Of a stretch of 64,000 bases of DNA, positions 1 to 64,000 are shown piece after piece. The translations under genes and the position numbers were made by a program. The stretch's first letter is position 1, and each line of letters starts with the position of its first letter. The notes under the pieces are model-generated. The model did not search any database, was not told the DNA's origin, and saw only the letters and a program-made list of their open reading frames with translations. The DNA comes from Photorhabdus thracensis (lineage in GTDB: Bacteria; Pseudomonadota; Gammaproteobacteria; Enterobacterales; Enterobacteriaceae), in assembly GCF_001010285.1 (NCBI RefSeq), contig NZ_CP011104.1, forward strand, positions 4,650,001 to 4,714,000, in the 5' to 3' direction.

Positions 1-134
1 GCCTGAGATGGGGTAACCCTAAACGGGGCCCCCGCTCTTTCACGCTTTAGTCTGACATCAGAGTGACTGTTCTCCGCCCTGTCAAGGGCTTACAGCGGTT
101 TTTGCTAAAGCAGTCGCTCTCATCTAATATTTAG
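1..134. other. Intergenic sequence downstream of rnd
   Basis: No gene is recognised in this stretch at the window edge. It contains a GC-rich block (about 10-35) that can fold on itself. It may be the edge of an element continuing outside the window, but nothing in the visible part identifies one. Confidence 0.5.
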
Positions 135-1262
135 TTAATCAGGATAGTTCGCCAGAATCTCTGCGACTGGCCCAGCCAGCAATTCTCCCCGCCATCCACT
201 AAGCAGTTCAGGTTTGCCATTTAATTGCTTCAATTGCCAGTGAACACTGAGTAACTGATTAATCTGACGACGAGATGCCAGTAATTCAGAATTAAACCGA
301 TGCTGTTCACTTATCTGATTAATCAGCACCTTAATATCCTTAAACGCTTTACGATAACCAGGTTGATCAATCAGATTTGTCACCAGTGGAGGGCATTCGC
401 TTTCTGGGATATTTCCGCTTTCGGCAACCATTGCCAACAGGCGGCGTCCATGACAGCGAATCTCCTGCCCACTTAACCCCAGCGCATCCAATTCTGCCAA
501 AGAGGTTGGCATATAACGCGCCACCTGCCATAAGTTTTCTTCACGAATAACAAAGTTCACAGCTAAATCACGCTCTCTGGCCTGATTCAAACGCCATGCA
601 GCCATTTTTTTTAAACACGCAAGCTGTTGAGGACGTAATTGACAGATATTGCCTATCTGTTTATAAGCGCATTCCGGTGTCAATATCTCTTTGCGACGTC
701 GGCTGATAAGCTCACACTCACCCATTGCAGCCTTCATATACCCAGCCTGCTCCGTCGCAGTCATCAGAATATCAGCCAAAGGCAGCAGATAATAAACATC
801 CGCCGCTGCATATTCACACTGCTTTTCACTTAACGGGCGGGCAAGCCAGTCGGTGCGAGATTCGCTTTTGTCCAACTCGACCTGGAGATATTCAGCCACC
901 AGCGCGGCAAAACCACATGACAGAGGGTGTCCGATAAACGCAGCCAAAACCTGAGTATCAATCATGGGTTCCGGCAAACATTGAAAAGCATTCAGAAAAA
1001 CTTCCAAATCCTCACTGCCAGCATGTAACAGCTTCAATATCTGAGGATGAGTAATTAATTCACGAAAAGGTTGCCAGTTGGTGATATTAAGTGGATCTAT
1101 CAGAGAAAGCTGTTCGCCATCATACAGTTGTATCAAACCTAATTGTGGGTAATACGTCCGCGTGCGTACAAATTCAGTATCTAATGCTACTTTTGAGTAT
1201 TCTTTTGCTCTTTCGCAGACTTGTTGCAACTGAGCATCTGTGGTGATCAACTGATAATTCAA
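135..1262 (-). CDS. rnd: Ribonuclease D
   Basis: 375 aa, the usual RNase D length, a 3'-to-5' exoribonuclease of tRNA 3' processing. The N-terminal DEDD exonuclease domain is clear: ALDTEFVR near residue 27 (first DE pair), LLHAGSEDLEV near 80 and the YAAADVYYL motif near 150 with the last Asp and Tyr. An HRDC domain follows at about 210-290. The start is TTG at 1262-1260: the only nearby ATG reads ATG TTT TGA and stops at once. The E. coli rnd gene is also known to start with UUG, so low translation may be a conserved feature. It is followed upstream by fadD, as in E. coli. Confidence 0.95.
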   Translation of the reverse strand: MNYQLITTDAQLQQVCERAKEYSKVALDTEFVRTRTYYPQLGLIQLYDGEQLSLIDPLNITNWQPFRELITHPQILKLLHAGSEDLEVFLNAFQCLPEPMIDTQVLAAFIGHPLSCGFAALVAEYLQVELDKSESRTDWLARPLSEKQCEYAAADVYYLLPLADILMTATEQAGYMKAAMGECELISRRRKEILTPECAYKQIGNICQLRPQQLACLKKMAAWRLNQARERDLAVNFVIREENLWQVARYMPTSLAELDALGLSGQEIRCHGRRLLAMVAESGNIPESECPPLVTNLIDQPGYRKAFKDIKVLINQISEQHRFNSELLASRRQINQLLSVHWQLKQLNGKPELLSGWRGELLAGPVAEILANYPD

Positions 1263-1290
1263 AACATAGTTCTCTTAGCCATTTCATGGA

Positions 1291-1334
1291 ATAAGCACGA
1301 CAACGCCGGCTGAAACCGGCGTTGTCGTGCTTAT
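1291..1334 (-). terminator. Perfect 19-bp hairpin between fadD and rnd
   Basis: Positions 1291-1309 pair perfectly with 1316-1334 around a 6-nt loop. It lies between the fadD stop (1352) and the rnd start (1262), both on the minus strand. No good T-tract follows on the minus strand, so it may be a weak terminator, an mRNA-stabilising stem for fadD, or a protein site. Confidence 0.6.
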
Positions 1335-1351
1335 AAGTATTATGAAAAGGA

Positions 1352-3040
1352 TCAGGCTATAGCTGCATTCCTAACCTTTTCTTCTTCATCGCGCAGTTCT
1401 CTGCGAAGAATTTTACCTACATTAGATTTAGGTAATTCATCCCGGAACTCAATGATCTTAGGTACTTTATACCCTGTCAGATAACGCCGGCAATGCGTTT
1501 TAAGTTCATCCTCGGTCAAACTAGGATCTCTTCGAACCACAAACACTTTGACAGTTTCACCGGAACTTTCACTTGATACGCCAATTGCTGCTGACTCTAG
1601 CACTTTCGGGTGAGCTGATACAACATCTTCAACTTCATTAGGATACACATTAAAACCAGAAACCAAAATCATATCTTTTTTGCGGTCTACGATATGAATA
1701 AAACCTTGTTCATTAACATTAGCAATATCACCTGTCGCTACCCAGCCATCTTTCAACACTTCTTCTGTCGCATCATGGCGATTCCAGTAACCAACCATAA
1801 CCTGTGGGCCACGGACCCACAATTCCCCTTGCTGACCTATCGGCACTTCATTACCGTCATCATCTACGAGTTTAATTTCAGTTGAAGATACTGGAAAACC
1901 AATACTGCCAGTGTAATGTTTCACGTTATAAGGATTACAGGAAACCAATGGTGAACATTCTGTCAGGCCATAGCCTTCAAGCAGGGGCCTTCCTGTTACT
2001 TCTACCCATCTTTCAGCAACCGCCTTCTGTACTGGCATACCACCACCAACAACGAGACGTAACGAAGAAAAATCAAGCTTCCTAAATTCTTCATTATTCA
2101 ACCAGGCGTTAAACAACGTATTCACCCCAGTTACAGAAGTGAACGGGTAGCGGCTCAACTCTTTGGCTGTACCGACAATATCACGCGGGTTAGTGATCAG
2201 AAGATTGCATCCCCCCAAGTAAATAAGCAGCAAACAGTTTACCAATAATGCAAATATGTGATAGAGAGGCAACGCAGTGACTATCAGTTCCTGACCAGAA
2301 TGCAGTAACGGTGAATAAACCGCTTTTGACTGTTCAAGATTTGCCAGAATATTACGGTGCGTCAACATAGCACCCTTAGCTACGCCAGTCGTGCCGCCAG
2401 TATATTGCAGAAAGGCCAAATCAGCGCCGTTAATATCCGGTTTTACATATTGCATGCGATAGCCTTTGTGTATCGCACTACGGAATGAGATGGCATCAGG
2501 CAGATTATACTTCGGTACCAGTCGTTTGATATATTTCACAGCAAAATCAACCAACGTACCTTTAGGACGGGATAGCTGATCGCCCAAACGCGTCAAAATA
2601 ACATGCTTAACTTCGGTATTAAAAACGATCTTTTCTAGTGTATGAGCAAAGTTGGACACAATCACAATAGCTGAAGTGCCGCTGTCATTAAGCTGATGTT
2701 CAAGTTCGCGTGGCGTATACATCGGGTTTACATTTACGACAACCATACCTGCACGCAGAACGCCAAACAGTGCAACAGGATATTGCAACAAGTTTGGCAT
2801 CATCAGTGCAACACGATCCCCTTTGCTTAATCCCAAACCATTTTGCAAATAAGCAGCAAATGCCCGACTACGCTCTTCCAGCTTACGGAAGGTCATAACC
2901 TCACCCATGTTGATGTACGCAGGTTGATCTGCATAGTGCGCTACAGCATTTTCAAACATCTCAACCAATGATGCATAACGATCCGGGTCAATTTCCGCAG
3001 GAACATCCGCCGGATAATGTTTTAGCCAGACTTTCTCCAA
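1352..3040 (-). CDS. fadD: Long-chain fatty acid--CoA ligase
   Basis: 562 aa. Acyl-CoA synthetase that activates imported long-chain fatty acids with ATP and CoA at the inner membrane, the entry to beta-oxidation. The AMP-binding signature [14 protein letters not shown] lies near residue 213-226, the adenylate motif [11 protein letters not shown] near 355, and the fatty-acid signature with [21 protein letters not shown] near 455. The C-terminus keeps the catalytic Lys region [11 protein letters not shown]. The start is TTG at 3040, with an AGGAG box just upstream; the E. coli gene is also reported to use TTG. Gene order with rnd and yeaY matches enterobacteria. Confidence 0.96.
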
Positions 3041-3395
3041 GGTAATACTCCTGAAATTTCAATTGCTATGTTATCACTCGCCTAATAAATAACGCACGCT
3101 TTGTTTTAACAAATTATTAACTCAACGTACCAGTGTAAAAAAAGAAACATTGTTCAGGTTGGGATACACATCACTAATTTCATGTTAATCCTTACATACA
3201 AAAAACAAAGAGAACTGTGTCGTCTGTAAATTATTTTTTATAATCAGTATATTATTGCCATAGTTAACATTTAACTTCGTTGCTACTGATTATACATTGA
3301 CCTATCTATTTTTCGTTTAAGATAGCATTTTTGGAATAGCATTTATTGCTTTCATCTATTCCAATACATTATTAAAAAACTCAGGATAATAAAAT
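3041..3395. other. Divergent intergenic region fadD / GNAT gene
   Basis: 355 bp, very AT-rich, between two divergent genes, so it must hold both promoters. I see AT-rich -10-like elements (for example around 3236-3255) but no operator, such as a clear FadR site, that I can defend. Confidence 0.4.
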
Positions 3396-3920
3396 ATGAC
3401 TATAAACAACATAACGGTTAGAATGGGAAACCATGAAGATAGTACTGTTATTAACAATATAGAACTGCAAACTGCTTCTCTTTTTCCAGACGAATTACTG
3501 CCGAAAGCACTCTGTGATAAAACCCTGTCTCTGTATGAAATTAAATCAGCTATCCAGGAACAGCGGCTTTGGATCGCTGAAATTGATCAAAAACAGGTTG
3601 GATTTGCCCTGATCCGTGGCCTAAATCAATTGACACTATTAGCCGAGATCGATGTGCTGCCGAAATATCATGGTCAGAGTATTGCCAGTACTCTTCTTAG
3701 AGTAATCATTGAACAATTAAAACAGCGCAATGAGACAGCGCTTTACCTCACCACTTTTCGTGATTTTATACCAAGCCGCAAATTATATGACAAATTTGGT
3801 TTTGTCTTACTGGAATCAGATGATATTCCTGATGAATTACTGAAAATTCTGGCCGAGGAAGTTACCGCGGGTTTAGGTGCAAGGGTTGCGATGAAACTCA
3901 CGATAAAACCAAAGAAATAG
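3396..3920 (+). CDS. GNAT-family N-acetyltransferase
   Basis: 174 aa. The acetyl-CoA binding motif A of GNAT enzymes is visible as IDVLPKYHGQSIASTLLRVI (about residues 85-104): a beta strand, then the Q/RxxGxG-like turn, then a helix. A second motif is SRKLYDKFGFVLLES (about 127-141). The acceptor cannot be told from sequence. The gene stands alone between fadD and yeaY, which are neighbours in E. coli, so it is an insertion relative to that order. It is convergent with yeaY. A start at 3396 follows AACTCAGGATAATAAAAT, with AGGA as ribosome site. Confidence 0.85.
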   Translation: MTINNITVRMGNHEDSTVINNIELQTASLFPDELLPKALCDKTLSLYEIKSAIQEQRLWIAEIDQKQVGFALIRGLNQLTLLAEIDVLPKYHGQSIASTLLRVIIEQLKQRNETALYLTTFRDFIPSRKLYDKFGFVLLESDDIPDELLKILAEEVTAGLGARVAMKLTIKPKK

Positions 3921-4028
3921 TTACATGGATCACCGCCACATAAGAGCGGCGGCTCCGACTAAGAAATAAAGTTACAATGTCACAAGTCACACATTAACAA
4001 AACAACAGCTCCCGGTATTGAAATGACC

Positions 4029-4616
4029 TTACTCAATCAAAATAGTCTCAACAGGCACTGGGCCGGGATAATACCTATCCCATCCCCAACCTGAATAATA
4101 GGGATAACCGTAATAGTTCCACGGCCCTGGACCAGAAGGCATCAATACCCGTTGAGCAATCCTCCAACGCTGATAACCCGTGACATTAATCACAACATAA
4201 GCGTAATCCGCCTTGCCAATTTTCCCCTTCTCTACGCCCATAACCGGGCCAACGATAGTGACGTAGTTTCCTTTAAAGTCATTGGGATCAAGGAAATTAT
4301 TAATATAAGCATAAATACGGCCGACGGAAGGCTCATGCAATCTCGGGCTGGCATCGGATGCTAATGGTAATGACGATATTTCCAGGCGAGTACGGTTATT
4401 TTCATTCACCACATCAAGCACCTTACCACCAAATCTCCCTTCCTGGCCGATGAACAGATCCGGTGTATTCTTAACAGAAAGCAGATCCTGAACTGGCGTT
4501 GGTGATGTTCCCTTGACCGAATCAGGAATAGTGGCACAACCTGTAAGAATGACAGCACCTAACAAAATTGCCGCTTTAAAACCAGTCCGGCAGTTTATTA
4601 CTCTTAACATAACCAC
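4029..4616 (-). CDS. yeaY: Slp-family outer-membrane lipoprotein YeaY
   Basis: 195 aa. A signal peptide ends in the lipobox LTGC (Cys near residue 28), so the mature protein should be a lipid-anchored envelope protein. The body matches the Slp/YeaY family: GQEGRFGGKVLDVVN near 58, LEPSVGRIYAY-like strand near 98, and a Tyr/Gly/Trp-rich tail (YYGYPYYSGWGWD). Function of the family is poorly known; Slp is a starvation and stationary-phase lipoprotein in E. coli. It lies just downstream of tsaB on the same strand, the E. coli order, so co-transcription is likely. Confidence 0.9.
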   Translation of the reverse strand: MVMLRVINCRTGFKAAILLGAVILTGCATIPDSVKGTSPTPVQDLLSVKNTPDLFIGQEGRFGGKVLDVVNENNRTRLEISSLPLASDASPRLHEPSVGRIYAYINNFLDPNDFKGNYVTIVGPVMGVEKGKIGKADYAYVVINVTGYQRWRIAQRVLMPSGPGPWNYYGYPYYSGWGWDRYYPGPVPVETILIE

Positions 4617-4722
4617 CTTCTCCTGAAAATTGGCCCAACAACGATGTTTGAAATAACCATATGTTTAAAATAATTATGTCTATTTGATATTTTCTTTTAC
4701 TACAAGTTTCATCAACCGATAC

Positions 4723-5418
4723 TTAACGACCCGGTAATTTTTTCCAGGTCACTTCATTACGCAGATAGATCGGTTCAGCATGTTCTACGGCTGTCATCTC
4801 ACCGTTCTGCCACATCTGTACAGCCAGAGGTAACATATCTTCAGCGTGAGGTAATGTGATACCGCTGTCAGTCAGCGTTAAGTGGCTTGTCTTCAACTGA
4901 GGATAAGCCTGCCAACCGGTTCCGGCAATAGCCCATTCGTCATGTAATGAAGCCATGATCGTTTGTGCCTGTTCCGGTTTTAGCACAGCTTCCGTTTCAC
5001 TCCCTTGCCATTCATCTTTCTGATCTCGGGTATATTGGCCCCAGTAAACTTCACCCATCCGGGCATCAATAGCAGCTAATACCTGAGTTGCCCCTGTCAG
5101 ACGAAAAACACCTTGAGCCATTGTATTAAGCGTTGAAACCCCAATAACCGGCAATTCAGCCCCCAGAGCTAAACCCTGAGCAATACCAACACCAATACGT
5201 ACACCGGTAAAACTACCCGGCCCACGGCCAAAAGCCAAAGCATCAAGTTGCTGTAAACTGATACCCGATTCAGCCAGAACAGACTGAACCATAGGTAAAA
5301 TACGTTGTGTGTGTTCACGTGGAGAAATTTCAAACTGCGCCAGAACGGCTCCATCATTCAAAAGAGCAACAGAACAGGCTTCCGTTGCAGTATCAATAGC
5401 CAGAATTCGTGTGGACAT
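4723..5418 (-). CDS. tsaB: tRNA threonylcarbamoyladenosine biosynthesis protein TsaB
   Basis: 231 aa. TsaB (YeaZ) is the ASKHA-fold partner of TsaD and TsaE in making t6A37 in ANN-decoding tRNAs. The start [19 protein letters not shown] and the motif [17 protein letters not shown] (about residues 60-76) are typical. Length equals the E. coli protein. yeaY follows on the same strand. In E. coli the next gene upstream is yoaA; here about 2.3 kb of foreign and decayed DNA separates them. Confidence 0.96.
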
Positions 5419-5579
5419 GCCTTAACCTCGGCAAGAAATATGATTTGAAATAAGGCGCTATGTTATCATAGCCTGGCTTGTTTTACCCAGTTGGCAACCA
5501 TAAGAAGGCTATTACTCCTTGCCATATGTACACACAGTTTTGGCGGGTCGACCTCCACATTGCGTCTTTCAAGGCCTGT

Positions 5580-5852
5580 TCAGCGTTCACTCACGTTACA
5601 CTGCATACTCGCTGAATCACTAAAATGCTCCTTTGAAGGGCGATAAAACACTACATCGCTCCAGTTTCTCATCCGGGGAAAAAGTTTTATTCCGAGCAGA
5701 TATGCCAGAGCAAAAACAAGCTCACTCTGCCCCTGAGTATCCCGCATGTAATGTATCAGGTTGATAGACGGATTTGTTAAGTAATAAAGCATCAATAATA
5801 TAAGCAGCCTCCCAGACTCCACAGGATATAAAATGACTGAATAATAGTTCAA
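5580..5852 (-). pseudogene. Tn3-family transposase fragment
   Basis: A 90-codon open stretch. The middle, MRDTQGQSELVFALAYLLGI and then MRNWSDVVFYRPSKE, reads like the C-terminal part of Tn3-family TnpA, where a QSE-LVFALAYLLG core is conserved. A full TnpA is close to 1000 aa, so this is a remnant. The upstream residues (to about 5780) do not look related. No terminal inverted repeats were found. It marks the edge of the insertion between tsaB and yoaA. Confidence 0.6.
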
Positions 5853-5981
5853 TAATACGAAAGTATACTTAAACAGTCCTCATCATCAAAGATTTGACTC
5901 GCTGGGTCTTGTGACTATAATTAGTTACAAAATAATATAGACACATTGCGGAACTTGCCAATGAAAAAGGGATGACAATAA

Positions 5982-6338
5982 ATGCCTTTGTCAATAAAGC
6001 GAAATTATTGGGATAATAATGATTATTTAAAAAATAAATTGAGCATAAAGCGTTTTCTTTATTTATCTCTTATCCTTCTAAATGAGCTTAAAAAGGTTGT
6101 TTTTTTTGATAAAAATGTCCCTCAATTCAACTATAATATTAGCAGTAACTTTTACAATAGCACGCTTCTTACAACAAATGCGGATGTCGGTCTATTTTGG
6201 CGGATTGGTAGTTTTATTACTATTCCGATTACAGGTGCAGCTATGGACTATCAAAATTCTGCCTACACCATTTTGCTTGGTGGTCTTTTCATTATCGTTC
6301 TTTTTATATCTATCATTAATATGAAAGTCCAGAGGTGA
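5982..6338 (+). pseudogene. Possible MFS-transporter C-terminal fragment
   Basis: 118 codons. Only the second half looks protein-like: GLFWRIGSFITIPITGAAMD followed by a hydrophobic segment (ILLGGLFIIVLFISII) resembles the last two membrane helices of a major facilitator transporter. The first half has no recognisable pattern, and another frame (6082-6324) is also open. The reading stops 4 nt before the carbamoyltransferase start, so both were probably one transcription unit once. Family assignment is tentative. Confidence 0.4.
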
Positions 6339-6341
6339 GTT

Positions 6342-7289
6342 ATGATATCAGTGCAAAATTTTTTTCTAAAAGATAACCTTCTCTCTATTAAATCATTAGA
6401 CTTAGACACTATAATGAATATTATAGAGCTGGCTCAAAGTTTTAAAGTATCAAAACCTGATAAAAAAATAAAAAAAAGAAATGAAGATATCCTTGTTGCT
6501 TCACTTTTTTTTCAGGCCAGTACAAGAACTCGCCTCAGCTTTGAAAGCGCAGCCAACCGTCTTGGTGCAAGAATTATAGGTTTTGCTGATGGTGAGTCAA
6601 GCCGTTCCGGTTCAAGCTGGAATGAAAAATTTACGGATACTGCACAAATGATCAATGCGTATGCCGATATTGCCGTTATGCGCCATGCCAAAGTTGAGCC
6701 TGTACATAACTATTGTATAAAAAGCCGCCTTCCCGTTATAAATGCGGGAAATGGTGAAGGATTAAATGCAGAGCATCCAACGCAGGCTTTGCTTGATATT
6801 TTTACCATTCATCAATCTTTCCCTCTTCATAAATCATTAACTTTATTATTATGCTGTCACCCCTCTTCCCGATCAGCGCGCTCCCTTCTCTTTTGTATAG
6901 CCCTGTTTCACAATATAAAATTATTACTTTGCACTGAAGAAAATTGTAAGCTTTTACCAGAAGACGAAGCGTACCTTCGTCAAGCGGGTGTCACCTACGA
7001 ATATCTCCGTAACATAAAAGAGGGGTTATGTAGTGCGGATGTTATTTATATGGCGGGTTATAAAGAAACAGCAGATCATTTACCCGATTCCAATTTGATG
7101 CTCACTCCTGAACTACTTTCATACTTACATCCCCACGCCATAATTATGCATCCTCTTCCGCGAGGTTATGAGCTTCCTTATGAATTAGATAATTCAGTAC
7201 ATTGTGCTTATTTTTCTCAGGCTGAGAACGGAGTTTTTGTCAGAATGGCTATTCTCCAAGGTTACTTCAACGTTATTGGGGGACGGTAA
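6342..7289 (+). CDS. Aspartate carbamoyltransferase-like protein
   Basis: 315 aa, normal catalytic-chain length. Carbamoyl-phosphate binding residues are present: STRTR at 60-64, MRH at 113-115, HPTQALLD at 145-152 and HPLPR at 270-274, all as in PyrB. The acceptor side differs. The 80s loop reads SSRSGSSWNEKFTDT, with no Lys where E. coli PyrB has Lys84, and the PyrB element RVQKE is replaced by GYKET, losing Arg229 and Gln231, which hold aspartate. I infer a carbamoyltransferase with another acceptor or an inhibitor-tolerant form. No pyrI is adjacent. AT-rich codons and flanking transposon scraps suggest transfer. Confidence 0.8.
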   Translation: MISVQNFFLKDNLLSIKSLDLDTIMNIIELAQSFKVSKPDKKIKKRNEDILVASLFFQASTRTRLSFESAANRLGARIIGFADGESSRSGSSWNEKFTDTAQMINAYADIAVMRHAKVEPVHNYCIKSRLPVINAGNGEGLNAEHPTQALLDIFTIHQSFPLHKSLTLLLCCHPSSRSARSLLFCIALFHNIKLLLCTEENCKLLPEDEAYLRQAGVTYEYLRNIKEGLCSADVIYMAGYKETADHLPDSNLMLTPELLSYLHPHAIIMHPLPRGYELPYELDNSVHCAYFSQAENGVFVRMAILQGYFNVIGGR

Positions 7290-7630
7290 GGATTCGTGCG
7301 TAAACAGGAAGGGGTTTGGTGGTAGTTGGTCAGGTGGTGTTCACAGTGGCGGCGATGACCGAACTCGATGATAAAGCGGCTCATCGCCATTCGCCAGTCT
7401 TTCAGCGGCATCGTCCATTTCTGCGATGCCGTCTGGATGACCAGCCACACCACCTTTTTCACCGAGTCGTCTGACGGGAACACTTTGCGCTTTTTGATAG
7501 TGTGCCGGACACGCTGTTCAGCGATTCGATAGCGTTGATGGTGTAGATCACCTTGCTGATGTCGAGAGCATAAAAAACATGGGGCAACCATTTAAGTGCT
7601 TCCCTCGGACAGCCGTTCTGAATGACCTTT
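7290..7630 (-). mobile_element. IS256-family transposase remnant, frameshifted
   Basis: On the minus strand one frame reads VIYTINAIESLN (about 7560-7520). The next frame continues with IKKRKVFPSDDSVKKVVW and then KWTMPLKDWRMAMSRFIIEF, the conserved C-terminus of mutator-type (IS256) transposases. Joining them needs a single-base frameshift near 7510-7515. Only about the last quarter of a transposase is left, so it is inactive. It abuts the carbamoyltransferase gene end and is distinctly more GC-rich than that gene. Confidence 0.8.
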
Positions 7631-7710
7631 TTCAATTATTCTGGCTAATTTTTCATTAGACAACCCTAGAATCATAGTTTCATAATTGTTCGCTCAATCA
7701 GCAGATATAA

Positions 7711-9642
7711 TTAATCTATCCTACCAGAGCTCTTCAGAGATTGCCGGGCTTGCAGAAAGGCAATGGCTTTTGTCAAATCACGGGTTCGCGGTGAAGGAGG
7801 CAAACTATTAAGAAACACTTCGCCATAAGGACGCATCACCAGTCGGTTATCACAAATCACGACCACACCATAATCATCGACATCACGAATAAGCCGCCCG
7901 ACACCCTGTTTCAGGCTAATAACCGCATCTGGCAACTGAACTTCATTAAATGCATCACCGCCTTTAAGCTGGCAATCTTCAATACGGGCTTTTAACAGCG
8001 GATCATCCGGTGCCGTAAAAGGCAGCTTATCGATAATGACACAGGAAAGCGCATCCCCCCGCACATCCACACCTTCCCAAAAACTGCTGGTTGCCACCAA
8101 TAACGCGTTCCCGGCAGAAATAAACTGAGAAAGTAACTGACCTTTACTGGTTTCACCCTGAACCAAAACCGGTAACGTCATGCTGGCCCGGAACTCTTCT
8201 GCCAAACTGCGCATCATCTGGTGTGACGTACATAAAAAGAAACAGCAACCCTTATTAGTTTCAATCAGCGGCTTAAGTATTCTCGCCAGCCATTTTGCAC
8301 CACCAGGCTGGTTCGGTGACGGCAGATGACGAGGAACACAAAGCAACGTCTGACTTTGATAATCAAATGGACTTGGCAACAGTAAAGTTTTCGCTTCTTT
8401 TAGCCCAAGCCGTTCGGTGAAGTGTGAAAGCTGTTCGTTGACGGATAATGTAGCTGACGTGAAAACCCAGCAACCTGATTGCTCATTAATCATTTCACTG
8501 AATTTGTCAGAGACAGACAGAGGTGTTAACGCCAGAAGAAAATGGCGACCATAACTTTCAAACCAATAACTGTAACCGGGGATAGTCACCTCTTTCAGGC
8601 GCTTAAGACGGTTACGGTAAATTGTCGCCCGTTCAAAGGCCGCATCCAGCATAACTGAACGCCCCAGCGACAATTTCATCACGTCATAACAAAGCTCGAG
8701 TGCGTCATCAAGCAATACCAGCGCCCGTTGCACCTGCGGATTTTGCAACAGCTCCCGCAAATTCCCCCGATAGCCATTCTCCCCCAATGCCAGCCGAAAA
8801 TCCTGTGTACTTTGACTCAGACGATCCGCGCTCTTCTGTAACTGAGCTTGATCCCGTACTTCTGTGCGGTACGCCATAACAATGTCTCTGGCGAGATCCA
8901 TCAGTTGGCGGCTACTTAACTGCTGACCAAAATACTGGCTGGCGATATCGGGAATCTGGTGCGCTTCATCAAATATCTTCACTTCCACTTGTGGGATCAA
9001 CTCACCAAATCCGGTCTCTTTCACGACCATATCCGCCATAAACAGATGATGGTTGACGACAATAACATCCGCATCCATTGCCCGGCGACGCGCTTTCAAA
9101 ACAAAGCACTGCTGATAGCGCGGACAATCACTGCCAAGGCAATTATCGTTAGTACTGGTGACCAGCGGCCAAACCTGGCTGTCTTCCGCTATCTGATGAC
9201 AGGTGCTGATATCACCCTCTTCAGTTTGTGAAGACCAGCTTCTCAACCGGACGATATCTGACAGAATGTCCGCTTCCAGTTGTCCCCCACCAAACGGCTG
9301 TTGTTCCAGCCGTTCCAGGCAAAGATAATTCGAACGCCCCTTTAACAGCGCCAGTTTACCGGTGAAATTAATTGCTTCAGCGACAGTCGGCAAATCACGA
9401 TTATAGAGCTGATCCTGCAATGCTTTAGAACCTGTAGAAATAATCACTTTTTGCCCAGAACGCAATGCTGGCGCCAGATAAGCAAACGTCTTACCTGTTC
9501 CTGTACCTGCTTCTACAACCAATTGTTGATGGTTTTTAATCGCACACTCAATAGCAGTTGCCATTTCTTTTTGAGCATCGCGGGGTTTGAAACCTTTTAT
9601 TGCTTTGGCAAGGGAACCGTTTTTCGCAAAATCGTCTGACAC
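7711..9642 (-). CDS. yoaA: ATP-dependent DNA helicase YoaA (XPD/DinG type)
   Basis: 643 aa. Superfamily 2 iron-sulfur helicase. Walker A is VEAGTGTGKTFAYLAPAL (about residues 43-60). Four cysteines (near 107, 168, 173 and 179, including CLGSDCPRYQQC) fit the XPD-like 4Fe-4S site. The DEAH box is IFDEAHQIPD. C-terminal motifs include GRLIRDVDDYG. In E. coli YoaA works with DNA polymerase III subunit HolC in tolerance of stalled replication (established knowledge). The start is GTG at 9642. It is divergent from yoaB with about 100 bp between, as in E. coli. Confidence 0.96.
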   Translation of the reverse strand: MSDDFAKNGSLAKAIKGFKPRDAQKEMATAIECAIKNHQQLVVEAGTGTGKTFAYLAPALRSGQKVIISTGSKALQDQLYNRDLPTVAEAINFTGKLALLKGRSNYLCLERLEQQPFGGGQLEADILSDIVRLRSWSSQTEEGDISTCHQIAEDSQVWPLVTSTNDNCLGSDCPRYQQCFVLKARRRAMDADVIVVNHHLFMADMVVKETGFGELIPQVEVKIFDEAHQIPDIASQYFGQQLSSRQLMDLARDIVMAYRTEVRDQAQLQKSADRLSQSTQDFRLALGENGYRGNLRELLQNPQVQRALVLLDDALELCYDVMKLSLGRSVMLDAAFERATIYRNRLKRLKEVTIPGYSYWFESYGRHFLLALTPLSVSDKFSEMINEQSGCWVFTSATLSVNEQLSHFTERLGLKEAKTLLLPSPFDYQSQTLLCVPRHLPSPNQPGGAKWLARILKPLIETNKGCCFFLCTSHQMMRSLAEEFRASMTLPVLVQGETSKGQLLSQFISAGNALLVATSSFWEGVDVRGDALSCVIIDKLPFTAPDDPLLKARIEDCQLKGGDAFNEVQLPDAVISLKQGVGRLIRDVDDYGVVVICDNRLVMRPYGEVFLNSLPPSPRTRDLTKAIAFLQARQSLKSSGRID

Positions 9643-9741
9643 AAACTGTCTCTTTCAATAGAATGGATGGAGATTATGCCAATACTGTGTTCTGATCACC
9701 ACCCAAAATCAGGCACATGGCAGTTAACTTAAGGAGTATCC

Positions 9742-10086
9742 ATGACAATTGAGCGTATTGATCCACAGGATCGCTGGTCCGAAGCTGTGGTTTACAATAA
9801 GACAATTTATTACACCAGCGTACCGGAGAATCTGGATGGTGATATTACTGAGCAGACGGCAGATACACTGGCCGCGATTGATATCATGCTACAACGCCTC
9901 GGTTCTGATAAAAGCAAAATTATCGATGCCACTATTTTTCTGGCTGATGGAGACGAATTTGCCGGCATGAACGCCGCCTGGGATGCATGGGTTGTGGCAG
10001 GAAGTGCGCCTGTACGCTGCACAGTTGCAGCTAATTTAATGAATCCAAAATACAAAGTCGAGATAAAAATTATCGCGGGTATTTAA
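9742..10086 (+). CDS. yoaB: RidA-family protein YoaB
   Basis: 114 aa, the length of E. coli YoaB and nearly collinear with it. RidA/YjgF proteins hydrolyse reactive enamine/imine intermediates. The substrate-binding Arg is in VRCTVAANLMNPKYKVEI near residue 92-109. An AAGGAG ribosome site sits 6 nt before the ATG. It is divergent from yoaA. The gene ends about 95 bp before a 28-bp palindrome that precedes hipBA. Confidence 0.94.
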   Translation: MTIERIDPQDRWSEAVVYNKTIYYTSVPENLDGDITEQTADTLAAIDIMLQRLGSDKSKIIDATIFLADGDEFAGMNAAWDAWVVAGSAPVRCTVAANLMNPKYKVEIKIIAGI

Positions 10087-10180
10087 CATTCATTCCGGGA
10101 TATTCTTCTGCTTTTTATAAGTTGATCACATAGAGATCATTAAGAATATCCATTGAATTCTCCTCCCATAATCTTGCACT

Positions 10181-10208
10181 TTGAATGACCATTATCATGG
10201 TCATTCAA
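10181..10208. promoter_or_regulatory. 28-bp palindrome upstream of hipBA
   Basis: Perfect 12-bp arms (10181-10192 and 10197-10208, TTGAATGACCAT and its complement) around 4 nt. The half-site AATGACCA recurs at 10240-10247 inside the hipBA promoter spacer. The simplest reading is an operator for the HipB-like repressor, since HipB proteins autoregulate through paired palindromes. It could also serve as a weak yoaB terminator, although no T-tract follows. Confidence 0.6.
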
Positions 10209-10224
10209 TATTGACATCCTCATT

Positions 10225-10254
10225 TTGACAAAGCATCTTAATGACCACTATACT
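10225..10254 (+). promoter_or_regulatory. Sigma-70 promoter of hipBA
   Basis: TTGACA at 10225-10230, an 18-nt spacer and TATACT at 10249-10254, 48 nt before the hipB start. The spacer contains AATGACCA, the half-site of the palindrome just upstream, so a bound repressor would cover the promoter. Confidence 0.7.
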
Positions 10255-10302
10255 ATTCATTAAAATCATTAAAGACCAGAATAAAAGTCAAAAGGAGGGA
10301 GT

Positions 10303-10635
10303 ATGTCAAAACATAGAGCTTATTCTAAATTCTCCCAAGAAGCAGCCATACTACTCGGAGAGCAAATCAAGCTAGGCAGAAAACAACGTCGGTGGTCAGA
10401 AAAAAATTTGGCGGAGCGTGCAGGTATATCCAGAACTACACTGCAAAAAATTGAAAAAGGAGATATGGGCTGTTCTATAGGACTAGCATTTGAGCTAGCT
10501 AACCTTGTAGGCATCAACTTGTTTGAAAGGGATAAATTTCCTATCTCAGCACGTATAGAACAAACAAGAGATAAGCTGGCTTTGCTACCACAACGCATTC
10601 AAGAAGAAAAGAGAGTGGTATACGATGACTTCTAA
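10303..10635 (+). CDS. HipB-like antitoxin / HTH repressor
   Basis: 110 aa. A Cro/C1-type helix-turn-helix occupies about residues 15-72: LGEQIKLGRKQRRWSEKNLA, then GISRTTLQKIEKGDMG as recognition helix region. A GGAGG ribosome site lies 5 nt before ATG. The stop overlaps the start of the HipA-like gene by 11 nt, giving translational coupling typical of hipBA pairs. By family knowledge it should bind and neutralise HipA and repress the operon through the repeats described upstream. Confidence 0.9.
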   Translation: MSKHRAYSKFSQEAAILLGEQIKLGRKQRRWSEKNLAERAGISRTTLQKIEKGDMGCSIGLAFELANLVGINLFERDKFPISARIEQTRDKLALLPQRIQEEKRVVYDDF

Positions 10636-11881
10636 CAACAAAGAAGTTTATGTTTGGATATGGTTACCAGAGCAAACTGAGCCAGTAGTGGCTGGCCGCC
10701 TAGAAGAATTTAATGGCCGCATTTTATTTAACTATGGTAAAAGTTACCTTGAAAGATTAAATAGCCAACCGCTACCTATCTCAATTTATGAACCGGAATT
10801 ACCATTAAAATCAGGTATCATAGCCCCATTGAGTGATCTAACAATGCCTGGCTGTATCCGCGACGCATCTCCTGATGCATGGGGTCGTAGAGTTATCATA
10901 AACAAAATATTAGGGTTAAAAGGAGCGGATACAGAAACTGCTACATTAAATGAAATAACGTACCTTCTTGAATCTGGATCTGACCGTATAGGCGCTTTAG
11001 ATTTTCAATTGTCCCCATCCGAATATATTCCCCGATCTATAAAGAATGCCAGTCTGGAAGAACTTATTCAATCAGCAGAACGAGTTGAAAATGGTCTACT
11101 ACTAACACCAGAATTAGACCAAGCACTTTTTCATGGCAGTTCAATTGGTGGAGCACGTCCCAAAGCACTCATTGAGGATAAAGACAGCAAATATGTTGCT
11201 AAATTTTCCTCAAGCAATGATCTTTACAGTGTGGTTAAAACAGAGTTTATTGCTATGAGACTCGCTGAACTATCCGGCATTAATGTTGCCTCAGTAAAAT
11301 TAACAACATCTGCAAATAAAGATGTACTACTCATTAAACGATTTGACCGAGAACATACTCAAAACGGTTGGTTACGAAAATCAATGGTCTCTGCTCTAAC
11401 TCTATTTGGCTTAGATGATATGATGGCTAGATATGCTAGTTATGAAAAATTAGCCGAAATTATACGATATAGTTTCACTAATCCCCAAAAGACATTAGAG
11501 GAGCTATTTTCACGATTAGTTTTTAATATATTATGTGGTAATACGGATGATCACGCTCGGAATCATTCCGCATTTTGGGATGGCAAAAGTTTAAATTTAA
11601 CCCCTGCTTATGACATATGTCCTCAGGGTAGAGCTGGTAATGAAGCATCTCAAGCGATGCTAATAATTGATAATAAAAATCTAAGTCAATTACGAACTTG
11701 TTTAGAAACTGCACATAATTTTAATATATCAGAGGAAAAAGCAAAAGAAATCTTCAATAGACAAATATCAATAATCCAAGATAATTGGGATAATATCTGT
11801 GAAGAAGCCGAATTAAGTGAAATAGATAAAAAATTGCTCTGGCATAGACAGTTTTTAAATCCATTTTCTATAGAGTTTTGA
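10625..11881 (+). CDS. HipA-like Ser/Thr kinase toxin
   Basis: 418 aa, normal HipA length. N-terminal subdomain (about 1-110), then SGSDRIGALDFQ near 118, the Gly-rich loop GSSIGGARPKA near 174-184 for ATP, and the kinase catalytic loop CGNTDDHARNHSAF near 306-319. LTPAYDICPQ near 328 is the HipA version of the DFG-like metal motif. E. coli HipA phosphorylates glutamyl-tRNA synthetase and induces persistence; the target here is unknown. All catalytic elements look intact. The module is inserted between yoaB and mdtI, and its base composition is more AT-rich than theirs. Confidence 0.92.
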   Translation: MTSNNKEVYVWIWLPEQTEPVVAGRLEEFNGRILFNYGKSYLERLNSQPLPISIYEPELPLKSGIIAPLSDLTMPGCIRDASPDAWGRRVIINKILGLKGADTETATLNEITYLLESGSDRIGALDFQLSPSEYIPRSIKNASLEELIQSAERVENGLLLTPELDQALFHGSSIGGARPKALIEDKDSKYVAKFSSSNDLYSVVKTEFIAMRLAELSGINVASVKLTTSANKDVLLIKRFDREHTQNGWLRKSMVSALTLFGLDDMMARYASYEKLAEIIRYSFTNPQKTLEELFSRLVFNILCGNTDDHARNHSAFWDGKSLNLTPAYDICPQGRAGNEASQAMLIIDNKNLSQLRTCLETAHNFNISEEKAKEIFNRQISIIQDNWDNICEEAELSEIDKKLLWHRQFLNPFSIEF

Positions 11882-11912
11882 GAGCATTCAAAGAGTTACC
11901 AAGATACTAAAA

Positions 11913-11953
11913 AGCTTCAGTTAACCCGAAAGAATCAAATGTTACCTGAAGCT
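11913..11953 (+). terminator. Terminator after hipA
   Basis: AGCTTCAG (11913-11920) pairs with CTGAAGCT (11946-11953), with further pairing of TAAC and GTTA inside. ATCATTTTATT follows. It lies 32 bp after the hipA stop. Confidence 0.65.
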
Positions 11954-12000
11954 ATCATTTTATTATAATTAACCACTTAAAATCTAAGTCACGCTTACGG

Positions 12001-12333
12001 CTACGCCATCTTAATCATTACCATCCCGAGCAACAGCAAAACAATACCGCCCCAACCTTTATAATTCAGACGTTGATTAAACATAACCCAGCCGGCAGCA
12101 ATCGTTGCGATAATACCGAAAGCGCCCCACAAAGCATAAGCGATGGAAAGTTCAATTCCTTCCACCGCCTGGGCAAGCGCACTAAACGCCCCAAGGACAG
12201 CAACCAGTGAGAACCCCCCCATCCAACGGCGTCTGAAACCATCGGACAGTTTCAATAAAATATTCGCTAAAATTTCCAACACGACAGCAAGAAACAGGAA
12301 CGCAACATGCCACCATTCAAATTGTTGCAACAT
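12001..12333 (-). CDS. mdtI: Spermidine export protein MdtI (SMR family)
   Basis: 110 aa with four membrane helices, a small multidrug resistance protein. The essential membrane-embedded Glu is in [21 protein letters not shown] near residue 21. The second-gene position after mdtJ, 2 nt after its stop, fits the MdtJI heterodimer that exports spermidine from the cytoplasm (E. coli knowledge). Helix 3 and 4 hold [15 protein letters not shown] and [12 protein letters not shown]. Confidence 0.93.
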
Positions 12334-12335
12334 GC

Positions 12336-12752
12336 TTATGCCTCCTTAATTTTACTGTTTTTAGTTACAGCAGCATCGACAGCTTTGTCTGCCATCTTTT
12401 TCACTGCCTCAGTCGATTTTTTGACTACCACTTTTTTAGTCCCGGATTTAATCAGCATAATCCCTGTCACCAGCAGAGCCAGACCGCCCACTTTCATCAA
12501 CGACAGTGATTCATCAAACCACATCACACTAAAAACAGTAATAAACAGGATACCAATCCCTTCCCACAACGCATACGCAACACCCAACGCAACTTTTTTC
12601 ACAGCCATTGCCAGCAAAATATAGGAGGTAGCAATCATGATGTACATCACTGCCATGCCCCCCATCCCACCTGAAACGCTGGCATGTTTCATCGATAAGG
12701 TACCGATAACTTCAGTGACGATTGCCATTGCAAGGAATAACCAGTAAATCAT
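12336..12752 (-). CDS. mdtJ: Spermidine export protein MdtJ (SMR family)
   Basis: 138 aa from the ATG at 12752, which has an AGGAGAA site 6-7 nt upstream. A longer frame opens 14 codons earlier but that stretch ([14 protein letters not shown]) has no membrane character or family match. Four helices; helix 1 has [15 protein letters not shown] with the key Glu, and helix 3 has [13 protein letters not shown]. The C-terminus is longer than the about 121 aa of E. coli MdtJ and ends in a Lys/Ala-rich tail. Partner of MdtI in one operon. Confidence 0.92.
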
Positions 12753-13256
12753 TTTCTTTCTCCTGAACACGCAAATACGCACGTCAAGACGCAAGCCAGT
12801 AAAAACACCGAACTCATCAGCAAATGAGATGAGAAATAAATAACCTGACGTTTTGACGAAATAGAAATGCCGGTTGAAAACCGGTTAACAGGAGTAAGAC
12901 GCTATAATGCACCACACCAGTAGTGCTCACTGGATAAAATGGCAGAAAGGAAAAGCATGTGGGTGGATCTTTGAAACCGGACGCTTTTGGCGCTGTTCAT
13001 GATATCTCATTCTTTCATCGCACTGATATTCCGCACGATATACTAAGAATCCTCATAGTTATAGTGTGATTTAGCCTATTACTTCTACCATATAGAATAA
13101 TAGAAAGCAACTGCTCAATTTTATTCTTTTCTTGACTGAAAACACAAATGAGCGAAAAAACCGGGATATCCGATATCCTAATGACACCAACCCAAGCCGC
13201 TCATAACGCAGCCTGGGCCTCAATATAAAGATTTACAATCCCACACTCATTATCCG
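12753..13256. other. Intergenic region between mdtJ and zwf
   Basis: 504 bp with no gene. It must carry the mdtJI promoter near the right of mdtJ. A short hairpin CCGGTTGAAAACCGG (about 12872-12886) and a self-complementary GGATATCCGATATCC (about 13165-13179) are visible. I cannot assign a role to either. Confidence 0.4.
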
Positions 13257-14732
13257 TTATTCAAACTCATTCCACGAGCGGCCATCACGGGTGATCATGG
13301 CAACAGAAGCAACCGGCCCCCATGTTCCCGCTTGATAAGGCTTAGGCGCATCATTATCCGCAGCCCATGCATTCATAATGGAATCAACCCACTTCCAGGC
13401 TTCTTCTACCTCATCACGACGGACAAACAGCGCCTGAATACCGCGCATTGCTTCCAGCAACAATCTCTCATAAGCATCCGCCAGCGGAATATGGTTGAAC
13501 GTTTCAGAGAAACTCAGATCCAGCTTGGTTGTTTGCAAACGATGTTTATGCTCAAGCCCCGGAGCTTTGTTCAGCACTTCAATATCAATACCTTCATCCG
13601 GTTGCAGGCGAATCGTCAGTTTGTTCTGCGGCAGTTGCTGATAAGATTCAGAAAACAGGTTCAACGCTGGTTTTTTGAAATAAACCACCACTTCAGAACA
13701 TTTGGTTGGCAAACGTTTGCCGGTTCTCAGATAGAAAGGAACCCCAGCCCAGCGCCAATCATCAATATCGACCCGGATAGAGACAAAAGTTTCAGTCCTG
13801 CTGGATTGGTTCGCCCCCTCTTCCTCCAGATAACCCGGCACCTTATTCCCCTGAACAAAACCGGCAGTATATTGACCACGTACCGTTTTCTCCCGCACGT
13901 TGGTGTGATCAATACGGCGCAATGAACGCAATACTTTCACTTTTTCATCACGGATATGGTCCGTTGTCAGATCTGCCGGAGGAGACATGGCGATCATCGT
14001 CAGAATTTGCAACAGGTGATTCTGAATCATATCGCGCATCTGCCCGGCTTGGTCAAAATAACCCCAACGGCCTTCAATACCGACTTCTTCCGCTACCGTA
14101 ATTTGTACATGATCAATAGTCCGGTTATCCCAGTTATTGACAAACAATGAATTGGCAAACCGCAGCGCCAACAAATTCAATACGGTTTCTTTACCCAGAT
14201 AATGGTCAATACGATAGACCTGACACTCATTAAAATACTTGGCAACTTCATCATTGATGGCCCTGGATGATTCAAGATCGGTACCTAAAGGCTTTTCCAT
14301 GACAACCCGGTTTGGCTCTTTATTCAGCCCCGCCAGTCCCAATCCGTGGCAGACAGAACCAAAAGTACTCGGTGGCATGGCAAAATAGTGGATTGCAGGC
14401 CGGTTATCTTGCTTAAGAATTTTTTTCAGTCTGGTGAAATCTTCCTTTTGGTTAACATCCAGATTGCAGAAATTCAGACGCGCGCTCAATGCCTTCCATA
14501 ATTCTGGATCGAGTTTTTCCGGCAAGAATGTATTCAGAGCTTCTTCAACAACCTGGGTATAAGCTTTTTTATCCCAATCCGCCCGGCCAACACCGATAAT
14601 CCGGGTTTCTGGGTGGATATAACCCGCTTTCTCAAGCTGATAAAGGGAAGGTAATAATTTCCGGCGAGCCAAATCCCCTTTAGCGCCAAAAATAACTAAA
14701 TCACAAGCCTGAGCCGTAGAAGTAACCGCCAT
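13257..14732 (-). CDS. zwf: Glucose-6-phosphate 1-dehydrogenase
   Basis: 491 aa, same as E. coli Zwf. First enzyme of the oxidative pentose phosphate pathway, making NADPH. The nucleotide-binding GAKGDLARRKLLPSLY is at about 16-31, and the substrate signature RIDHYLGKETV at about 173-183. The gene is divergent from hexR, and a HexR-type operator lies 25 bp upstream of the start. Confidence 0.97.
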   Translation of the reverse strand: MAVTSTAQACDLVIFGAKGDLARRKLLPSLYQLEKAGYIHPETRIIGVGRADWDKKAYTQVVEEALNTFLPEKLDPELWKALSARLNFCNLDVNQKEDFTRLKKILKQDNRPAIHYFAMPPSTFGSVCHGLGLAGLNKEPNRVVMEKPLGTDLESSRAINDEVAKYFNECQVYRIDHYLGKETVLNLLALRFANSLFVNNWDNRTIDHVQITVAEEVGIEGRWGYFDQAGQMRDMIQNHLLQILTMIAMSPPADLTTDHIRDEKVKVLRSLRRIDHTNVREKTVRGQYTAGFVQGNKVPGYLEEEGANQSSRTETFVSIRVDIDDWRWAGVPFYLRTGKRLPTKCSEVVVYFKKPALNLFSESYQQLPQNKLTIRLQPDEGIDIEVLNKAPGLEHKHRLQTTKLDLSFSETFNHIPLADAYERLLLEAMRGIQALFVRRDEVEEAWKWVDSIMNAWAADNDAPKPYQAGTWGPVASVAMITRDGRSWNEFE

Positions 14733-14756
14733 ATGTATCTCCTCATTGCGGGATAT

Positions 14757-14771
14757 TGTAATTTTGTTACA
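14757..14771 (-). promoter_or_regulatory. HexR operator upstream of zwf
   Basis: TGTAATTTTGTTACA, a near-perfect dyad of TGTAA and TTACA around 5 nt. HexR, encoded divergently, recognises sites of this form in gamma-proteobacteria and releases them on binding 2-keto-3-deoxy-6-phosphogluconate. The site lies just 5' of the zwf start, where repressor binding would block transcription. The other 330 bp of the zwf-hexR interval is AT-rich without further sites I can defend. Confidence 0.75.
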
Positions 14772-15078
14772 GCCTTAACCGATAATGTACCCTTTTGGCT
14801 ATATCGCGTAAACAGCTATAACAAATAACCCTCGCCTTCATATCAGCGACATGTACCACCGCGGCTAAGATAGTGATAGTTTTATGTAATTCTCCAACTT
14901 CCATGAAATATAATTACCAATATGAAAGTTAGACACTTGTCATACTTTTATGAAAAATATTGGATTATTGTGACTTCCCGCTGCCAGCTTCAATTTATTA
15001 CTAGTAGTATATTTTCATAAAACTTACATAGATTTCTCCTCTGAATGAAATCGCTAAAACCACAGGTCACTGCGTTTT

Positions 15079-15939
15079 ATGAATACACTGGAACGAGTTC
15101 AAAACAGTATTGAATACTTGAGTAAGTCAGAAAAAAAAGTGGCGCGGATAATCCTGGCTTCACCACAAACTGCCATTCATTCCAGTATCGCAACACTGGC
15201 AAAAATGGCGGAAGTCAGTGAACCCACCGTTAACCGATTTTGCCGTCGTCTGGATACCAAAGGTTTTCCTGACTTCAAACTCCATCTGGCCCAAAGCCTT
15301 GCCAATGGCACGCCTTATGTAAACCGTAATGTTGAAGAGAGCGATACAGTCAGTGCCTATACCAATAAGATCTTTGAATCGGTCATGGCGACGCTGGACA
15401 CGGTAAAAAACAATTTGGATATCGCAGCCGTTAACCGGGCTGTCGATTTACTGACTCAGGCGCGGAAAATTTCATTTTTTGGTTTAGGGGCTTCTGCTGC
15501 GGTTGCTCATGACGCGATGAATAAATTCTTCCGGTTCAACATTCCGGTAATCTATTTTGACGATATCGTGATGCAGCGAATGAGCTGTATTAACAGTGCT
15601 GAAGGGGATGTGGTCGTGCTGATATCCCATACCGGCAGAACCAAAAGCCTGGTTGAAGCGGCACAGCTTGCGCGTGAAAATGATGCGACAGTCATCGCCA
15701 TTACCTCTCACGATTCCCCTCTCGCCCGCGAAGCAACCCTGGCGATACTTCTGGATGTACCGGAAGATACGGACATTTACATGCCAATGGTATCAAGAAT
15801 TGCTCAATTAACCGTCATAGATGTTCTGGCTACCGGATTTACCCTGCGCCGTGGCGCAAAGTTCAGAGATAACTTGAAAAGAGTGAAAGAGGCCCTGCGA
15901 AATTCACGTTTTGATAAAATTGACTTTCCCCCAATCTGA
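15079..15939 (+). CDS. hexR: HTH-type transcriptional regulator HexR
   Basis: 286 aa. RpiR family: N-terminal helix-turn-helix at about 1-77 (SIATLAKMAEVSEPTVNRFC), then a SIS sugar-phosphate isomerase-like domain (ISFFGLGASAAVAHDAMNKF near 131, VVLISHTGRTKSL near 176). Controls central carbon genes such as zwf in response to KDPG. Gene order zwf (divergent), hexR, pykA matches enterobacteria. Confidence 0.96.
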   Translation: MNTLERVQNSIEYLSKSEKKVARIILASPQTAIHSSIATLAKMAEVSEPTVNRFCRRLDTKGFPDFKLHLAQSLANGTPYVNRNVEESDTVSAYTNKIFESVMATLDTVKNNLDIAAVNRAVDLLTQARKISFFGLGASAAVAHDAMNKFFRFNIPVIYFDDIVMQRMSCINSAEGDVVVLISHTGRTKSLVEAAQLARENDATVIAITSHDSPLAREATLAILLDVPEDTDIYMPMVSRIAQLTVIDVLATGFTLRRGAKFRDNLKRVKEALRNSRFDKIDFPPI

Positions 15940-16292
15940 AAGCCCTATCGCTGTTGGGTTGACTCTCAACACATTCAGTTTTCGATTGCGTAGCCAGTAG
16001 CCGCTTTTCAATACCAAAACCCGCCAGGACCATTAGATTATTGATAAACCGGGAACAAATCATGATAGGATAGAAACGCGGCAATAAATATCTGTCATAA
16101 AAAGGTTAACTAATTCGCCAGGGCATAGTGATTGTGCAAAACGTTCTCCCTGTAGTTCCCCTACAGAGACAACTGTCAGCACAGGCACTACAGCGAAAAG
16201 TATCGGTATAAGCTGATACAGGTCACAACAAGCCCTACGATAGTCGCTTGCGACTTTGCAGTGGGCATACTAACAGGTCAACGGAGTAATGC
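15940..16292. other. Intergenic region hexR to pykA
   Basis: 353 bp. Presumably holds the pykA promoter. A self-complementary CTGTAGTTCCCCTACAG occurs around 16151-16167. No gene is recognised. Confidence 0.4.
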
Positions 16293-17735
16293 ATGTCTAG
16301 ACGGCTCAGAAGAACTAAGATTGTTACTACACTTGGTCCGGCTACTGACCGCGATAATAACCTTGAAAAGATTATTACTGCGGGTGCAAACGTAGTCCGC
16401 CTCAACTTTTCCCACGGCACCGCAGAAGATCACATCCAGCGTGCCAATAAAGTCCGCGAGATCGCCGCCCGCCTGGGGTGCCATGTCGCTATCCTTGGCG
16501 ATCTTCAGGGACCTAAAATCCGCGTATCAACATTTAAAGAGGGCAAAATTTTCCTGAATATCGGAGATAAATTTCTGCTTGATGCTAACCTTAGCAAAGG
16601 CGAAGGCGATAAGGAGAAAGTCGGTATTGATTACAAAGGCTTACCCGCTGATGTTGTCCCGGGCGATATTCTGCTGCTGGATGATGGCCGTGTTCAACTG
16701 AAAGTATTAGAAGTTCAGGGAATGAAAGTATTCACGGAAGTGACAGTGGGTGGCCCGCTCTCCAACAATAAGGGTATCAACAAACTGGGCGGCGGTTTAT
16801 CTGCTGAAGCCCTGACCGAAAAAGATAAAGAAGACATTATCACCGCCGCCAGAATCGGTGTTGATTACCTGGCTGTCTCTTTTCCCCGCACCGGTGAAGA
16901 TCTCAATTACGCCCGCCGTCTGGCCCGGGATGCCGGTTGTGAAACCCAAATCGTGGCAAAAGTTGAACGTGCAGAAGCCGTTAGCAGTGATGAAATCATT
17001 GATGAAATCATTCTGGCTTCCGATGTCGTGATGGTTGCCCGTGGTGACCTCGGCGTAGAAATCGGTGATCCGGAACTGGTTGGTGTGCAGAAAAAACTGA
17101 TCCGCCGCGCCCGCCAGCTGAATCGTGTAGTGATTACCGCGACACAGATGATGGAATCCATGATTACCAACCTAATGCCTACCCGTGCAGAAGTTATGGA
17201 TGTGGCAAATGCGGTTCTTGATGGTACTGACGCAGTGATGCTCTCCGCTGAAACCGCAGCGGGCCAATACCCTGCCGAAACCGTTGCTGCGATGGCGCGG
17301 GTCTGTCTGGGCGCAGAAAAAATGCCAGGGCTCAGTGTATCCAAACATCGGCTAGACACGACTTTCGACAGTACCGAAGAGGCGATTGCCATGTCCACCA
17401 TGTACGCGGCAAACCATCTGAGCGGTGTTAAAGCGATTATCGCAATGACCGAATCAGGCCGCACTACACGAATAATGTCCCGCATCAGTTCTGGTCTGCC
17501 TATTTTCTCTATGTCCCGCCATGAGAAAACCCTAAACCAGACAGCACTTTACCGTGGCGTTACACCGGTTTATTGCAGCAGTCATACTGACGGCATCACA
17601 GCAGCCAATGAAGCCGTTAACCGCCTGCGAGACAAAGGTTATCTGGTTTCCGGCGACCTTGTTCTGGTGACTCAGGGCGACCAGATGGGAACCATTGGCA
17701 GTACCAACACCTGCCGTATTCTTGACGTGGAATAA
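16293..17735 (+). CDS. pykA: Pyruvate kinase II
   Basis: 480 aa, PykA length. Converts phosphoenolpyruvate and ADP to pyruvate and ATP. N-terminal [20 protein letters not shown], active-site Lys motif [11 protein letters not shown] near 218-228, then [13 protein letters not shown] near 243 with the metal-binding acidic residues. AMP-type allosteric C-terminal domain follows. In E. coli lpxM is next; here a foreign operon of about 6.5 kb lies between. Confidence 0.97.
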
Positions 17736-18401
17736 AAACTCATTACATTTTAGCGCCGGGCTTTCGGGGAGGAGACAGGTTAAATCGGGAAGACTGGCGC
17801 GCTTTACTTATCCAACACAACCAACGGTAAAAAAGTTTTTACCATCTCAGATTGTTGACAAGATGCTATTTTTTATCTGCCATTCTGTTTTAATCAGAAA
17901 AAACAGCTTTTAGATTGATTAACAAGGTCAGCCAAATAACAAAAACATGAGATTATATTAAAACATTTAACAGGGTTAACCGTATACGATTATTTATATT
18001 GACGAGTCCCTTACTTCAAAAAGAGAATTTTAATGTTTTATTATGGAAATATTTCAGTCATATATCATAAATAATACAATATTAAACTTAGCGTAAATAT
18101 CTTCACCTTAAATAATATAAATAATAATGATTTAAGTAGATTCTCATTAGCGAAAAATTAATCTCCATCAAAGCGATACCTGCCTGATATATCTAAAAAT
18201 CCAGGTTATATCTGACCAACGACATCATAAAAAAATAACAAAGCACATTGACAACCACTTAATATAGTACTATTAATTAAATGCTGATATCAGCATTTTC
18301 CATATGGATATAAAACAATAAAATTTCCGATAATATATTCTTATTTGAAGGAAATAATCAATCACGTATTAATCATCTGAAAATGTGGGCGGGAGAATAT
18401 C
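17736..18401. other. AT-rich spacer before the RiPP operon
   Basis: 666 bp, strikingly AT-rich, starting the foreign segment between pykA and lpxM. No gene is recognised; short frames here lack ribosome sites. It holds the putative operon promoter near 18248 and a second copy of sequence found upstream of the second precursor gene. Confidence 0.5.
18248..18276 (+). promoter_or_regulatory. Putative promoter of the RiPP precursor genes
   Basis: TTGACA at 18248-18253, 17 nt, then TATTAA at 18271-18276, about 126 nt before the first precursor. The -35 is perfect, the -10 partial. The surrounding DNA is so AT-rich that chance matches are possible. Confidence 0.45.
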
Positions 18402-18575
18402 ATGCAAAAAATTCCTACTGAAACCTGCAAAAACCAAGAGTTATTGAATTACCTTGTCACATCATTCAAAGGTACAGAATTGTCGATTACAAAAAAGAGA
18501 TTGGATGAACTCGTCAATAAAACCGATATCCCGGATATGACAACTTGGAAGTGGTCAAAGAATCTTCCCATTTGA
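18402..18575 (+). CDS. Candidate RiPP precursor peptide, copy 1
   Basis: 57 aa, starting at ATG 18402 with GGGAG 7 nt upstream. It aligns without gaps to the second peptide (18737-18913). Shared features are SFK-TELSIT at 21-30, a leader-like amphipathic helix (residues 10-40), I-P at 43-44, and a C-terminal W-K-WSK segment (49-53) followed by NLPI. The Trp-rich tail is the likely core. Radical SAM enzymes of the Xye/Fxs/Grr type cross-link an aromatic residue to a residue two positions later, and W-S-K fits that spacing. It has no double-glycine site. The function is inferred from the radical SAM and exporter genes downstream. Confidence 0.72.
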   Translation: MQKIPTETCKNQELLNYLVTSFKGTELSITKKRLDELVNKTDIPDMTTWKWSKNLPI

Positions 18576-18736
18576 TTCAATGAAAGGTGATATTAAGCCT
18601 TATTTATATGATACATCTGGAAGATCCAGTTTATGTCTTCTGGATGTAATTACCGAATTTCCCGATGATATATTCTTATTGGAAGGAAATAATGAACTCA
18701 CTCATTAATCATCTAAGAAATAAAATGGAGATTATC

Positions 18737-18913
18737 ATGCACAATACCTCAAATGAAATCATTAAAACTCAAGAAGCTCTCAATTCTCTTGCTGCATCAT
18801 TCAAAGAGACTGAACTCTCAATTACTGATAAAGCACTAAATGAATTAAGCAATAAACCTAATATCCCTGAGATTACGGCCTGGAACTGGTCAAAAAGCTT
18901 CCAGGAAATTTAG
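18737..18913 (+). CDS. Candidate RiPP precursor peptide, copy 2
   Basis: 58 aa, starting at ATG 18737 with GGAG 7 nt upstream. A longer frame opens at 18665 but the homology with copy 1 begins at this ATG. Identical or similar residues run through the leader (SFKETELSIT at 21-30, L-ELSNK at 35-40) to the tail, NIPEITAWNWSKSFQEI. The conserved W-x-W-S-K motif is the probable modified core; F54 adds another aromatic site. Followed by a hairpin region and then the exporter genes on the same strand. Confidence 0.75.
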   Translation: MHNTSNEIIKTQEALNSLAASFKETELSITDKALNELSNKPNIPEITAWNWSKSFQEI

Positions 18914-19019
18914 AGCTTATCCCATCAGGTTATTTTATTTTCCTGAGAAAATAATGCCTATTGGGATAAATAATCAATTTGTTCAGTTAAAATAAATAAT
19001 TTTCTGAACCTTAATCATA

Positions 19020-19050
19020 GGGTAATCCTATATATTATCCGGGATTACCC
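19020..19050 (+). terminator. Hairpin between precursors and exporter genes
   Basis: GGGTAATCC (19020-19028) and GGATTACCC (19042-19050) form a perfect 9-bp stem, followed by TAAATAGTTT. A second, looser stem (TTATCCCA at 18917-18924 with TGGGATAA at 18962-18969) lies just after the second precursor. Such stems between small peptide genes and large operon genes often give partial termination, so peptide mRNA exceeds enzyme mRNA. That use here is inferred. Confidence 0.55.
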
Positions 19051-19181
19051 TAAATAGTTTCATGAAGTAAATACTCAGAGGCAAGGGTATCTAAAAAATC
19101 CATACCCAAAAATTAATTTGAAAACTCGCCCCGCTAATAGCCCTAATAGAATGGGCCTTAAGTAAGGAACGGTAGCCATAA

Positions 19182-21551
19182 ATGAATGCTATTAACATCT
19201 CAGAATCCATGAAACGTTTCAATATATTGGTATCGATACTCTCAGTATCAATAGCGATATTAGCAATTTATCTACTTTCTACTGCCTTCTATTCAGATGC
19301 TCGAGTTGATAACTATTATCAAGATAATGGCAACATTTACCGGGTGGAAACCACCTTTAATTTGCCCAATGGAGAAAAAGTAAGATCGGCAAAATCGCCA
19401 TTGCCACTCATAGAGGAGCTAGAAAAAGACAGAAGGATAAATCGTGCAGACTACTTTTTCAAACTTAACACGACGGTTGAGTCACAAGGAAAAAAGATCA
19501 CCAAAGTTCCCGTGTTTGCAGTGAGTCATCAATTCCTGAATACCCTGTCTCCCTTTAAGAAAGTCGATAATATCTTGGGAGCAAATGAGATTTATATCAC
19601 AAAAGAATTCAATAATCGCTATCTCGGCCTGGAAAATCCCAAAGGAAAATCTATTATTCTGGATAATGAAACCTATATCATCAAAGATATCGTAGAAAGA
19701 CGTCAGGATTCGAGTCTTAATATGAATGCTATTATCTCATTTAAGCCAACACTTATCAAAAACTACAATAAAGAAATATTCAATTGGTATGACACACATG
19801 CTTATATTTTTATAAAATTCTCTGATGAAAACCCAATATCCAATCGCGATGCACTTCTTAATCATATTATTGCGACCAAAGCCCCTAATCTTCCAGGCGC
19901 ACCATTTACCGCCAGTGAATTTATTCACCTGTCATTAAAAAAATTAAAAGATATTCATTACCAAGATGGATTACCTGATGAAATCTCTATTGGTTTATCA
20001 AAGGAGATAATTTACAGCACATATATCGCATTCGCATTTATCTTATTTTCCGCATTAACCAACTATTATAATTTAATTTCTGCTGATTCAGCAGAAAAAA
20101 GAGATACTTATCAGTTAAAGAAAGCACTAGGTGCTTCAACCTTCAATATTATTTGCGATTCACTGCCAGCCATGTTGCTCAGAATAACCTTTTCCGCCCT
20201 TATCTTTTTGTTGCTTATCATAACTATATTCAATGCCTCTCTATATATAAAGAATATATTTACCCTATTAGAGCCAGACAGTTTAATATATTTAGGGATA
20301 TTTTCGGTTGTTATTGCTTTTATCTTAATTTCATCAATACATTTTTCATTCTCATTACGTTTTTATATTTATCAAAGAAACAGAAAAATGGATATGAGAT
20401 ATGAATCAACCCTTGCCTCCTGGTTTAGGAAATCATCATTGGCTATTCAATTACTTGTTTCCGGAATATCTATTTATTTAGTCACCGGATTAACCAATCA
20501 ATATATTCACCTTGTTGATTTACATACTCCATATGATAATGCCAAGACCATATCAATAGCAATTAATAACGATAATAATAAAAAATTAACTATTGATGAA
20601 TTAGGCTATGAGTTTATCAGCAAATACCATACTTCGAAAATAACACTCAGTAATTGGCGACCATTTGATATGTCAAGAGAAAATATCACTATTAATTATT
20701 CCGGCCAACAAAACAGAAATAACTATATCTCTTCGAATGTTATTACTGCGGATGAAAATTTTACTGATGTATGGAAAATGAAGATTTTAGCCGGTGGTGA
20801 TAAACGCGTATATCAGAGTGATAATGCTGATGTAGTCCATGCATTAGTGACAAAAGAATTTTTAAAACAGAATGGAATTATCAAATATGATGATATTTTT
20901 AACAACTACTATTGGTACACAATGGAGGATAAAAAGATCCAAATCAGATTTATTCAGATTATAGATAATTTCAATTTAGGTGCTGTAGATGAACCATTCA
21001 GGCCAATCGTTGTTTTCATCAAAAAAGATCATGGCAAATATGCTTCGCTGAATTTAAACAATATGAGCAACCTTTCTCCGGTACTTAACGAACTATCAAA
21101 ACAGGGTTTCGATAAAAATGAAATTGATTTAACCAGTCACTTATTTAACTCTTATTATGATAATTATTTAAAAGTAATTAAATTATCATCCGCCGTCGCT
21201 ATTTTTTCGGTCCTGTTATTAGTCATCGCCTGCTTTACTACCAGCATGACTGACTTTAACGCGATGAAAAGAGAACTAAGTATAATGGAATCCATTGGTG
21301 GTTCTATTTACACCAACCTCATTCATTTTTTATCGAAAAGTGTCATCCCAATAATCGCATCAATTTTCGTGGCATATATATCAGGAAGAACTATTTTAGT
21401 TTATCTGCTTGATGAATATAGTGTGATTTACACCGATTCTTTTGTATACAGTGCTATCGCCCTATCTACTACAATGATATTCACCGTTATTATAATGATT
21501 ACTATTTATTTGGTGAATTACAGAAAATTATCCGCCACTAAATTTTTGTGA
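19182..21551 (+). CDS. ABC transporter permease (MacB/FtsX type, 8 TM)
   Basis: 789 aa. Two FtsX-like halves: a membrane helix at about 13-35, a periplasmic MacB-type domain (about 36-270), three helices (about 275-390), then a helix near 415-440, a second periplasmic domain (about 440-660) and three final helices. There is no ATPase domain; it is encoded separately at 22815. With the HlyD-like protein and ATPase it should form a MacAB-TolC-like exporter, probably for the modified peptide. AT-rich, unlike the flanking core genes. Confidence 0.82.
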   Translation: MNAINISESMKRFNILVSILSVSIAILAIYLLSTAFYSDARVDNYYQDNGNIYRVETTFNLPNGEKVRSAKSPLPLIEELEKDRRINRADYFFKLNTTVESQGKKITKVPVFAVSHQFLNTLSPFKKVDNILGANEIYITKEFNNRYLGLENPKGKSIILDNETYIIKDIVERRQDSSLNMNAIISFKPTLIKNYNKEIFNWYDTHAYIFIKFSDENPISNRDALLNHIIATKAPNLPGAPFTASEFIHLSLKKLKDIHYQDGLPDEISIGLSKEIIYSTYIAFAFILFSALTNYYNLISADSAEKRDTYQLKKALGASTFNIICDSLPAMLLRITFSALIFLLLIITIFNASLYIKNIFTLLEPDSLIYLGIFSVVIAFILISSIHFSFSLRFYIYQRNRKMDMRYESTLASWFRKSSLAIQLLVSGISIYLVTGLTNQYIHLVDLHTPYDNAKTISIAINNDNNKKLTIDELGYEFISKYHTSKITLSNWRPFDMSRENITINYSGQQNRNNYISSNVITADENFTDVWKMKILAGGDKRVYQSDNADVVHALVTKEFLKQNGIIKYDDIFNNYYWYTMEDKKIQIRFIQIIDNFNLGAVDEPFRPIVVFIKKDHGKYASLNLNNMSNLSPVLNELSKQGFDKNEIDLTSHLFNSYYDNYLKVIKLSSAVAIFSVLLLVIACFTTSMTDFNAMKRELSIMESIGGSIYTNLIHFLSKSVIPIIASIFVAYISGRTILVYLLDEYSVIYTDSFVYSAIALSTTMIFTVIIMITIYLVNYRKLSATKFL

Positions 21552-22813
21552 GACTAATCATGGACATAGAAATCAGAAAAAAAGGCATACATAACAGAGA
21601 GAAATTACTCATTCTTATTTTCTTTATCGCTTTTATTTCATTTGTTGTATTTATTATTTATTATATCGTTTCGGCTAAAGACGCTTTCGTGAATGAAAAT
21701 GAAGTTACCCAGTTTCAAGTCAGCAGCAAAATAGATAGTGATATTCTGAAAACCAGGGCAGTTGTGGTTCCTGATAAAAGCGTCTCTATCTCAACAGAGA
21801 TAGGAGGAATCGTTACCGATATAATGAAAAAACCATCACAAGATGTTTTAAAGAATGAAGAAATCGTTAAATTATCTAATTTTAATTTCACATTGAATAA
21901 TTCTTCAATGTTAGCGGACGTGACAGATAAACTCAATAATTTAATAAACATCAGAATAAACTTACAATCCGACTATCGGGATATCAATAACCGATTCTTA
22001 GAAGCATCCAAAGAATTAAAAGAAGTAGAAGATAAATTAAAACGATATCATGATCTTGTACATAAAAATTATGTTTCTAAAGAAACCATGTCCGATTTAA
22101 GGATTAAAAGAGATTATTGGCACGATGTTTATCTATTCTACAAAAGATTAAAAAATGATAAAGATCGTGATATATCAAAACAGTTAAAAGAAATCGACGA
22201 ATTTGTCGAAAAACAGAGAAAACTCGCCGACATCATCGAAAATGGTTTCGAGCAACTTTCAATAAAATCCCCTATCGCCGGTAATATCAGTTCATTAGAT
22301 TTAATTTTAGGACAACGGTTAAAACCCGGCGATAAAATAGCTATTGTTGATGATTTATCAAACTTTTATTTTGAATCAGAAATCAACGAATACTATTTAA
22401 ACAAAATAACATACCATTCATCTGCCAGTTTAATCTATAACAATGGAAAAATATCTTTACTAGTGAAATTAATTTCATCTGAAGTCAATAATGGAACATT
22501 CAAAGTCAGATTTGAATTGGAAGATAAGAAAGCAATTAACTTCAAGCGAGGGCAATCCATTGATGTCATGATTAAACTTGATGAAGATCGGAAAATATTC
22601 TCCGTACCTTCATCTATGGTGTTTTCCATTGACAATAAAAACTATGTGTTTGTTTACCATCCAGATAAAAAAATTGCCCAACGTATTCAAGTTTCCACCG
22701 GCCAAGATAATGGTTCTGATATTGAGATCAAAAGCGGTATTACTGAAGGACAAACACTCGTGAACTTTGGTAAGAATAAATTAGTTAATAATGATACAGT
22801 AAGGATTGAATAA
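21548..22813 (+). CDS. HlyD/MacA-type membrane fusion protein
   Basis: 421 aa if it starts at the GTG at 21548 (overlapping the permease stop by 4 nt), or 417 aa from ATG 21560; the choice is open. One N-terminal membrane helix (about 19-42), then a barrel-sandwich half near 65-105, a long charged coiled coil (about 110-220), the second half with SIKSPIAGNISSLDLILGQ near 238, and beta-barrel domains. It should bridge the inner-membrane permease to an outer-membrane TolC channel. Part of the exporter operon. Confidence 0.85.
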   Translation: MRLIMDIEIRKKGIHNREKLLILIFFIAFISFVVFIIYYIVSAKDAFVNENEVTQFQVSSKIDSDILKTRAVVVPDKSVSISTEIGGIVTDIMKKPSQDVLKNEEIVKLSNFNFTLNNSSMLADVTDKLNNLINIRINLQSDYRDINNRFLEASKELKEVEDKLKRYHDLVHKNYVSKETMSDLRIKRDYWHDVYLFYKRLKNDKDRDISKQLKEIDEFVEKQRKLADIIENGFEQLSIKSPIAGNISSLDLILGQRLKPGDKIAIVDDLSNFYFESEINEYYLNKITYHSSASLIYNNGKISLLVKLISSEVNNGTFKVRFELEDKKAINFKRGQSIDVMIKLDEDRKIFSVPSSMVFSIDNKNYVFVYHPDKKIAQRIQVSTGQDNGSDIEIKSGITEGQTLVNFGKNKLVNNDTVRIE

Positions 22814-22814
22814 A

Positions 22815-23477
22815 ATGATTAGCATGATGAATGTCTGTAAATCATATAAAACGAAATTCATTCAAACAAATGTTTTGAATGAAATAAATCTCAATATAGA
22901 TAAAGGCGAATTTATTTCTATAATGGGAGCGTCTGGGTCAGGGAAATCAACATTACTGAATGTCATTGGCATGTTTGAAACGATCGATAGCGGTCAATTA
23001 ACACTGAACAATAGCAATATTTTAACAATGAAATATTCTGAAAAAATATCATTCAGACGAGAATTTATTGGTTATATTTTTCAATCATTCAATCTGTTAC
23101 CCAATTTAACGGTATTTGAAAACATAGAGTTACCATTAAAATACAGAGGTTTTTCTAAAAAACAGCGGAAAAGAAGAGTATTTGATGCAATAAATAGTTT
23201 TAGATTAGAAAATCGGGAAAATCATAAACCGATACAATTATCTGGTGGACAACAGCAACGTGTTGCTATCGCCAGAGCAATGATAGCAAACCCCGCCATT
23301 TTATTGGCTGATGAACCAACCGGGAACCTGGATAGCGTAAATGGTCAGAATATTTTATCTTCACTTAAAGAACTGAATGAAAACGGTACGACGATTGTTA
23401 TGGTAACCCATTCCGTAGAAGCGGCAGCGTTTTCTGACAGAATATTAACGATGAGGGATGGCCACTTGCTTGGTTGA
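22815..23477 (+). CDS. ABC transporter ATP-binding protein (LolD/MacB type)
   Basis: 220 aa from ATG 22815, preceded by AAGGA; a TTG-starting frame opens 9 nt earlier and overlaps the previous stop. Walker A is [11 protein letters not shown] (about residues 35-45), signature [15 protein letters not shown] (about 137-151), Walker [13 protein letters not shown] (about 157-168). The Q-loop reads IFQSFNLLP. It powers the permease at 19182. Confidence 0.9.
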
Positions 23478-23506
23478 GCATAAATAACATAATAAAGGAG
23501 TTCTTT

Positions 23507-24796
23507 ATGGACACAATAATCCCCATAAAATATTTAGATTCAGACGAATCATCGATTCTCAAGAAATCGTCTAAAATTAATTACAGGCAATTAGCTTGCC
23601 GAATTATCGGTGAAATCCCCGCCGAAAAGATATTAGATGATGATGAGCTGGCTTTATATAATGAAGAAATCAGTATTCATTTCAGCCCTGAAATTATTAA
23701 TGCTAATAAGTTAGTTGTGGTTGTGAAAGCCACCAGGCTTTGCAATTTAAGATGCACTTATTGTCACTCCTGGGCAGAAGGAAAAGGAAATACCTTAACA
23801 TTCTTCAATTTAATGCGCTCCATTCACCGTTTCTTATCCCTGCCGAATATCAAGCGATTTGAATTCGTCTGGCATGGTGGCGAAGTGACTTTGTTGAATG
23901 TTAATTATTTTAAGAAACTCATCTGGTTACAGGAACAATTTAAAAAACCAGATCAAGTTATTACCAATTCAGTACAGACTAACGCAGTCAATATTCCCGA
24001 AGATTGGTTAGTGTTTCTCAAAGGTATTGGCATGGGGGTAGGGATAAGCGTTGATGGTATTGCGGAAATACACGATAGCAGGAGATTAGATTACAGAGGA
24101 AGGCCAACATCCCATAAAGTCGCGGCAGGTATGAAAAAGTTAAGAAGTTATGGCATACCTTACGGTGCGCTTATCGTCGTCGACCGCGATGTTTATGAAT
24201 CCAATATAGAAAAAATGCTCTCTTATTTTTACGAAATCGGTTTGACGGATATTGAATTTCTGAATATTGTCCCAGACAATCGATGCCAGCCGGGTGATGA
24301 TCCTGGAGGAAGTTATATCACTTACCATAACTATATTAATTTCCTTTCTAAGGTTTTCCGTGTCTGGTGGGATGGTTTTCAAGGAAAAATTAATATTCGC
24401 TTGTTTGACGGATTTATTGACAGTATCAAATCGTCCCAAAAGAAAATGTCAGATTGTTATTGGGCGGGTAACTGTTCTCAGGAAATAATCACATTGGAAC
24501 CTAATGGTACAGTATCAGCATGTGATAAATATGTTGGTGCTGAAGGGAATAATTACGGTTCGATTATTGATAATGATCTTGGGAATTTACTCGCCAAATC
24601 AAATACAAATAAGAATCATCTTAAAGAAGAAATGGAATCATATGAAAAAATGCATCAATGTAAATGGTTTCATTTATGTAATGGTGGATGCCCACACGAT
24701 CGAGTGACCAACAGGAAGCACAATCCAAACTATGATGGTTCATGTTGTGGAACCGGCGGTTTGTTGGAGACAATAAAACAAACCATAGCGGCATAA
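23507..24796 (+). CDS. Radical SAM/SPASM peptide-modifying enzyme
   Basis: 429 aa from ATG 23507, chosen for its AAAGGAG site 6 nt upstream (the frame opens 11 codons earlier). The CX3CX2C motif RLCNLRCTYCHSW has Cys at about 79, 83 and 86 for the SAM-cleaving cluster. WHGGEVTLL near 133 is the SAM-binding GGE motif in the WHGGE form seen in FxsB/GrrM/XyeB-type enzymes. The C-terminal SPASM domain has many Cys (NCSQEII, VSACDKY, QCKWFHLCNGGCPHD, SCCGTGG). I infer it forms aromatic cyclophane cross-links in the two upstream peptides. Close to the Xye maturases known from Xenorhabdus, Yersinia and Erwinia, though that subtype needs a profile search. Confidence 0.85.
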   Translation: MDTIIPIKYLDSDESSILKKSSKINYRQLACRIIGEIPAEKILDDDELALYNEEISIHFSPEIINANKLVVVVKATRLCNLRCTYCHSWAEGKGNTLTFFNLMRSIHRFLSLPNIKRFEFVWHGGEVTLLNVNYFKKLIWLQEQFKKPDQVITNSVQTNAVNIPEDWLVFLKGIGMGVGISVDGIAEIHDSRRLDYRGRPTSHKVAAGMKKLRSYGIPYGALIVVDRDVYESNIEKMLSYFYEIGLTDIEFLNIVPDNRCQPGDDPGGSYITYHNYINFLSKVFRVWWDGFQGKINIRLFDGFIDSIKSSQKKMSDCYWAGNCSQEIITLEPNGTVSACDKYVGAEGNNYGSIIDNDLGNLLAKSNTNKNHLKEEMESYEKMHQCKWFHLCNGGCPHDRVTNRKHNPNYDGSCCGTGGLLETIKQTIAA

Positions 24797-24842
24797 ATGC
24801 TATCCTGATATTTCAAGTGCAAGTAAAATGTTTCATCATAAC

Positions 24843-24882
24843 AACCCCTAATCATTGGATATGATGTCCAATATTAGGGGTT
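24843..24882. terminator. Bidirectional terminator between radical SAM gene and lpxM
   Basis: AACCCCTAAT and ATTGGA (24843-24859, one unpaired base) pair with TCCAAT and ATTAGGGGTT (24867-24882) around 7 nt. It separates two convergent genes and marks the right edge of the RiPP operon. Confidence 0.8.
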
Positions 24883-24920
24883 AGGTTCAAACTGTGATAA
24901 TTACTTCATATATATTAAAA

Positions 24921-25889
24921 TCACAGATCTTCCCTGTTATACGGCTCAATATCCCCCTCTTTGCGGGTCTTAAGCAATTTAAGGATCCAGGTGTATTGCT
25001 CAGGGTTTGGCCGCACTAATTGTTCCAATTCCTCATTCATCCGGCGGGCAATAAAAGCATCATCTTTGCCTTCAATATCATCCATTGGAGGGCGAATATA
25101 AATATCAAGCTGATGAGTACGGTAATTATAAACCGGAAACAACGGCACAATCGCCGCACGGCAAATCTTCATCAGTCTCCCAATGGCCGGTAATGTCGCC
25201 TTATACGTTGCGAAGAAATCGACAAATTCGCTGTGTTCCTCGCCGTGATCTTGATCAGGAAGATAATATCCCCAGTAACCCTGGCGAACGGTAGCAATAA
25301 AAGGTTTAATGCCGGCATCACGGGAATGTAAGCGACCACCAAAACGACCCCGGACTTTATTCCACAGATAATCTGCTACAGGGTTCTTCTGATGATGAAA
25401 CATCGCCGCTGCTTTCTGTCCATTAGCTGTCAATAATATCGCCGGAATATCCACAGCCCAGCCATGAGGAACCATGAAAATAATGTTTTTCCCCTGCGCT
25501 TTCAGTTGGCGGGTAATCTCTTCACCATGCCAATGCGTCCGGCTTAAAGCTGATTTTGTACCACGTAAACAAATCTCAGCCAGCATAACAAAAGGTTGCG
25601 GCGCAGTAGAAAACATCTCATCAATCACCGCCTCGCGCTGCTGCGCTGTCAGTTCCGGCATACAGTAGCACAGATTGATCCGCGCTCTGCGGCGCGCCCC
25701 TTTCGCAAGTCTACCGGCTAGCCACCCTATTTTAGCCAACAAAGGATCACGCATTTTAACCGGGAAGTAAGTCAGCCCAGCCAATACACCCACCCCCAGC
25801 CATAATCCCCAGTAGCGAGGATGCAGGTAGGATTTATGAAATGTCGGCACATAACCCACTTTACTGTCTGTATCTGTCTCTTTATGCAT
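24921..25889 (-). CDS. lpxM: Lipid A myristoyltransferase LpxM
   Basis: 322 aa. Adds the secondary (usually myristoyl) chain to Kdo2-lauroyl-lipid A at the cytoplasmic face of the inner membrane. One N-terminal membrane segment (GLWLGVGVLAGLTYFPV) and the HX4D catalytic motif VPHGWAVD near residue 139-146. Gene order pykA, lpxM, mepM, znuA as in E. coli. Confidence 0.95.
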   Translation of the reverse strand: MHKETDTDSKVGYVPTFHKSYLHPRYWGLWLGVGVLAGLTYFPVKMRDPLLAKIGWLAGRLAKGARRRARINLCYCMPELTAQQREAVIDEMFSTAPQPFVMLAEICLRGTKSALSRTHWHGEEITRQLKAQGKNIIFMVPHGWAVDIPAILLTANGQKAAAMFHHQKNPVADYLWNKVRGRFGGRLHSRDAGIKPFIATVRQGYWGYYLPDQDHGEEHSEFVDFFATYKATLPAIGRLMKICRAAIVPLFPVYNYRTHQLDIYIRPPMDDIEGKDDAFIARRMNEELEQLVRPNPEQYTWILKLLKTRKEGDIEPYNREDL

Positions 25890-26041
25890 GAGCTAACTCT
25901 TTAGAACAAAACGATAATCTGCCATTTTAGTACAGAGATTTATATCAGTGGATATCAACCCATCTTTTTCTGGCATATACAAAACGACAGCGGATGATAT
26001 CAATCATCCACTTTAATGTCTGTCATTAATGTTCAATTAGC

Positions 26042-27352
26042 TCAATCCAGCAAAAGCTGAGATGTTACCTCTTTTACCGTTGCCAAGAATTCTGTGCGAT
26101 CTTTACCACTCAGACCACCAGAACGCGGCAATTTCGCCGTTAATGGGTTTACCGCCTGCTGGTTGATCCAGAACTCATAGTGCAAATGAGGGCCCGTAGA
26201 ACGACCGGTACTGCCGGACAACGCGATACGATCACCACGTTTTACCTTCTGCCCTGATTTCACCAACAGTTTTCTCAGGTGCATATAACGGGTGGTATAT
26301 TGGCGTCCATGACGAATAGCGATAAAGTTCCCCGCCGCCCCATTATATTTGGAGACAATAACCTCACCGTCACCTACCGCCAAAACCGGGGTTCCCACCG
26401 GCATAGCAAAATCCACCCCTTTGTGCGGTGCGACGCGCCCTGTTACCGGGTTCACACGCCGGGGATTAAAGTGAGAAGATACACGGAATTGTTTCGTTGT
26501 TGGAAAACGTAAAAAGCCGCGCTCAAGACCGGAACCTTCACGATCATAAAAACGCCCATCTTCCGCACGGATAGCATAATAATCTTTACCACCACTGTTC
26601 AGGCGAACACCCAATAATTGGCTCTGTTCACTGTGACCATCCAGCATTTCACGGGAAAGTAATACCGAGAAGCGATCACCTTTATGTAATTTACGCAAAT
26701 CAATTTGCCATTGCAGTGCCTTGGTGACTTCACGTGCTTCACTGCTGGTTAAACCCGCGTTTAAGGCACTGCTGGTAAAGTTACTATCAACCACACCTGT
26801 AATTGCGCTGTTTTTCCACTCACCTTTCTGAAATGATTTCGTTTCTTTAAAGACATCACCTTCACGGGTATAAATACGGCTTTCACGGCGGGAAACACCC
26901 CAGGTCAGACTTTGCAGATCACCCGCTTCATTTACCGTCCATGATAATGGCTGACCAATGTTCAGCCCCCGTAACACTTTGTGCTGACTCGCCAGTAATG
27001 CCACGTCGGAAGCATCAATACCAAATTGCGTCAAAATGCTACTGAGGGTATCACCGTCAGAGACAATATACTCATGCGGAGTTTGAGCCGTCGTTTCCGA
27101 ATTCGTCTCTTCATCGGGAATGCCCTCATCCGGTAATTGTTCACTGCTATCCGCAATAATCTCATCAGTATTTGCCGGGGCATTGATAGCAATACTGCCG
27201 GTGCTTATTTCTTCCTGTTGTTCATGATGATAAGCAATTGGCTGCCACATCGTGACAACCAATGTCGCCAAAGTCAGCGAACCCAGCATAATCTTATGCG
27301 GCCGCGGTAACTCCCTATACACCAGAACGATAGTTTTAACTATCTGCTGCAC
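26042..27352 (-). CDS. mepM: Murein DD-endopeptidase MepM
   Basis: 436 aa. An N-terminal anchor helix (about 20-40), a LysM-like region (YIVSDGDTLSSILTQFG near 93) and a C-terminal M23 peptidase domain with the zinc motifs HKGVDFAMPVG near 313 and GPHLHYEFW near 394. Cleaves D-Ala-mDAP cross-links so new murein can be inserted. It lies 20 bp after znuA on the same strand. The E. coli name was yebA. Confidence 0.95.
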   Translation of the reverse strand: MQQIVKTIVLVYRELPRPHKIMLGSLTLATLVVTMWQPIAYHHEQQEEISTGSIAINAPANTDEIIADSSEQLPDEGIPDEETNSETTAQTPHEYIVSDGDTLSSILTQFGIDASDVALLASQHKVLRGLNIGQPLSWTVNEAGDLQSLTWGVSRRESRIYTREGDVFKETKSFQKGEWKNSAITGVVDSNFTSSALNAGLTSSEAREVTKALQWQIDLRKLHKGDRFSVLLSREMLDGHSEQSQLLGVRLNSGGKDYYAIRAEDGRFYDREGSGLERGFLRFPTTKQFRVSSHFNPRRVNPVTGRVAPHKGVDFAMPVGTPVLAVGDGEVIVSKYNGAAGNFIAIRHGRQYTTRYMHLRKLLVKSGQKVKRGDRIALSGSTGRSTGPHLHYEFWINQQAVNPLTAKLPRSGGLSGKDRTEFLATVKEVTSQLLLD

Positions 27353-27372
27353 TAATCGAATTCCTTATTACT

Positions 27373-28320
27373 TTAATTCAGGCAACTCGCGTATTGTTCC
27401 GACAACTGAGTTATAAATTTCATATAGCTGTCCTTATCCAATACGACGCGGCTTCCTAACGGGTCTAACGTGCCCATACGCACCCCCGTATTCTTCGCTA
27501 CCGCATTAATAACGGTCGGCCTGAATTGCGGCTCAGCAAAAATGCAGGTTGCCTTCTGCTCAACCAATTGTGTTCGTATATGATGTAATTTTTGCGCGCC
27601 AGGCTGTATTTCAGGGTTAATCGTAAAATGCCCTAACGGAGCCAAACCATAATGCTGTTCGAAATAGCCATAGGCATCGTGAAAGACAAAATACCCCTTA
27701 CCGCGCGCCAGCTTAAGAATATTAGCAATATTTTTGTCAGTTTGCGCAAGATGAACGTTGAATTTACGTAGGTTTACGTCCAGCGCCGCTTTTTTCTGCG
27801 GATAACGCACTAATAATTGGTCATGGATCCCCTGAGCAGCCTGTTTCGCTATTTCCGGCGACAACCAAATGTGCATATTATATTCACCATGAGAATGATG
27901 TTCATGGTCCTCTTCATCGTGATGATGATTCGATTCCTGTAAATCTTCACCATTCTTTAGCAATAGTGGTTTAATCGCCGGCAATTGCGCTAACACTAGC
28001 TGTTTATCTTGTGGCACTTTGCTCAACGGCTTAGACAAAAAGATTTCCATATCAGGGCCAATCCATACAAATAAATCTGCCTGATTAATCTTCTTAAGAT
28101 CAGACGGTTTCAATGCATAATCATGTGGTGAAGCGCCATCAGGTAACAATACTTGCGTATCAATGACACCCTCAGTTATTGCCGACGCAATAAAGCCCAA
28201 CGGACGAATTGATGTCACAACATCAGCATTAGCCGATTGTATTGTTGCTGACATAAAAACAGTAGCAATTGCGGCTTTGCAGAAAAATTTCTGCGCCAGT
28301 TTATATGATTTGTGCAACAT
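27373..28320 (-). CDS. znuA: Zinc ABC transporter substrate-binding protein ZnuA
   Basis: 315 aa. Signal peptide to about residue 32 (SANA). Periplasmic high-affinity zinc binder. Conserved His of the fold are in DGASPHDYALKPSD near 63, MHIWLSPEIA near 149 and FVFHDAYGYFEQHYG near 216, and an acidic His-rich loop (NHHHDEEDHEHHSHGE, about 130-145) as usual for ZnuA. Divergent from znuCB across a Zur-type operator. Confidence 0.96.
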   Translation of the reverse strand: MLHKSYKLAQKFFCKAAIATVFMSATIQSANADVVTSIRPLGFIASAITEGVIDTQVLLPDGASPHDYALKPSDLKKINQADLFVWIGPDMEIFLSKPLSKVPQDKQLVLAQLPAIKPLLLKNGEDLQESNHHHDEEDHEHHSHGEYNMHIWLSPEIAKQAAQGIHDQLLVRYPQKKAALDVNLRKFNVHLAQTDKNIANILKLARGKGYFVFHDAYGYFEQHYGLAPLGHFTINPEIQPGAQKLHHIRTQLVEQKATCIFAEPQFRPTVINAVAKNTGVRMGTLDPLGSRVVLDKDSYMKFITQLSEQYASCLN

Positions 28321-28350
28321 AATGTAAATATCTCGTGGACAGAAACAAGA

Positions 28351-28370
28351 ATTGTTATATTATAACATCT
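28351..28370. promoter_or_regulatory. Zur box between znuA and znuC
   Basis: ATTGTTATATTATAACATCT, containing the dyad TGTTATATTATAACA, matches the known enterobacterial Zur site in the same place. Zinc-loaded Zur binding here would repress znuA and znuCB together. Confidence 0.85.
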
Positions 28371-28396
28371 CAATGTTCACGCAAGATATATTTAGC

Positions 28397-29152
28397 ATGT
28401 CGACACTCATCACTTTAACAAATGTTGCGGTTACCTTCGGCAACCGTCAGGTATTAAACAATGTTTCTCTTAGCTTGCAACAAGGGAATATTCTGACGTT
28501 GCTCGGTCCCAATGGTGCCGGTAAATCAACATTAGTCCGTGTTGTTTTGGGGCTTATTGAACCGTCATCCGGCACAATTGAGCATACCGATGGACTAAGA
28601 ATCGGCTATGTTCCACAGAAATTGCATCTTGATCCTACCCTGCCATTGACAGTCAAACGCTTTATGATGCTGAAACCCGGTGTAAAATCCGCCGATATAT
28701 TGCCGACACTTGAGCGGGTCAACGCGGCCCATCTCTTGCAGCAACCGATGCAAAAATTATCCGGCGGAGAAAACCAACGGGTTTTATTAGCCAGAGCGCT
28801 ATTAAATCAACCCCACTTGTTGGTGCTTGATGAACCGACACAAGGCGTTGATGTTAATGGTCAGTTAGCGCTCTATGATTTAATTAATCAAATCAGAACC
28901 GAATTGCATTGTGCTGTACTGATGGTCTCCCACGATTTGCATCTGGTGATGGCGAAAACAGACGAAGTTTTATGTCTTAATCAACATATTTGCTGTTCCG
29001 GTACACCGGAAGTTGTTTCAACTCACCCTGAATTTATCGCGATGTTTGGTCATCATGGTGCAGAACAATTGGCAGTATATCGGCATCAGCATAATCACCA
29101 TCATGATCTGAAAGGGAAAATTATCTTGAAAAATAACAGGGAATGCCATTGA
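28397..29152 (+). CDS. znuC: Zinc ABC transporter ATPase ZnuC
   Basis: 251 aa from ATG 28397; the frame opens 15 codons upstream but that stretch overlaps the Zur box and has no family match. Walker [13 protein letters not shown], signature [16 protein letters not shown], Walker [13 protein letters not shown]. The C-terminus has a His-rich tail ([12 protein letters not shown]) as in E. coli ZnuC. Its TGA overlaps the znuB ATG by 1 nt. Confidence 0.96.
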
Positions 29153-29937
29153 TGATTGAATTATTACTCCCCGGTTGGTTAGCTGGCATATTATTGGCGA
29201 TTGCTGCCGGGCCATTAGGATCATTTGTTGTCTGGCGCAGAATGTCCTATTTTGGCGATACTCTGGCTCATGCGTCGTTATTGGGCGTTGCTTTCGGATT
29301 ATTACTAAATATCAGCCCTTTTTACGCGGTTATCGCGGTCACTTTAATATTGGCAATCATGCTGGTCTGGCTGGAGAAACGTCCGCAACTCGCCATTGAT
29401 ACTTTATTGGGGATTATGGCTCACAGCGCATTATCATTAGGCTTGGTGGTTGTCAGTTTAATGTCCAATGTGCGGGTTGATTTAATGGCTTATCTGTTTG
29501 GTGACTTACTGTCAGTTACTTATGAAGATATCTGGTTGATTGCAACCGGTGTCGCTATTGTCACCACACTGCTGTTCTGGCAATGGAACGCCCTACTTTC
29601 TATGACAGTCAGCCAGGAAATGGCTTTTGTGGATGGCATTAAAACACAGCGGTTGAGAGTGCTGTTAATGCTGGTCACAGCCTTGACAATTGGCCTGGCA
29701 ATGAAGTTTGTCGGCGCTCTGATTATCACTTCCCTGCTGATTATTCCCGCCGCCACCGCTCGCCGTTTCGCCCGCACACCAGAGCAAATGGCCGCTATTG
29801 CTATTGTCGTTGGTATGCTCGCTGTCACCGGCGGATTGGCCTTTTCCGCCTTTTACGACACGCCAGCCGGGCCTTCTGTTGTTCTGTGCGCTGCGGTGCT
29901 ATTTATTATCAGCCTGCTCAGTAAGGCAAGAAGCTGA
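29152..29937 (+). CDS. znuB: Zinc ABC transporter permease ZnuB
   Basis: 261 aa from ATG 29152 ([12 protein letters not shown]), matching E. coli ZnuB; three extra codons precede it in frame. A polytopic membrane protein with about seven helices. Motif [20 protein letters not shown] near 29-48 is typical of metal ABC permeases. Completes the ZnuABC importer. After it, small inverted repeats (29941-29960 and CGGGAT/ATCCCG at 29977-30009) separate it from the convergent ruvB. Confidence 0.96.
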
Positions 29938-30037
29938 TCTATTGAGTTGCTACGCTCAATTACCAAGAGAAAAGCACGGGATAGGTTCCCTTGAAGGAGT
30001 CCCATCCCGATTAGCTCAGACGGCAAACTGATTGCGC

Positions 30038-31039
30038 CTAATCTCTGACCATACCAAAATGGCGATAAGCATGATCGGTGGCGATTCGTCCCCGGGAAGT
30101 CCGTTGAATAAACCCCTGCTGGATCAGGAATGGCTCCAGCACATCTTCAATCGTTTCCCTCTCCTCACCAATGGCAGCCGCAAGGTTATCCACCCCCACA
30201 GGCCCGCCCATAAATTTATCAATGATAGCAATCAATAATTTACGATCCAGATAATCAAAACCGGCAGAATCCACACTCAGCATATCCAACGCTCTGGCAG
30301 CAATATCACCATCAATCGCGCCATTCCCTTTCACTTGAGCAAAATCACGCACCCGACGCAGTAAACGGTTGGTAATACGCGGCGTTCCACGGGAACGCAT
30401 GGCAATCTGCCGCGCACCATCATCAGAAATATCCACGCCCATATAACGGGCACTGCGGGAGACAATACTTTGCAAATCATCCACGTTATAAAATTCAAGG
30501 CGCTGCACAATACCGAAACGATCACGCAGTGGCGAAGTCAGAGAACCTGCACGCGTGGTAGCACCAATCAGGGTAAAAGGCGGCAAATCAATTTTGATCG
30601 AACGGGCTGCCGGCCCTTCGCCAATCATAATATCCAGCTGATAGTCTTCCATTGCCGGATAGAGAATCTCTTCCACCACCGGCGATAAACGGTGAATTTC
30701 ATCGATAAACAAGACATCATGCGGTTCAAGATTTGTCAGCATTGCCGCTAAATCCCCCGCCTTTTCCAAGACCGGGCCAGACGTTGTGCGAAGATTTACC
30801 CCCATTTCATTGGCAACAATATTCGCCAGGGTTGTTTTCCCCAACCCTGGCGGGCCAAAAATCAGCAGATGGTCAAGAGCATCACCCCGCTGTCTGGCAG
30901 CCTGAATAAAAATCTCCATCTGCTCACAGACTTGCGGCTGCCCGACATATTCAGACAGCAATTTGGGCCTGATTGCACGGTCAATAGCTTCATCATCTTG
31001 CAAAACTTCCGCGGAAACCAGACGGTCAGCTTCAATCAT
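30038..31039 (-). CDS. ruvB: Holliday junction branch migration helicase RuvB
   Basis: 333 aa. AAA+ motor of branch migration. Walker [15 protein letters not shown] near 60-73, Walker [13 protein letters not shown] near 108-119, arginine finger region [12 protein letters not shown] near 208, winged helix C-terminus. It lies 15 bp after ruvA on the same strand. Confidence 0.97.
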
Positions 31040-31054
31040 GGTATACCCCTGTGA

Positions 31055-31672
31055 TTAAAGAGCGGCGCGAAGTGCTTCGCGGATAAGTGTTTCACAATCA
31101 GCCCCCGGTTTAGCGACTTTACTGACCATTCGACTGGCCTCCTGCGGCTTATAACCCAGAGAGACTAACGCAGCGGCGGCTTCCGCTTCGATATCCGCAT
31201 CAGAAGTTGTCTGTTTGGCGGTTGCCGGCAGATTAATATCACTGCTCTGATTGAACAGATCGCCATTAAGCCCTTTAAAGCGATCTTTCATTTCAACCAC
31301 CAGCCGTTCGGCGGTTTTTTTACCCACACCGGGTAACTTAACCAGAGAAGCAATCGCCTCTTTCTCTATCGCAGAAACAAATTGCTGCGCAGACATACCC
31401 GAAAGAATAGCCAGCGCCAGTTTAGGGCCGACGCCATTCACTTTAATCAGTTCACGGAACAGCGCCCGCTCCTGCTTATCATTAAAACCATAAAGTAATT
31501 GCGCATCTTCACGCACCACAAAGTGAGTAAACAGAACAGCTTCCTGTCCGGTATCAGGCAATTCATAGAAACAGGTCATTGGCATATGAACTTCATAACC
31601 CACGCCATTCGTTTCCAACAAAACCAATGGTGGTTGTTTTTCCAGCACAATTCCTCTGAGACGCCCTATCAC
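31055..31672 (-). CDS. ruvA: Holliday junction DNA helicase subunit RuvA
   Basis: 205 aa. Binds the four-way junction and loads RuvB. OB domain ([20 protein letters not shown]), helix-hairpin-helix motifs [16 protein letters not shown] near 72 and [16 protein letters not shown] near 109, and the RuvB-binding C-terminal domain. The start is GTG with a GGGGG ribosome site 7 nt upstream. Confidence 0.97.
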
Positions 31673-31741
31673 TTGTTTACCCCCTGCAAATAAAACTGAT
31701 GTTCTAAATAAAACTGATTATTCTGCTAATGCTTATAACAT

Positions 31742-31766
31742 AAAAAAAGCTGGATGCATATCCAGC
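31742..31766 (-). terminator. Terminator after ruvC
   Basis: On the minus strand GCTGGAT and ATCCAGC form a 7-bp stem with a 4-nt loop, followed by seven T. It separates ruvC from ruvAB, whose transcription must then rely on its own promoter. Confidence 0.85.
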
Positions 31767-31768
31767 CG

Positions 31769-32290
31769 TTATTTTAAACGCCCACGCGCCAGAATTAATC
31801 TGGGATCACCAACACGCAAAAGATTCTGATTAAAGTGGCAATGGGTTATCGCAATTGCCAACGCATCTGCTGCATCGGCTTGCGGATTAGCAGACAATTT
31901 CAGCATAGAACGCACCATATGCTGAACCTGACTTTTTTCAGCCGCCCCAGTGCCGACAACTGTCTGTTTAACCTGCCGGGCGGCATATTCAAAAACCGGT
32001 ACAGATTGATTTACCGCAGCCAGAATAGCAACGCCACGCGCTTGCCCTAATTTCAGCGCTGAATCCGGGTTTTTCGCCATAAATACCTGCTCAATAGCAA
32101 AGGCATCCGGTTGGAATTGCGTAATAATTTCAAGGATACCGGCATAAATGCGCTGTAATCGGTTAGGCAGATCATCAACTTTTGTCCGGATGCAACCACT
32201 GCCAAGATAAATCAAATGGCGCCCCTGCTGGCGGATCACACCATAGCCGGTGACACGGGAACCTGGGTCGATACCTAAGATAATCGCCAT
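31769..32290 (-). CDS. ruvC: Crossover junction endodeoxyribonuclease RuvC
   Basis: 173 aa. Resolves Holliday junctions. Catalytic acidic residues in [14 protein letters not shown] (Asp7), [20 protein letters not shown] (Glu66 region) and the [15 protein letters not shown] tail (Asp near 138 and 141). Downstream of yebC as in E. coli. Confidence 0.97.
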
Positions 32291-32341
32291 ATCTGTTTAT
32301 TCGCCTTTACGATCATCTTTAATAAGGAGGATAAAAACGTT

Positions 32342-32376
32342 AGAGAAAGTGCCCTGAACCCCAGTGCACTTTCTCT
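32342..32376 (-). terminator. Terminator after yebC
   Basis: Perfect 11-bp stem (AGAGAAAGTGC 32342-32352 with 32366-32376) followed on the minus strand by AACGTTTTTA. It lies between yebC and ruvC. Confidence 0.75.
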
Positions 32377-32398
32377 ACGCTGTACAACCCGATTGAAA

Positions 32399-33142
32399 TT
32401 ACAGCAAAGCGGCAACTTCATCAGAGATTTCACCGTTATGGTAAACCTCTTGTACGTCGTCTGAATCTTCCAGCATATCGATCAAACGGAGTAACTTAGG
32501 TGCGGTTTCCGCATCCAATTCAGCTTTAGTTGAAGGGATCATCGAAACTTCTGCCGATTCGGCAACAAAACCGGCGGCATCCAACGCGTCTTTCACCTCA
32601 CCAAACGTTTCTGGTGTGGTGTAAACATCAATAGCGCCATCATCATAGGTTTCCACATCATCAGCCCCTGCTTCCAGCGCCGCTTCCATAACCGCGTCTT
32701 CATCCAATCCCGGCGCATAAGAGATCACACCTTTCTTGGTGAACAGATAAGCAACAGAGCCATCCGTACCCAGATTACCGCCGGTTTTCGTGAAAGCATG
32801 GCGAACATCAGAAACCGTACGGTTACGGTTATCACTCAAACACTCAACCATCACCGCGGTCCCCCCCGGACCATAACCTTCATAAATGATGGTTTCCATG
32901 TTGTCAGCGTCATCGTTGCCGACACCACGGGCGATAGCCCGGTTCAAGGTATCGCGGGTCATGTTGTTGGACAGCGCTTTATCAACCGCCGCCCGCAGAC
33001 GTGGGTTAGCTGCCGGATCACCACCACCCAGACGGGCAGCCGTTACCAGCTCCCGAATAATTTTGGTGAAAATTTTACCGCGTTTCGCATCCTGTGCGGC
33101 TTTGCGGTGCTTGGTATTGGCCCATTTGCTATGACCTGCCAT
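32399..33142 (-). CDS. yebC: YebC/TACO1-family regulatory protein
   Basis: 247 aa. Starts [20 protein letters not shown], the family hallmark. YebC proteins have been described as transcriptional regulators and, more recently, as translation factors helping ribosomes through polyproline stretches. Acidic C-terminal region. It lies 29 bp after nudB on the same strand. Confidence 0.95.
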
Positions 33143-33171
33143 AAGGTTCTCCGATAAAACATCTAATAAGC

Positions 33172-33609
33172 TTAATTAATCACAAATTCTTCAATCGCCT
33201 GCCGATTGCTCCATGACTTGGTGAGCTTTGCCGCTTTATCCGCATCCAGCCACTGATAAGCCTGGTGTTCAGTCAACAGGAATTCTCGCTCTTCAGGCAA
33301 TGCCAGACAGAACCAGTACTCTTTATTACGGGTTACTCCCGGAGCATAACGATGACGCAAGTGGGTAAAAATCTCATAATAAAGCGAGCGCCGGCAATCT
33401 ATCAGTTCAAGATTTTCACCGATGATATCAATACCGACTTCTTCTTGCACTTCACGCAATGCTGTCTCACGCGGCGTTTCGTCCCCGTCAAGGCTACCCG
33501 TCACAGATTGCCAGAAATCAGGATCGTCCCGCCGCTGTAGCATCAGCACCCGTCCGCTGGAAAACGCATAAATAACAACCAGAACAGATTCAGGGCGCTT
33601 ATAAACCAT
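33172..33609 (-). CDS. nudB: Dihydroneopterin triphosphate diphosphatase NudB
   Basis: 145 aa Nudix hydrolase of folate synthesis, removing pyrophosphate from dihydroneopterin triphosphate. Nudix box runs from [20 protein letters not shown] (about 37-56) into VGI, matching GX5EX7REUXEEXGU. Its ATG overlaps the aspS stop (TAATG), so the two are translationally coupled. Confidence 0.95.
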
Positions 33610-35381
33610 TATTCACTCTCTTTCCGAGCCACAACCGAGATTGACAAATCTTCAAGTGCGGCCAGATTTGCATAACTTGGCGCCTCGGTCATCAGACAAG
33701 CGGCAGCGGTTGTTTTAGGGAACGCGATAACATCACGGATGTTGTCAGTCCCGGTCAACAACATCACCAGACGGTCAAGACCGAATGCCAGGCCTGCATG
33801 GGGCGGAGTGCCAAACTTCAGCGCATCCAGCAAGAAACCAAATTTTTCCTGCTGTTCCTGCTCATTAATCCCCAGAATACGGAACACCGCTTGTTGCATG
33901 TCGTTACGGTGAATACGTACTGAACCACCGCCTACTTCATAGCCATTAATCACCATATCGTAAGCATTGGCAATGGCCGAAAGCGGATTTTGCGCCAACG
34001 CTTCCGCTGACATATCACGCGGTGAAGTAAACGGATGGTGCATTGCGCTCAGGCCGCCTTCTTCATCATCTTCGAACATTGGGAAATCGATAACCCACAA
34101 CGGTTGCCAGCTATCCAGCTGTGTCAAGTTCAAATCGCGGCCTAATTTCAGACGAAGTGCTCCCAAGGCATCAGTGACCACTTTTGTACTGCCGGCGCCG
34201 AAGAACAGAATATCGCCATCCTGCGCACCGGTACGGGAAAGCAGACCGTCAATCACTTCTGCATTGAGAAACTTAGCCACCGGGCTTTGTACCCCTTCCA
34301 AACCCGCGCCACGATTATTGACTTTTATCCACGCCAACCCTTTGGCGCCATAAATCCCAACAAATTTGCCATATTCATCAATTTGTTTACGGCTCAGTTC
34401 AGCCCCACCCGGAACACGGATAACGGCTACACGGCCTTTACTGTCATTCGCCGGTTCAGCAAAAACGCTGAACTCCACATTTTTGACCAGATCAGCGACA
34501 TCGACCAATTCCAGTGGGTTACGCAAATCAGGTTTATCAGAACCGAAACGACGCATGGCTTCAGCAAAAGTCATGACCGGGAAATGCCCGAGATCAACAC
34601 CTTTAATTTCAAGCCACAATTCGCGGATCATTTGTTCCATCATTTCCCTTACCTGCTCGGCAGTCATAAAGGAAGTTTCCACATCGATCTGAGTAAATTC
34701 CGGCTGGCGGTCTGCACGCAAATCTTCATCACGGAAGCATTTAACAATCTGATAATAACGATCAAAGCCGGACATCATCAGCAATTGCTTAAATAACTGC
34801 GGGGACTGAGGCAACGCATAAAATTTGCCTTTATGAACACGGCTCGGCACTAAATAATCACGAGCGCCTTCTGGTGTCGCTTTAGTCAGCATCGGCGTTT
34901 CAATATCCAGGAAATCCTGACTATCCATGAAACGGCGGACAAAACTGGTAATTTTTGCGCGTGTTTTCAAGCGGTTTGCCATTTCAGGACGGCGCAGATC
35001 AATATAGCGATATTTCAGACGCTGCTCTTCACTGTTCGTCTGGTTGCTATCCAAAGGCAAAGGTTCGGAACGATTGATAATATTCAGGCTTTCCGCAAAA
35101 ACCTCGATTTCACCGGTAGCCATATCTTTATTGATTTGACTGTCAGGACGCGCGCGTACAGTACCGGTGATTTGGATACAGAATTCATTACGCAGCTCAG
35201 AAGCCAGAGAAAACGCTGCTTGCTGATCCGGGTCGAAAAATACCTGAACGATACCTTCACGATCACGCATATCAATAAAAATCAGGCCACCCAGATCACG
35301 GCGGCGGTTTACCCAACCACAAAGAGTCACTTTCTGGCCTTCATGGGTCAGATTCAACTGCCCACAATAATCAGTACGCAT
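33609..35381 (-). CDS. aspS: Aspartate--tRNA ligase
   Basis: 590 aa from ATG 35381 ([16 protein letters not shown]), the E. coli length; the frame opens 17 codons earlier, but those residues are unlike the family. Class II synthetase: N-terminal OB anticodon domain ([20 protein letters not shown]), motif 2 in [22 protein letters not shown] insertion domain, motif 3 [15 protein letters not shown] near 526-540. Upstream partner of nudB. Confidence 0.97.
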
Positions 35382-35664
35382 ACAATATCCTTTTACTCGG
35401 CTGTTGTGCTTTTGCTGCGGAAATTTTGGCATCGTTTTTGAACTTTTTTAAATACGAAAAGTTCAGAACTGTCAAAAAAGGCCGCCATTATAATAGAAAT
35501 TCTGCTCAGAGATAAGGGTAGGCAATATCCTGGATAATACAATTGCCTTGATGTCTGATAATCAGACAATTTATTTTCAATTCCTGTTTTTTATAGCGAC
35601 AGTTTTATTTTTGAGGTTTATCATAACCTAATTGGCCAATTTCGGTTAGGCAATGGAGTTAAAA
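35382..35664. other. Divergent promoter region aspS / yecN
   Basis: 283 bp between divergent genes. Contains the two promoters by position; no operator is recognised. Confidence 0.4.
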
Positions 35665-36063
35665 ATGGTTAGCTCGCTTTATGTTGTGTTGGGCGCACTA
35701 TTATTGATTAAGCTGTCTTTTGATGTGGTTAGATTAAGAACACAATATCGTGTTTCATATGGAGATGACGGTTTTTACGAATTACAAACCGCTATCCGTA
35801 TTCACGGCAATGCTGTGGAATATATTCCCATCTCAATGTTATTACTAGTGATGATGGAGATGAACGGTTCAAATGTCTGGATGATACATGTCTGTGGTTT
35901 GATCCTGCTCACCGGCAGGTTGTTACATTATTATGGCCTGCACCACCGAGAGTTCCGCTGGCGGCGATCCGGCATGGCAGCAACCTATCTCTCCATGATA
36001 TTGATGGTGATTGCCAATATTTACTATCTGCCTTGGGAACAAATATTTTCTCTTTATGTCTGA
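35665..36063 (+). CDS. yecN: MAPEG-family membrane protein YecN
   Basis: 132 aa from ATG 35665 (MVSSLYVVLGALLL), with GGAG 6 nt upstream; a start 12 nt earlier is possible but lacks a site. Four membrane helices. MAPEG signature: FYELQTAIRIHGNAVEYIPI near 36-55 and GRLLHYYG near 86. The family includes glutathione-dependent enzymes; the role of YecN is unknown. Precedes cmoAB as in E. coli. Confidence 0.92.
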   Translation: MVSSLYVVLGALLLIKLSFDVVRLRTQYRVSYGDDGFYELQTAIRIHGNAVEYIPISMLLLVMMEMNGSNVWMIHVCGLILLTGRLLHYYGLHHREFRWRRSGMAATYLSMILMVIANIYYLPWEQIFSLYV

Positions 36064-36084
36064 TATTGCCGCCACTGAAATAAA

Positions 36085-36107
36085 CAGGCAGCAAGTTCTG
36101 CTGCCTG
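36085..36107 (+). terminator. Hairpin after yecN
   Basis: CAGGCAGCA and TGCTGCCTG, a perfect 9-bp stem with a 5-nt loop, 21 bp after the yecN stop. The T-tract is poor. Confidence 0.6.
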
Positions 36108-36123
36108 AAATGATTTATGCTGA

Positions 36124-37922
<1,799 letters not shown>

Positions 37923-37973
37923 ATTGGAGAGCTGGCCCAACAGGCCAGTTCGAAATTTACTTAACAGCAGGGC

Positions 37974-38720
37974 TTATTCAAACAAGGTCAGACTCAGCAT
38001 CCCTTTCATGACCTCTACCACACCACCATCAACACAGTAATGTGAGAACTCATCCACTTCATTGTCAGAACTCATTGTCACCCCCGCTTTGCGGTAGGTC
38101 ATAGTGGAAAGCATCACCCGGCTGGCAGAGCTGTGAACTTCCGTTAACCCTATATCCATAAATTTATGAATATTACTCAGGCGAACACCCGCGCCCGCCA
38201 TAATAATGGGTCCCTGACTGGCCTGATGAAGCTCTTTTAATAAGGGTAATCCCAATTCAGCATTCTGTTGCTGGCCGGAAGTCAATATTCGCTTAACACC
38301 AAGCTGAGTCAGTTGCTCCAATGCCACGTTAGGATTAAAACACATATCAAACGCACGGTGAAAAGTGACAGCCATATCTCCGGACAACGCCATCAATTGT
38401 TGCATCCGCGGCAAATCAATATGACCTTCTTCATCCAATACACCAAAAACGACGCCCATAAATCCCATATCACGGATCTGGGCAACATCATTTTTCATCA
38501 CCTCAAAATCTGAATGGCTGTAGCAAAAATCACCGCCTCTTGGACGTACAATTGGATGTACAGGAATCGTTAATTGCTCAATAGCCTGCTTCAATGTACC
38601 AAAACTCGGTGTTAATCCCCCTTCCGTCGGACTGGCACACAACTCTATCCGGTCAGCCCCAGCCTGTTGTGCGATTAATGCGCAACCTACGCTAAAACAA
38701 CAAATTTCTAACTTTGTCAT
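37974..38720 (-). CDS. cutC: Copper homeostasis protein family CutC
   Basis: 248 aa from ATG 38720 ([20 protein letters not shown]); 12 extra in-frame codons upstream do not match the family. TIM-barrel protein: [19 protein letters not shown] near 21-39, [14 protein letters not shown] near 53-66. Linked to copper tolerance by older genetic work, but its enzymatic role is unsettled. Convergent with cmoB. Confidence 0.94.
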
Positions 38721-38857
38721 CAGAAGTTCCTTGAACACCCAGTCAATAACGAGCAATTAATGAACCTAAACGATTCAGTAACTCAACTCACTAACTATGA
38801 CATTTAATTATTCCCAATGATTTGTAGGAAATCACAAGGTCAGAATTTTTATCTGGA

Positions 38858-39460
38858 TCACTGGGATGGAAAAGTTAATTTTGCTGACTGGTGCTCACTT
38901 TTAACGATGTCACGCAATGTAAATGGATGAAATTTGACGGTGATCTCACCATCAGTGATAGCTAAGGTAGGATTAGGCAACCGCTCCCGCTCTCCTTTGG
39001 GTTGACTTTCTTTAACAGAAAAACCGCCCGGCAAAGGCTGCGGTAATAATGCCCTTGCTTCTACCGACAACATTTCCGGCGCCACGGGCAGCACCAGCTC
39101 CACATGCTCCCATCCCTGATGTGCATAGGCTTTCTTGCCGGGGTATGGCAATTCAACACAATCAATCTGCCAGTTAAGCACCGTTATTGGCTGTACCAAA
39201 TCAAACAAACAGATTAGACGCCCATTAATAATACTTTCCGACATCAGACTTCCACACTGCAAAAAACCTTTACGCCAGCGTTCCGCTACGGCGATATCAT
39301 TACAGCGTAAAGAGATATGATCGGCCTGATATTGTTCAAAATCCAGGTTAAGCCGCTGCCTGAATTGGGATAGTTTTTGTGTAAACATTACCAGATCAAC
39401 AACTAAATCCTGTAATTCAGCGATATTCTGTAATTCAACAACAGAAGAACAATGTGTCAT
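38858..39460 (-). CDS. yecM: VOC-superfamily protein YecM
   Basis: About 200 aa from ATG 39460, preferred over ATG 39481 because a GGGA box precedes it. Glyoxalase/VOC fold with metal-site-like motifs: ADHISLRC near 47 and GWEHVELVLP near 115. Function unknown. In E. coli yecM is followed by argS; here a 13-kb accessory island separates them. Confidence 0.9.
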   Translation of the reverse strand: MTHCSSVVELQNIAELQDLVVDLVMFTQKLSQFRQRLNLDFEQYQADHISLRCNDIAVAERWRKGFLQCGSLMSESIINGRLICLFDLVQPITVLNWQIDCVELPYPGKKAYAHQGWEHVELVLPVAPEMLSVEARALLPQPLPGGFSVKESQPKGERERLPNPTLAITDGEITVKFHPFTLRDIVKSEHQSAKLTFPSQ

Positions 39461-39766
39461 ATCATCCCGGTTAACATGCAATAAATTGGTATATCCCCCA
39501 GACCTGAACGCCGAGGAGCCTCCGCCGTTTCAAGCCTCAGATAATACTCTCGGTTTGTAATAATTGAAATCAGGTGCTGTGCTTTGAGGATATTGTACAC
39601 ACATATGTACAAACAGAAATAGCACCCGATATGGAGTGTAGCAATTGATTTTACACTATTAGGTGGGAAGAATAGGGATCAGCTCAGAAATGAGAAACAG
39701 GTTGCAAGACCACAAAAAACCAGCGCTTTGTCAATAAACTGAACCCACTTAGACAGATTTTGCTTA

Positions 39767-40273
39767 TCAAATATATAACTCGTCTCTGCTTATGATGCTA
39801 ACAATATGGTGGCAGCAATCATGGGATATCGAATTCGGTTCCCATCGAGAAAGCTCACTCATAGAAAGATGTGTGGCGCTCCAAGGTTTAACACCCTTAA
39901 TCCCAATTCCGCCTTCTTTTAGCATATCAACAAATTCATGTCGTATGGTATCATACACCCTAACGTCAGCTAATGTTATTATTCCACTCGCCCACAAAGT
40001 ACCACCAGCAACACTCTGAATGTTATCGCAAATAATATAATCATGCTTTAAAACTAGTCTTCTGTATATTGAACGTCCCAGACCTGCTGCCCGATAGTCT
40101 GACGAAATAAACGCCCCCTTTATCTGCTTTCCTGTCTTTTTTAGACCACAGTCATAGAAATTAAAATCATTGTACGCAATGCGGCCTATTAACTCATCCT
40201 CATCAGGATTGTGCATATCAAGATCTATTAGGTACTGGATGATTTCACCTTCGCTGTAGCCGGAATTAAGCAT
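39767..40273 (-). CDS. GNAT-like acetyltransferase, start uncertain
   Basis: 168 aa from ATG 40273. GAFISSDYRAAGLGRSIYRR (about 53-72) matches the GNAT acetyl-CoA motif (YRxxGLGxxxY/L). The frame stays open upstream for about 20 further codons with GNAT-like residues (LGCFTEDYYKFQSLEML) but no ATG, GTG or TTG there, so the real N-terminus may use a rare codon or have lost its start. Third gene of a minus-strand trio with 40333 and 40503. Role unknown. Confidence 0.6.
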   Translation of the reverse strand: MLNSGYSEGEIIQYLIDLDMHNPDEDELIGRIAYNDFNFYDCGLKKTGKQIKGAFISSDYRAAGLGRSIYRRLVLKHDYIICDNIQSVAGGTLWASGIITLADVRVYDTIRHEFVDMLKEGGIGIKGVKPWSATHLSMSELSRWEPNSISHDCCHHIVSIISRDELYI

Positions 40274-40332
40274 CTCAAGAGACTGAAACTTATAATAATC
40301 TTCAGTGAAACATCCTAATCGGATGATCCCTA

Positions 40333-40491
40333 TTAGTAATGATATTCGCTACCGCTTAAGAGATATTCAGTTACCTCTAAGAAATCACCATCTTTTGATA
40401 AGTGATAAAACTTTTCTACAATCTCTTCTTTTATACAGTCAGGTTTTCTACTCAAATCTTTAGTGTATGAATCGTTCAGGTCAGGGGCCAT
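40333..40491 (-). CDS. Small hypothetical protein, 52 aa
   Basis: ATG 40491 to TAA 40333, starting MAPDLNDSYTKDLSRKPD and ending LLSGSEYHY. It begins 11 nt after the stop of the 116-aa gene upstream, with GAGAT a few bases before the ATG. Acidic, no membrane segment, no recognised domain. Its compact position in the trio supports a real gene. Confidence 0.5.
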   Translation of the reverse strand: MAPDLNDSYTKDLSRKPDCIKEEIVEKFYHLSKDGDFLEVTEYLLSGSEYHY

Positions 40492-40502
40492 CTTTATCTC
40501 AA

Positions 40503-40853
40503 CTACACATTAGCAACAGGACTATACTTCTGAATAAAATCACAGACAGTTTTTTCAATACTGGTATTTATTGAAGGCAAGCTATCTTCCAAGTCAGGAT
40601 ATTGATGTGTCGGATTTACAAGATATCTTACCTTATCTTTACACACGGTAAGTTCAGCATATGGGATCACCTGGAACTTGCTTGGATTGTCTGCATTTTC
40701 AATAGTAACGATGAACAATTGACGCTTAACATCAACTCTACAGCTTAAGCGTCTAACAGAGAACATCTTCTGTGATGGTTCATCAAAAAAAGAATTGATA
40801 ATTTCTGTTGAGTGGCTAATAGTCTGTATAGATCTGGTGTGTTCAGTTCTCAT
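40503..40853 (-). CDS. Hypothetical protein, 116 aa
   Basis: Starts at ATG 40853 (MRTEHTRSIQT), which has a strong GGGGG ribosome site 6 nt upstream, rather than at the earlier ATG. Mixed alpha/beta composition, soluble, with a run of beta-like strands (RRLSCRVDVKRQLFIVTIEN). No domain recognised. First gene of the trio running down to 39767, at the left side of the T6SS-related island. Confidence 0.6.
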   Translation of the reverse strand: MRTEHTRSIQTISHSTEIINSFFDEPSQKMFSVRRLSCRVDVKRQLFIVTIENADNPSKFQVIPYAELTVCKDKVRYLVNPTHQYPDLEDSLPSINTSIEKTVCDFIQKYSPVANV

Positions 40854-41042
40854 ATAGCCCCCTAACATTATGAAACTCAAGTAAATAGATGATTAGCAGT
40901 TATCAAATTGATAAATATTACTTGAGGTAATAGTAGTCAGATTGACCCTCTAGTTCAACAAATTTAACAACCAGAGCTGTGTTTTTATTATTCCAGAACG
41001 TTTTAGATTTCAGCCATCCTTGCATCAAGAATTCGCAAGATG

Positions 41043-41834
41043 CTAGCCATCATGCGATTCAGTGGTCGGATATTGCTCATTGAACGTCTGCAAATAATCC
41101 TCACTGGTCAGGTTGCTGATGTTATCGCCGTTTTCTAAACGCGCTTTCAACCAATTGATAATCCGTTCCACTAACCGCCCCTCTGACTCATTCAGTTTTT
41201 CAGCTAATTCACCGTGGTTTTCCCATAAATGACTACTGATCACAAATGCCTTCCCTTTCAGGGCATAATCGGAATGATGCCAGGCATACGATAAATGACT
41301 ATCCAGGACGAAAAGCCGTTCATTCCCACCTTGACCACAATTTTCAGGGCGGGAATAAATCTGGGGATCAGAGGTATCGATCATTAACTCACTCACCGGT
41401 GTCAAAAATGCTGACCAATCGCTGATTATCATTGCCGGTAATAACTGGCTGAGAATTCGGGGATCCATACTGCGCAAGAGTACCTGCTTCTCCTGTAATA
41501 TCACCTGCTGGCGTGAACGCCAGTGATTAAGCTGTTGGGTCCATAAATCCTCACTGCGGTAAGCCCACCCCCAACTGTTGTCGCTCAGGGTTTTGCTATC
41601 AAGCAGATGACCGATTACTGACAGATAGCCTGACCTGGGCTGAACCAGCCAGGGGCTTTGTGCCAGCAGGTGATCCATCGGTGTACCGCTGTATAGTGGA
41701 AAAGCCTGTTCTACCCAGTCGTTTTTGTAAAAGCGACCGATTGGGTTAGGTTCTGCCAATGAATTGAGCATAAAGAAAACGGGCGGCTTATCAGGCGTGG
41801 TCAACCACTGTTGCCAATTGATAGAAATGTTCAT
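41043..41834 (-). CDS. DUF4123 T6SS adaptor/chaperone
   Basis: 263 aa. DUF4123 (Tap/TEC) proteins load effectors on VgrG. Visible family features: N-terminal FFMLNSLAEPNPIGRFYKND, YLSVIGHLLDSKTLSDNSWGW near 72-92, and DPRILSQLLPAMIISDWSAFL near 122-142 (the FRFYDPRVL-like region). Its ATG overlaps the VgrG stop (ATGA), so they are coupled. A decayed copy of its C-terminal part is at 51190-51397. Confidence 0.85.
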   Translation of the reverse strand: MNISINWQQWLTTPDKPPVFFMLNSLAEPNPIGRFYKNDWVEQAFPLYSGTPMDHLLAQSPWLVQPRSGYLSVIGHLLDSKTLSDNSWGWAYRSEDLWTQQLNHWRSRQQVILQEKQVLLRSMDPRILSQLLPAMIISDWSAFLTPVSELMIDTSDPQIYSRPENCGQGGNERLFVLDSHLSYAWHHSDYALKGKAFVISSHLWENHGELAEKLNESEGRLVERIINWLKARLENGDNISNLTSEDYLQTFNEQYPTTESHDG

Positions 41835-43582
41835 GCATCCTCCTGGTTATCGATAATCCAGTTAGCTTCTTGTTGAGCCTGCACAGCACAAATTGGTTTG
41901 ACTGGAGATTTTGGAGATTTTACATCAGGCAGCGGTTCTACCCCCTCTGGCAATTGCAGAGACAAACCACGCCCGGCACCGGCAGCGCCTTGCCCGACTA
42001 ATAGGTTTGGAGAGGTTAGAATACCGCCGGGAGTTAACCGGATAAAATGGCCGCCGATTTTCAAGGTGATTTCTGACGCCGCTTCCAGCACGATTTTACC
42101 GCCACTTTTCAGGTGCGTTTCCTGACCACTTTCAGCAACCAGTGCTTCCCCGGTCTGTAAATGCTGACTGCCGGTGATACGGTGCGATACATCCCCATCG
42201 GTACTGTATTTACCGGAACCGATAATTTTCCGGTGGTCATCAGCGCGGATTTCACTGTAACGGTTATTGTCGATCCGCTGTTTATGGTCGTGTTCAATAT
42301 GCCAGTAGGTATCATGCTGAATATGGGCGGTCAGATCTCTCTGTCCGTGCAGGTAAATCTCTTCCTGGTCTTTGGCATCCTCAAACCGCAATTCGTTAAA
42401 ACCATCACCTTTATGGGTCCGGGTTTTAAACGTGGTGCGGGTTTTCTCGGCGGGTAAATCCAGCGGTGGCCGGTTTAAGCCGTTGTAGGTGCAGCCGGTG
42501 ACAATCGGCCGATCAATATCGCCGTTCAGATAGGAAACAATCACTTCCTGACCGATGCGGGGAACCGCCATAAAACCGTAACCGCTGCCGTTCCAGCCTT
42601 GCGCAAACCGTATCCAACAAGATGCGTTTTCATCGGCCTTATCATAACGATCCCAGTGAAAATGGATGCGGATACAACCGTCTTCATTGACATAAATTTC
42701 TTCCCCTGCCGGGCCCACCACGGTTGCTACTTCATCACCATCCGCCAACGGTTTGTAGCGATATAGCGCTCGCCAATCCTGATAGCCGGAAATAAAACTG
42801 AATTCGTTATGCAGATAACTTCCTGATCCGCCACTGGCTTCTTGCAGGGCTTGCGGGCATTTGCCGTAATGATGAATGGTCACGATTTGCCAGCGGGTGT
42901 TCATGGCATCAATCGGATGCTCGTTGAGGTCAAAGATTTTACCGGGCATCAGCTTAAAGCAGTTGCTTTGCCCGCTGCCCGCCTGACGTTGATTCTGAAC
43001 GGCCTGCTGACGGCGCTGGACAAACGGTTTCGCCTCCGCGTCTTTCTGAAAACGGCCGTAGCTTTCAAAGATCGAAAACAGGGTTTCTTGCCCCTCAACA
43101 CGGGGATCGGTATTGGCCCGGTGTGTCAGGCGGTAAGACGGGTTTTGCGTCACATACTCACGTGTGTAATGAAACTCATTCAGTTGGGAATCGGCTAGAA
43201 TATAGTGTTTCTTCAACAAACTTTTGAGGATTTCCGGTACGCTTTGCCGATGATAAATCCGGCTGTCCTGATTCAGGTTCATCCGCCAGAGCGCAGGCCG
43301 GACGGTGAGATAATAAATCGTGCGGTGAGTATGGGTATCACCCAGTACAGCCTGCGCAATAATGCCGCTGACCTGACGTTGCTCAACGCCATTGAAAACC
43401 ACCCGGAACTTCACCGACTGTAATAACAGTGATTCCAGATCAATATCGGCCCGTTTACTGACCAGAGTTAAAGAGAGAGTAAACAGTTCAGATAATTCCT
43501 CCTGTAAAGAGAATTCCGCTACCGCAAATGTTTTCTCCGGCAAATCGGTAATCTGACAGAGAAAATGTAATCCATCGTTCAT
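41831..43582 (-). CDS. VgrG (TssI) spike protein, likely internally deleted
   Basis: 583 aa. Trimeric T6SS spike. N-terminal gp27-like region, then gp5 OB domain with DGCIRIHFHWDRYD and WIRFAQGWNGSGYGFMAVPR (about 305-345) and IGQEVIVSYLNGDIDRP, then the beta-helix (EETH/GK repeats, SGGKIVLEAASEITLKI). In the gp27-like part HYTREYVTQ (138-146) runs straight into NPSYRLTHRANTDP (147-160). Usual VgrGs have about 90-100 residues between these segments (the EGI-FWFE region), so a precise in-frame deletion near 43145 is likely. Coupled to DUF4123 downstream; 21 bp after the small immunity gene. Confidence 0.85.
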   Translation of the reverse strand: MNDGLHFLCQITDLPEKTFAVAEFSLQEELSELFTLSLTLVSKRADIDLESLLLQSVKFRVVFNGVEQRQVSGIIAQAVLGDTHTHRTIYYLTVRPALWRMNLNQDSRIYHRQSVPEILKSLLKKHYILADSQLNEFHYTREYVTQNPSYRLTHRANTDPRVEGQETLFSIFESYGRFQKDAEAKPFVQRRQQAVQNQRQAGSGQSNCFKLMPGKIFDLNEHPIDAMNTRWQIVTIHHYGKCPQALQEASGGSGSYLHNEFSFISGYQDWRALYRYKPLADGDEVATVVGPAGEEIYVNEDGCIRIHFHWDRYDKADENASCWIRFAQGWNGSGYGFMAVPRIGQEVIVSYLNGDIDRPIVTGCTYNGLNRPPLDLPAEKTRTTFKTRTHKGDGFNELRFEDAKDQEEIYLHGQRDLTAHIQHDTYWHIEHDHKQRIDNNRYSEIRADDHRKIIGSGKYSTDGDVSHRITGSQHLQTGEALVAESGQETHLKSGGKIVLEAASEITLKIGGHFIRLTPGGILTSPNLLVGQGAAGAGRGLSLQLPEGVEPLPDVKSPKSPVKPICAVQAQQEANWIIDNQEDA

Positions 43583-43760
43583 AGGGACTCCTTATTTCTG
43601 GTGTTACTTTATGTAACGGGTATCTACCATTTGAGTATCGGTTTCAATGTGTCCATCGGGATATTCAACCCATTCTCCCTTCCCATTAGTCACGGTAATC
43701 TTTGGCATTTTGGTTTCATCCAGCTTAGGCTTAAAGGTAATTTTCCATTCCGCTCCTGGA
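43475..43760. repeat. Direct repeat, copy 1 (vgrG start and immunity gene end)
   Basis: This segment covers the first 36 codons of vgrG, the spacer and the end of the small immunity gene. It recurs at about 51398-51684 with high identity; 51398-51555 is nearly identical, the rest more diverged. The repeat pair flanks about 8 kb and could mediate recombination. Confidence 0.85.
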
Positions 43761-44005
43761 ATTATATAGGTCGGCACTTTGTGAGGCGACATACCTGCAT
43801 CAAGTTCATATTCAAGACAATCTTTTGAAATATATTCTGCCGACACATGCGGTTTTGTGTATTTCGGCGCGACACCTTCTACTGTTATCCACGGCCCCTT
43901 TCCAGCAGATGAAAAAGGAAAAAGCCAATTAAAAAAGGTATCACTAAACGCCCAATAAATAAAAGACAGCAATAACAATAACAACGAAACCTTTAGTATT
44001 TTCAT
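43604..44005 (-). CDS. Immunity-like lipoprotein paralogue, internally deleted
   Basis: 133 aa. An N-terminal membrane segment replaces the lipobox. The body joins the N-terminal block (VEGVAPKYTKPHVSAEYIS, then SPHKVPTY) directly to the C-terminal block (IPGAEWKITFKPKLDETKMP to DTRYIK) of the 244-aa paralogue next door. About 110 central residues are missing, with frame kept. It may be a non-functional relic or a short membrane form. Paralogous to 44064 and 51527. Confidence 0.7.
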   Translation of the reverse strand: MKILKVSLLLLLLSFIYWAFSDTFFNWLFPFSSAGKGPWITVEGVAPKYTKPHVSAEYISKDCLEYELDAGMSPHKVPTYIIPGAEWKITFKPKLDETKMPKITVTNGKGEWVEYPDGHIETDTQMVDTRYIK

Positions 44006-44063
44006 ACTGGGAGTTCCTTACTATCACATTTCATATTTATCATGGTCAGTTTTCCTGATGAGA

Positions 44064-44798
44064 TTACTTTATATATCGGTAATCGACTTCTTGGGTATTG
44101 GTTTCAATGTGTCCATTTGGATATTCAACCCATTCCTTTTCTTTAGTCACTGTGATTTTCGGCATTTTGGTTTCATCCAATTTAGGATTAAAGGTGATTT
44201 TCCATTCCGCTCCCGGAACCAACGTTAATCGAAAGGGGCGCATTCTCACTTCACCTTGTAAGAATATTCTGTTCGGACGTTTCTCAACCATCTTCAAAAC
44301 AGGATAAATAATAGGACTGTAATTAATAGTATCCAATGCCGCAGTTTCGCTAAGATTTGTTCGGGCTGCATCGTTGATAAAGGCGGTTAAACCCGTTCCT
44401 CCACCTCCTTCATATATAACAACATCTTTCATCAGATGACTAACATCGGTATAACTCACCGATACAAAGGCCCGGTCAATTTTCCATTTACACCAGCCTC
44501 CGCCATTAAACGGTAATTTCGCTTGAAAGTAACCCGTTTTCGGATCGGCCTTCACACTCAGACGTAATCCGTGATAGGTCGGCACCTTATAAAGGGACAT
44601 GTCAGCATGCCATTGATATTTTAGGCAATTTTTTGATATGTACACAGCAGACACATGCGGTTTTGTGTATTTCGGCGCGACTCCTTCTACCGAGATCCAC
44701 TGATTCTTTTTAGGGGGAGAAAGTGGCTCATTTGGGTCAGCACAGCCTGATATTAATGTAATTAACAACACTAATAAACATTGATTGATATTTGTCAT
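44064..44798 (-). CDS. DUF3304-like immunity lipoprotein
   Basis: 244 aa. Signal peptide with lipobox LISGC (Cys near 19), so a periplasm-facing lipoprotein. Conserved blocks: VEGVAPKYTKPHVSAVYIS near 39, LPFNGGGWCKWKIDRAFVSV near 94, and a C-terminal KPKLDETKMPKITV-type block. Lipoproteins of this type sit beside T6SS lipase effectors and neutralise them in the periplasm. Its ATG overlaps the lipase stop (ATGA), which supports a cognate pair. Two damaged paralogues exist in the window. Confidence 0.8.
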   Translation of the reverse strand: MTNINQCLLVLLITLISGCADPNEPLSPPKKNQWISVEGVAPKYTKPHVSAVYISKNCLKYQWHADMSLYKVPTYHGLRLSVKADPKTGYFQAKLPFNGGGWCKWKIDRAFVSVSYTDVSHLMKDVVIYEGGGGTGLTAFINDAARTNLSETAALDTINYSPIIYPVLKMVEKRPNRIFLQGEVRMRPFRLTLVPGAEWKITFNPKLDETKMPKITVTKEKEWVEYPNGHIETNTQEVDYRYIK

Positions 44799-46688
44799 GG
44801 TAAATCTTCCTCAATTCCTACCCCGTTATCCGTATAGCGCAATAAGGCCAACGGACCTTGTTTATCTTGTTGAGTGCAAATCAATGCTTGCTTCAACTGA
44901 TGATCCATCTGTAAAAATAATGCATCCCGTTGCCGAATACCTTGAACAATATCGGTCCTTTCATTCAGCGTTTTTTCAAATAATTGTTCCTGATCCCGGA
45001 AAAAATGGTATTTCTCCGGCGCAACCAATTCGGCTAATCGCGCGCCAATGTAGCGGGCATATTTCAGTGAACTGTGATCAGGGAAACCCAGCGCATCTTT
45101 TAAGGTCGGGTTTTCATTCAATGGAAACCATTTGGCTTTATCTGCCTCACTGATCTGTTGAAAAAATCTTTTCTGAATATCCCCGGCATCCTTCAGATTA
45201 TTTTCTGTTTCACGGTTTAATGACGGAACTAAATACAGTTTTGTTTTGGTGGGTAAGGTGGTTCTGAGTCGTACATGATTACTGGGGTTACGTTCTTCCA
45301 GCCATTCAATAACCAAATTGATTTTACAAAAGTGCACTATTTTTCCGTGATGCAGATAAATTTCACCGCTGTTGGTAAAATCCAGTAATTCAATCGGACT
45401 AAACAAATAGCCTAGTGGCCCCCAACAACGATAAAGCCAGTTATCCAGATTTTTTTCTGGGGGCACAGCAGGAACCGGATCATCTTCATTGACATGACGG
45501 TAATGGGTGATAGCTGACAATTCCCTCACTGCACTACATGTTAATACTCTGGGCATACCGTAGCTGTAAAGGCAAGGATCGAATTCTTTCAATTGGGCAC
45601 AGTGCAACAATGCCAGCGCACCTCCCAAGCTGTGACCACAGATAAACAACCTTTTGCTTGCGGCTAAATCCAACACATCACTGAACACTGCTGTAATACC
45701 ATCACTAGGGATGGCTAGATTTTCAACCAAATTGAATGCCTGCCAAAAGCCTTTATGCACTTTGCCACTATGGATAAATCCGCTGCACAGGGCTTTATCA
45801 TCACAGCCTAACCCCAAAGGCTGATACGTTGCATCTGTCATGGCATCCGTCATACTGGCCGTGCCTTTCCAGCTAACAACTACATCACTCTGGCTGGCCA
45901 CATAAAACAACTGGGTATTACCTCCTACACCATCAACATTTGCTGAATCAATGAACTCCACTTTAGTATAACGTTCACTGAACGGCACATCGTAAACCAC
46001 AGGTGTTGCCGATAATTCCTCAACTTTATAGGGCAGCGTTGAAATATCCACCATCTGCCGATTAAAAAAGTGAGTCACCGAGCCTTCAGTATCAACATCC
46101 CCACCGGCATAAGCCAACACACTCATCAAACACTGGTTATACGCATTAACAATGGAATACTCTTTTTGATGATGTAGCTGCAAGACCCAGGCCCGAAACG
46201 GGCATATTTCCAAGACATACCGTTGATTTAGTGGATGAACCGTGTAGCCACTTGGCTCCGGGTCTGGAAAATGATAGGGAGGCGGAATTTTTTTAGGATC
46301 ACTCCAATCCTTAATCACCGGCAACCCATCACTAATCTGCCCGATAGTCACATAGTAATATTGATGGCCTTCAGCTTCGGCTTTTGGCTTTTGGCTTCAC
46401 CATCGACGCTTCCTCACCGCGTATTTCCCGCAACGGGCGTTGTTCCATCTCATCGGCCAACGATTGGGCATGGATAGACAATATCACGGGATGAGCCGAC
46501 AAGTTTTCTTCCCTGAGCACCCCGAAACCATCCGTTGTCCCCCGGCGCACATGATCCGGTAATCCCCAGCTTACCAAGCCATAAGGCGCATTGATTAGCG
46601 GTTTTCCCTGTTCATCCACCAACTGAAATTCCACCCAGTGTTTCAAACGCCTGCAATCAAAACATTCACGCGGATCTATTTTACTCAT
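44795..46688 (-). pseudogene. T6SS class 3 lipase effector, split by 7-bp duplication
   Basis: Two frames: 46688-46371 (105 codons) and 46351-44795 (518 codons). The junction holds CTTTTGG twice in tandem (46381-46394). Removing one copy restores a single frame of 628 codons that reads VKPKAEAEGHQYYYVTIGQI. The catalytic part has GHSLGGA (nucleophile Ser, residue 241 of the second frame), NEDDPVPAVP with the Asp, and WKGT for the oxyanion site, as in Lipase_3 enzymes. N-terminus starts MSKIDPRECFDC, a conserved leader of this effector type. The start overlaps the TssF stop (TGATG). Either dead or switchable. Confidence 0.85.
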
Positions 46689-48022
46689 CAGTGTTTTCCT
46701 CTGCTTGTTATTAAATATAGGGACGCAGTCCGAACATCATCTCTTGAAAGTCCCACAAGACCTCTCCCGTCTGACCATCTAATCACCTTCATCATCAAAA
46801 AAGCGCCCATGCTGATGAAAACTGTCAGCAGGCGTGTCACCACCAGGCTGAACTGATACATCTCCCCCTGATTGGCAAAACAATCCGGGTTCAGGGTCAG
46901 GATAAGCTGGTGACCCCGCACAGGAACACCCTTGTCCAGCCTATCTATCGGGATGTTCTCCAGCCGGACGATACCGCTAATATGTGACTGGATACGTCGG
47001 CTTAATGCCTGGTCAGGGGAAAAATCAAATATTTTCAGAAACTCTTGTAACGAGCGGGTTTGAAATATTATCCAGGGCGAGCCGGCAAAGCAGGAAATCA
47101 ACGGCCAGGCTGATCTTTCCTCTATCATGGAGGGATAACAGGCTGAAACGGGAGTGATATTGCTGACCGTCAACCCCGTGGCGTTTTCGCCCGCCAGATT
47201 GATATCGCCGATACCCAGGTCAGCCGCCTGCGACTGATAGCCGGTAAACTGGCAAAAAATGGATTGCGACGGCAGGTTATCCGCCGCTTTACCATGACAG
47301 TCAAAGAAACGCAGCTGATAGCGGGTATGCTGCAAAATATCGCATTCCGTATTCAACTGATAATAATAAAGAAATTCCGCATTCGGCTGAAAATGAGAGG
47401 TCAGAGTAGATTTTTCAACCGGCAGATAGCGGTAGGGTTGCCCGCGTTCCAGCTTCGGCTCCGTCGATACGTAAACGTGATCCAGATTGAACAGCCGTTC
47501 TGTCGGATTTAATGGGATGTCATAATCGCTGATGCCACTATTCACCGGGATTGCCGCACTGGTCATCGGCTCCAGTTGTCTGACCGGCACGCAATCCAGC
47601 AGAAAGGTTTGGGCAATATCAGTCAGTTCCAGACTGCCTTCAAACTGCAAAATCAACTCGAATGTCCGGTCCGCGTTCAACGCCACTGACGAACACCCCT
47701 CCGTGATATCAATCGTCACAAAATCATGCACATGCGGGAAATAGTAATATTCCGTCATCAGTTGCAAAATGGAAAACGGTGAGTTTTCCCCGGACGGAAG
47801 AATAGCAACCTGCCGCTCTGTTCCCCACAACGCCGATACCGTTTTGTAGCGAAGACGAGAAGCTAACAGGGCATAGACCTGTATTGCTCGTTCAGCATCC
47901 GGATCACCCGCCCCTTCGGATAAAAAACCGGCCAGATGAGGGTGTTCTTTTCCGGCTTCCTGCGCCAGTTGCCGCATATAATTCAGCTCTTGCAGGAAAA
48001 GCGACATTCTTCTATTCATCAC
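46688..48022 (-). CDS. TssF-like T6SS baseplate protein, shortened
   Basis: 444 aa against about 600 usual for TssF (VasA/ImpG). N-terminal FLQELNYMRQLAQEAGKEHP and FLSEGAGDPDAERAIQVYAL match the family start. After ASRLRYK the usual 90 or more residues appear missing before TVSALWGTE. The C-terminus VTRLLTVFISMGAF then runs into an unrelated tail (MMKVIRWSDG) that may follow a frameshift at the T6 run near 46800. No other baseplate, sheath or membrane genes are in view. I think it is inactive. Confidence 0.65.
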   Translation of the reverse strand: MMNRRMSLFLQELNYMRQLAQEAGKEHPHLAGFLSEGAGDPDAERAIQVYALLASRLRYKTVSALWGTERQVAILPSGENSPFSILQLMTEYYYFPHVHDFVTIDITEGCSSVALNADRTFELILQFEGSLELTDIAQTFLLDCVPVRQLEPMTSAAIPVNSGISDYDIPLNPTERLFNLDHVYVSTEPKLERGQPYRYLPVEKSTLTSHFQPNAEFLYYYQLNTECDILQHTRYQLRFFDCHGKAADNLPSQSIFCQFTGYQSQAADLGIGDINLAGENATGLTVSNITPVSACYPSMIEERSAWPLISCFAGSPWIIFQTRSLQEFLKIFDFSPDQALSRRIQSHISGIVRLENIPIDRLDKGVPVRGHQLILTLNPDCFANQGEMYQFSLVVTRLLTVFISMGAFLMMKVIRWSDGRGLVGLSRDDVRTASLYLITSRGKH

Positions 48023-48031
48023 ACGCTACCC

Positions 48032-48199
48032 TTATCTATTTTTTACCTGAAAAAGTGTCTGCGAAGCGATCAACGTGGTACCACACGAGGTTTTCATGCC
48101 CTCCAGAGCAAGCCCCTGTTGATTAGTCCCACTTGCAGTCGAAGCGCCCTCAGCAATGGTTTGATCCCCGCCGGGAATTGAAATAATTGATCTCACCAC
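48032..48199 (-). pseudogene. PAAR-like spike protein C-terminal fragment
   Basis: From GTG 48199 to TAA 48032, 55 codons: SIISIPGGDQTIAEGAST near the start, then GMKTSCGTTLIASQTLFQV. The last part matches the typical C-terminus of PAAR proteins (HGxKTSCGATLISSQ). A PAAR protein is about 85-100 aa, so the central part is missing. It ends 9 nt before the TssF-like gene and would be the first gene of the operon. Confidence 0.6.
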
Positions 48200-49555
48200 C
48201 CTAAAAATAAGGTAGCAAAAATCCGATTACCACAGACAGAAAGCACAGCTCTATGCAGTGAGTAATAACAAATTGAACGACAGGAAGACAGCAATGTATC
48301 CCCATCGATTAATCCCTTTGAATAAAGGGAACAGAAGTTGAAATTCCTTTCATATTGTTCATATGACGGAACTTAAAGTAATAGTTATTAAACTTTCATC
48401 AGAAAGCAAGAATTTTTTATAAATTTACAAAAATATAAATTTGCAAGAAATTGTTACAAACGGTAAGAAAGTATTACAGACTCGGTATGAATTCAATTAT
48501 CTTCAATCTAATAAACAATAAAACGGATAATGACATACCATTTTCTCAGAAAAATAATCCACGATAGATAAAACAGCTTCTCATTCACTTAAATTCCGTC
48601 TAATTATCATTGCGACAGAATAACACATTGATTTTTAATCAAAAAATATATTTATCCTAATTTGCTACGATAACTAATAACGCTATCTGTTTAATTGTTT
48701 CACTAATGACCCATTCTTCATTAAATACCGGGGATAATGATATTATTATCTTGCTCAATAGATTATATTCCGTTGTTAGTCGGTTTCCTGTCAGGTGTAA
48801 ATTGCCGTACAGAGCGCAATTTACACCAACAGTCATGCCGGCTTTCAAGAAAGGTCATGGATGAAGGGAGAAGCCAAAATAAATGCCAATGAATTCTCAT
48901 CCCCGTGAACACGAGGAACAGTATTTGAAGTCAATCGAATTATGACTTCATTTATGGTTCATCTCCGTTGATTCAGAGAATATGTCATCTATTGTTCGCA
49001 TATAATTCAGCTCTTGCAGGAGAAACAACCCTCTCCTATTCATCATATTTAGGAAGACAAAAATGTATCTCAATCGATTAATCCCTTTGAATAAGGGGAA
49101 CGGGATTCGAAATCTCCCTTATACTGCTCATATAACAGAACTTGAGCAATAATTATTAAACAATCACCAAATAGCAAGAAAAATTTTCATTTTTTTAATT
49201 TACAAAAATAAATTGGTAAGAAAGTGTTACAACCTCGATAAGGGTTGAGTTATCGCTCCGCGGCAGAAAACGAAAAAAACACTAACCGGCCATAATCATT
49301 TAAAATTGCGAATACAGAGAGATTAAAGATTTTATATAAGAGGCTGATTTAACTCAATAAGCGTGCTTTTAAGAAAAATAGTAAATTGCGTTTAATCAAA
49401 ATCCATTAACCAGTAAAAGAAAGTTGAAAACAAATCAGTAAGCAAAGAGTATCATCAAAACAGACTGACATGCAGGTGTTTTCTCACTGTTATTTTACGA
49501 AGCAAGCCATAAAAATAATGCAATAAAAAAAGGATAATGGGCTAATCAATCCTGA
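48200..49555. other. AT-rich region upstream of the T6SS module with duplicated sequence
   Basis: No intact gene. The segment 48294-48485 (starting AATGTATCCCCATCGATTAA) recurs diverged at about 49062-49245. Positions 48990-49045 repeat the TssF start on the minus strand: MMNRRGLFLLQELNYMR, then it degrades. So this is an older, eroded copy of the module's upstream part, together with the CRISPR-like relics listed separately. Confidence 0.7.
48889..48988. CRISPR. Degenerate type I-E CRISPR-like repeat pair
   Basis: TCATCCCCGTGAACACGAGGAACA (first element, about 48897-48920) and TGGTTCATCTCCGTTGATTC (second, from 48955) resemble the I-E repeat (GGTTTATCCCCG, stem, CGGGGAACA). Start-to-start distance is 62 nt, close to the 61 nt of I-E arrays. 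Strongly decayed, no cas genes. Confidence 0.45.
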
Positions 49556-49577
49556 AACCTGGCTAATGCCAGGTTTT
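49556..49577. terminator. Hairpin downstream of yceI
   Basis: AAACCTGGC and GCCAGGTTT, 9-bp stem with a 4-nt loop, 34 bp past the yceI stop. A T-rich run follows on the plus strand, AT-rich sequence on the other side; probably works in both directions. Confidence 0.7.
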
Positions 49578-49610
49578 TATTTATTCAGTTTACATCAAGT
49601 AATCAGGATA

Positions 49611-50189
49611 TTACTTTTCCCGAATGCCTTCGACAGAAATCAGTAAATCCGCTTCCTGTGATTTAGGGCCTAAATCTGCTTTGAAATTAAAGTCTTTCAG
49701 GTTGATTTTACTGTATGCTTCAAAACCTGCGCGGTAACCACCCCATGGGTCTTTACCTTCACCCATCAGTACTGCATTCAATACCACTGGCTTTGTCACA
49801 CCATTTAAAGTCAGATCACCTGTAATAGTATATTTATTCCCATCTTTTTTCACTTCGGTTGAAGTAAATTTTGCTTCAGGATATTTCTCTGTATTAAAGT
49901 AATCTTTACTACGCAGATGTTTATCACGCTCAGCGTGGTTAGTATCCAAACTGGCTATTTTAATTGTGACATCAACTTTATCCGCCGCCGGGTTTTTCTC
50001 ATCAAATGTGAAAGAACCATCAAAATCCTTAAATGATCCATATAACCAACTGTAACCCAAATGCTGAATGCGGAATTCAATAAAGGCGTGCTGACCCGGT
50101 ATATCGATTTTATAATTGGCTGCTAATGCAGAACTTGCATTCAATAACAATGCACCCGCAGTCAGGCCAAGTAACGTCTTCTTCAACAT
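49611..50189 (-). CDS. yceI: YceI-family periplasmic lipid-binding protein
   Basis: 192 aa from ATG 50189, chosen for GGAG 6 nt upstream (an ATG 12 nt earlier is weaker). Signal peptide ends near SALA. Lipocalin-like beta barrel with [20 protein letters not shown] and [13 protein letters not shown], nearly as in E. coli YceI. The family binds polyisoprenoid lipids. yceJ lies 12 bp upstream on the same strand. In E. coli this pair is elsewhere; here it lies inside the accessory island. Confidence 0.95.
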
Positions 50190-50213
50190 ATTATTCTCCA
50201 TAATCGTTTTGTA

Positions 50214-50768
50214 TTATTCAGGACGGAAACCCAGCATACGCTTCAGGGTTGCATCACGGTCAATAAAATGGTGTTTTAACGCAGCAACAGCATGTAATAA
50301 CGATAAAATCACCACAGTCCAGGCAAGATAAAGATGAATCATTCCAGCAGTATCTGCCTGTTTGCCCTGACCGGTTAATGTGGCTGGCACAGTAAACCAG
50401 TCGAAGACAGAAATTGGCTGCCCATCAGCCGTCGAAATTAAATAACCACTAATCAGAATGCTAAACAGCAAAACATACAACAGAATATGTACTAAAACAG
50501 AGCTGATTCTGGTCAGGCGGTTATAACTGGCTAAGGGTTTTGGTGGTGGAGAAACAAAACGCCAGATAACACGCACAACCATCGCTATCAGCAGCATGAT
50601 TCCAATGCTTTTATGAATTTCAGGTGCTCCGTGATACCACGTATCGTAATACCCTAAAGTCACCATCCACAGCCCCAGTGCAAACATGCCATACACGGTC
50701 AATGCAACCAGCCAGTGTAAAATGACAGATAAATGACCAAATTGGTTGGAGGTATTCTTCCAAAGCAT
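50214..50768 (-). CDS. yceJ: Cytochrome b561 family protein YceJ
   Basis: 184 aa, four membrane helices with His ligands for two haems: LHWLVALTVYGMF near 17, IHKSIGIMLL near 51 and IHLYLAWTVVILSLLHAVAA near 144. A diheme cytochrome b that likely exchanges electrons with the quinone pool; its partner is unknown. Co-transcribed with yceI. Confidence 0.93.
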   Translation of the reverse strand: MLWKNTSNQFGHLSVILHWLVALTVYGMFALGLWMVTLGYYDTWYHGAPEIHKSIGIMLLIAMVVRVIWRFVSPPPKPLASYNRLTRISSVLVHILLYVLLFSILISGYLISTADGQPISVFDWFTVPATLTGQGKQADTAGMIHLYLAWTVVILSLLHAVAALKHHFIDRDATLKRMLGFRPE

Positions 50769-51189
50769 AGTAGTTCCTTTTTAGATCAATGCTGGTGAGC
50801 TATTCTTTTGGATTTATTAAATCATAAACGATATTAATTTCTTTTTTATTAAAAATTTCAACAAATAATTTGTAAAAGATTTTCAATTTTAATCAACGAA
50901 ACTCACTTAAAATAAAAAAACATTAAATAACAACAAAATAGAAATGAATCGCATCAGGAATAATGCCAAAAAACATATAATATATATTTTTTTGTTATAT
51001 TGTTTCTGAGATTTTAGCTAATGAAATAGTCAATTATCTTATTTTATGTTTATGAGAAATATAACCACCTAAAAAACAAGCAGCTATGATAAAGACAAAA
51101 TATCATTTTCAATTTAATAATTCACAACAAGAAATTAATCTTATTGCAAAATAACGAAAACTTAACCGCATCTCTTGTTATTTAAAACC
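50769..51189. other. AT-rich intergenic region upstream of yceJ
   Basis: About 420 bp, very AT-rich, holds the yceJI promoter by position. No gene recognised. Confidence 0.4.
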
Positions 51190-51505
51190 GCAACAATGAC
51201 AGGTTTAGAAATTCGTAAGATGTTAACCATCTGCCCTGCTGGTTCATCCAGTTTCTTAACCTGCTTACCGTGGTTTTCCCATAAATCGCTAGAGCACAAA
51301 TACCTGCCCTTGCAGGGCGTAATCAGAATGGAACCAAGCCTCAAGTAAATGATGACCTAAGACAAAGGGCTTTTCATTCTCACTTTGACTACAATTCGAG
51401 AGTAAACAGTTCGGATAATTCCTCCTGTAAAGAGAATTCCGCTACCGCAAATGTTTTCTCCGGCAAATCGGTAATCTGACAGAGAAAGTGTAATCCATCG
51501 TTCAT
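51190..51505 (-). pseudogene. Fused remnants of vgrG start and DUF4123 gene
   Basis: On the minus strand, ATG 51505 begins the same 36 codons as the vgrG at 43582 (MNDGLHFLCQITDLPEKTFA and onward). At 51398 the sequence jumps into the DUF4123 gene (SDLWENHGKQVKKLDEPAGQ near 51290), then ends. About 1.6 kb of vgrG and half of DUF4123 are missing by deletion. Second, decayed copy of the 41043-43582 pair. Confidence 0.8.
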
Positions 51506-51526
51506 ATAGACTCCTTATTTCTGGTG

Positions 51527-52060
51527 TTACTTTATGTAACGGGTATCTACCATTTGAGTATCAGTTTCAATGTGTCCATTGGGATATTCAACCCATTCAC
51601 CTTTCCCGTCAGTCACAGTGATCTTCAGCATTTTAGTTTCATCCAGCTTAGGCTTATAGATAGTTTTCCATGCAGCGCCTGGTGTTAACTTAAATCGAAA
51701 GGGATACATACCGATCCTACCCTGTAGGAATATTCTTTTCGGACGCCCTTCAACTACTTTCAGGACAGGGTAAATAACTGGACTGAAATCAATAGCATTC
51801 AATGCCGCTATTTCGCTAATATTCGTCTGGACTGCGTCATTGATAAAGGCGATTAAACCTGTTCCCTCCGCGCCTTCCTCCTGAATAGCATTTTTCACCA
51901 GATGGCTGACATCGGTATAACCTACCGTCACAAAAGCCCGGTTGATTTTCCATTTGCACCATCCTCCACCATTGAAAGGTAATTTCGCCTGAAAATGGCC
52001 GGTTTTTGGATCTGCCTTTACATCCAGACGCAATCCGTTATAGGTCGGTACCCTATAATG
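51527..52060 (-). pseudogene. Immunity lipoprotein paralogue lacking its 5' part
   Basis: 168 codons from the first ATG at 52033; homology with the 244-aa lipoprotein extends upstream to about 52060 (YRVPTYNGLRLDV) and then stops. It has LPFNGGGWCKWKINRAFVTV and KPKLDETKMLKITV, ending DTRYIK. The signal peptide and lipobox are lost, so it cannot reach the periplasm. Same order, immunity then vgrG start, as at 43604. Confidence 0.8.
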
Positions 52061-52227
52061 CCGCTCATCATCATGTTATTATTGCATTCACACTGACATT
52101 TCTTTTCAAAACATTACAATTTAAAACTCATTTTGCCATTATTTATTAATGATTCGACTAACTCTAATCATAGCCATGCAGTTGAATAATCCATACCATG
52201 TTTTCTTATCATCACAGCAAATATCAC

Positions 52228-52318
52228 CGGTTTATCCCCGCTAATGTGAGGAACATATTCCCTATTTGATAGCCAAATCCGTATTGTATGGTTCATCCCT
52301 ATGAAATACAGGGAACAC
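52228..52318. CRISPR. Relic two-repeat type I-E CRISPR array
   Basis: CGGTTTATCCCCGCTAATGT plus GAGGAACAT (52228-52256) is a close match to the 29-nt enterobacterial I-E repeat. A second element, TGGTTCATCCCTATG with ACAGGGAACAC, starts at 52289, exactly 61 nt later, leaving a 32-nt spacer (52257-52288). Both stems keep partial complementarity. No cas genes nearby. The exact spacing argues against chance. Confidence 0.65.
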
Positions 52319-52488
52319 CCCAAAACTCTCAAATAATAATTTGACCTTTATTATATTGGAAAAAATCCTTAAGGAAATCAAACTGGCTTTGCTTGAATAG
52401 GTTAAATAAAAACAAAACCCACTCAGGCTTTCCCTTTAATCAACTCAAACTTCCAATATCGAAATACCATTCCAGAGTCAATTCCTTT
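52319..52488. other. Intergenic stretch
   Basis: AT-rich, no gene or motif recognised between the CRISPR relic and the DUF2442 gene. Confidence 0.4.
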
Positions 52489-52725
52489 TCATTGAGAAAT
52501 GACTTTTCGATATAAAACATCCGAGGCCAAATCAGCTTCATTAGGCCAACATACTGCCCCGAATTTATCCACCTTCGCCTGAGCGAAAAACTGAGGATCT
52601 TTCAATGGCTCAAACATAGAGCTAAACAAACGATCAGCAATTGAGATTTCGCCTTGCGTTCCATCATCAAAAGTTAGAACCAGAATATATTCCGGTTTAG
52701 TCTGCACATTAATCACTCTTCTCAT
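52489..52725 (-). CDS. DUF2442 protein
   Basis: 78 aa from ATG 52725 (MRRVINVQTKPEYILVLTFD), the family start; earlier codons belong to the overlapping gene upstream. Core features: LTFDDGTQGEISIADRLF and FGAVCWPNEADLASDVLYRK. DUF2442 proteins are usually paired with DUF4160 proteins in small toxin-antitoxin-like units, and that partner is found directly upstream with ATGA overlap. Confidence 0.85.
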   Translation of the reverse strand: MRRVINVQTKPEYILVLTFDDGTQGEISIADRLFSSMFEPLKDPQFFAQAKVDKFGAVCWPNEADLASDVLYRKVISQ

Positions 52726-52832
52726 GACAACCACGCCAAAGATTCGATTTTGTTTAACGGACGATGCTGCTCTGCCAGCCTCCAATCATCCAGCAGTTCT
52801 TGTCGGTGCTGATGGCCCAATTGCCTTGACAT
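52722..52832 (-). pseudogene. DUF4160 protein remnant
   Basis: ATG 52832 to TGA 52722, 36 codons: QELLDDWRLAEQHRPLNKI is the C-terminal signature of DUF4160 proteins, which are normally about 80 aa. The N-terminal half is missing. The stop overlaps the DUF2442 start (ATGA). So the putative partner is broken while DUF2442 is intact. Confidence 0.65.
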
Positions 52833-52963
52833 AAAACGGCAGGTTATAGCATGCCGTGTACTGAATATGGTATAAAACTTGCCGTTTTTTCTTATGAATC
52901 ATTTTGCAAAGGGTATTGTTTGCTACAATATACCTATTCTTGTTCGTAATTTAAGGTAACCAG

Positions 52964-54694
52964 GTGAATATTCAGGCGATTCTTTCAGAAAAAGTCAGCC
53001 AGGCGCTGATTGCAGCAAGTGCTCCAGCCGACAGTGAAGCTCACGTCCGTCAATCCGCGAAAGCGCAATTTGGTGACTATCAGGCCAATGGTGTGATGGC
53101 CGCCGCTAAAAAAGTGGGTATGCCGCCCCGACAACTGGCAGAAAAAGTTGTTAGCCTGCTGGATCTGCAAGGTATCGCCAGTAAAGTTGAAATCGCCGGC
53201 CCCGGTTTTATCAATATTTTTCTTGATAAAACCTGGATTGCAGCGAATATCGAAACTGCACTGAAAGATGAGAAATTGGGCGTTACTCCAGTCGAACCGC
53301 AAACTATCGTTGTCGATTATTCAGCACCTAATGTCGCTAAACAGATGCACGTTGGTCATCTGCGTTCCACCATTATTGGTGATGCTGCGGTCCGTACACT
53401 TGAATTCCTCGGCCATAAGGTTATCCGCGCTAATCACGTTGGTGATTGGGGAACCCAGTTCGGTATGCTGATCGCCTATCTGGAGAAAGTACAGAACGAA
53501 AATGCCGGCGATATGGCACTGGCCGATCTGGAAGCTTTCTATCGTGAAGCAAAAAAGAACTATGATGAAGATGAAGAGTTTGCGGCCCGCGCCCGTGGCT
53601 ATGTGGTGAAGCTGCAAGGCGGTGATGAGTATTGCCGTACTATGTGGCGCAAGCTTGTGGATATCACTATGGCCCAAAACCAGCAAACCTATGACCGTCT
53701 GAATGTCACTTTGACTCAAGATGCCGTGATGGGGGAAAGTCTGTACAACGATCTGCTGCCCGGTATTGTCACTGATCTGAAACAGAAAGGTCTGGCGGTA
53801 GAAAGTGATGGCGCAACCGTGGTTTACCTTGATGAGTTTAAAAACAAAGAAGGTGAACCAATGGGCGTGATTATCCAGAAAAAGGATGGCGGCTATCTCT
53901 ACACCACAACGGATATCGCCTGTGCAAAATATCGTTATGAAACCCTGCACGCTGAACGTGTTCTTTATTATATCGACACCCGTCAACATCAGCATTTGAT
54001 GCAAGCATGGGCTATCGTTCGTAAAGCAGCCTATATACCAGAAGCCATGTCACTGGAACACCATATGTTCGGCATGATGCTGGGTAAAGATGGCAAACCA
54101 TTCAAAACCCGTGCCGGCGGCACTGTCAGGTTGACCGATCTGCTGGATGAAGCCATTGAACGTGCCGATAAACTTATCCGTGAGAAAAACCCGAATATGC
54201 CAGAAGATGAGCTGAAAAAAGTGGTTGAAGCTGTGGGTATCGGCGCAGTGAAATATGCCGATCTCTCCAAGAGCCGTACGACAGATTACATCTTCGATTG
54301 GGATAATATGCTCGCCTTTGAAGGTAACACCGCGCCTTATATGCAATATGCCTATACCCGCGTGGCTTCGATCTTCAAACGTGCCGATATTGATGAAAGC
54401 AGCCTGACTTTACCGGTTATCCTGAATGAGGATCGTGAACAAGCTCTGGCAACCCGTTTGTTACAATTCGAAGAGACTATCACCACCGTCGCCCGTGAAG
54501 GTACGCCACACGTTATGTGTGCTTACCTGTACGATTTAGCCGGTCTGTTCTCTGGTTTCTATGAACACTGTCAGATCCTGAATGCTGAAAATGAAGAACT
54601 ACGCCAGAGCCGCCTGAAACTGGCTTTGCTGACGGCGAAAACACTGAAGCTGGGTCTGAATACCTTGGGCATTGAGACGATAGAACGGATGTAA
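52964..54694 (+). CDS. argS: Arginine--tRNA ligase
   Basis: 576 aa with a GTG start, the start also used in E. coli. Class I synthetase: arginyl-specific N-terminal Add1 domain, HIGH-equivalent in [20 protein letters not shown] near 121-140, the MSK region [18 protein letters not shown] near 367-384, DALR anticodon domain at the C-terminus. Upstream GGTAACCAGGTG gives a weak site. Confidence 0.97.
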
Positions 54695-54724
54695 CTGTAC
54701 AATCGCGGTTTTCTCTGAAAAATT

Positions 54725-54758
54725 GGCGTGATATAGGCATATATTGCCTTATCACGCC
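54725..54758. terminator. Bidirectional terminator argS / thioesterase
   Basis: GGCGTGATA and AGGCA pair with TGCCT and TATCACGCC (54725-54758), 14 bp with one bulged T and a 5-nt loop, between two convergent genes. Confidence 0.8.
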
Positions 54759-54772
54759 TGCTAAGGTTTGTA

Positions 54773-55540
54773 TTATACAGTCATCGTCCGTTCTTGTTTG
54801 GTGCTCAATGCAATTCTGGTATGAATGATATTGGCAACCACTTTCGGTATATGCTGAATAAAGAAGTGATCAGAATCGACGAGGTGAATATCAACACCAC
54901 CACAAGTGTAGTTTTCCCACGCCAGCATATCCTCTTTTGACATCGTTTTATCCTCTTGCCCATAAATCAAAACGAGTTCAGATACACTTTGCTTTTGCCG
55001 CAAGTAATACTTCATATGGTAATTAAGCGATAAATCATTACGAATAATAGGAAAGAATATCGCTTTGAAATCTTCATTATTGATGACTTCATCATGCGTT
55101 CCACCATATTTTGCCAACAGCTCACTCAATTGCGCATCAGAAAAATCAAATGGATCTTCTTTAAAATTGGTAATATGCGGAGCGGCTTCTGCGGAAATAA
55201 ATACGTTTGCCGGAGACTGGTTCTCATTATTTAACCGGTTAGCCAATTCATAAGCAAACAAACCGCCGTTACTGTGCCCAAATAAAGAGAACCGGCTACC
55301 GTTAATCAGATGTCTCATTTCCCCGTGTACTGCCTGCAAAATCTTTCCCATATCCCGGCTTAACGCTTCACCAAAACGACTGCCGCCACCCGGCAATTGT
55401 AATGCATATACCGCAATATTTTTCGCCAGACAAGTGCTCAGGCCACGGAAAACCTCTGCCGAGCCACCCGCATAAGGAAAACAAAATAAGATATGATCAG
55501 TTTTATCTGATTGAGTATGACTTAACTTTTCAAACCACAT
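54773..55540 (-). CDS. Type II thioesterase (NRPS/PKS editing type)
   Basis: 255 aa alpha/beta hydrolase. FCFPYAGGSAEVFRGL near 19-34 is the type II thioesterase start; nucleophile motif FGHSNGGLFAYELANRL near 92 (usual GHSMGA); Asp in LIYGQEDKTMS near 198; His in VDSDHFFIQ near 228. These enzymes release wrong or stalled chains from nonribosomal peptide or polyketide synthases. No synthase is in view, so it must act with a cluster elsewhere or is a stray copy. Confidence 0.85.
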   Translation of the reverse strand: MWFEKLSHTQSDKTDHILFCFPYAGGSAEVFRGLSTCLAKNIAVYALQLPGGGSRFGEALSRDMGKILQAVHGEMRHLINGSRFSLFGHSNGGLFAYELANRLNNENQSPANVFISAEAAPHITNFKEDPFDFSDAQLSELLAKYGGTHDEVINNEDFKAIFFPIIRNDLSLNYHMKYYLRQKQSVSELVLIYGQEDKTMSKEDMLAWENYTCGGVDIHLVDSDHFFIQHIPKVVANIIHTRIALSTKQERTMTV

Positions 55541-56028
55541 AAATTCTTCCCCACTCAGTTAAATCTATCAAGGCCAGCAAGTTAATCTATGACATCTGAA
55601 TAACCCGCAAAACACAGGACGATGTCAATTATTTATTTTTAAGATGATTAAATGTTCATCCCGATATTATTTACCTGTCGAATTTAATCCAGTAGCTGTT
55701 CCAAATCGCATTCGGATCAGTTAGTTAGCATAACAAATATAGCCATATTATAATTGTGATTTATAACAGGATCCCTTATATTTTCATGAAAAAACACGAC
55801 CTGGCACGCACAATGAAATTTTTATTCAAACATTGTTAAACTAAGTGACTATAACATCCAGGTCATCACTTAATTATGAATATTTCAACGATGAAAATAT
55901 ATAGCGGAGAAATTAGTCACAAATCAATTAGTTGGTTACATTAATTCTATGAAAGTTGATATCCCAGCAGTCTCCGAAAGCTCAAACGCGGCTTGATCCG
56001 AGAATAACCGCTGGGATACCTGAATTTA
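55541..56028. other. Intergenic region thioesterase / murJ
   Basis: 488 bp, AT-rich. Upstream of the thioesterase start and downstream of murJ. TATCCCAGC (55960-55968) and GCTGGGATA (56010-56018) could form a long stem-loop near the murJ end. No gene recognised. Confidence 0.45.
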
Positions 56029-57564
56029 TTATAAACCGCGGTGGGCGAAATCTTTCAACCGGAAACCCATCAGCATCAATGCAGCAAAATAACCGCCAGC
56101 TCCAGCGATAACCACCATCATTAACCGCAACAGACGCATAGCCATATTTCCCTGTTCCCATGCTGGCATCAACCATAAAGTAACAGCTAACACGGCAACC
56201 ATTACTGCAATTGCCACAACCAGTTTAAATAAGAAAACACCCCACCCCACCAGCGGCTTAAAGATATTTTTCTGCCGTAATTGCCAGTAAAGCATACCGG
56301 CATTGAAACAAGCAGCCAAACCGATAGAAAGCGCCAACCCAGCATGTTTCAGTGGGCCAACAAAAGCCAGATTCATTAGTTGAGTCAAAATTAAAGTCGC
56401 AATCGCAATTTTCACCGGGGTTTTGATATCGCCACGGGAATAAAAACCCGGTGCCAATACTTTAACAATAATTATCCCCATCAGCCCGAAACAGTAAGCA
56501 ATTAATGCCTTCTGAGTCATTGCCGCATCAAATGCAGTGAAATTACCATACTGGAAAAGAGAAACCGTCAAAGGTTCTGCCAGAATACCCAGCGCGATAG
56601 CACAAGGCAGCGCCAATAGGAAACAGAGCCGAAGCCCCCAATCCATCAGTTTAGTGTATTCCTCATGATTGCCACTGGAAAAACTTTTCGCCAGTGAAGG
56701 CAAAAGAATGGTTCCAAGAGCAACGCCCAATACACCGGAAGGTAATTCCATCAAACGGTCAGCGTAATACATCCAGGACACAGAACCGGATACCAGAAAT
56801 GAGGCGAAAATTGTATTAATAATTAATGAAATCTGGCTGACTGAAACCCCAAGGATCGCCGGCCCCATCTGTCGGATAACCCGCCATACGCCACTGTTAC
56901 GGAAAGAGATGCGCGGTAATACCAGCATGCCAATTTTTTTCAGATGGGGAAGCTGATAGACAAGTTGCAAAATACCGCCGGCAACAACCGCCCAACCCAA
57001 CGCCATCACCGGTGGATTGCAATACGGGGAGACAAACAGTGCAAACACAATCATGCTGATATTAAGCAACGTCGGGGCGAAAGCCGGTACAGAAAACCGA
57101 TTCCAGGTATTTAATATCGCCCCTGCCAACGAGGCCAGTGATATCAGAAAAATATAAGGAAACGTAATTCTTAACAGATTTGTCGTCAGAGCAAATTTAT
57201 CCGCAGTATCGGTAAAACCCGGCGCGGTAATATAAATCACCCACGGTGCAGCTAAAATACCCAGCACCGTAACAACCGCCAGAATTAACGTCAACATACC
57301 GGAAACATAGGCAATAAACGTCCGGGTCGCTTCGTCTCCCTGCTGATTTTTATATTCAGCCAAAATCGGCACAAATGCCTGAGAAAATGCGCCTTCTGCA
57401 AAAATACGGCGCAACAGATTAGGTAATTTAAATGCAACAAAAAAGGCATCCGTTGTTGCACCTGCGCCAAATATACGGGCAATAATGGCATCACGGATAA
57501 AGCCCAAAACCCGGGAAAACATGGTCATAGAACTGACCGCAGCCAGCGATTTCAATAAATTCAT
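56029..57564 (-). CDS. murJ: Lipid II flippase MurJ
   Basis: 511 aa from ATG 57564 ([20 protein letters not shown]), E. coli length; 13 extra in-frame codons upstream are unlike the family. MOP-superfamily exporter with 14 helices, flips lipid II for peptidoglycan. Family residues visible: [20 protein letters not shown] near 20-39, [20 protein letters not shown] near 52-71, and [14 protein letters not shown] in the second half. The start lies about 90 bp from the CRISPR array. Confidence 0.97.
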
Positions 57565-57653
57565 CGTATTTATCTCAAAATCATGCTCAAAAAAACGCAC
57601 CAACCGAAGTCAGTGCGTCAAATAAATCAACTCATTAAATCTGAATTTAATCA

Positions 57654-59122
57654 TTTCTAAACTGCCTGTACGGCAGTGAACGATACCATACGCAGCCGCA
57701 AACACCTTCTTTTTTTCTAAGCTGCCTGTACGGCAGTGAACTTTCTATTTCATGTTTATCGAACATACCCATCTTTCTAAGCTGCCTGTACGGCAGTGAA
57801 CTCCCGTATAAGATACAACATCAAATCACCGAATTTCTAAGCTGCCTGTACGGCAGTGAACTAACAGAAGTAGCAAAATTAACATATGAAAATTTTCTAA
57901 GCTGCCTGTACGGCAGTGAACGAATATTCCGGTCTCAGTTCCCGCTATAAATTTTTCTAAGCTGCCTGTACGGCAGTGAACATTAAAATTAACGTCGTGA
58001 ATATTATTAAGCATTTCTAAGCTGCCTGTACGGCAGTGAACGTATTTCACCAAAGAACCTTATGCCGTGCACATTTCTAAGCTGCCTGTACGGCAGTGAA
58101 CGAACGCATGGGGATCATTAGCCCAACCGAACGTTTCTAAGCTGCCTGTACGGCAGTGAACTTTAGCGCTGCCCCTGCCTCCGTGTGCACCTCTTTCTAA
58201 GCTGCCTGTACGGCAGTGAACATTAAAGCCGCGAAAGATAGCATCGGCGCAAATTTCTAAGCTGCCTGTACGGCAGTGAACGAAATGCTGGTTGGGAAAT
58301 GCAGCGTCTACGCTTTCTAAGCTGCCTGTACGGCAGTGAACCTATATCCACGATTAGCATACGCATACCCATCATTTCTAAGCTGCCTGTACGGCAGTGA
58401 ACACGAACAGAAAAAGGCTAACGAAAATTCGAAATTTCTAAGCTGCCTGTACGGCAGTGAACCACTACCGAAGAGCTTCATCAGCAAGCAGAAATTTCTA
58501 AGCTGCCTGTACGGCAGTGAACTGATTATCTCTGTCACTATTTCTATTTCATATTTTCTAAGCTGCCTGTACGGCAGTGAACAGTTTCAGAACGCTTTGT
58601 ACCTAATGCGATTTTTTCTAAGCTGCCTGTACGGCAGTGAACCGTAAGAATAACCGGATGATTCGCAAGTGCTATTTCTAAGCTGCCTGTACGGCAGTGA
58701 ACCGTGTGCTTGAGCTTTAACAGTCCGCCTAATCTTTCTAAGCTGCCTGTACGGCAGTGAACTCTATTGAGAGCAGCAGAAAGAGACTGGAAATTTTCTA
58801 AGCTGCCTGTACGGCAGTGAACACTTTGATGCACGTTATGACAACGTTCCCGCCTTTCTAAGCTGCCTGTACGGCAGTGAACTGTGTGGAACGTGGCAAG
58901 GAGACGCATTTCAATTTCTAAGCTGCCTGTACGGCAGTGAACTTTTTTTAATAACCAAAGTGCTCCCCGCGAACTTTCTAAGCTGCCTGTACGGCAGTGA
59001 ACGTAAGCCCCCTTTGGAATGGTTCAATTCTGTGTTTCTAAGCTGCCTGTACGGCAGTGAACGCAACGGAAAGACAGTGAATGGAAATACAAAATTTCTA
59101 AGCTGCCTGTACGGCAGTGAAC
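57654..59122 (-). CRISPR. Type I-F CRISPR array, 25 repeats and 24 spacers
   Basis: A 28-nt repeat, on the minus strand GTTCACTGCCGTACAGGCAG followed by CTTAGAAA, occurs 25 times at 60-nt intervals: starts 57654 to 58314, then one 61-nt step to 58375, on to 59095. Spacers are 32 nt, one (58342-58374) is 33 nt. The sequence is the enterobacterial subtype I-F repeat. The only variant I see is the repeat at 57654 (one base changed), as expected for the leader-distal end, so transcription should run leftward from a leader at 59123 on. All spacers differ. No cas genes lie in the window. Confidence 0.97.
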
Positions 59123-59434
59123 TGTTAGATACTAACCTTAACCTGCTGACTTTTAAAGAGTAGAGTGATAAAAAGTAAAAAAACCCTTTTTTACGAGGTA
59201 AATAACATTTCTTTAAAAAACAATGTATTAAAATTAACTAAGAAAAAAGGGTCAAAAATAAGGTATGAAGAAACACCATCTTTCAAATTACATTTCCCTC
59301 CTTCTCTCTACATCTGTTTGTCCATTAATGAGCAAAAGCCCCATCATGGGGCTTACGACGAGACGGTAATTTAAGTTCTGCTATAACTTTGTAACTAGAC
59401 AGTTCCTGGTTTATCTGGCAGTACAATCTGAGAA
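59123..59434. other. Putative CRISPR leader
   Basis: About 312 bp, AT-rich, with long A and T runs (59177-59193, 59214-59225), between the repeat end carrying the perfect repeats and rimJ. By orientation it is the leader and promoter of the array. No gene is credible here, although short frames are open. Confidence 0.6.
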
Positions 59435-60019
59435 TTAACTTTTTCCATTCCATTTTTCATCTGTCAGTGCAGTTAATACATGATCCTGCCAAATCCCATT
59501 TATCATCAGATATTTCTTTGCATATCCTTCACGTTCAAAGCCCAATCGTTCCAACAATTTACCACTACGATGATTATCAGGCATATAATTAGCCATAATC
59601 CGATGCATACCCTGCTGACGCTGCATATAGCGGATGGCTGGCTGCAACGCCTCATACATCAGCCCTTTTCCCTGCCATTTTTCACCAAGGGAATATCCCA
59701 AATAACAGGCATGAAAAGCACCCCGCAAAATATTACTGAAATTCGCAACACCAATAACTTCATTCTCATTCGGATCAAGCAGCAAGAAATGAAAAGCTGC
59801 GCTCTGCCTTTGCATTTCCATGATTAAATTCAATCGGTTTGTCCAACCAGAAGGCTGACAATGGCTGTTATCCCTAGTTGGCTCCCAAGGTTTAAGAAAT
59901 TCGTGATTTTCTGAATAATATTCAGCTAAACGATAAGCATCCCGCTCGTACACCAAACGCACCACCATTCGTTCTGTTATCAAACGAACTTTCGGTAAAG
60001 TGGAACGATAACCAAACAT
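59435..60019 (-). CDS. rimJ: Ribosomal-protein-S5-alanine N-acetyltransferase RimJ
   Basis: 194 aa GNAT enzyme that acetylates the N-terminus of ribosomal protein S5. N-terminal [20 protein letters not shown], motif [21 protein letters not shown] near 108-127, [20 protein letters not shown] near 149. Divergent from mdtH as in E. coli. In E. coli yceH and yceM lie between rimJ and murJ; here the CRISPR array does. Confidence 0.95.
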
Positions 60020-60208
60020 TATTTCTCCCTAGCTATGCCTAATTTGTCCGTTAAAAACTTAAGCTTTTCATCTATAAAATACATCTTCCAGCCACCCGCT
60101 TACGATAAAAAAATATTATCCATAAATCACTACCCTAAAGATTAAATTAAGTACAGAATATAGAAGAATTATATTATTCTCCTCTTCTTAATATTCCAAT
60201 GGTGAGCA

Positions 60209-61414
60209 ATGTCACTGGTTTCGCAAGCACGTAGCCTGGGCAAGTACTTCTTGTTATTTGATAACTTGCTGGTCGTTCTGGGCTTCTTCGTCGTTTTTCC
60301 CTTAATATCAATACATTTTGTTGAACAACTGGGCTGGGCTGCGCTGGTTGTCGGTTTTGCTCTTGGTTTACGGCAGTTTGTACAACAAGGCTTGGGCATT
60401 TTCGGTGGCGCAATTGCCGACCGCTTTGGTGCAAAACCGATGATCGTCACCGGGATGCTGTTGCGCGCCCTTGGTTTTGCTTTAATCGCATTAGCCACTG
60501 AGCCGTGGATCTTATGGCTTGCCTGCATATTATCCGCATTAGGCGGCACTTTATTTGATCCACCACGGACCGCACTGGTTATCAAACTCACCCGCCCTCA
60601 CGAACGTGGCCGTTTTTATTCCCTGCTGCTCATGCAAGATAGCGCCGGGGCCGTTGTCGGTGCGCTGATTGGTAGCTGGCTGCTGCAATATGATTTCCAT
60701 CTTGTTTGTTGGACAGGTGCTGTTATTTTCGTTCTGGCAGCCATCTGGAATGCCTGGCAACTCCCTGCATACCGGATTTCCACTACCCGTACGCCAATCT
60801 GGGAAGGTATGGGACGCGTCATTAAAGACCGCCGCTTCTTCACTTATGTGTTGACACTGACCGGCTACTTTATGCTGTCTGTACAGGTAATGCTGATGTT
60901 CCCAATTATCGTCAATGAAATCGCCGGGACGCCCGCTGCGGTGAAGTGGATGTACGCCATTGAGGCGACACTTTCGTTGACTTTACTTTATCCCATTGCC
61001 CGCTGGAGCGAGAAACGTTTCCGGCTGGAACAGCGCCTGATGGCAGGGCTTTTCCTGATGAGCCTGAGCATGTTCCCAATAGGTTTGATTGGTGAAATCA
61101 ATACGCTGTTTGGCATTATCTGCCTGTTCTACTTGGGTACCGTCACCGCAGAACCTGCTCGTGAGACATTAAGCGCTTCACTGGCTGATCCCCGCGCCCG
61201 TGGCAGTTATATGGGCTTTAGCCGCCTCGGCCTGGCACTGGGTGGCGCTTTAGGTTATACCGGCGGCGGTTGGTTGTATGATACCGGTCATAGGCTAAAT
61301 ATGCCGCAACTGCCCTGGATCCTGTTAGGAATTATTGGCTTTATCACGTTGTATGCACTGCACCGCCAATTTAACCAGCGTAAAATTGAATCCGCCATGC
61401 TTAGTGGCAATTAA
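60209..61414 (+). CDS. mdtH: MFS multidrug resistance protein MdtH
   Basis: 401 aa, 12 membrane helices, drug:H+ antiporter of the inner membrane. Starts [40 protein letters not shown] (loop 2-3 motif A) near 71-90. Nearly collinear with E. coli MdtH, which gives resistance to some quinolones. Confidence 0.95.
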
Positions 61415-61451
61415 TGATGTAAAATCTGCCCTTCAAAATAAAGGAGTCAAT

Positions 61452-62015
61452 ATGAGAAAATTTTTCTTGGGGGCAGTATTGCTGATGGCCGGGTTAGTCA
61501 GCGGTTGCGATCAATTCAAAGATTTCAGTATCAGCGAAGAGCTGATTAATGGCTATCTGGCGAAACATATCCATTATCAGAAACAGATTGAGTTACATGG
61601 TATCGCCAACGCAGATATAGAACTGACAGAATTGTCCAGCCAAATTGGCCGGACAGAACCCGATAAAATAGCATTAACCGGCCAGGCAAAGGTTAATATT
61701 GCCTCCCTGCTTGGCCCAGCTAAAGCGGATATGAAGCTGACACTAAAAGCGCAACCTGTGTTTGATCCAGAAAAAGGCGCTATTTTTCTGAAAGAATTAG
61801 AAATCGTTGATTATCAAATCACACCGGAAAAAATGGAAAAGCCGATTAACGCTCTGCTTCCTTATCTGAATAAATCACTCAGCGCTTTCTTTGATATTCA
61901 CCCCGTGTATGTATTGAAACCGGATCACAGTAAAGCTGAAGCCGCCGCCAAAAAATTGGCAAAAGGGTTAGAAGTCAAACCTGGCAAATTTGTTATCATG
62001 CTAACCGATAAATAA
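61452..62015 (+). CDS. yceB: DUF1439 lipoprotein YceB
   Basis: 187 aa from ATG 61452 (AAGGAG 5 nt upstream); a longer frame overlaps mdtH and is not used. Lipobox LVSGC (Cys near 19). Mature part resembles YceB, an SMP-like tubular lipid-binding fold by structure reports. In E. coli grxB lies between mdtH and yceB; it is absent here. Confidence 0.92.
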   Translation: MRKFFLGAVLLMAGLVSGCDQFKDFSISEELINGYLAKHIHYQKQIELHGIANADIELTELSSQIGRTEPDKIALTGQAKVNIASLLGPAKADMKLTLKAQPVFDPEKGAIFLKELEIVDYQITPEKMEKPINALLPYLNKSLSAFFDIHPVYVLKPDHSKAEAAAKKLAKGLEVKPGKFVIMLTDK

Positions 62016-62035
62016 TTTTTATCGAGATATCGCAG

Positions 62036-62068
62036 AAAAGGCAAATAATCGTCAATTATTTGCCTTTT
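62036..62068. terminator. Bidirectional terminator yceB / ycdY
   Basis: AAAAGGCAAATAAT and ATTATTTGCCTTTT, a perfect 14-bp stem with a 5-nt loop, between convergent genes; A and T runs on each side serve both strands. Confidence 0.9.
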
Positions 62069-62081
62069 CATCCGTTTAAAA

Positions 62082-62624
62082 CTAAGAATCCAACTCTTCC
62101 CGTAACGCCTGCAACGCTTCACGGGTGATCATTGCCAATGTCCGGTAAAAACCGGTTGTTGCGTGGGCTTCCACCTTTCCCAGCAATTGCCCACACCACG
62201 GCAGAAGATACTCATCAAACAACACAATTTGCCCCTGAACTTCATCTTCTGCGGCCTGATCTTCCAGCCATGAAGCCGCTAATAACAGAGAACCAAACTG
62301 ATCAACCGGCCCCTCTGACAATGGCATACCGCGTTCGGTCAGAAACTGACGAATATCGTTTTCACTCTCCCCGGTATAGTCAGAACGACGACCCGGCACA
62401 CTGGCATAACCACCACCACCAAATAGCGCAGTATAATCCGTTGCCATTGCCGGCAGTTCACAACTCTGTTGCAGGCGATCCAACAACGCATCCTGCTCTA
62501 ATGGCCAGGATTGTTTCAGTTTACCTTCCGCCATCATTGCCAGAAGGGGTTGCAGAACCGGATCTTGTGGCTGGCGGTTAAACAAAGTCCCTAAAATGCG
62601 GCAGACTATTGAAAATTCATTCAT
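62082..62624 (-). CDS. ycdY: TorD-family chaperone YcdY
   Basis: 180 aa from ATG 62624 (MNEFSIVCRILGTLFNRQPQ), the E. coli start. All-helical TorD/DmsD fold; SLLLAASWLEDQAAEDE near 112 and LPWCGQLLGKVEAHATTGFY near 141 are typical. E. coli YcdY is linked to maturation of the metal enzyme YcdX and to swarming. ycdX, which lies between ghrA and ycdY in E. coli, is missing here. Confidence 0.93.
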   Translation of the reverse strand: MNEFSIVCRILGTLFNRQPQDPVLQPLLAMMAEGKLKQSWPLEQDALLDRLQQSCELPAMATDYTALFGGGGYASVPGRRSDYTGESENDIRQFLTERGMPLSEGPVDQFGSLLLAASWLEDQAAEDEVQGQIVLFDEYLLPWCGQLLGKVEAHATTGFYRTLAMITREALQALREELDS

Positions 62625-62696
62625 CTCATTTTCCAAATAAATAGCTATTTTGCCGCTATTGTCCCCAATAACCAACCTGACTGTAAAGAGACACTG

Positions 62697-63638
62697 TTAA
62701 TACCCCAGTTTGATATCCACAACACCGGTTGGTAATTCACCCTTTTCAATCCGTCGAATATTTTCACTGACCTTATCCATAGCGATATTGGGAATAGTAA
62801 TAGCAGCAATATGTGGAGTAACCGTTATACGGGGATGCGTCCAGAATGGGTGCATTTCCGGCAATGGTTCCTCAGTAAATACATCCAATGAAGCCGCCGC
62901 GATATAGCCTTTATTGATCGCTACCAATAGATCATGTTCTATCAAATGGGAGCCTCGTGCGAGATTAATCAGATAGGACTTCGGTTTTAACTGACTAAAC
63001 AGCGATAAATTCAGAATACCACGGGTATGTGGTGTATCAGGCAATAGATTAATAAGCACTTTACTGCCAGAGAGAAAATCGCCCAACTGATCTTGACCGT
63101 AGAAGCTGTCTACCTTATTAATCTGCTTCGGAGTACGGCTCCAGCAGCGTACTGTAAAACCAAACTCAACCAGCGTCTCGGCAACACTGCGTCCTAAAAC
63201 CCCAGCGCCCAACACACCAATCACAAAATCCCGGCGATCATGTGATTCGAGTTGTTTCCACGTTTTCTGCCCTTGTTGCAGCTTATATTCATCCATGCGA
63301 CGTAAGTAATGTAAAACCGTTGCTACCGCATACTCCCGCATTTGTAATCCCATACCTGCGTCTTGGAGCCGCATTAATGGTACACCGGCGGGCAACATCC
63401 CGGGTCTTTGCTGTTCCTGTTTCAAAATGGCCTCTACCCCTGCTCCCAGGGTAAAAATCCCCTTCAATCCGGAGCGATTTGCCAACATTTCATAGGGAGG
63501 CGCCCAAACCATTGCATAATCTGCATGGGCATTATCGCCGCGTTTCCATTGACGGATATTAATATTCGGCAGTCGATGCTGCATGCCCTGAATCCACTGA
63601 GCGGCATCAAAAAAAGGGTGGTAAAAGATAATATCCAT
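62697..63638 (-). CDS. ghrA: Glyoxylate/hydroxypyruvate reductase A
   Basis: 313 aa D-2-hydroxyacid dehydrogenase. NAD(P) motif GVLGAGVLGRSVAETLVEFG near 141-160, catalytic Arg region NLARGSHLIEHD near 223, Glu in ASLDVFTEEPLP and His in VTPHIAAITIP near 270. Reduces glyoxylate and hydroxypyruvate with NADPH. Upstream region of 324 bp leads to the tRNA gene. Confidence 0.95.
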   Translation of the reverse strand: MDIIFYHPFFDAAQWIQGMQHRLPNINIRQWKRGDNAHADYAMVWAPPYEMLANRSGLKGIFTLGAGVEAILKQEQQRPGMLPAGVPLMRLQDAGMGLQMREYAVATVLHYLRRMDEYKLQQGQKTWKQLESHDRRDFVIGVLGAGVLGRSVAETLVEFGFTVRCWSRTPKQINKVDSFYGQDQLGDFLSGSKVLINLLPDTPHTRGILNLSLFSQLKPKSYLINLARGSHLIEHDLLVAINKGYIAAASLDVFTEEPLPEMHPFWTHPRITVTPHIAAITIPNIAMDKVSENIRRIEKGELPTGVVDIKLGY

Positions 63639-63879
63639 GATTATTTATCCTAATTTATTTTTTTATACAGGGTTATCTGATTAATAGCAGGTTGCAAGCT
63701 CCTTTGTTAATCATCTTTATGAAAATGTTGAGAATGTTAAGTAGTTAACGAATTCATTTTTTTCTTATCAAAAAACTTGCATCTGTTTACTTCAACAACG
63801 TCAGATGGGCATCAATTCATCGAATTGACGGTTATTTAGCTAACCAATCAAAAAACCAAAGAAAAGTATTAGAAGAGTG
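63639..63879. other. Intergenic region ghrA / tRNA-Ser
   Basis: AT-rich divergent region, holds the ghrA promoter by position; no gene recognised. Confidence 0.4.
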
Positions 63880-63908
63880 TTGACGCTTGTAATGCTTTTC
63901 CCTATAGT
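63880..63908 (+). promoter_or_regulatory. Promoter of tRNA-Ser(GGA)
   Basis: TTGACG (63880-63885), 17 nt, TATAGT (63903-63908), followed by the GC-rich AGCGCCCCG discriminator, typical of growth-rate and ppGpp-controlled stable RNA genes. About 54 nt before the tRNA 5' end. Confidence 0.85.
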
Positions 63909-63962
63909 AGCGCCCCGTTGCAGCGACGATGTCAAACAAAGTTGCTGGGGCGAAAAAAACAC

Positions 63963-64000
63963 GGTGAGGTGTCCGAGAGGCTTAAGGGGCACGCCTGGAA
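63963..64000 (+). tRNA. tRNA-Ser(GGA), 5' part only
   Basis: GGTGAGGTGTCCGAGAGGCT and the next 18 bases, to GCACGCCTGGAA, match the acceptor, D-arm and anticodon-loop start of enterobacterial tRNA-Ser with anticodon GGA (serW/serX type). The window ends within or right after the anticodon. Located next to ghrA, as serX is in E. coli. Confidence 0.9.

Follow-up and report, generated by a model that had tools for sequence, protein, structure and literature searches.

Which product does a radical SAM operon of Photorhabdus thracensis make, and is the second of its two precursor peptides new? The operon lies between two genes that we take to be pykA and lpxM, called by eye from the sequence and not from the family-library scan. 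The window is the whole stretch of 64,000 nucleotides analysed (contig NZ_CP011104.1, positions 4,650,001 to 4,714,000); all coordinates below refer to it. The original prediction of a radical SAM/SPASM RiPP operon that encodes two precursors and its own exporter agrees with the six matches to darobactin families reported here, but it did not recognise the locus as darobactin, and the precursor pair is already printed in PMC8694152. The best explanation of the whole, to which we assign a probability of about 0.97, is that this is the published darobactin cluster of P. thracensis, with darA and a duplicated, drifted and likely decaying precursor. Not only the two-precursor locus is published; the second product, darobactin F, has likewise already been reported, as an inactive compound. 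The observation of the locus was thus right, its novelty was not, since the system is known.

A complete darobactin operon with the order darA-darA-darB-darC-darD-darE occupies 18402-24796 on the plus strand. The features are:

16293-17735: pykA, upstream of the operon
18321..18383, plus strand: 5′ leader of the upstream precursor, a duplicate of the darA leader (direct repeats D1 and D11)
18402..18575, plus strand: second darA-type precursor (DAR F), core WKWSKNL followed by PI (NF038004, 45.5 bits, cut-off 45)
18737..18913, plus strand: darA, darobactin A precursor, core WNWSKSF followed by QEI (NF038004, 72.2 bits, cut-off 45)
19182..21551, plus strand: darB, exporter permease of 789 amino acids with eight hydrophobic segments (NF038008, 937.8 bits, cut-off 700)
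21548..22813, plus strand: darC, HlyD-like periplasmic adaptor with a single hydrophobic segment near the N terminus (NF038010, 498.8 bits, cut-off 450)
22815..23477, plus strand: darD, exporter ATPase, the longer listed ORF starting at 22806 (NF038007, 378.0 bits, cut-off 375)
23507..24796, plus strand: darE, radical SAM/SPASM maturase with CNLRCTYC at residues 79-86 (NF038005, 742.3 bits, cut-off 650)
24843..24882, no strand assigned: a strong hairpin that may act as terminator, located between darE and lpxM (-22.5 kcal/mol, z -4.78)
24921-25889, minus strand: lpxM, downstream of the operon

All six operon proteins score above the curated NCBIfam equivalog cut-offs for darobactin, the upstream precursor and DarD barely so; the operon is therefore not a chance assembly of matches. 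The last three ORFs are listed with GTG or TTG starts (21548-22813, 22806-23477 and 23474-24796, plus strand). DarD was scanned from the ATG at 22815 (220 amino acids) and DarE from the ATG at 23507 (429 amino acids), and with these ATG starts the NCBIfam models of both proteins align from residue 1. As had been predicted, the ORFs from 18402 to 24796 all lie on the plus strand between pykA and lpxM, and the permease, the HlyD-like protein, the ATPase and the radical SAM/SPASM enzyme are all present, with the exporter split as described. The AT-rich left flank was also confirmed: the GC content is 28-31% in the steps covering 17750-18499 versus 48-54% over pykA, and left flank and operon are both AT-rich relative to pykA and lpxM. 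A dispersed repeat of approximately 94 bases is located in this flank (17893-17986), and other copies are found in the P. thracensis genome and in the genus. The "strong terminator" held in part. The hairpin is strong, but it is not followed by a T run on the plus strand and the terminator scan does not list it. The only Rfam match over 17700-25000 has 28.6 bits, below the gathering score of 50, and is due to chance.

The two precursors are 57 amino acids (18402-18575) and 58 amino acids long (18737-18913, nested in a longer ORF from 18665). They had been called paralogous, and they are: the upstream peptide is 58% identical to the downstream one over its residues 5-54 (E 8.6e-14). The duplication includes the 5′ leaders, where repeat D1 pairs 18321-18361 with 18656-18696 (41 nt, 88% identity, 335 nt apart) and repeat D11 pairs 18362-18383 with 18698-18719 (82%). 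Both translations contain a seven-residue W-x-W-x-K core, WNWSKSF downstream and WKWSKNL upstream; position 7 of the core is Phe in darA and Leu in the upstream precursor, a difference that concerns this one precursor and leaves the assignment of the operon untouched. In a script comparison with Table 1 of PMC8694152 both peptides were identical over their full length to the pair given there for P. thracensis DSM15199. In these rows precursor (1) carries WKWSKNL and is named DAR F, and precursor (2) is of the darobactin A type. This rules out the upstream peptide as a new second precursor, and the window most likely stems from the same strain or species as the published pair, from which it does not differ.

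PMC8694152 also describes a second precursor beside darA in some Photorhabdus strains and already suggests its degeneration. For DAR F, the core was expressed there in E. coli with the P. khanii leader in front and no follower, not in its own precursor; the product is reported to have no activity, which was ascribed to the missing Phe7; this residue was tied to mimicry of the beta-signal. The yield of DAR F is given in two ways within one section, as an intensity below 10% of DAR A and as a yield in the range of DAR B. For the doubly charged ions of DAR A and DAR F the paper lists m/z 483.71 and 487.25. In five predicted producers none of the alternative darobactins was detected, according to the same text (PMC8694152).

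The original prediction had placed the enzyme with the Xye/Fxs/Grr-type enzymes, which would make the locus a new cyclophane (triceptide) operon, and had proposed a search with the XyeB and FxsB profiles. Both profiles stay far below their cut-offs (TIGR04496, 65.0 of 450 bits; TIGR04269, 83.5 of 370 bits), as does GrrM (TIGR04261, 116.6 of 310 bits), whereas the DarE model scores 742.3 bits against 650. DynA (NF041298, 182.5 bits, cut-off 450) and DarW (NF041300, 505.5 bits, cut-off 650) likewise remain below threshold. The weak matches to XyeB, FxsB and GrrM and the membership in the same wider radical SAM/SPASM grouping speak for a cyclophane enzyme. The profile scores reject it, both precursors match the darobactin precursor model NF038004, and both equal a published pair, an identity that by itself refutes the assignment. 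A cyclophane operon is therefore almost certainly the wrong reading, and we keep to the darobactin cluster. The solved structures nearest to DarE by sequence are anaerobic sulfatase-maturating enzymes, and among the structures matching it (three distinct sequences) none is a darobactin maturase.

For DarE of P. khanii, PMC9055067 describes an ether between Trp1 and Trp3 and a carbon-carbon bond from Trp3 to Lys (or Arg) at position 5, with a net change of +12 Da. The predicted cross-link within WSK is consistent, by analogy, with this published Trp-Lys bond. The expected loss of 2 Da per cross-link does not fit, as the published mass change is +12 overall, the ether by itself giving +14 (PMC9055067); because one darobactin link is a Trp-O-Trp ether, a search for -2 Da per link would miss the product. 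Leader removal had been left open. This is partly answered by PMC9055067, where both E. coli and the native host are inferred to cut it with hydrolases of their own. In the P. thracensis strain, DarE would accordingly join Trp1 to Trp3 of the DarA core WNWSKSF by an ether and Trp3 to Lys5 by a carbon-carbon bond, cellular proteases would trim leader and follower, and the heptapeptide is thought to be exported by DarBCD. Exported darobactin would then block the BamA of Gram-negative competitors. The gene upstream would have arisen by duplication of darA, as a precursor of the darobactin B type whose core drifted to WKWSKNL (darobactin F). P. khanii DarE processes this core behind a DarA leader, but the product lacks both Phe7 and antibacterial activity, and the gene is therefore most likely decaying. 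We infer that the P. thracensis strain makes and exports darobactin A. Others have demonstrated the cross-links and the target, and also that DAR F can be produced in E. coli but is inactive; the identity of the locus, its distribution in the genus and the lesions come from this analysis.

DarBCD might instead be mainly a self-protection pump and not a dedicated product exporter. DarA and DarE suffice for production in E. coli (PMC8694152), so synthesis needs no transport, and the listed ORFs of the operon include no separate immunity gene. On the other hand, the NCBIfam models call DarBCD a darobactin exporter, by annotation only, and export and protection are not mutually exclusive. We regard a pump that serves mainly for protection as rather doubtful and retain export by DarBCD as the working interpretation. 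The exporter does not qualify as MacB, in which ATPase and permease are fused, since DarD scores below the cut-off of that model (NF007826, 211.7 bits, cut-off 966). The permease DarB has a gene of its own and matches FtsX slightly below threshold (24.9 bits, cut-off 25.5).

The darobactin A gene cluster was reportedly first described in Photorhabdus khanii, by Imai in 2019. The P. khanii cluster as described in PMC9055067 has the same gene types in the same order and the same core WNWSKSF as the window. Compared to P. khanii NC19 (L104), DarB is 95.6, DarC 96.9, DarD 96.3 and DarE 98.1% identical, but NC19 lacks the second precursor that is present in the window. In P. heterorhabditis SF41 and in P. 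asymbiotica DSM 15149 a darobactin B precursor has the same place upstream of darA and the same follower PI as the upstream precursor here; its core is WNWTKRF instead of WKWSKNL. The cluster IV daropeptide locus of P. asymbiotica differs from the window, according to the description in PMC9055067, as it has no DarBCD and its product only one ether link. Three genomes of the genus (G002, G003 and G007) encode other DarE relatives above the DarE cut-off elsewhere in the genome (L019, L020, L021), whose precursors end in WTFRF and thus fit the published cluster IV. NF038004 detected neither of the two WTFRF precursors scanned, out of the three at these loci.

To follow the second precursor through the genus, seven operons were compared, the window and L099-L104. 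The C-terminal end of darA, WNWSKSFQEI, is found in all seven, and a second precursor beside darA in five; none was found in L100 (P. australis DSM 17609) and in P. khanii NC19. Among the five copies, two are intact, two are broken, and the window copy has Leu at position 7. The darobactin B core, WNWTKRF, is found in the two intact ones, those of L099 (P. heterorhabditis SF41) and L101 (P. asymbiotica DSM 15149). In L102 (P. namnaonensis PB45.5, 2886-3056) the start codon is replaced by ATA and the second precursor has no in-frame ATG, GTG or TTG; in L103 (P. luminescens DSM 3368, 2920-3090) codon 17 is TGA and the core is WNWAKKN. When L102 is compared with L103, 5 synonymous and 12 non-synonymous changes fall in the second precursor versus 7 and 2 in darA (Fisher p 0.038, uncorrected, for one pair of genes of 57-58 codons; the pairs computed numbered 10 for the second precursor and 21 for darA). 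For the window copy the ratio of non-synonymous to synonymous change is 0.20 against L099, 0.27 against L101 and 0.11 against L103, and against L102 synonymous change is saturated.

The broken copies, the absent copies and the copy lacking Phe7 fit a duplicated precursor that is decaying. The two outright lesions support its erosion within the genus. In the P. thracensis strain itself decay is likely rather than proven, because the window copy has kept a start codon, an open frame and low ratios. Four features speak for a gene kept for a useful darobactin F directed at another target or at bacteria not yet tested: the frame is open, the cut-off of the precursor model is just exceeded, the ratio is 0.20-0.27 against the two intact copies, and DarE accepts the core behind the DarA leader (PMC8694152, for DAR F). 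Yet the product is reported there as inactive, the window copy is without the Phe7 that the same source links to beta-signal mimicry, and of the seven operons two lack the gene, while two of the remaining five have a broken copy. A useful darobactin F therefore seems improbable to us, and we favour a duplicated precursor that is being lost.

The original prediction had also suggested looking for the same operon in other genomes. A search of 12 genomes of the genus with the DarE model (E ≤0.001) gave matches in 8, of which 7 are above the cut-off. Relatives of the pykA and lpxM products adjoin in all 12 genomes, and the full operon is located between them in 6 (G000, G002, G003, G006, G008 and G009). 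Fragments of the operon are found at this site in three further genomes, G011, G010 and G001. In G011 (L088) the last 32 residues of DarE are left between pykA and lpxM, and in G010 (L089) and G001 (L090) pieces of DarD. In G004, G005 and G007 the gap between both genes is approximately 145-290 bases long and contains no match to a dar protein. Altogether, 9 of the 12 genomes have the operon, whole or in pieces, at the same position, as would fit an old insertion that was lost several times. Repeated loss is likely as judged from these junctions, not from a count of losses on a tree. A horizontal origin has already been suggested from the low GC content, in a passage of PMC11547657. A plasmid search with DarE yielded 263 records, all below 60% identity; the best among the matches listed is darE of Vibrio crassostreae with 59.8%. 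Further radical SAM relatives of DarE are present in L008 (G011) and L012 (G003), with 153.2 and 144.0 bits, below the cut-off.

How a producer would protect its own BamA was addressed with the same 12 genomes. No ungapped variable column of BamA tells the 6 genomes that have the operon apart from the 6 that lack it, and on these columns a target mutation dividing producers from non-producers is rejected. Residue 444 (E. coli numbering), which together with F426 is named in PMC10107326 as a pocket for the darobactin derivative D9, is Ala in all 12 genomes (L076-L087). Of 91 BamA proteins from elsewhere a single one has Ala there, L193, which is 54% identical to BamA of the P. thracensis window genome. 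The 91 proteins comprise 58 loci and 33 of the 43 remaining family places; the ten lowest-scoring family places were left out, as were 26 of the 27 order places without a locus. Of 766 columns tested, 663 are fixed in the 12 genomes, and in four of these, column 444 included, no more than 1 of the 91 others shares the state; column 444 was picked after looking and has no contrast between producers and non-producers behind it. Position 426 is Leu or Met in the genus, as it is in 24 of the 91 others. In PMC8694152, binding of darobactin to BamA is described as dominated by the backbone. That the operon shows no obvious immunity gene might be explained by protection of BamA through Ala at 444 throughout the genus, and the operon could then have been lost repeatedly beneath a fixed target; we consider this a long shot. 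The literature searched, as far as its text extended, contained nothing on Photorhabdus BamA as self-protection against darobactin, which is no proof of absence.

Darobactin is a lead compound against Gram-negative bacteria, and the locus is important yet already described. The small additions made here are comparative: within the genus the operon was probably lost more than once from one site, and the second precursor has eroded in several species. In addition, the nearly genus-specific residue in the drug target BamA makes the question of self-protection in Photorhabdus testable.
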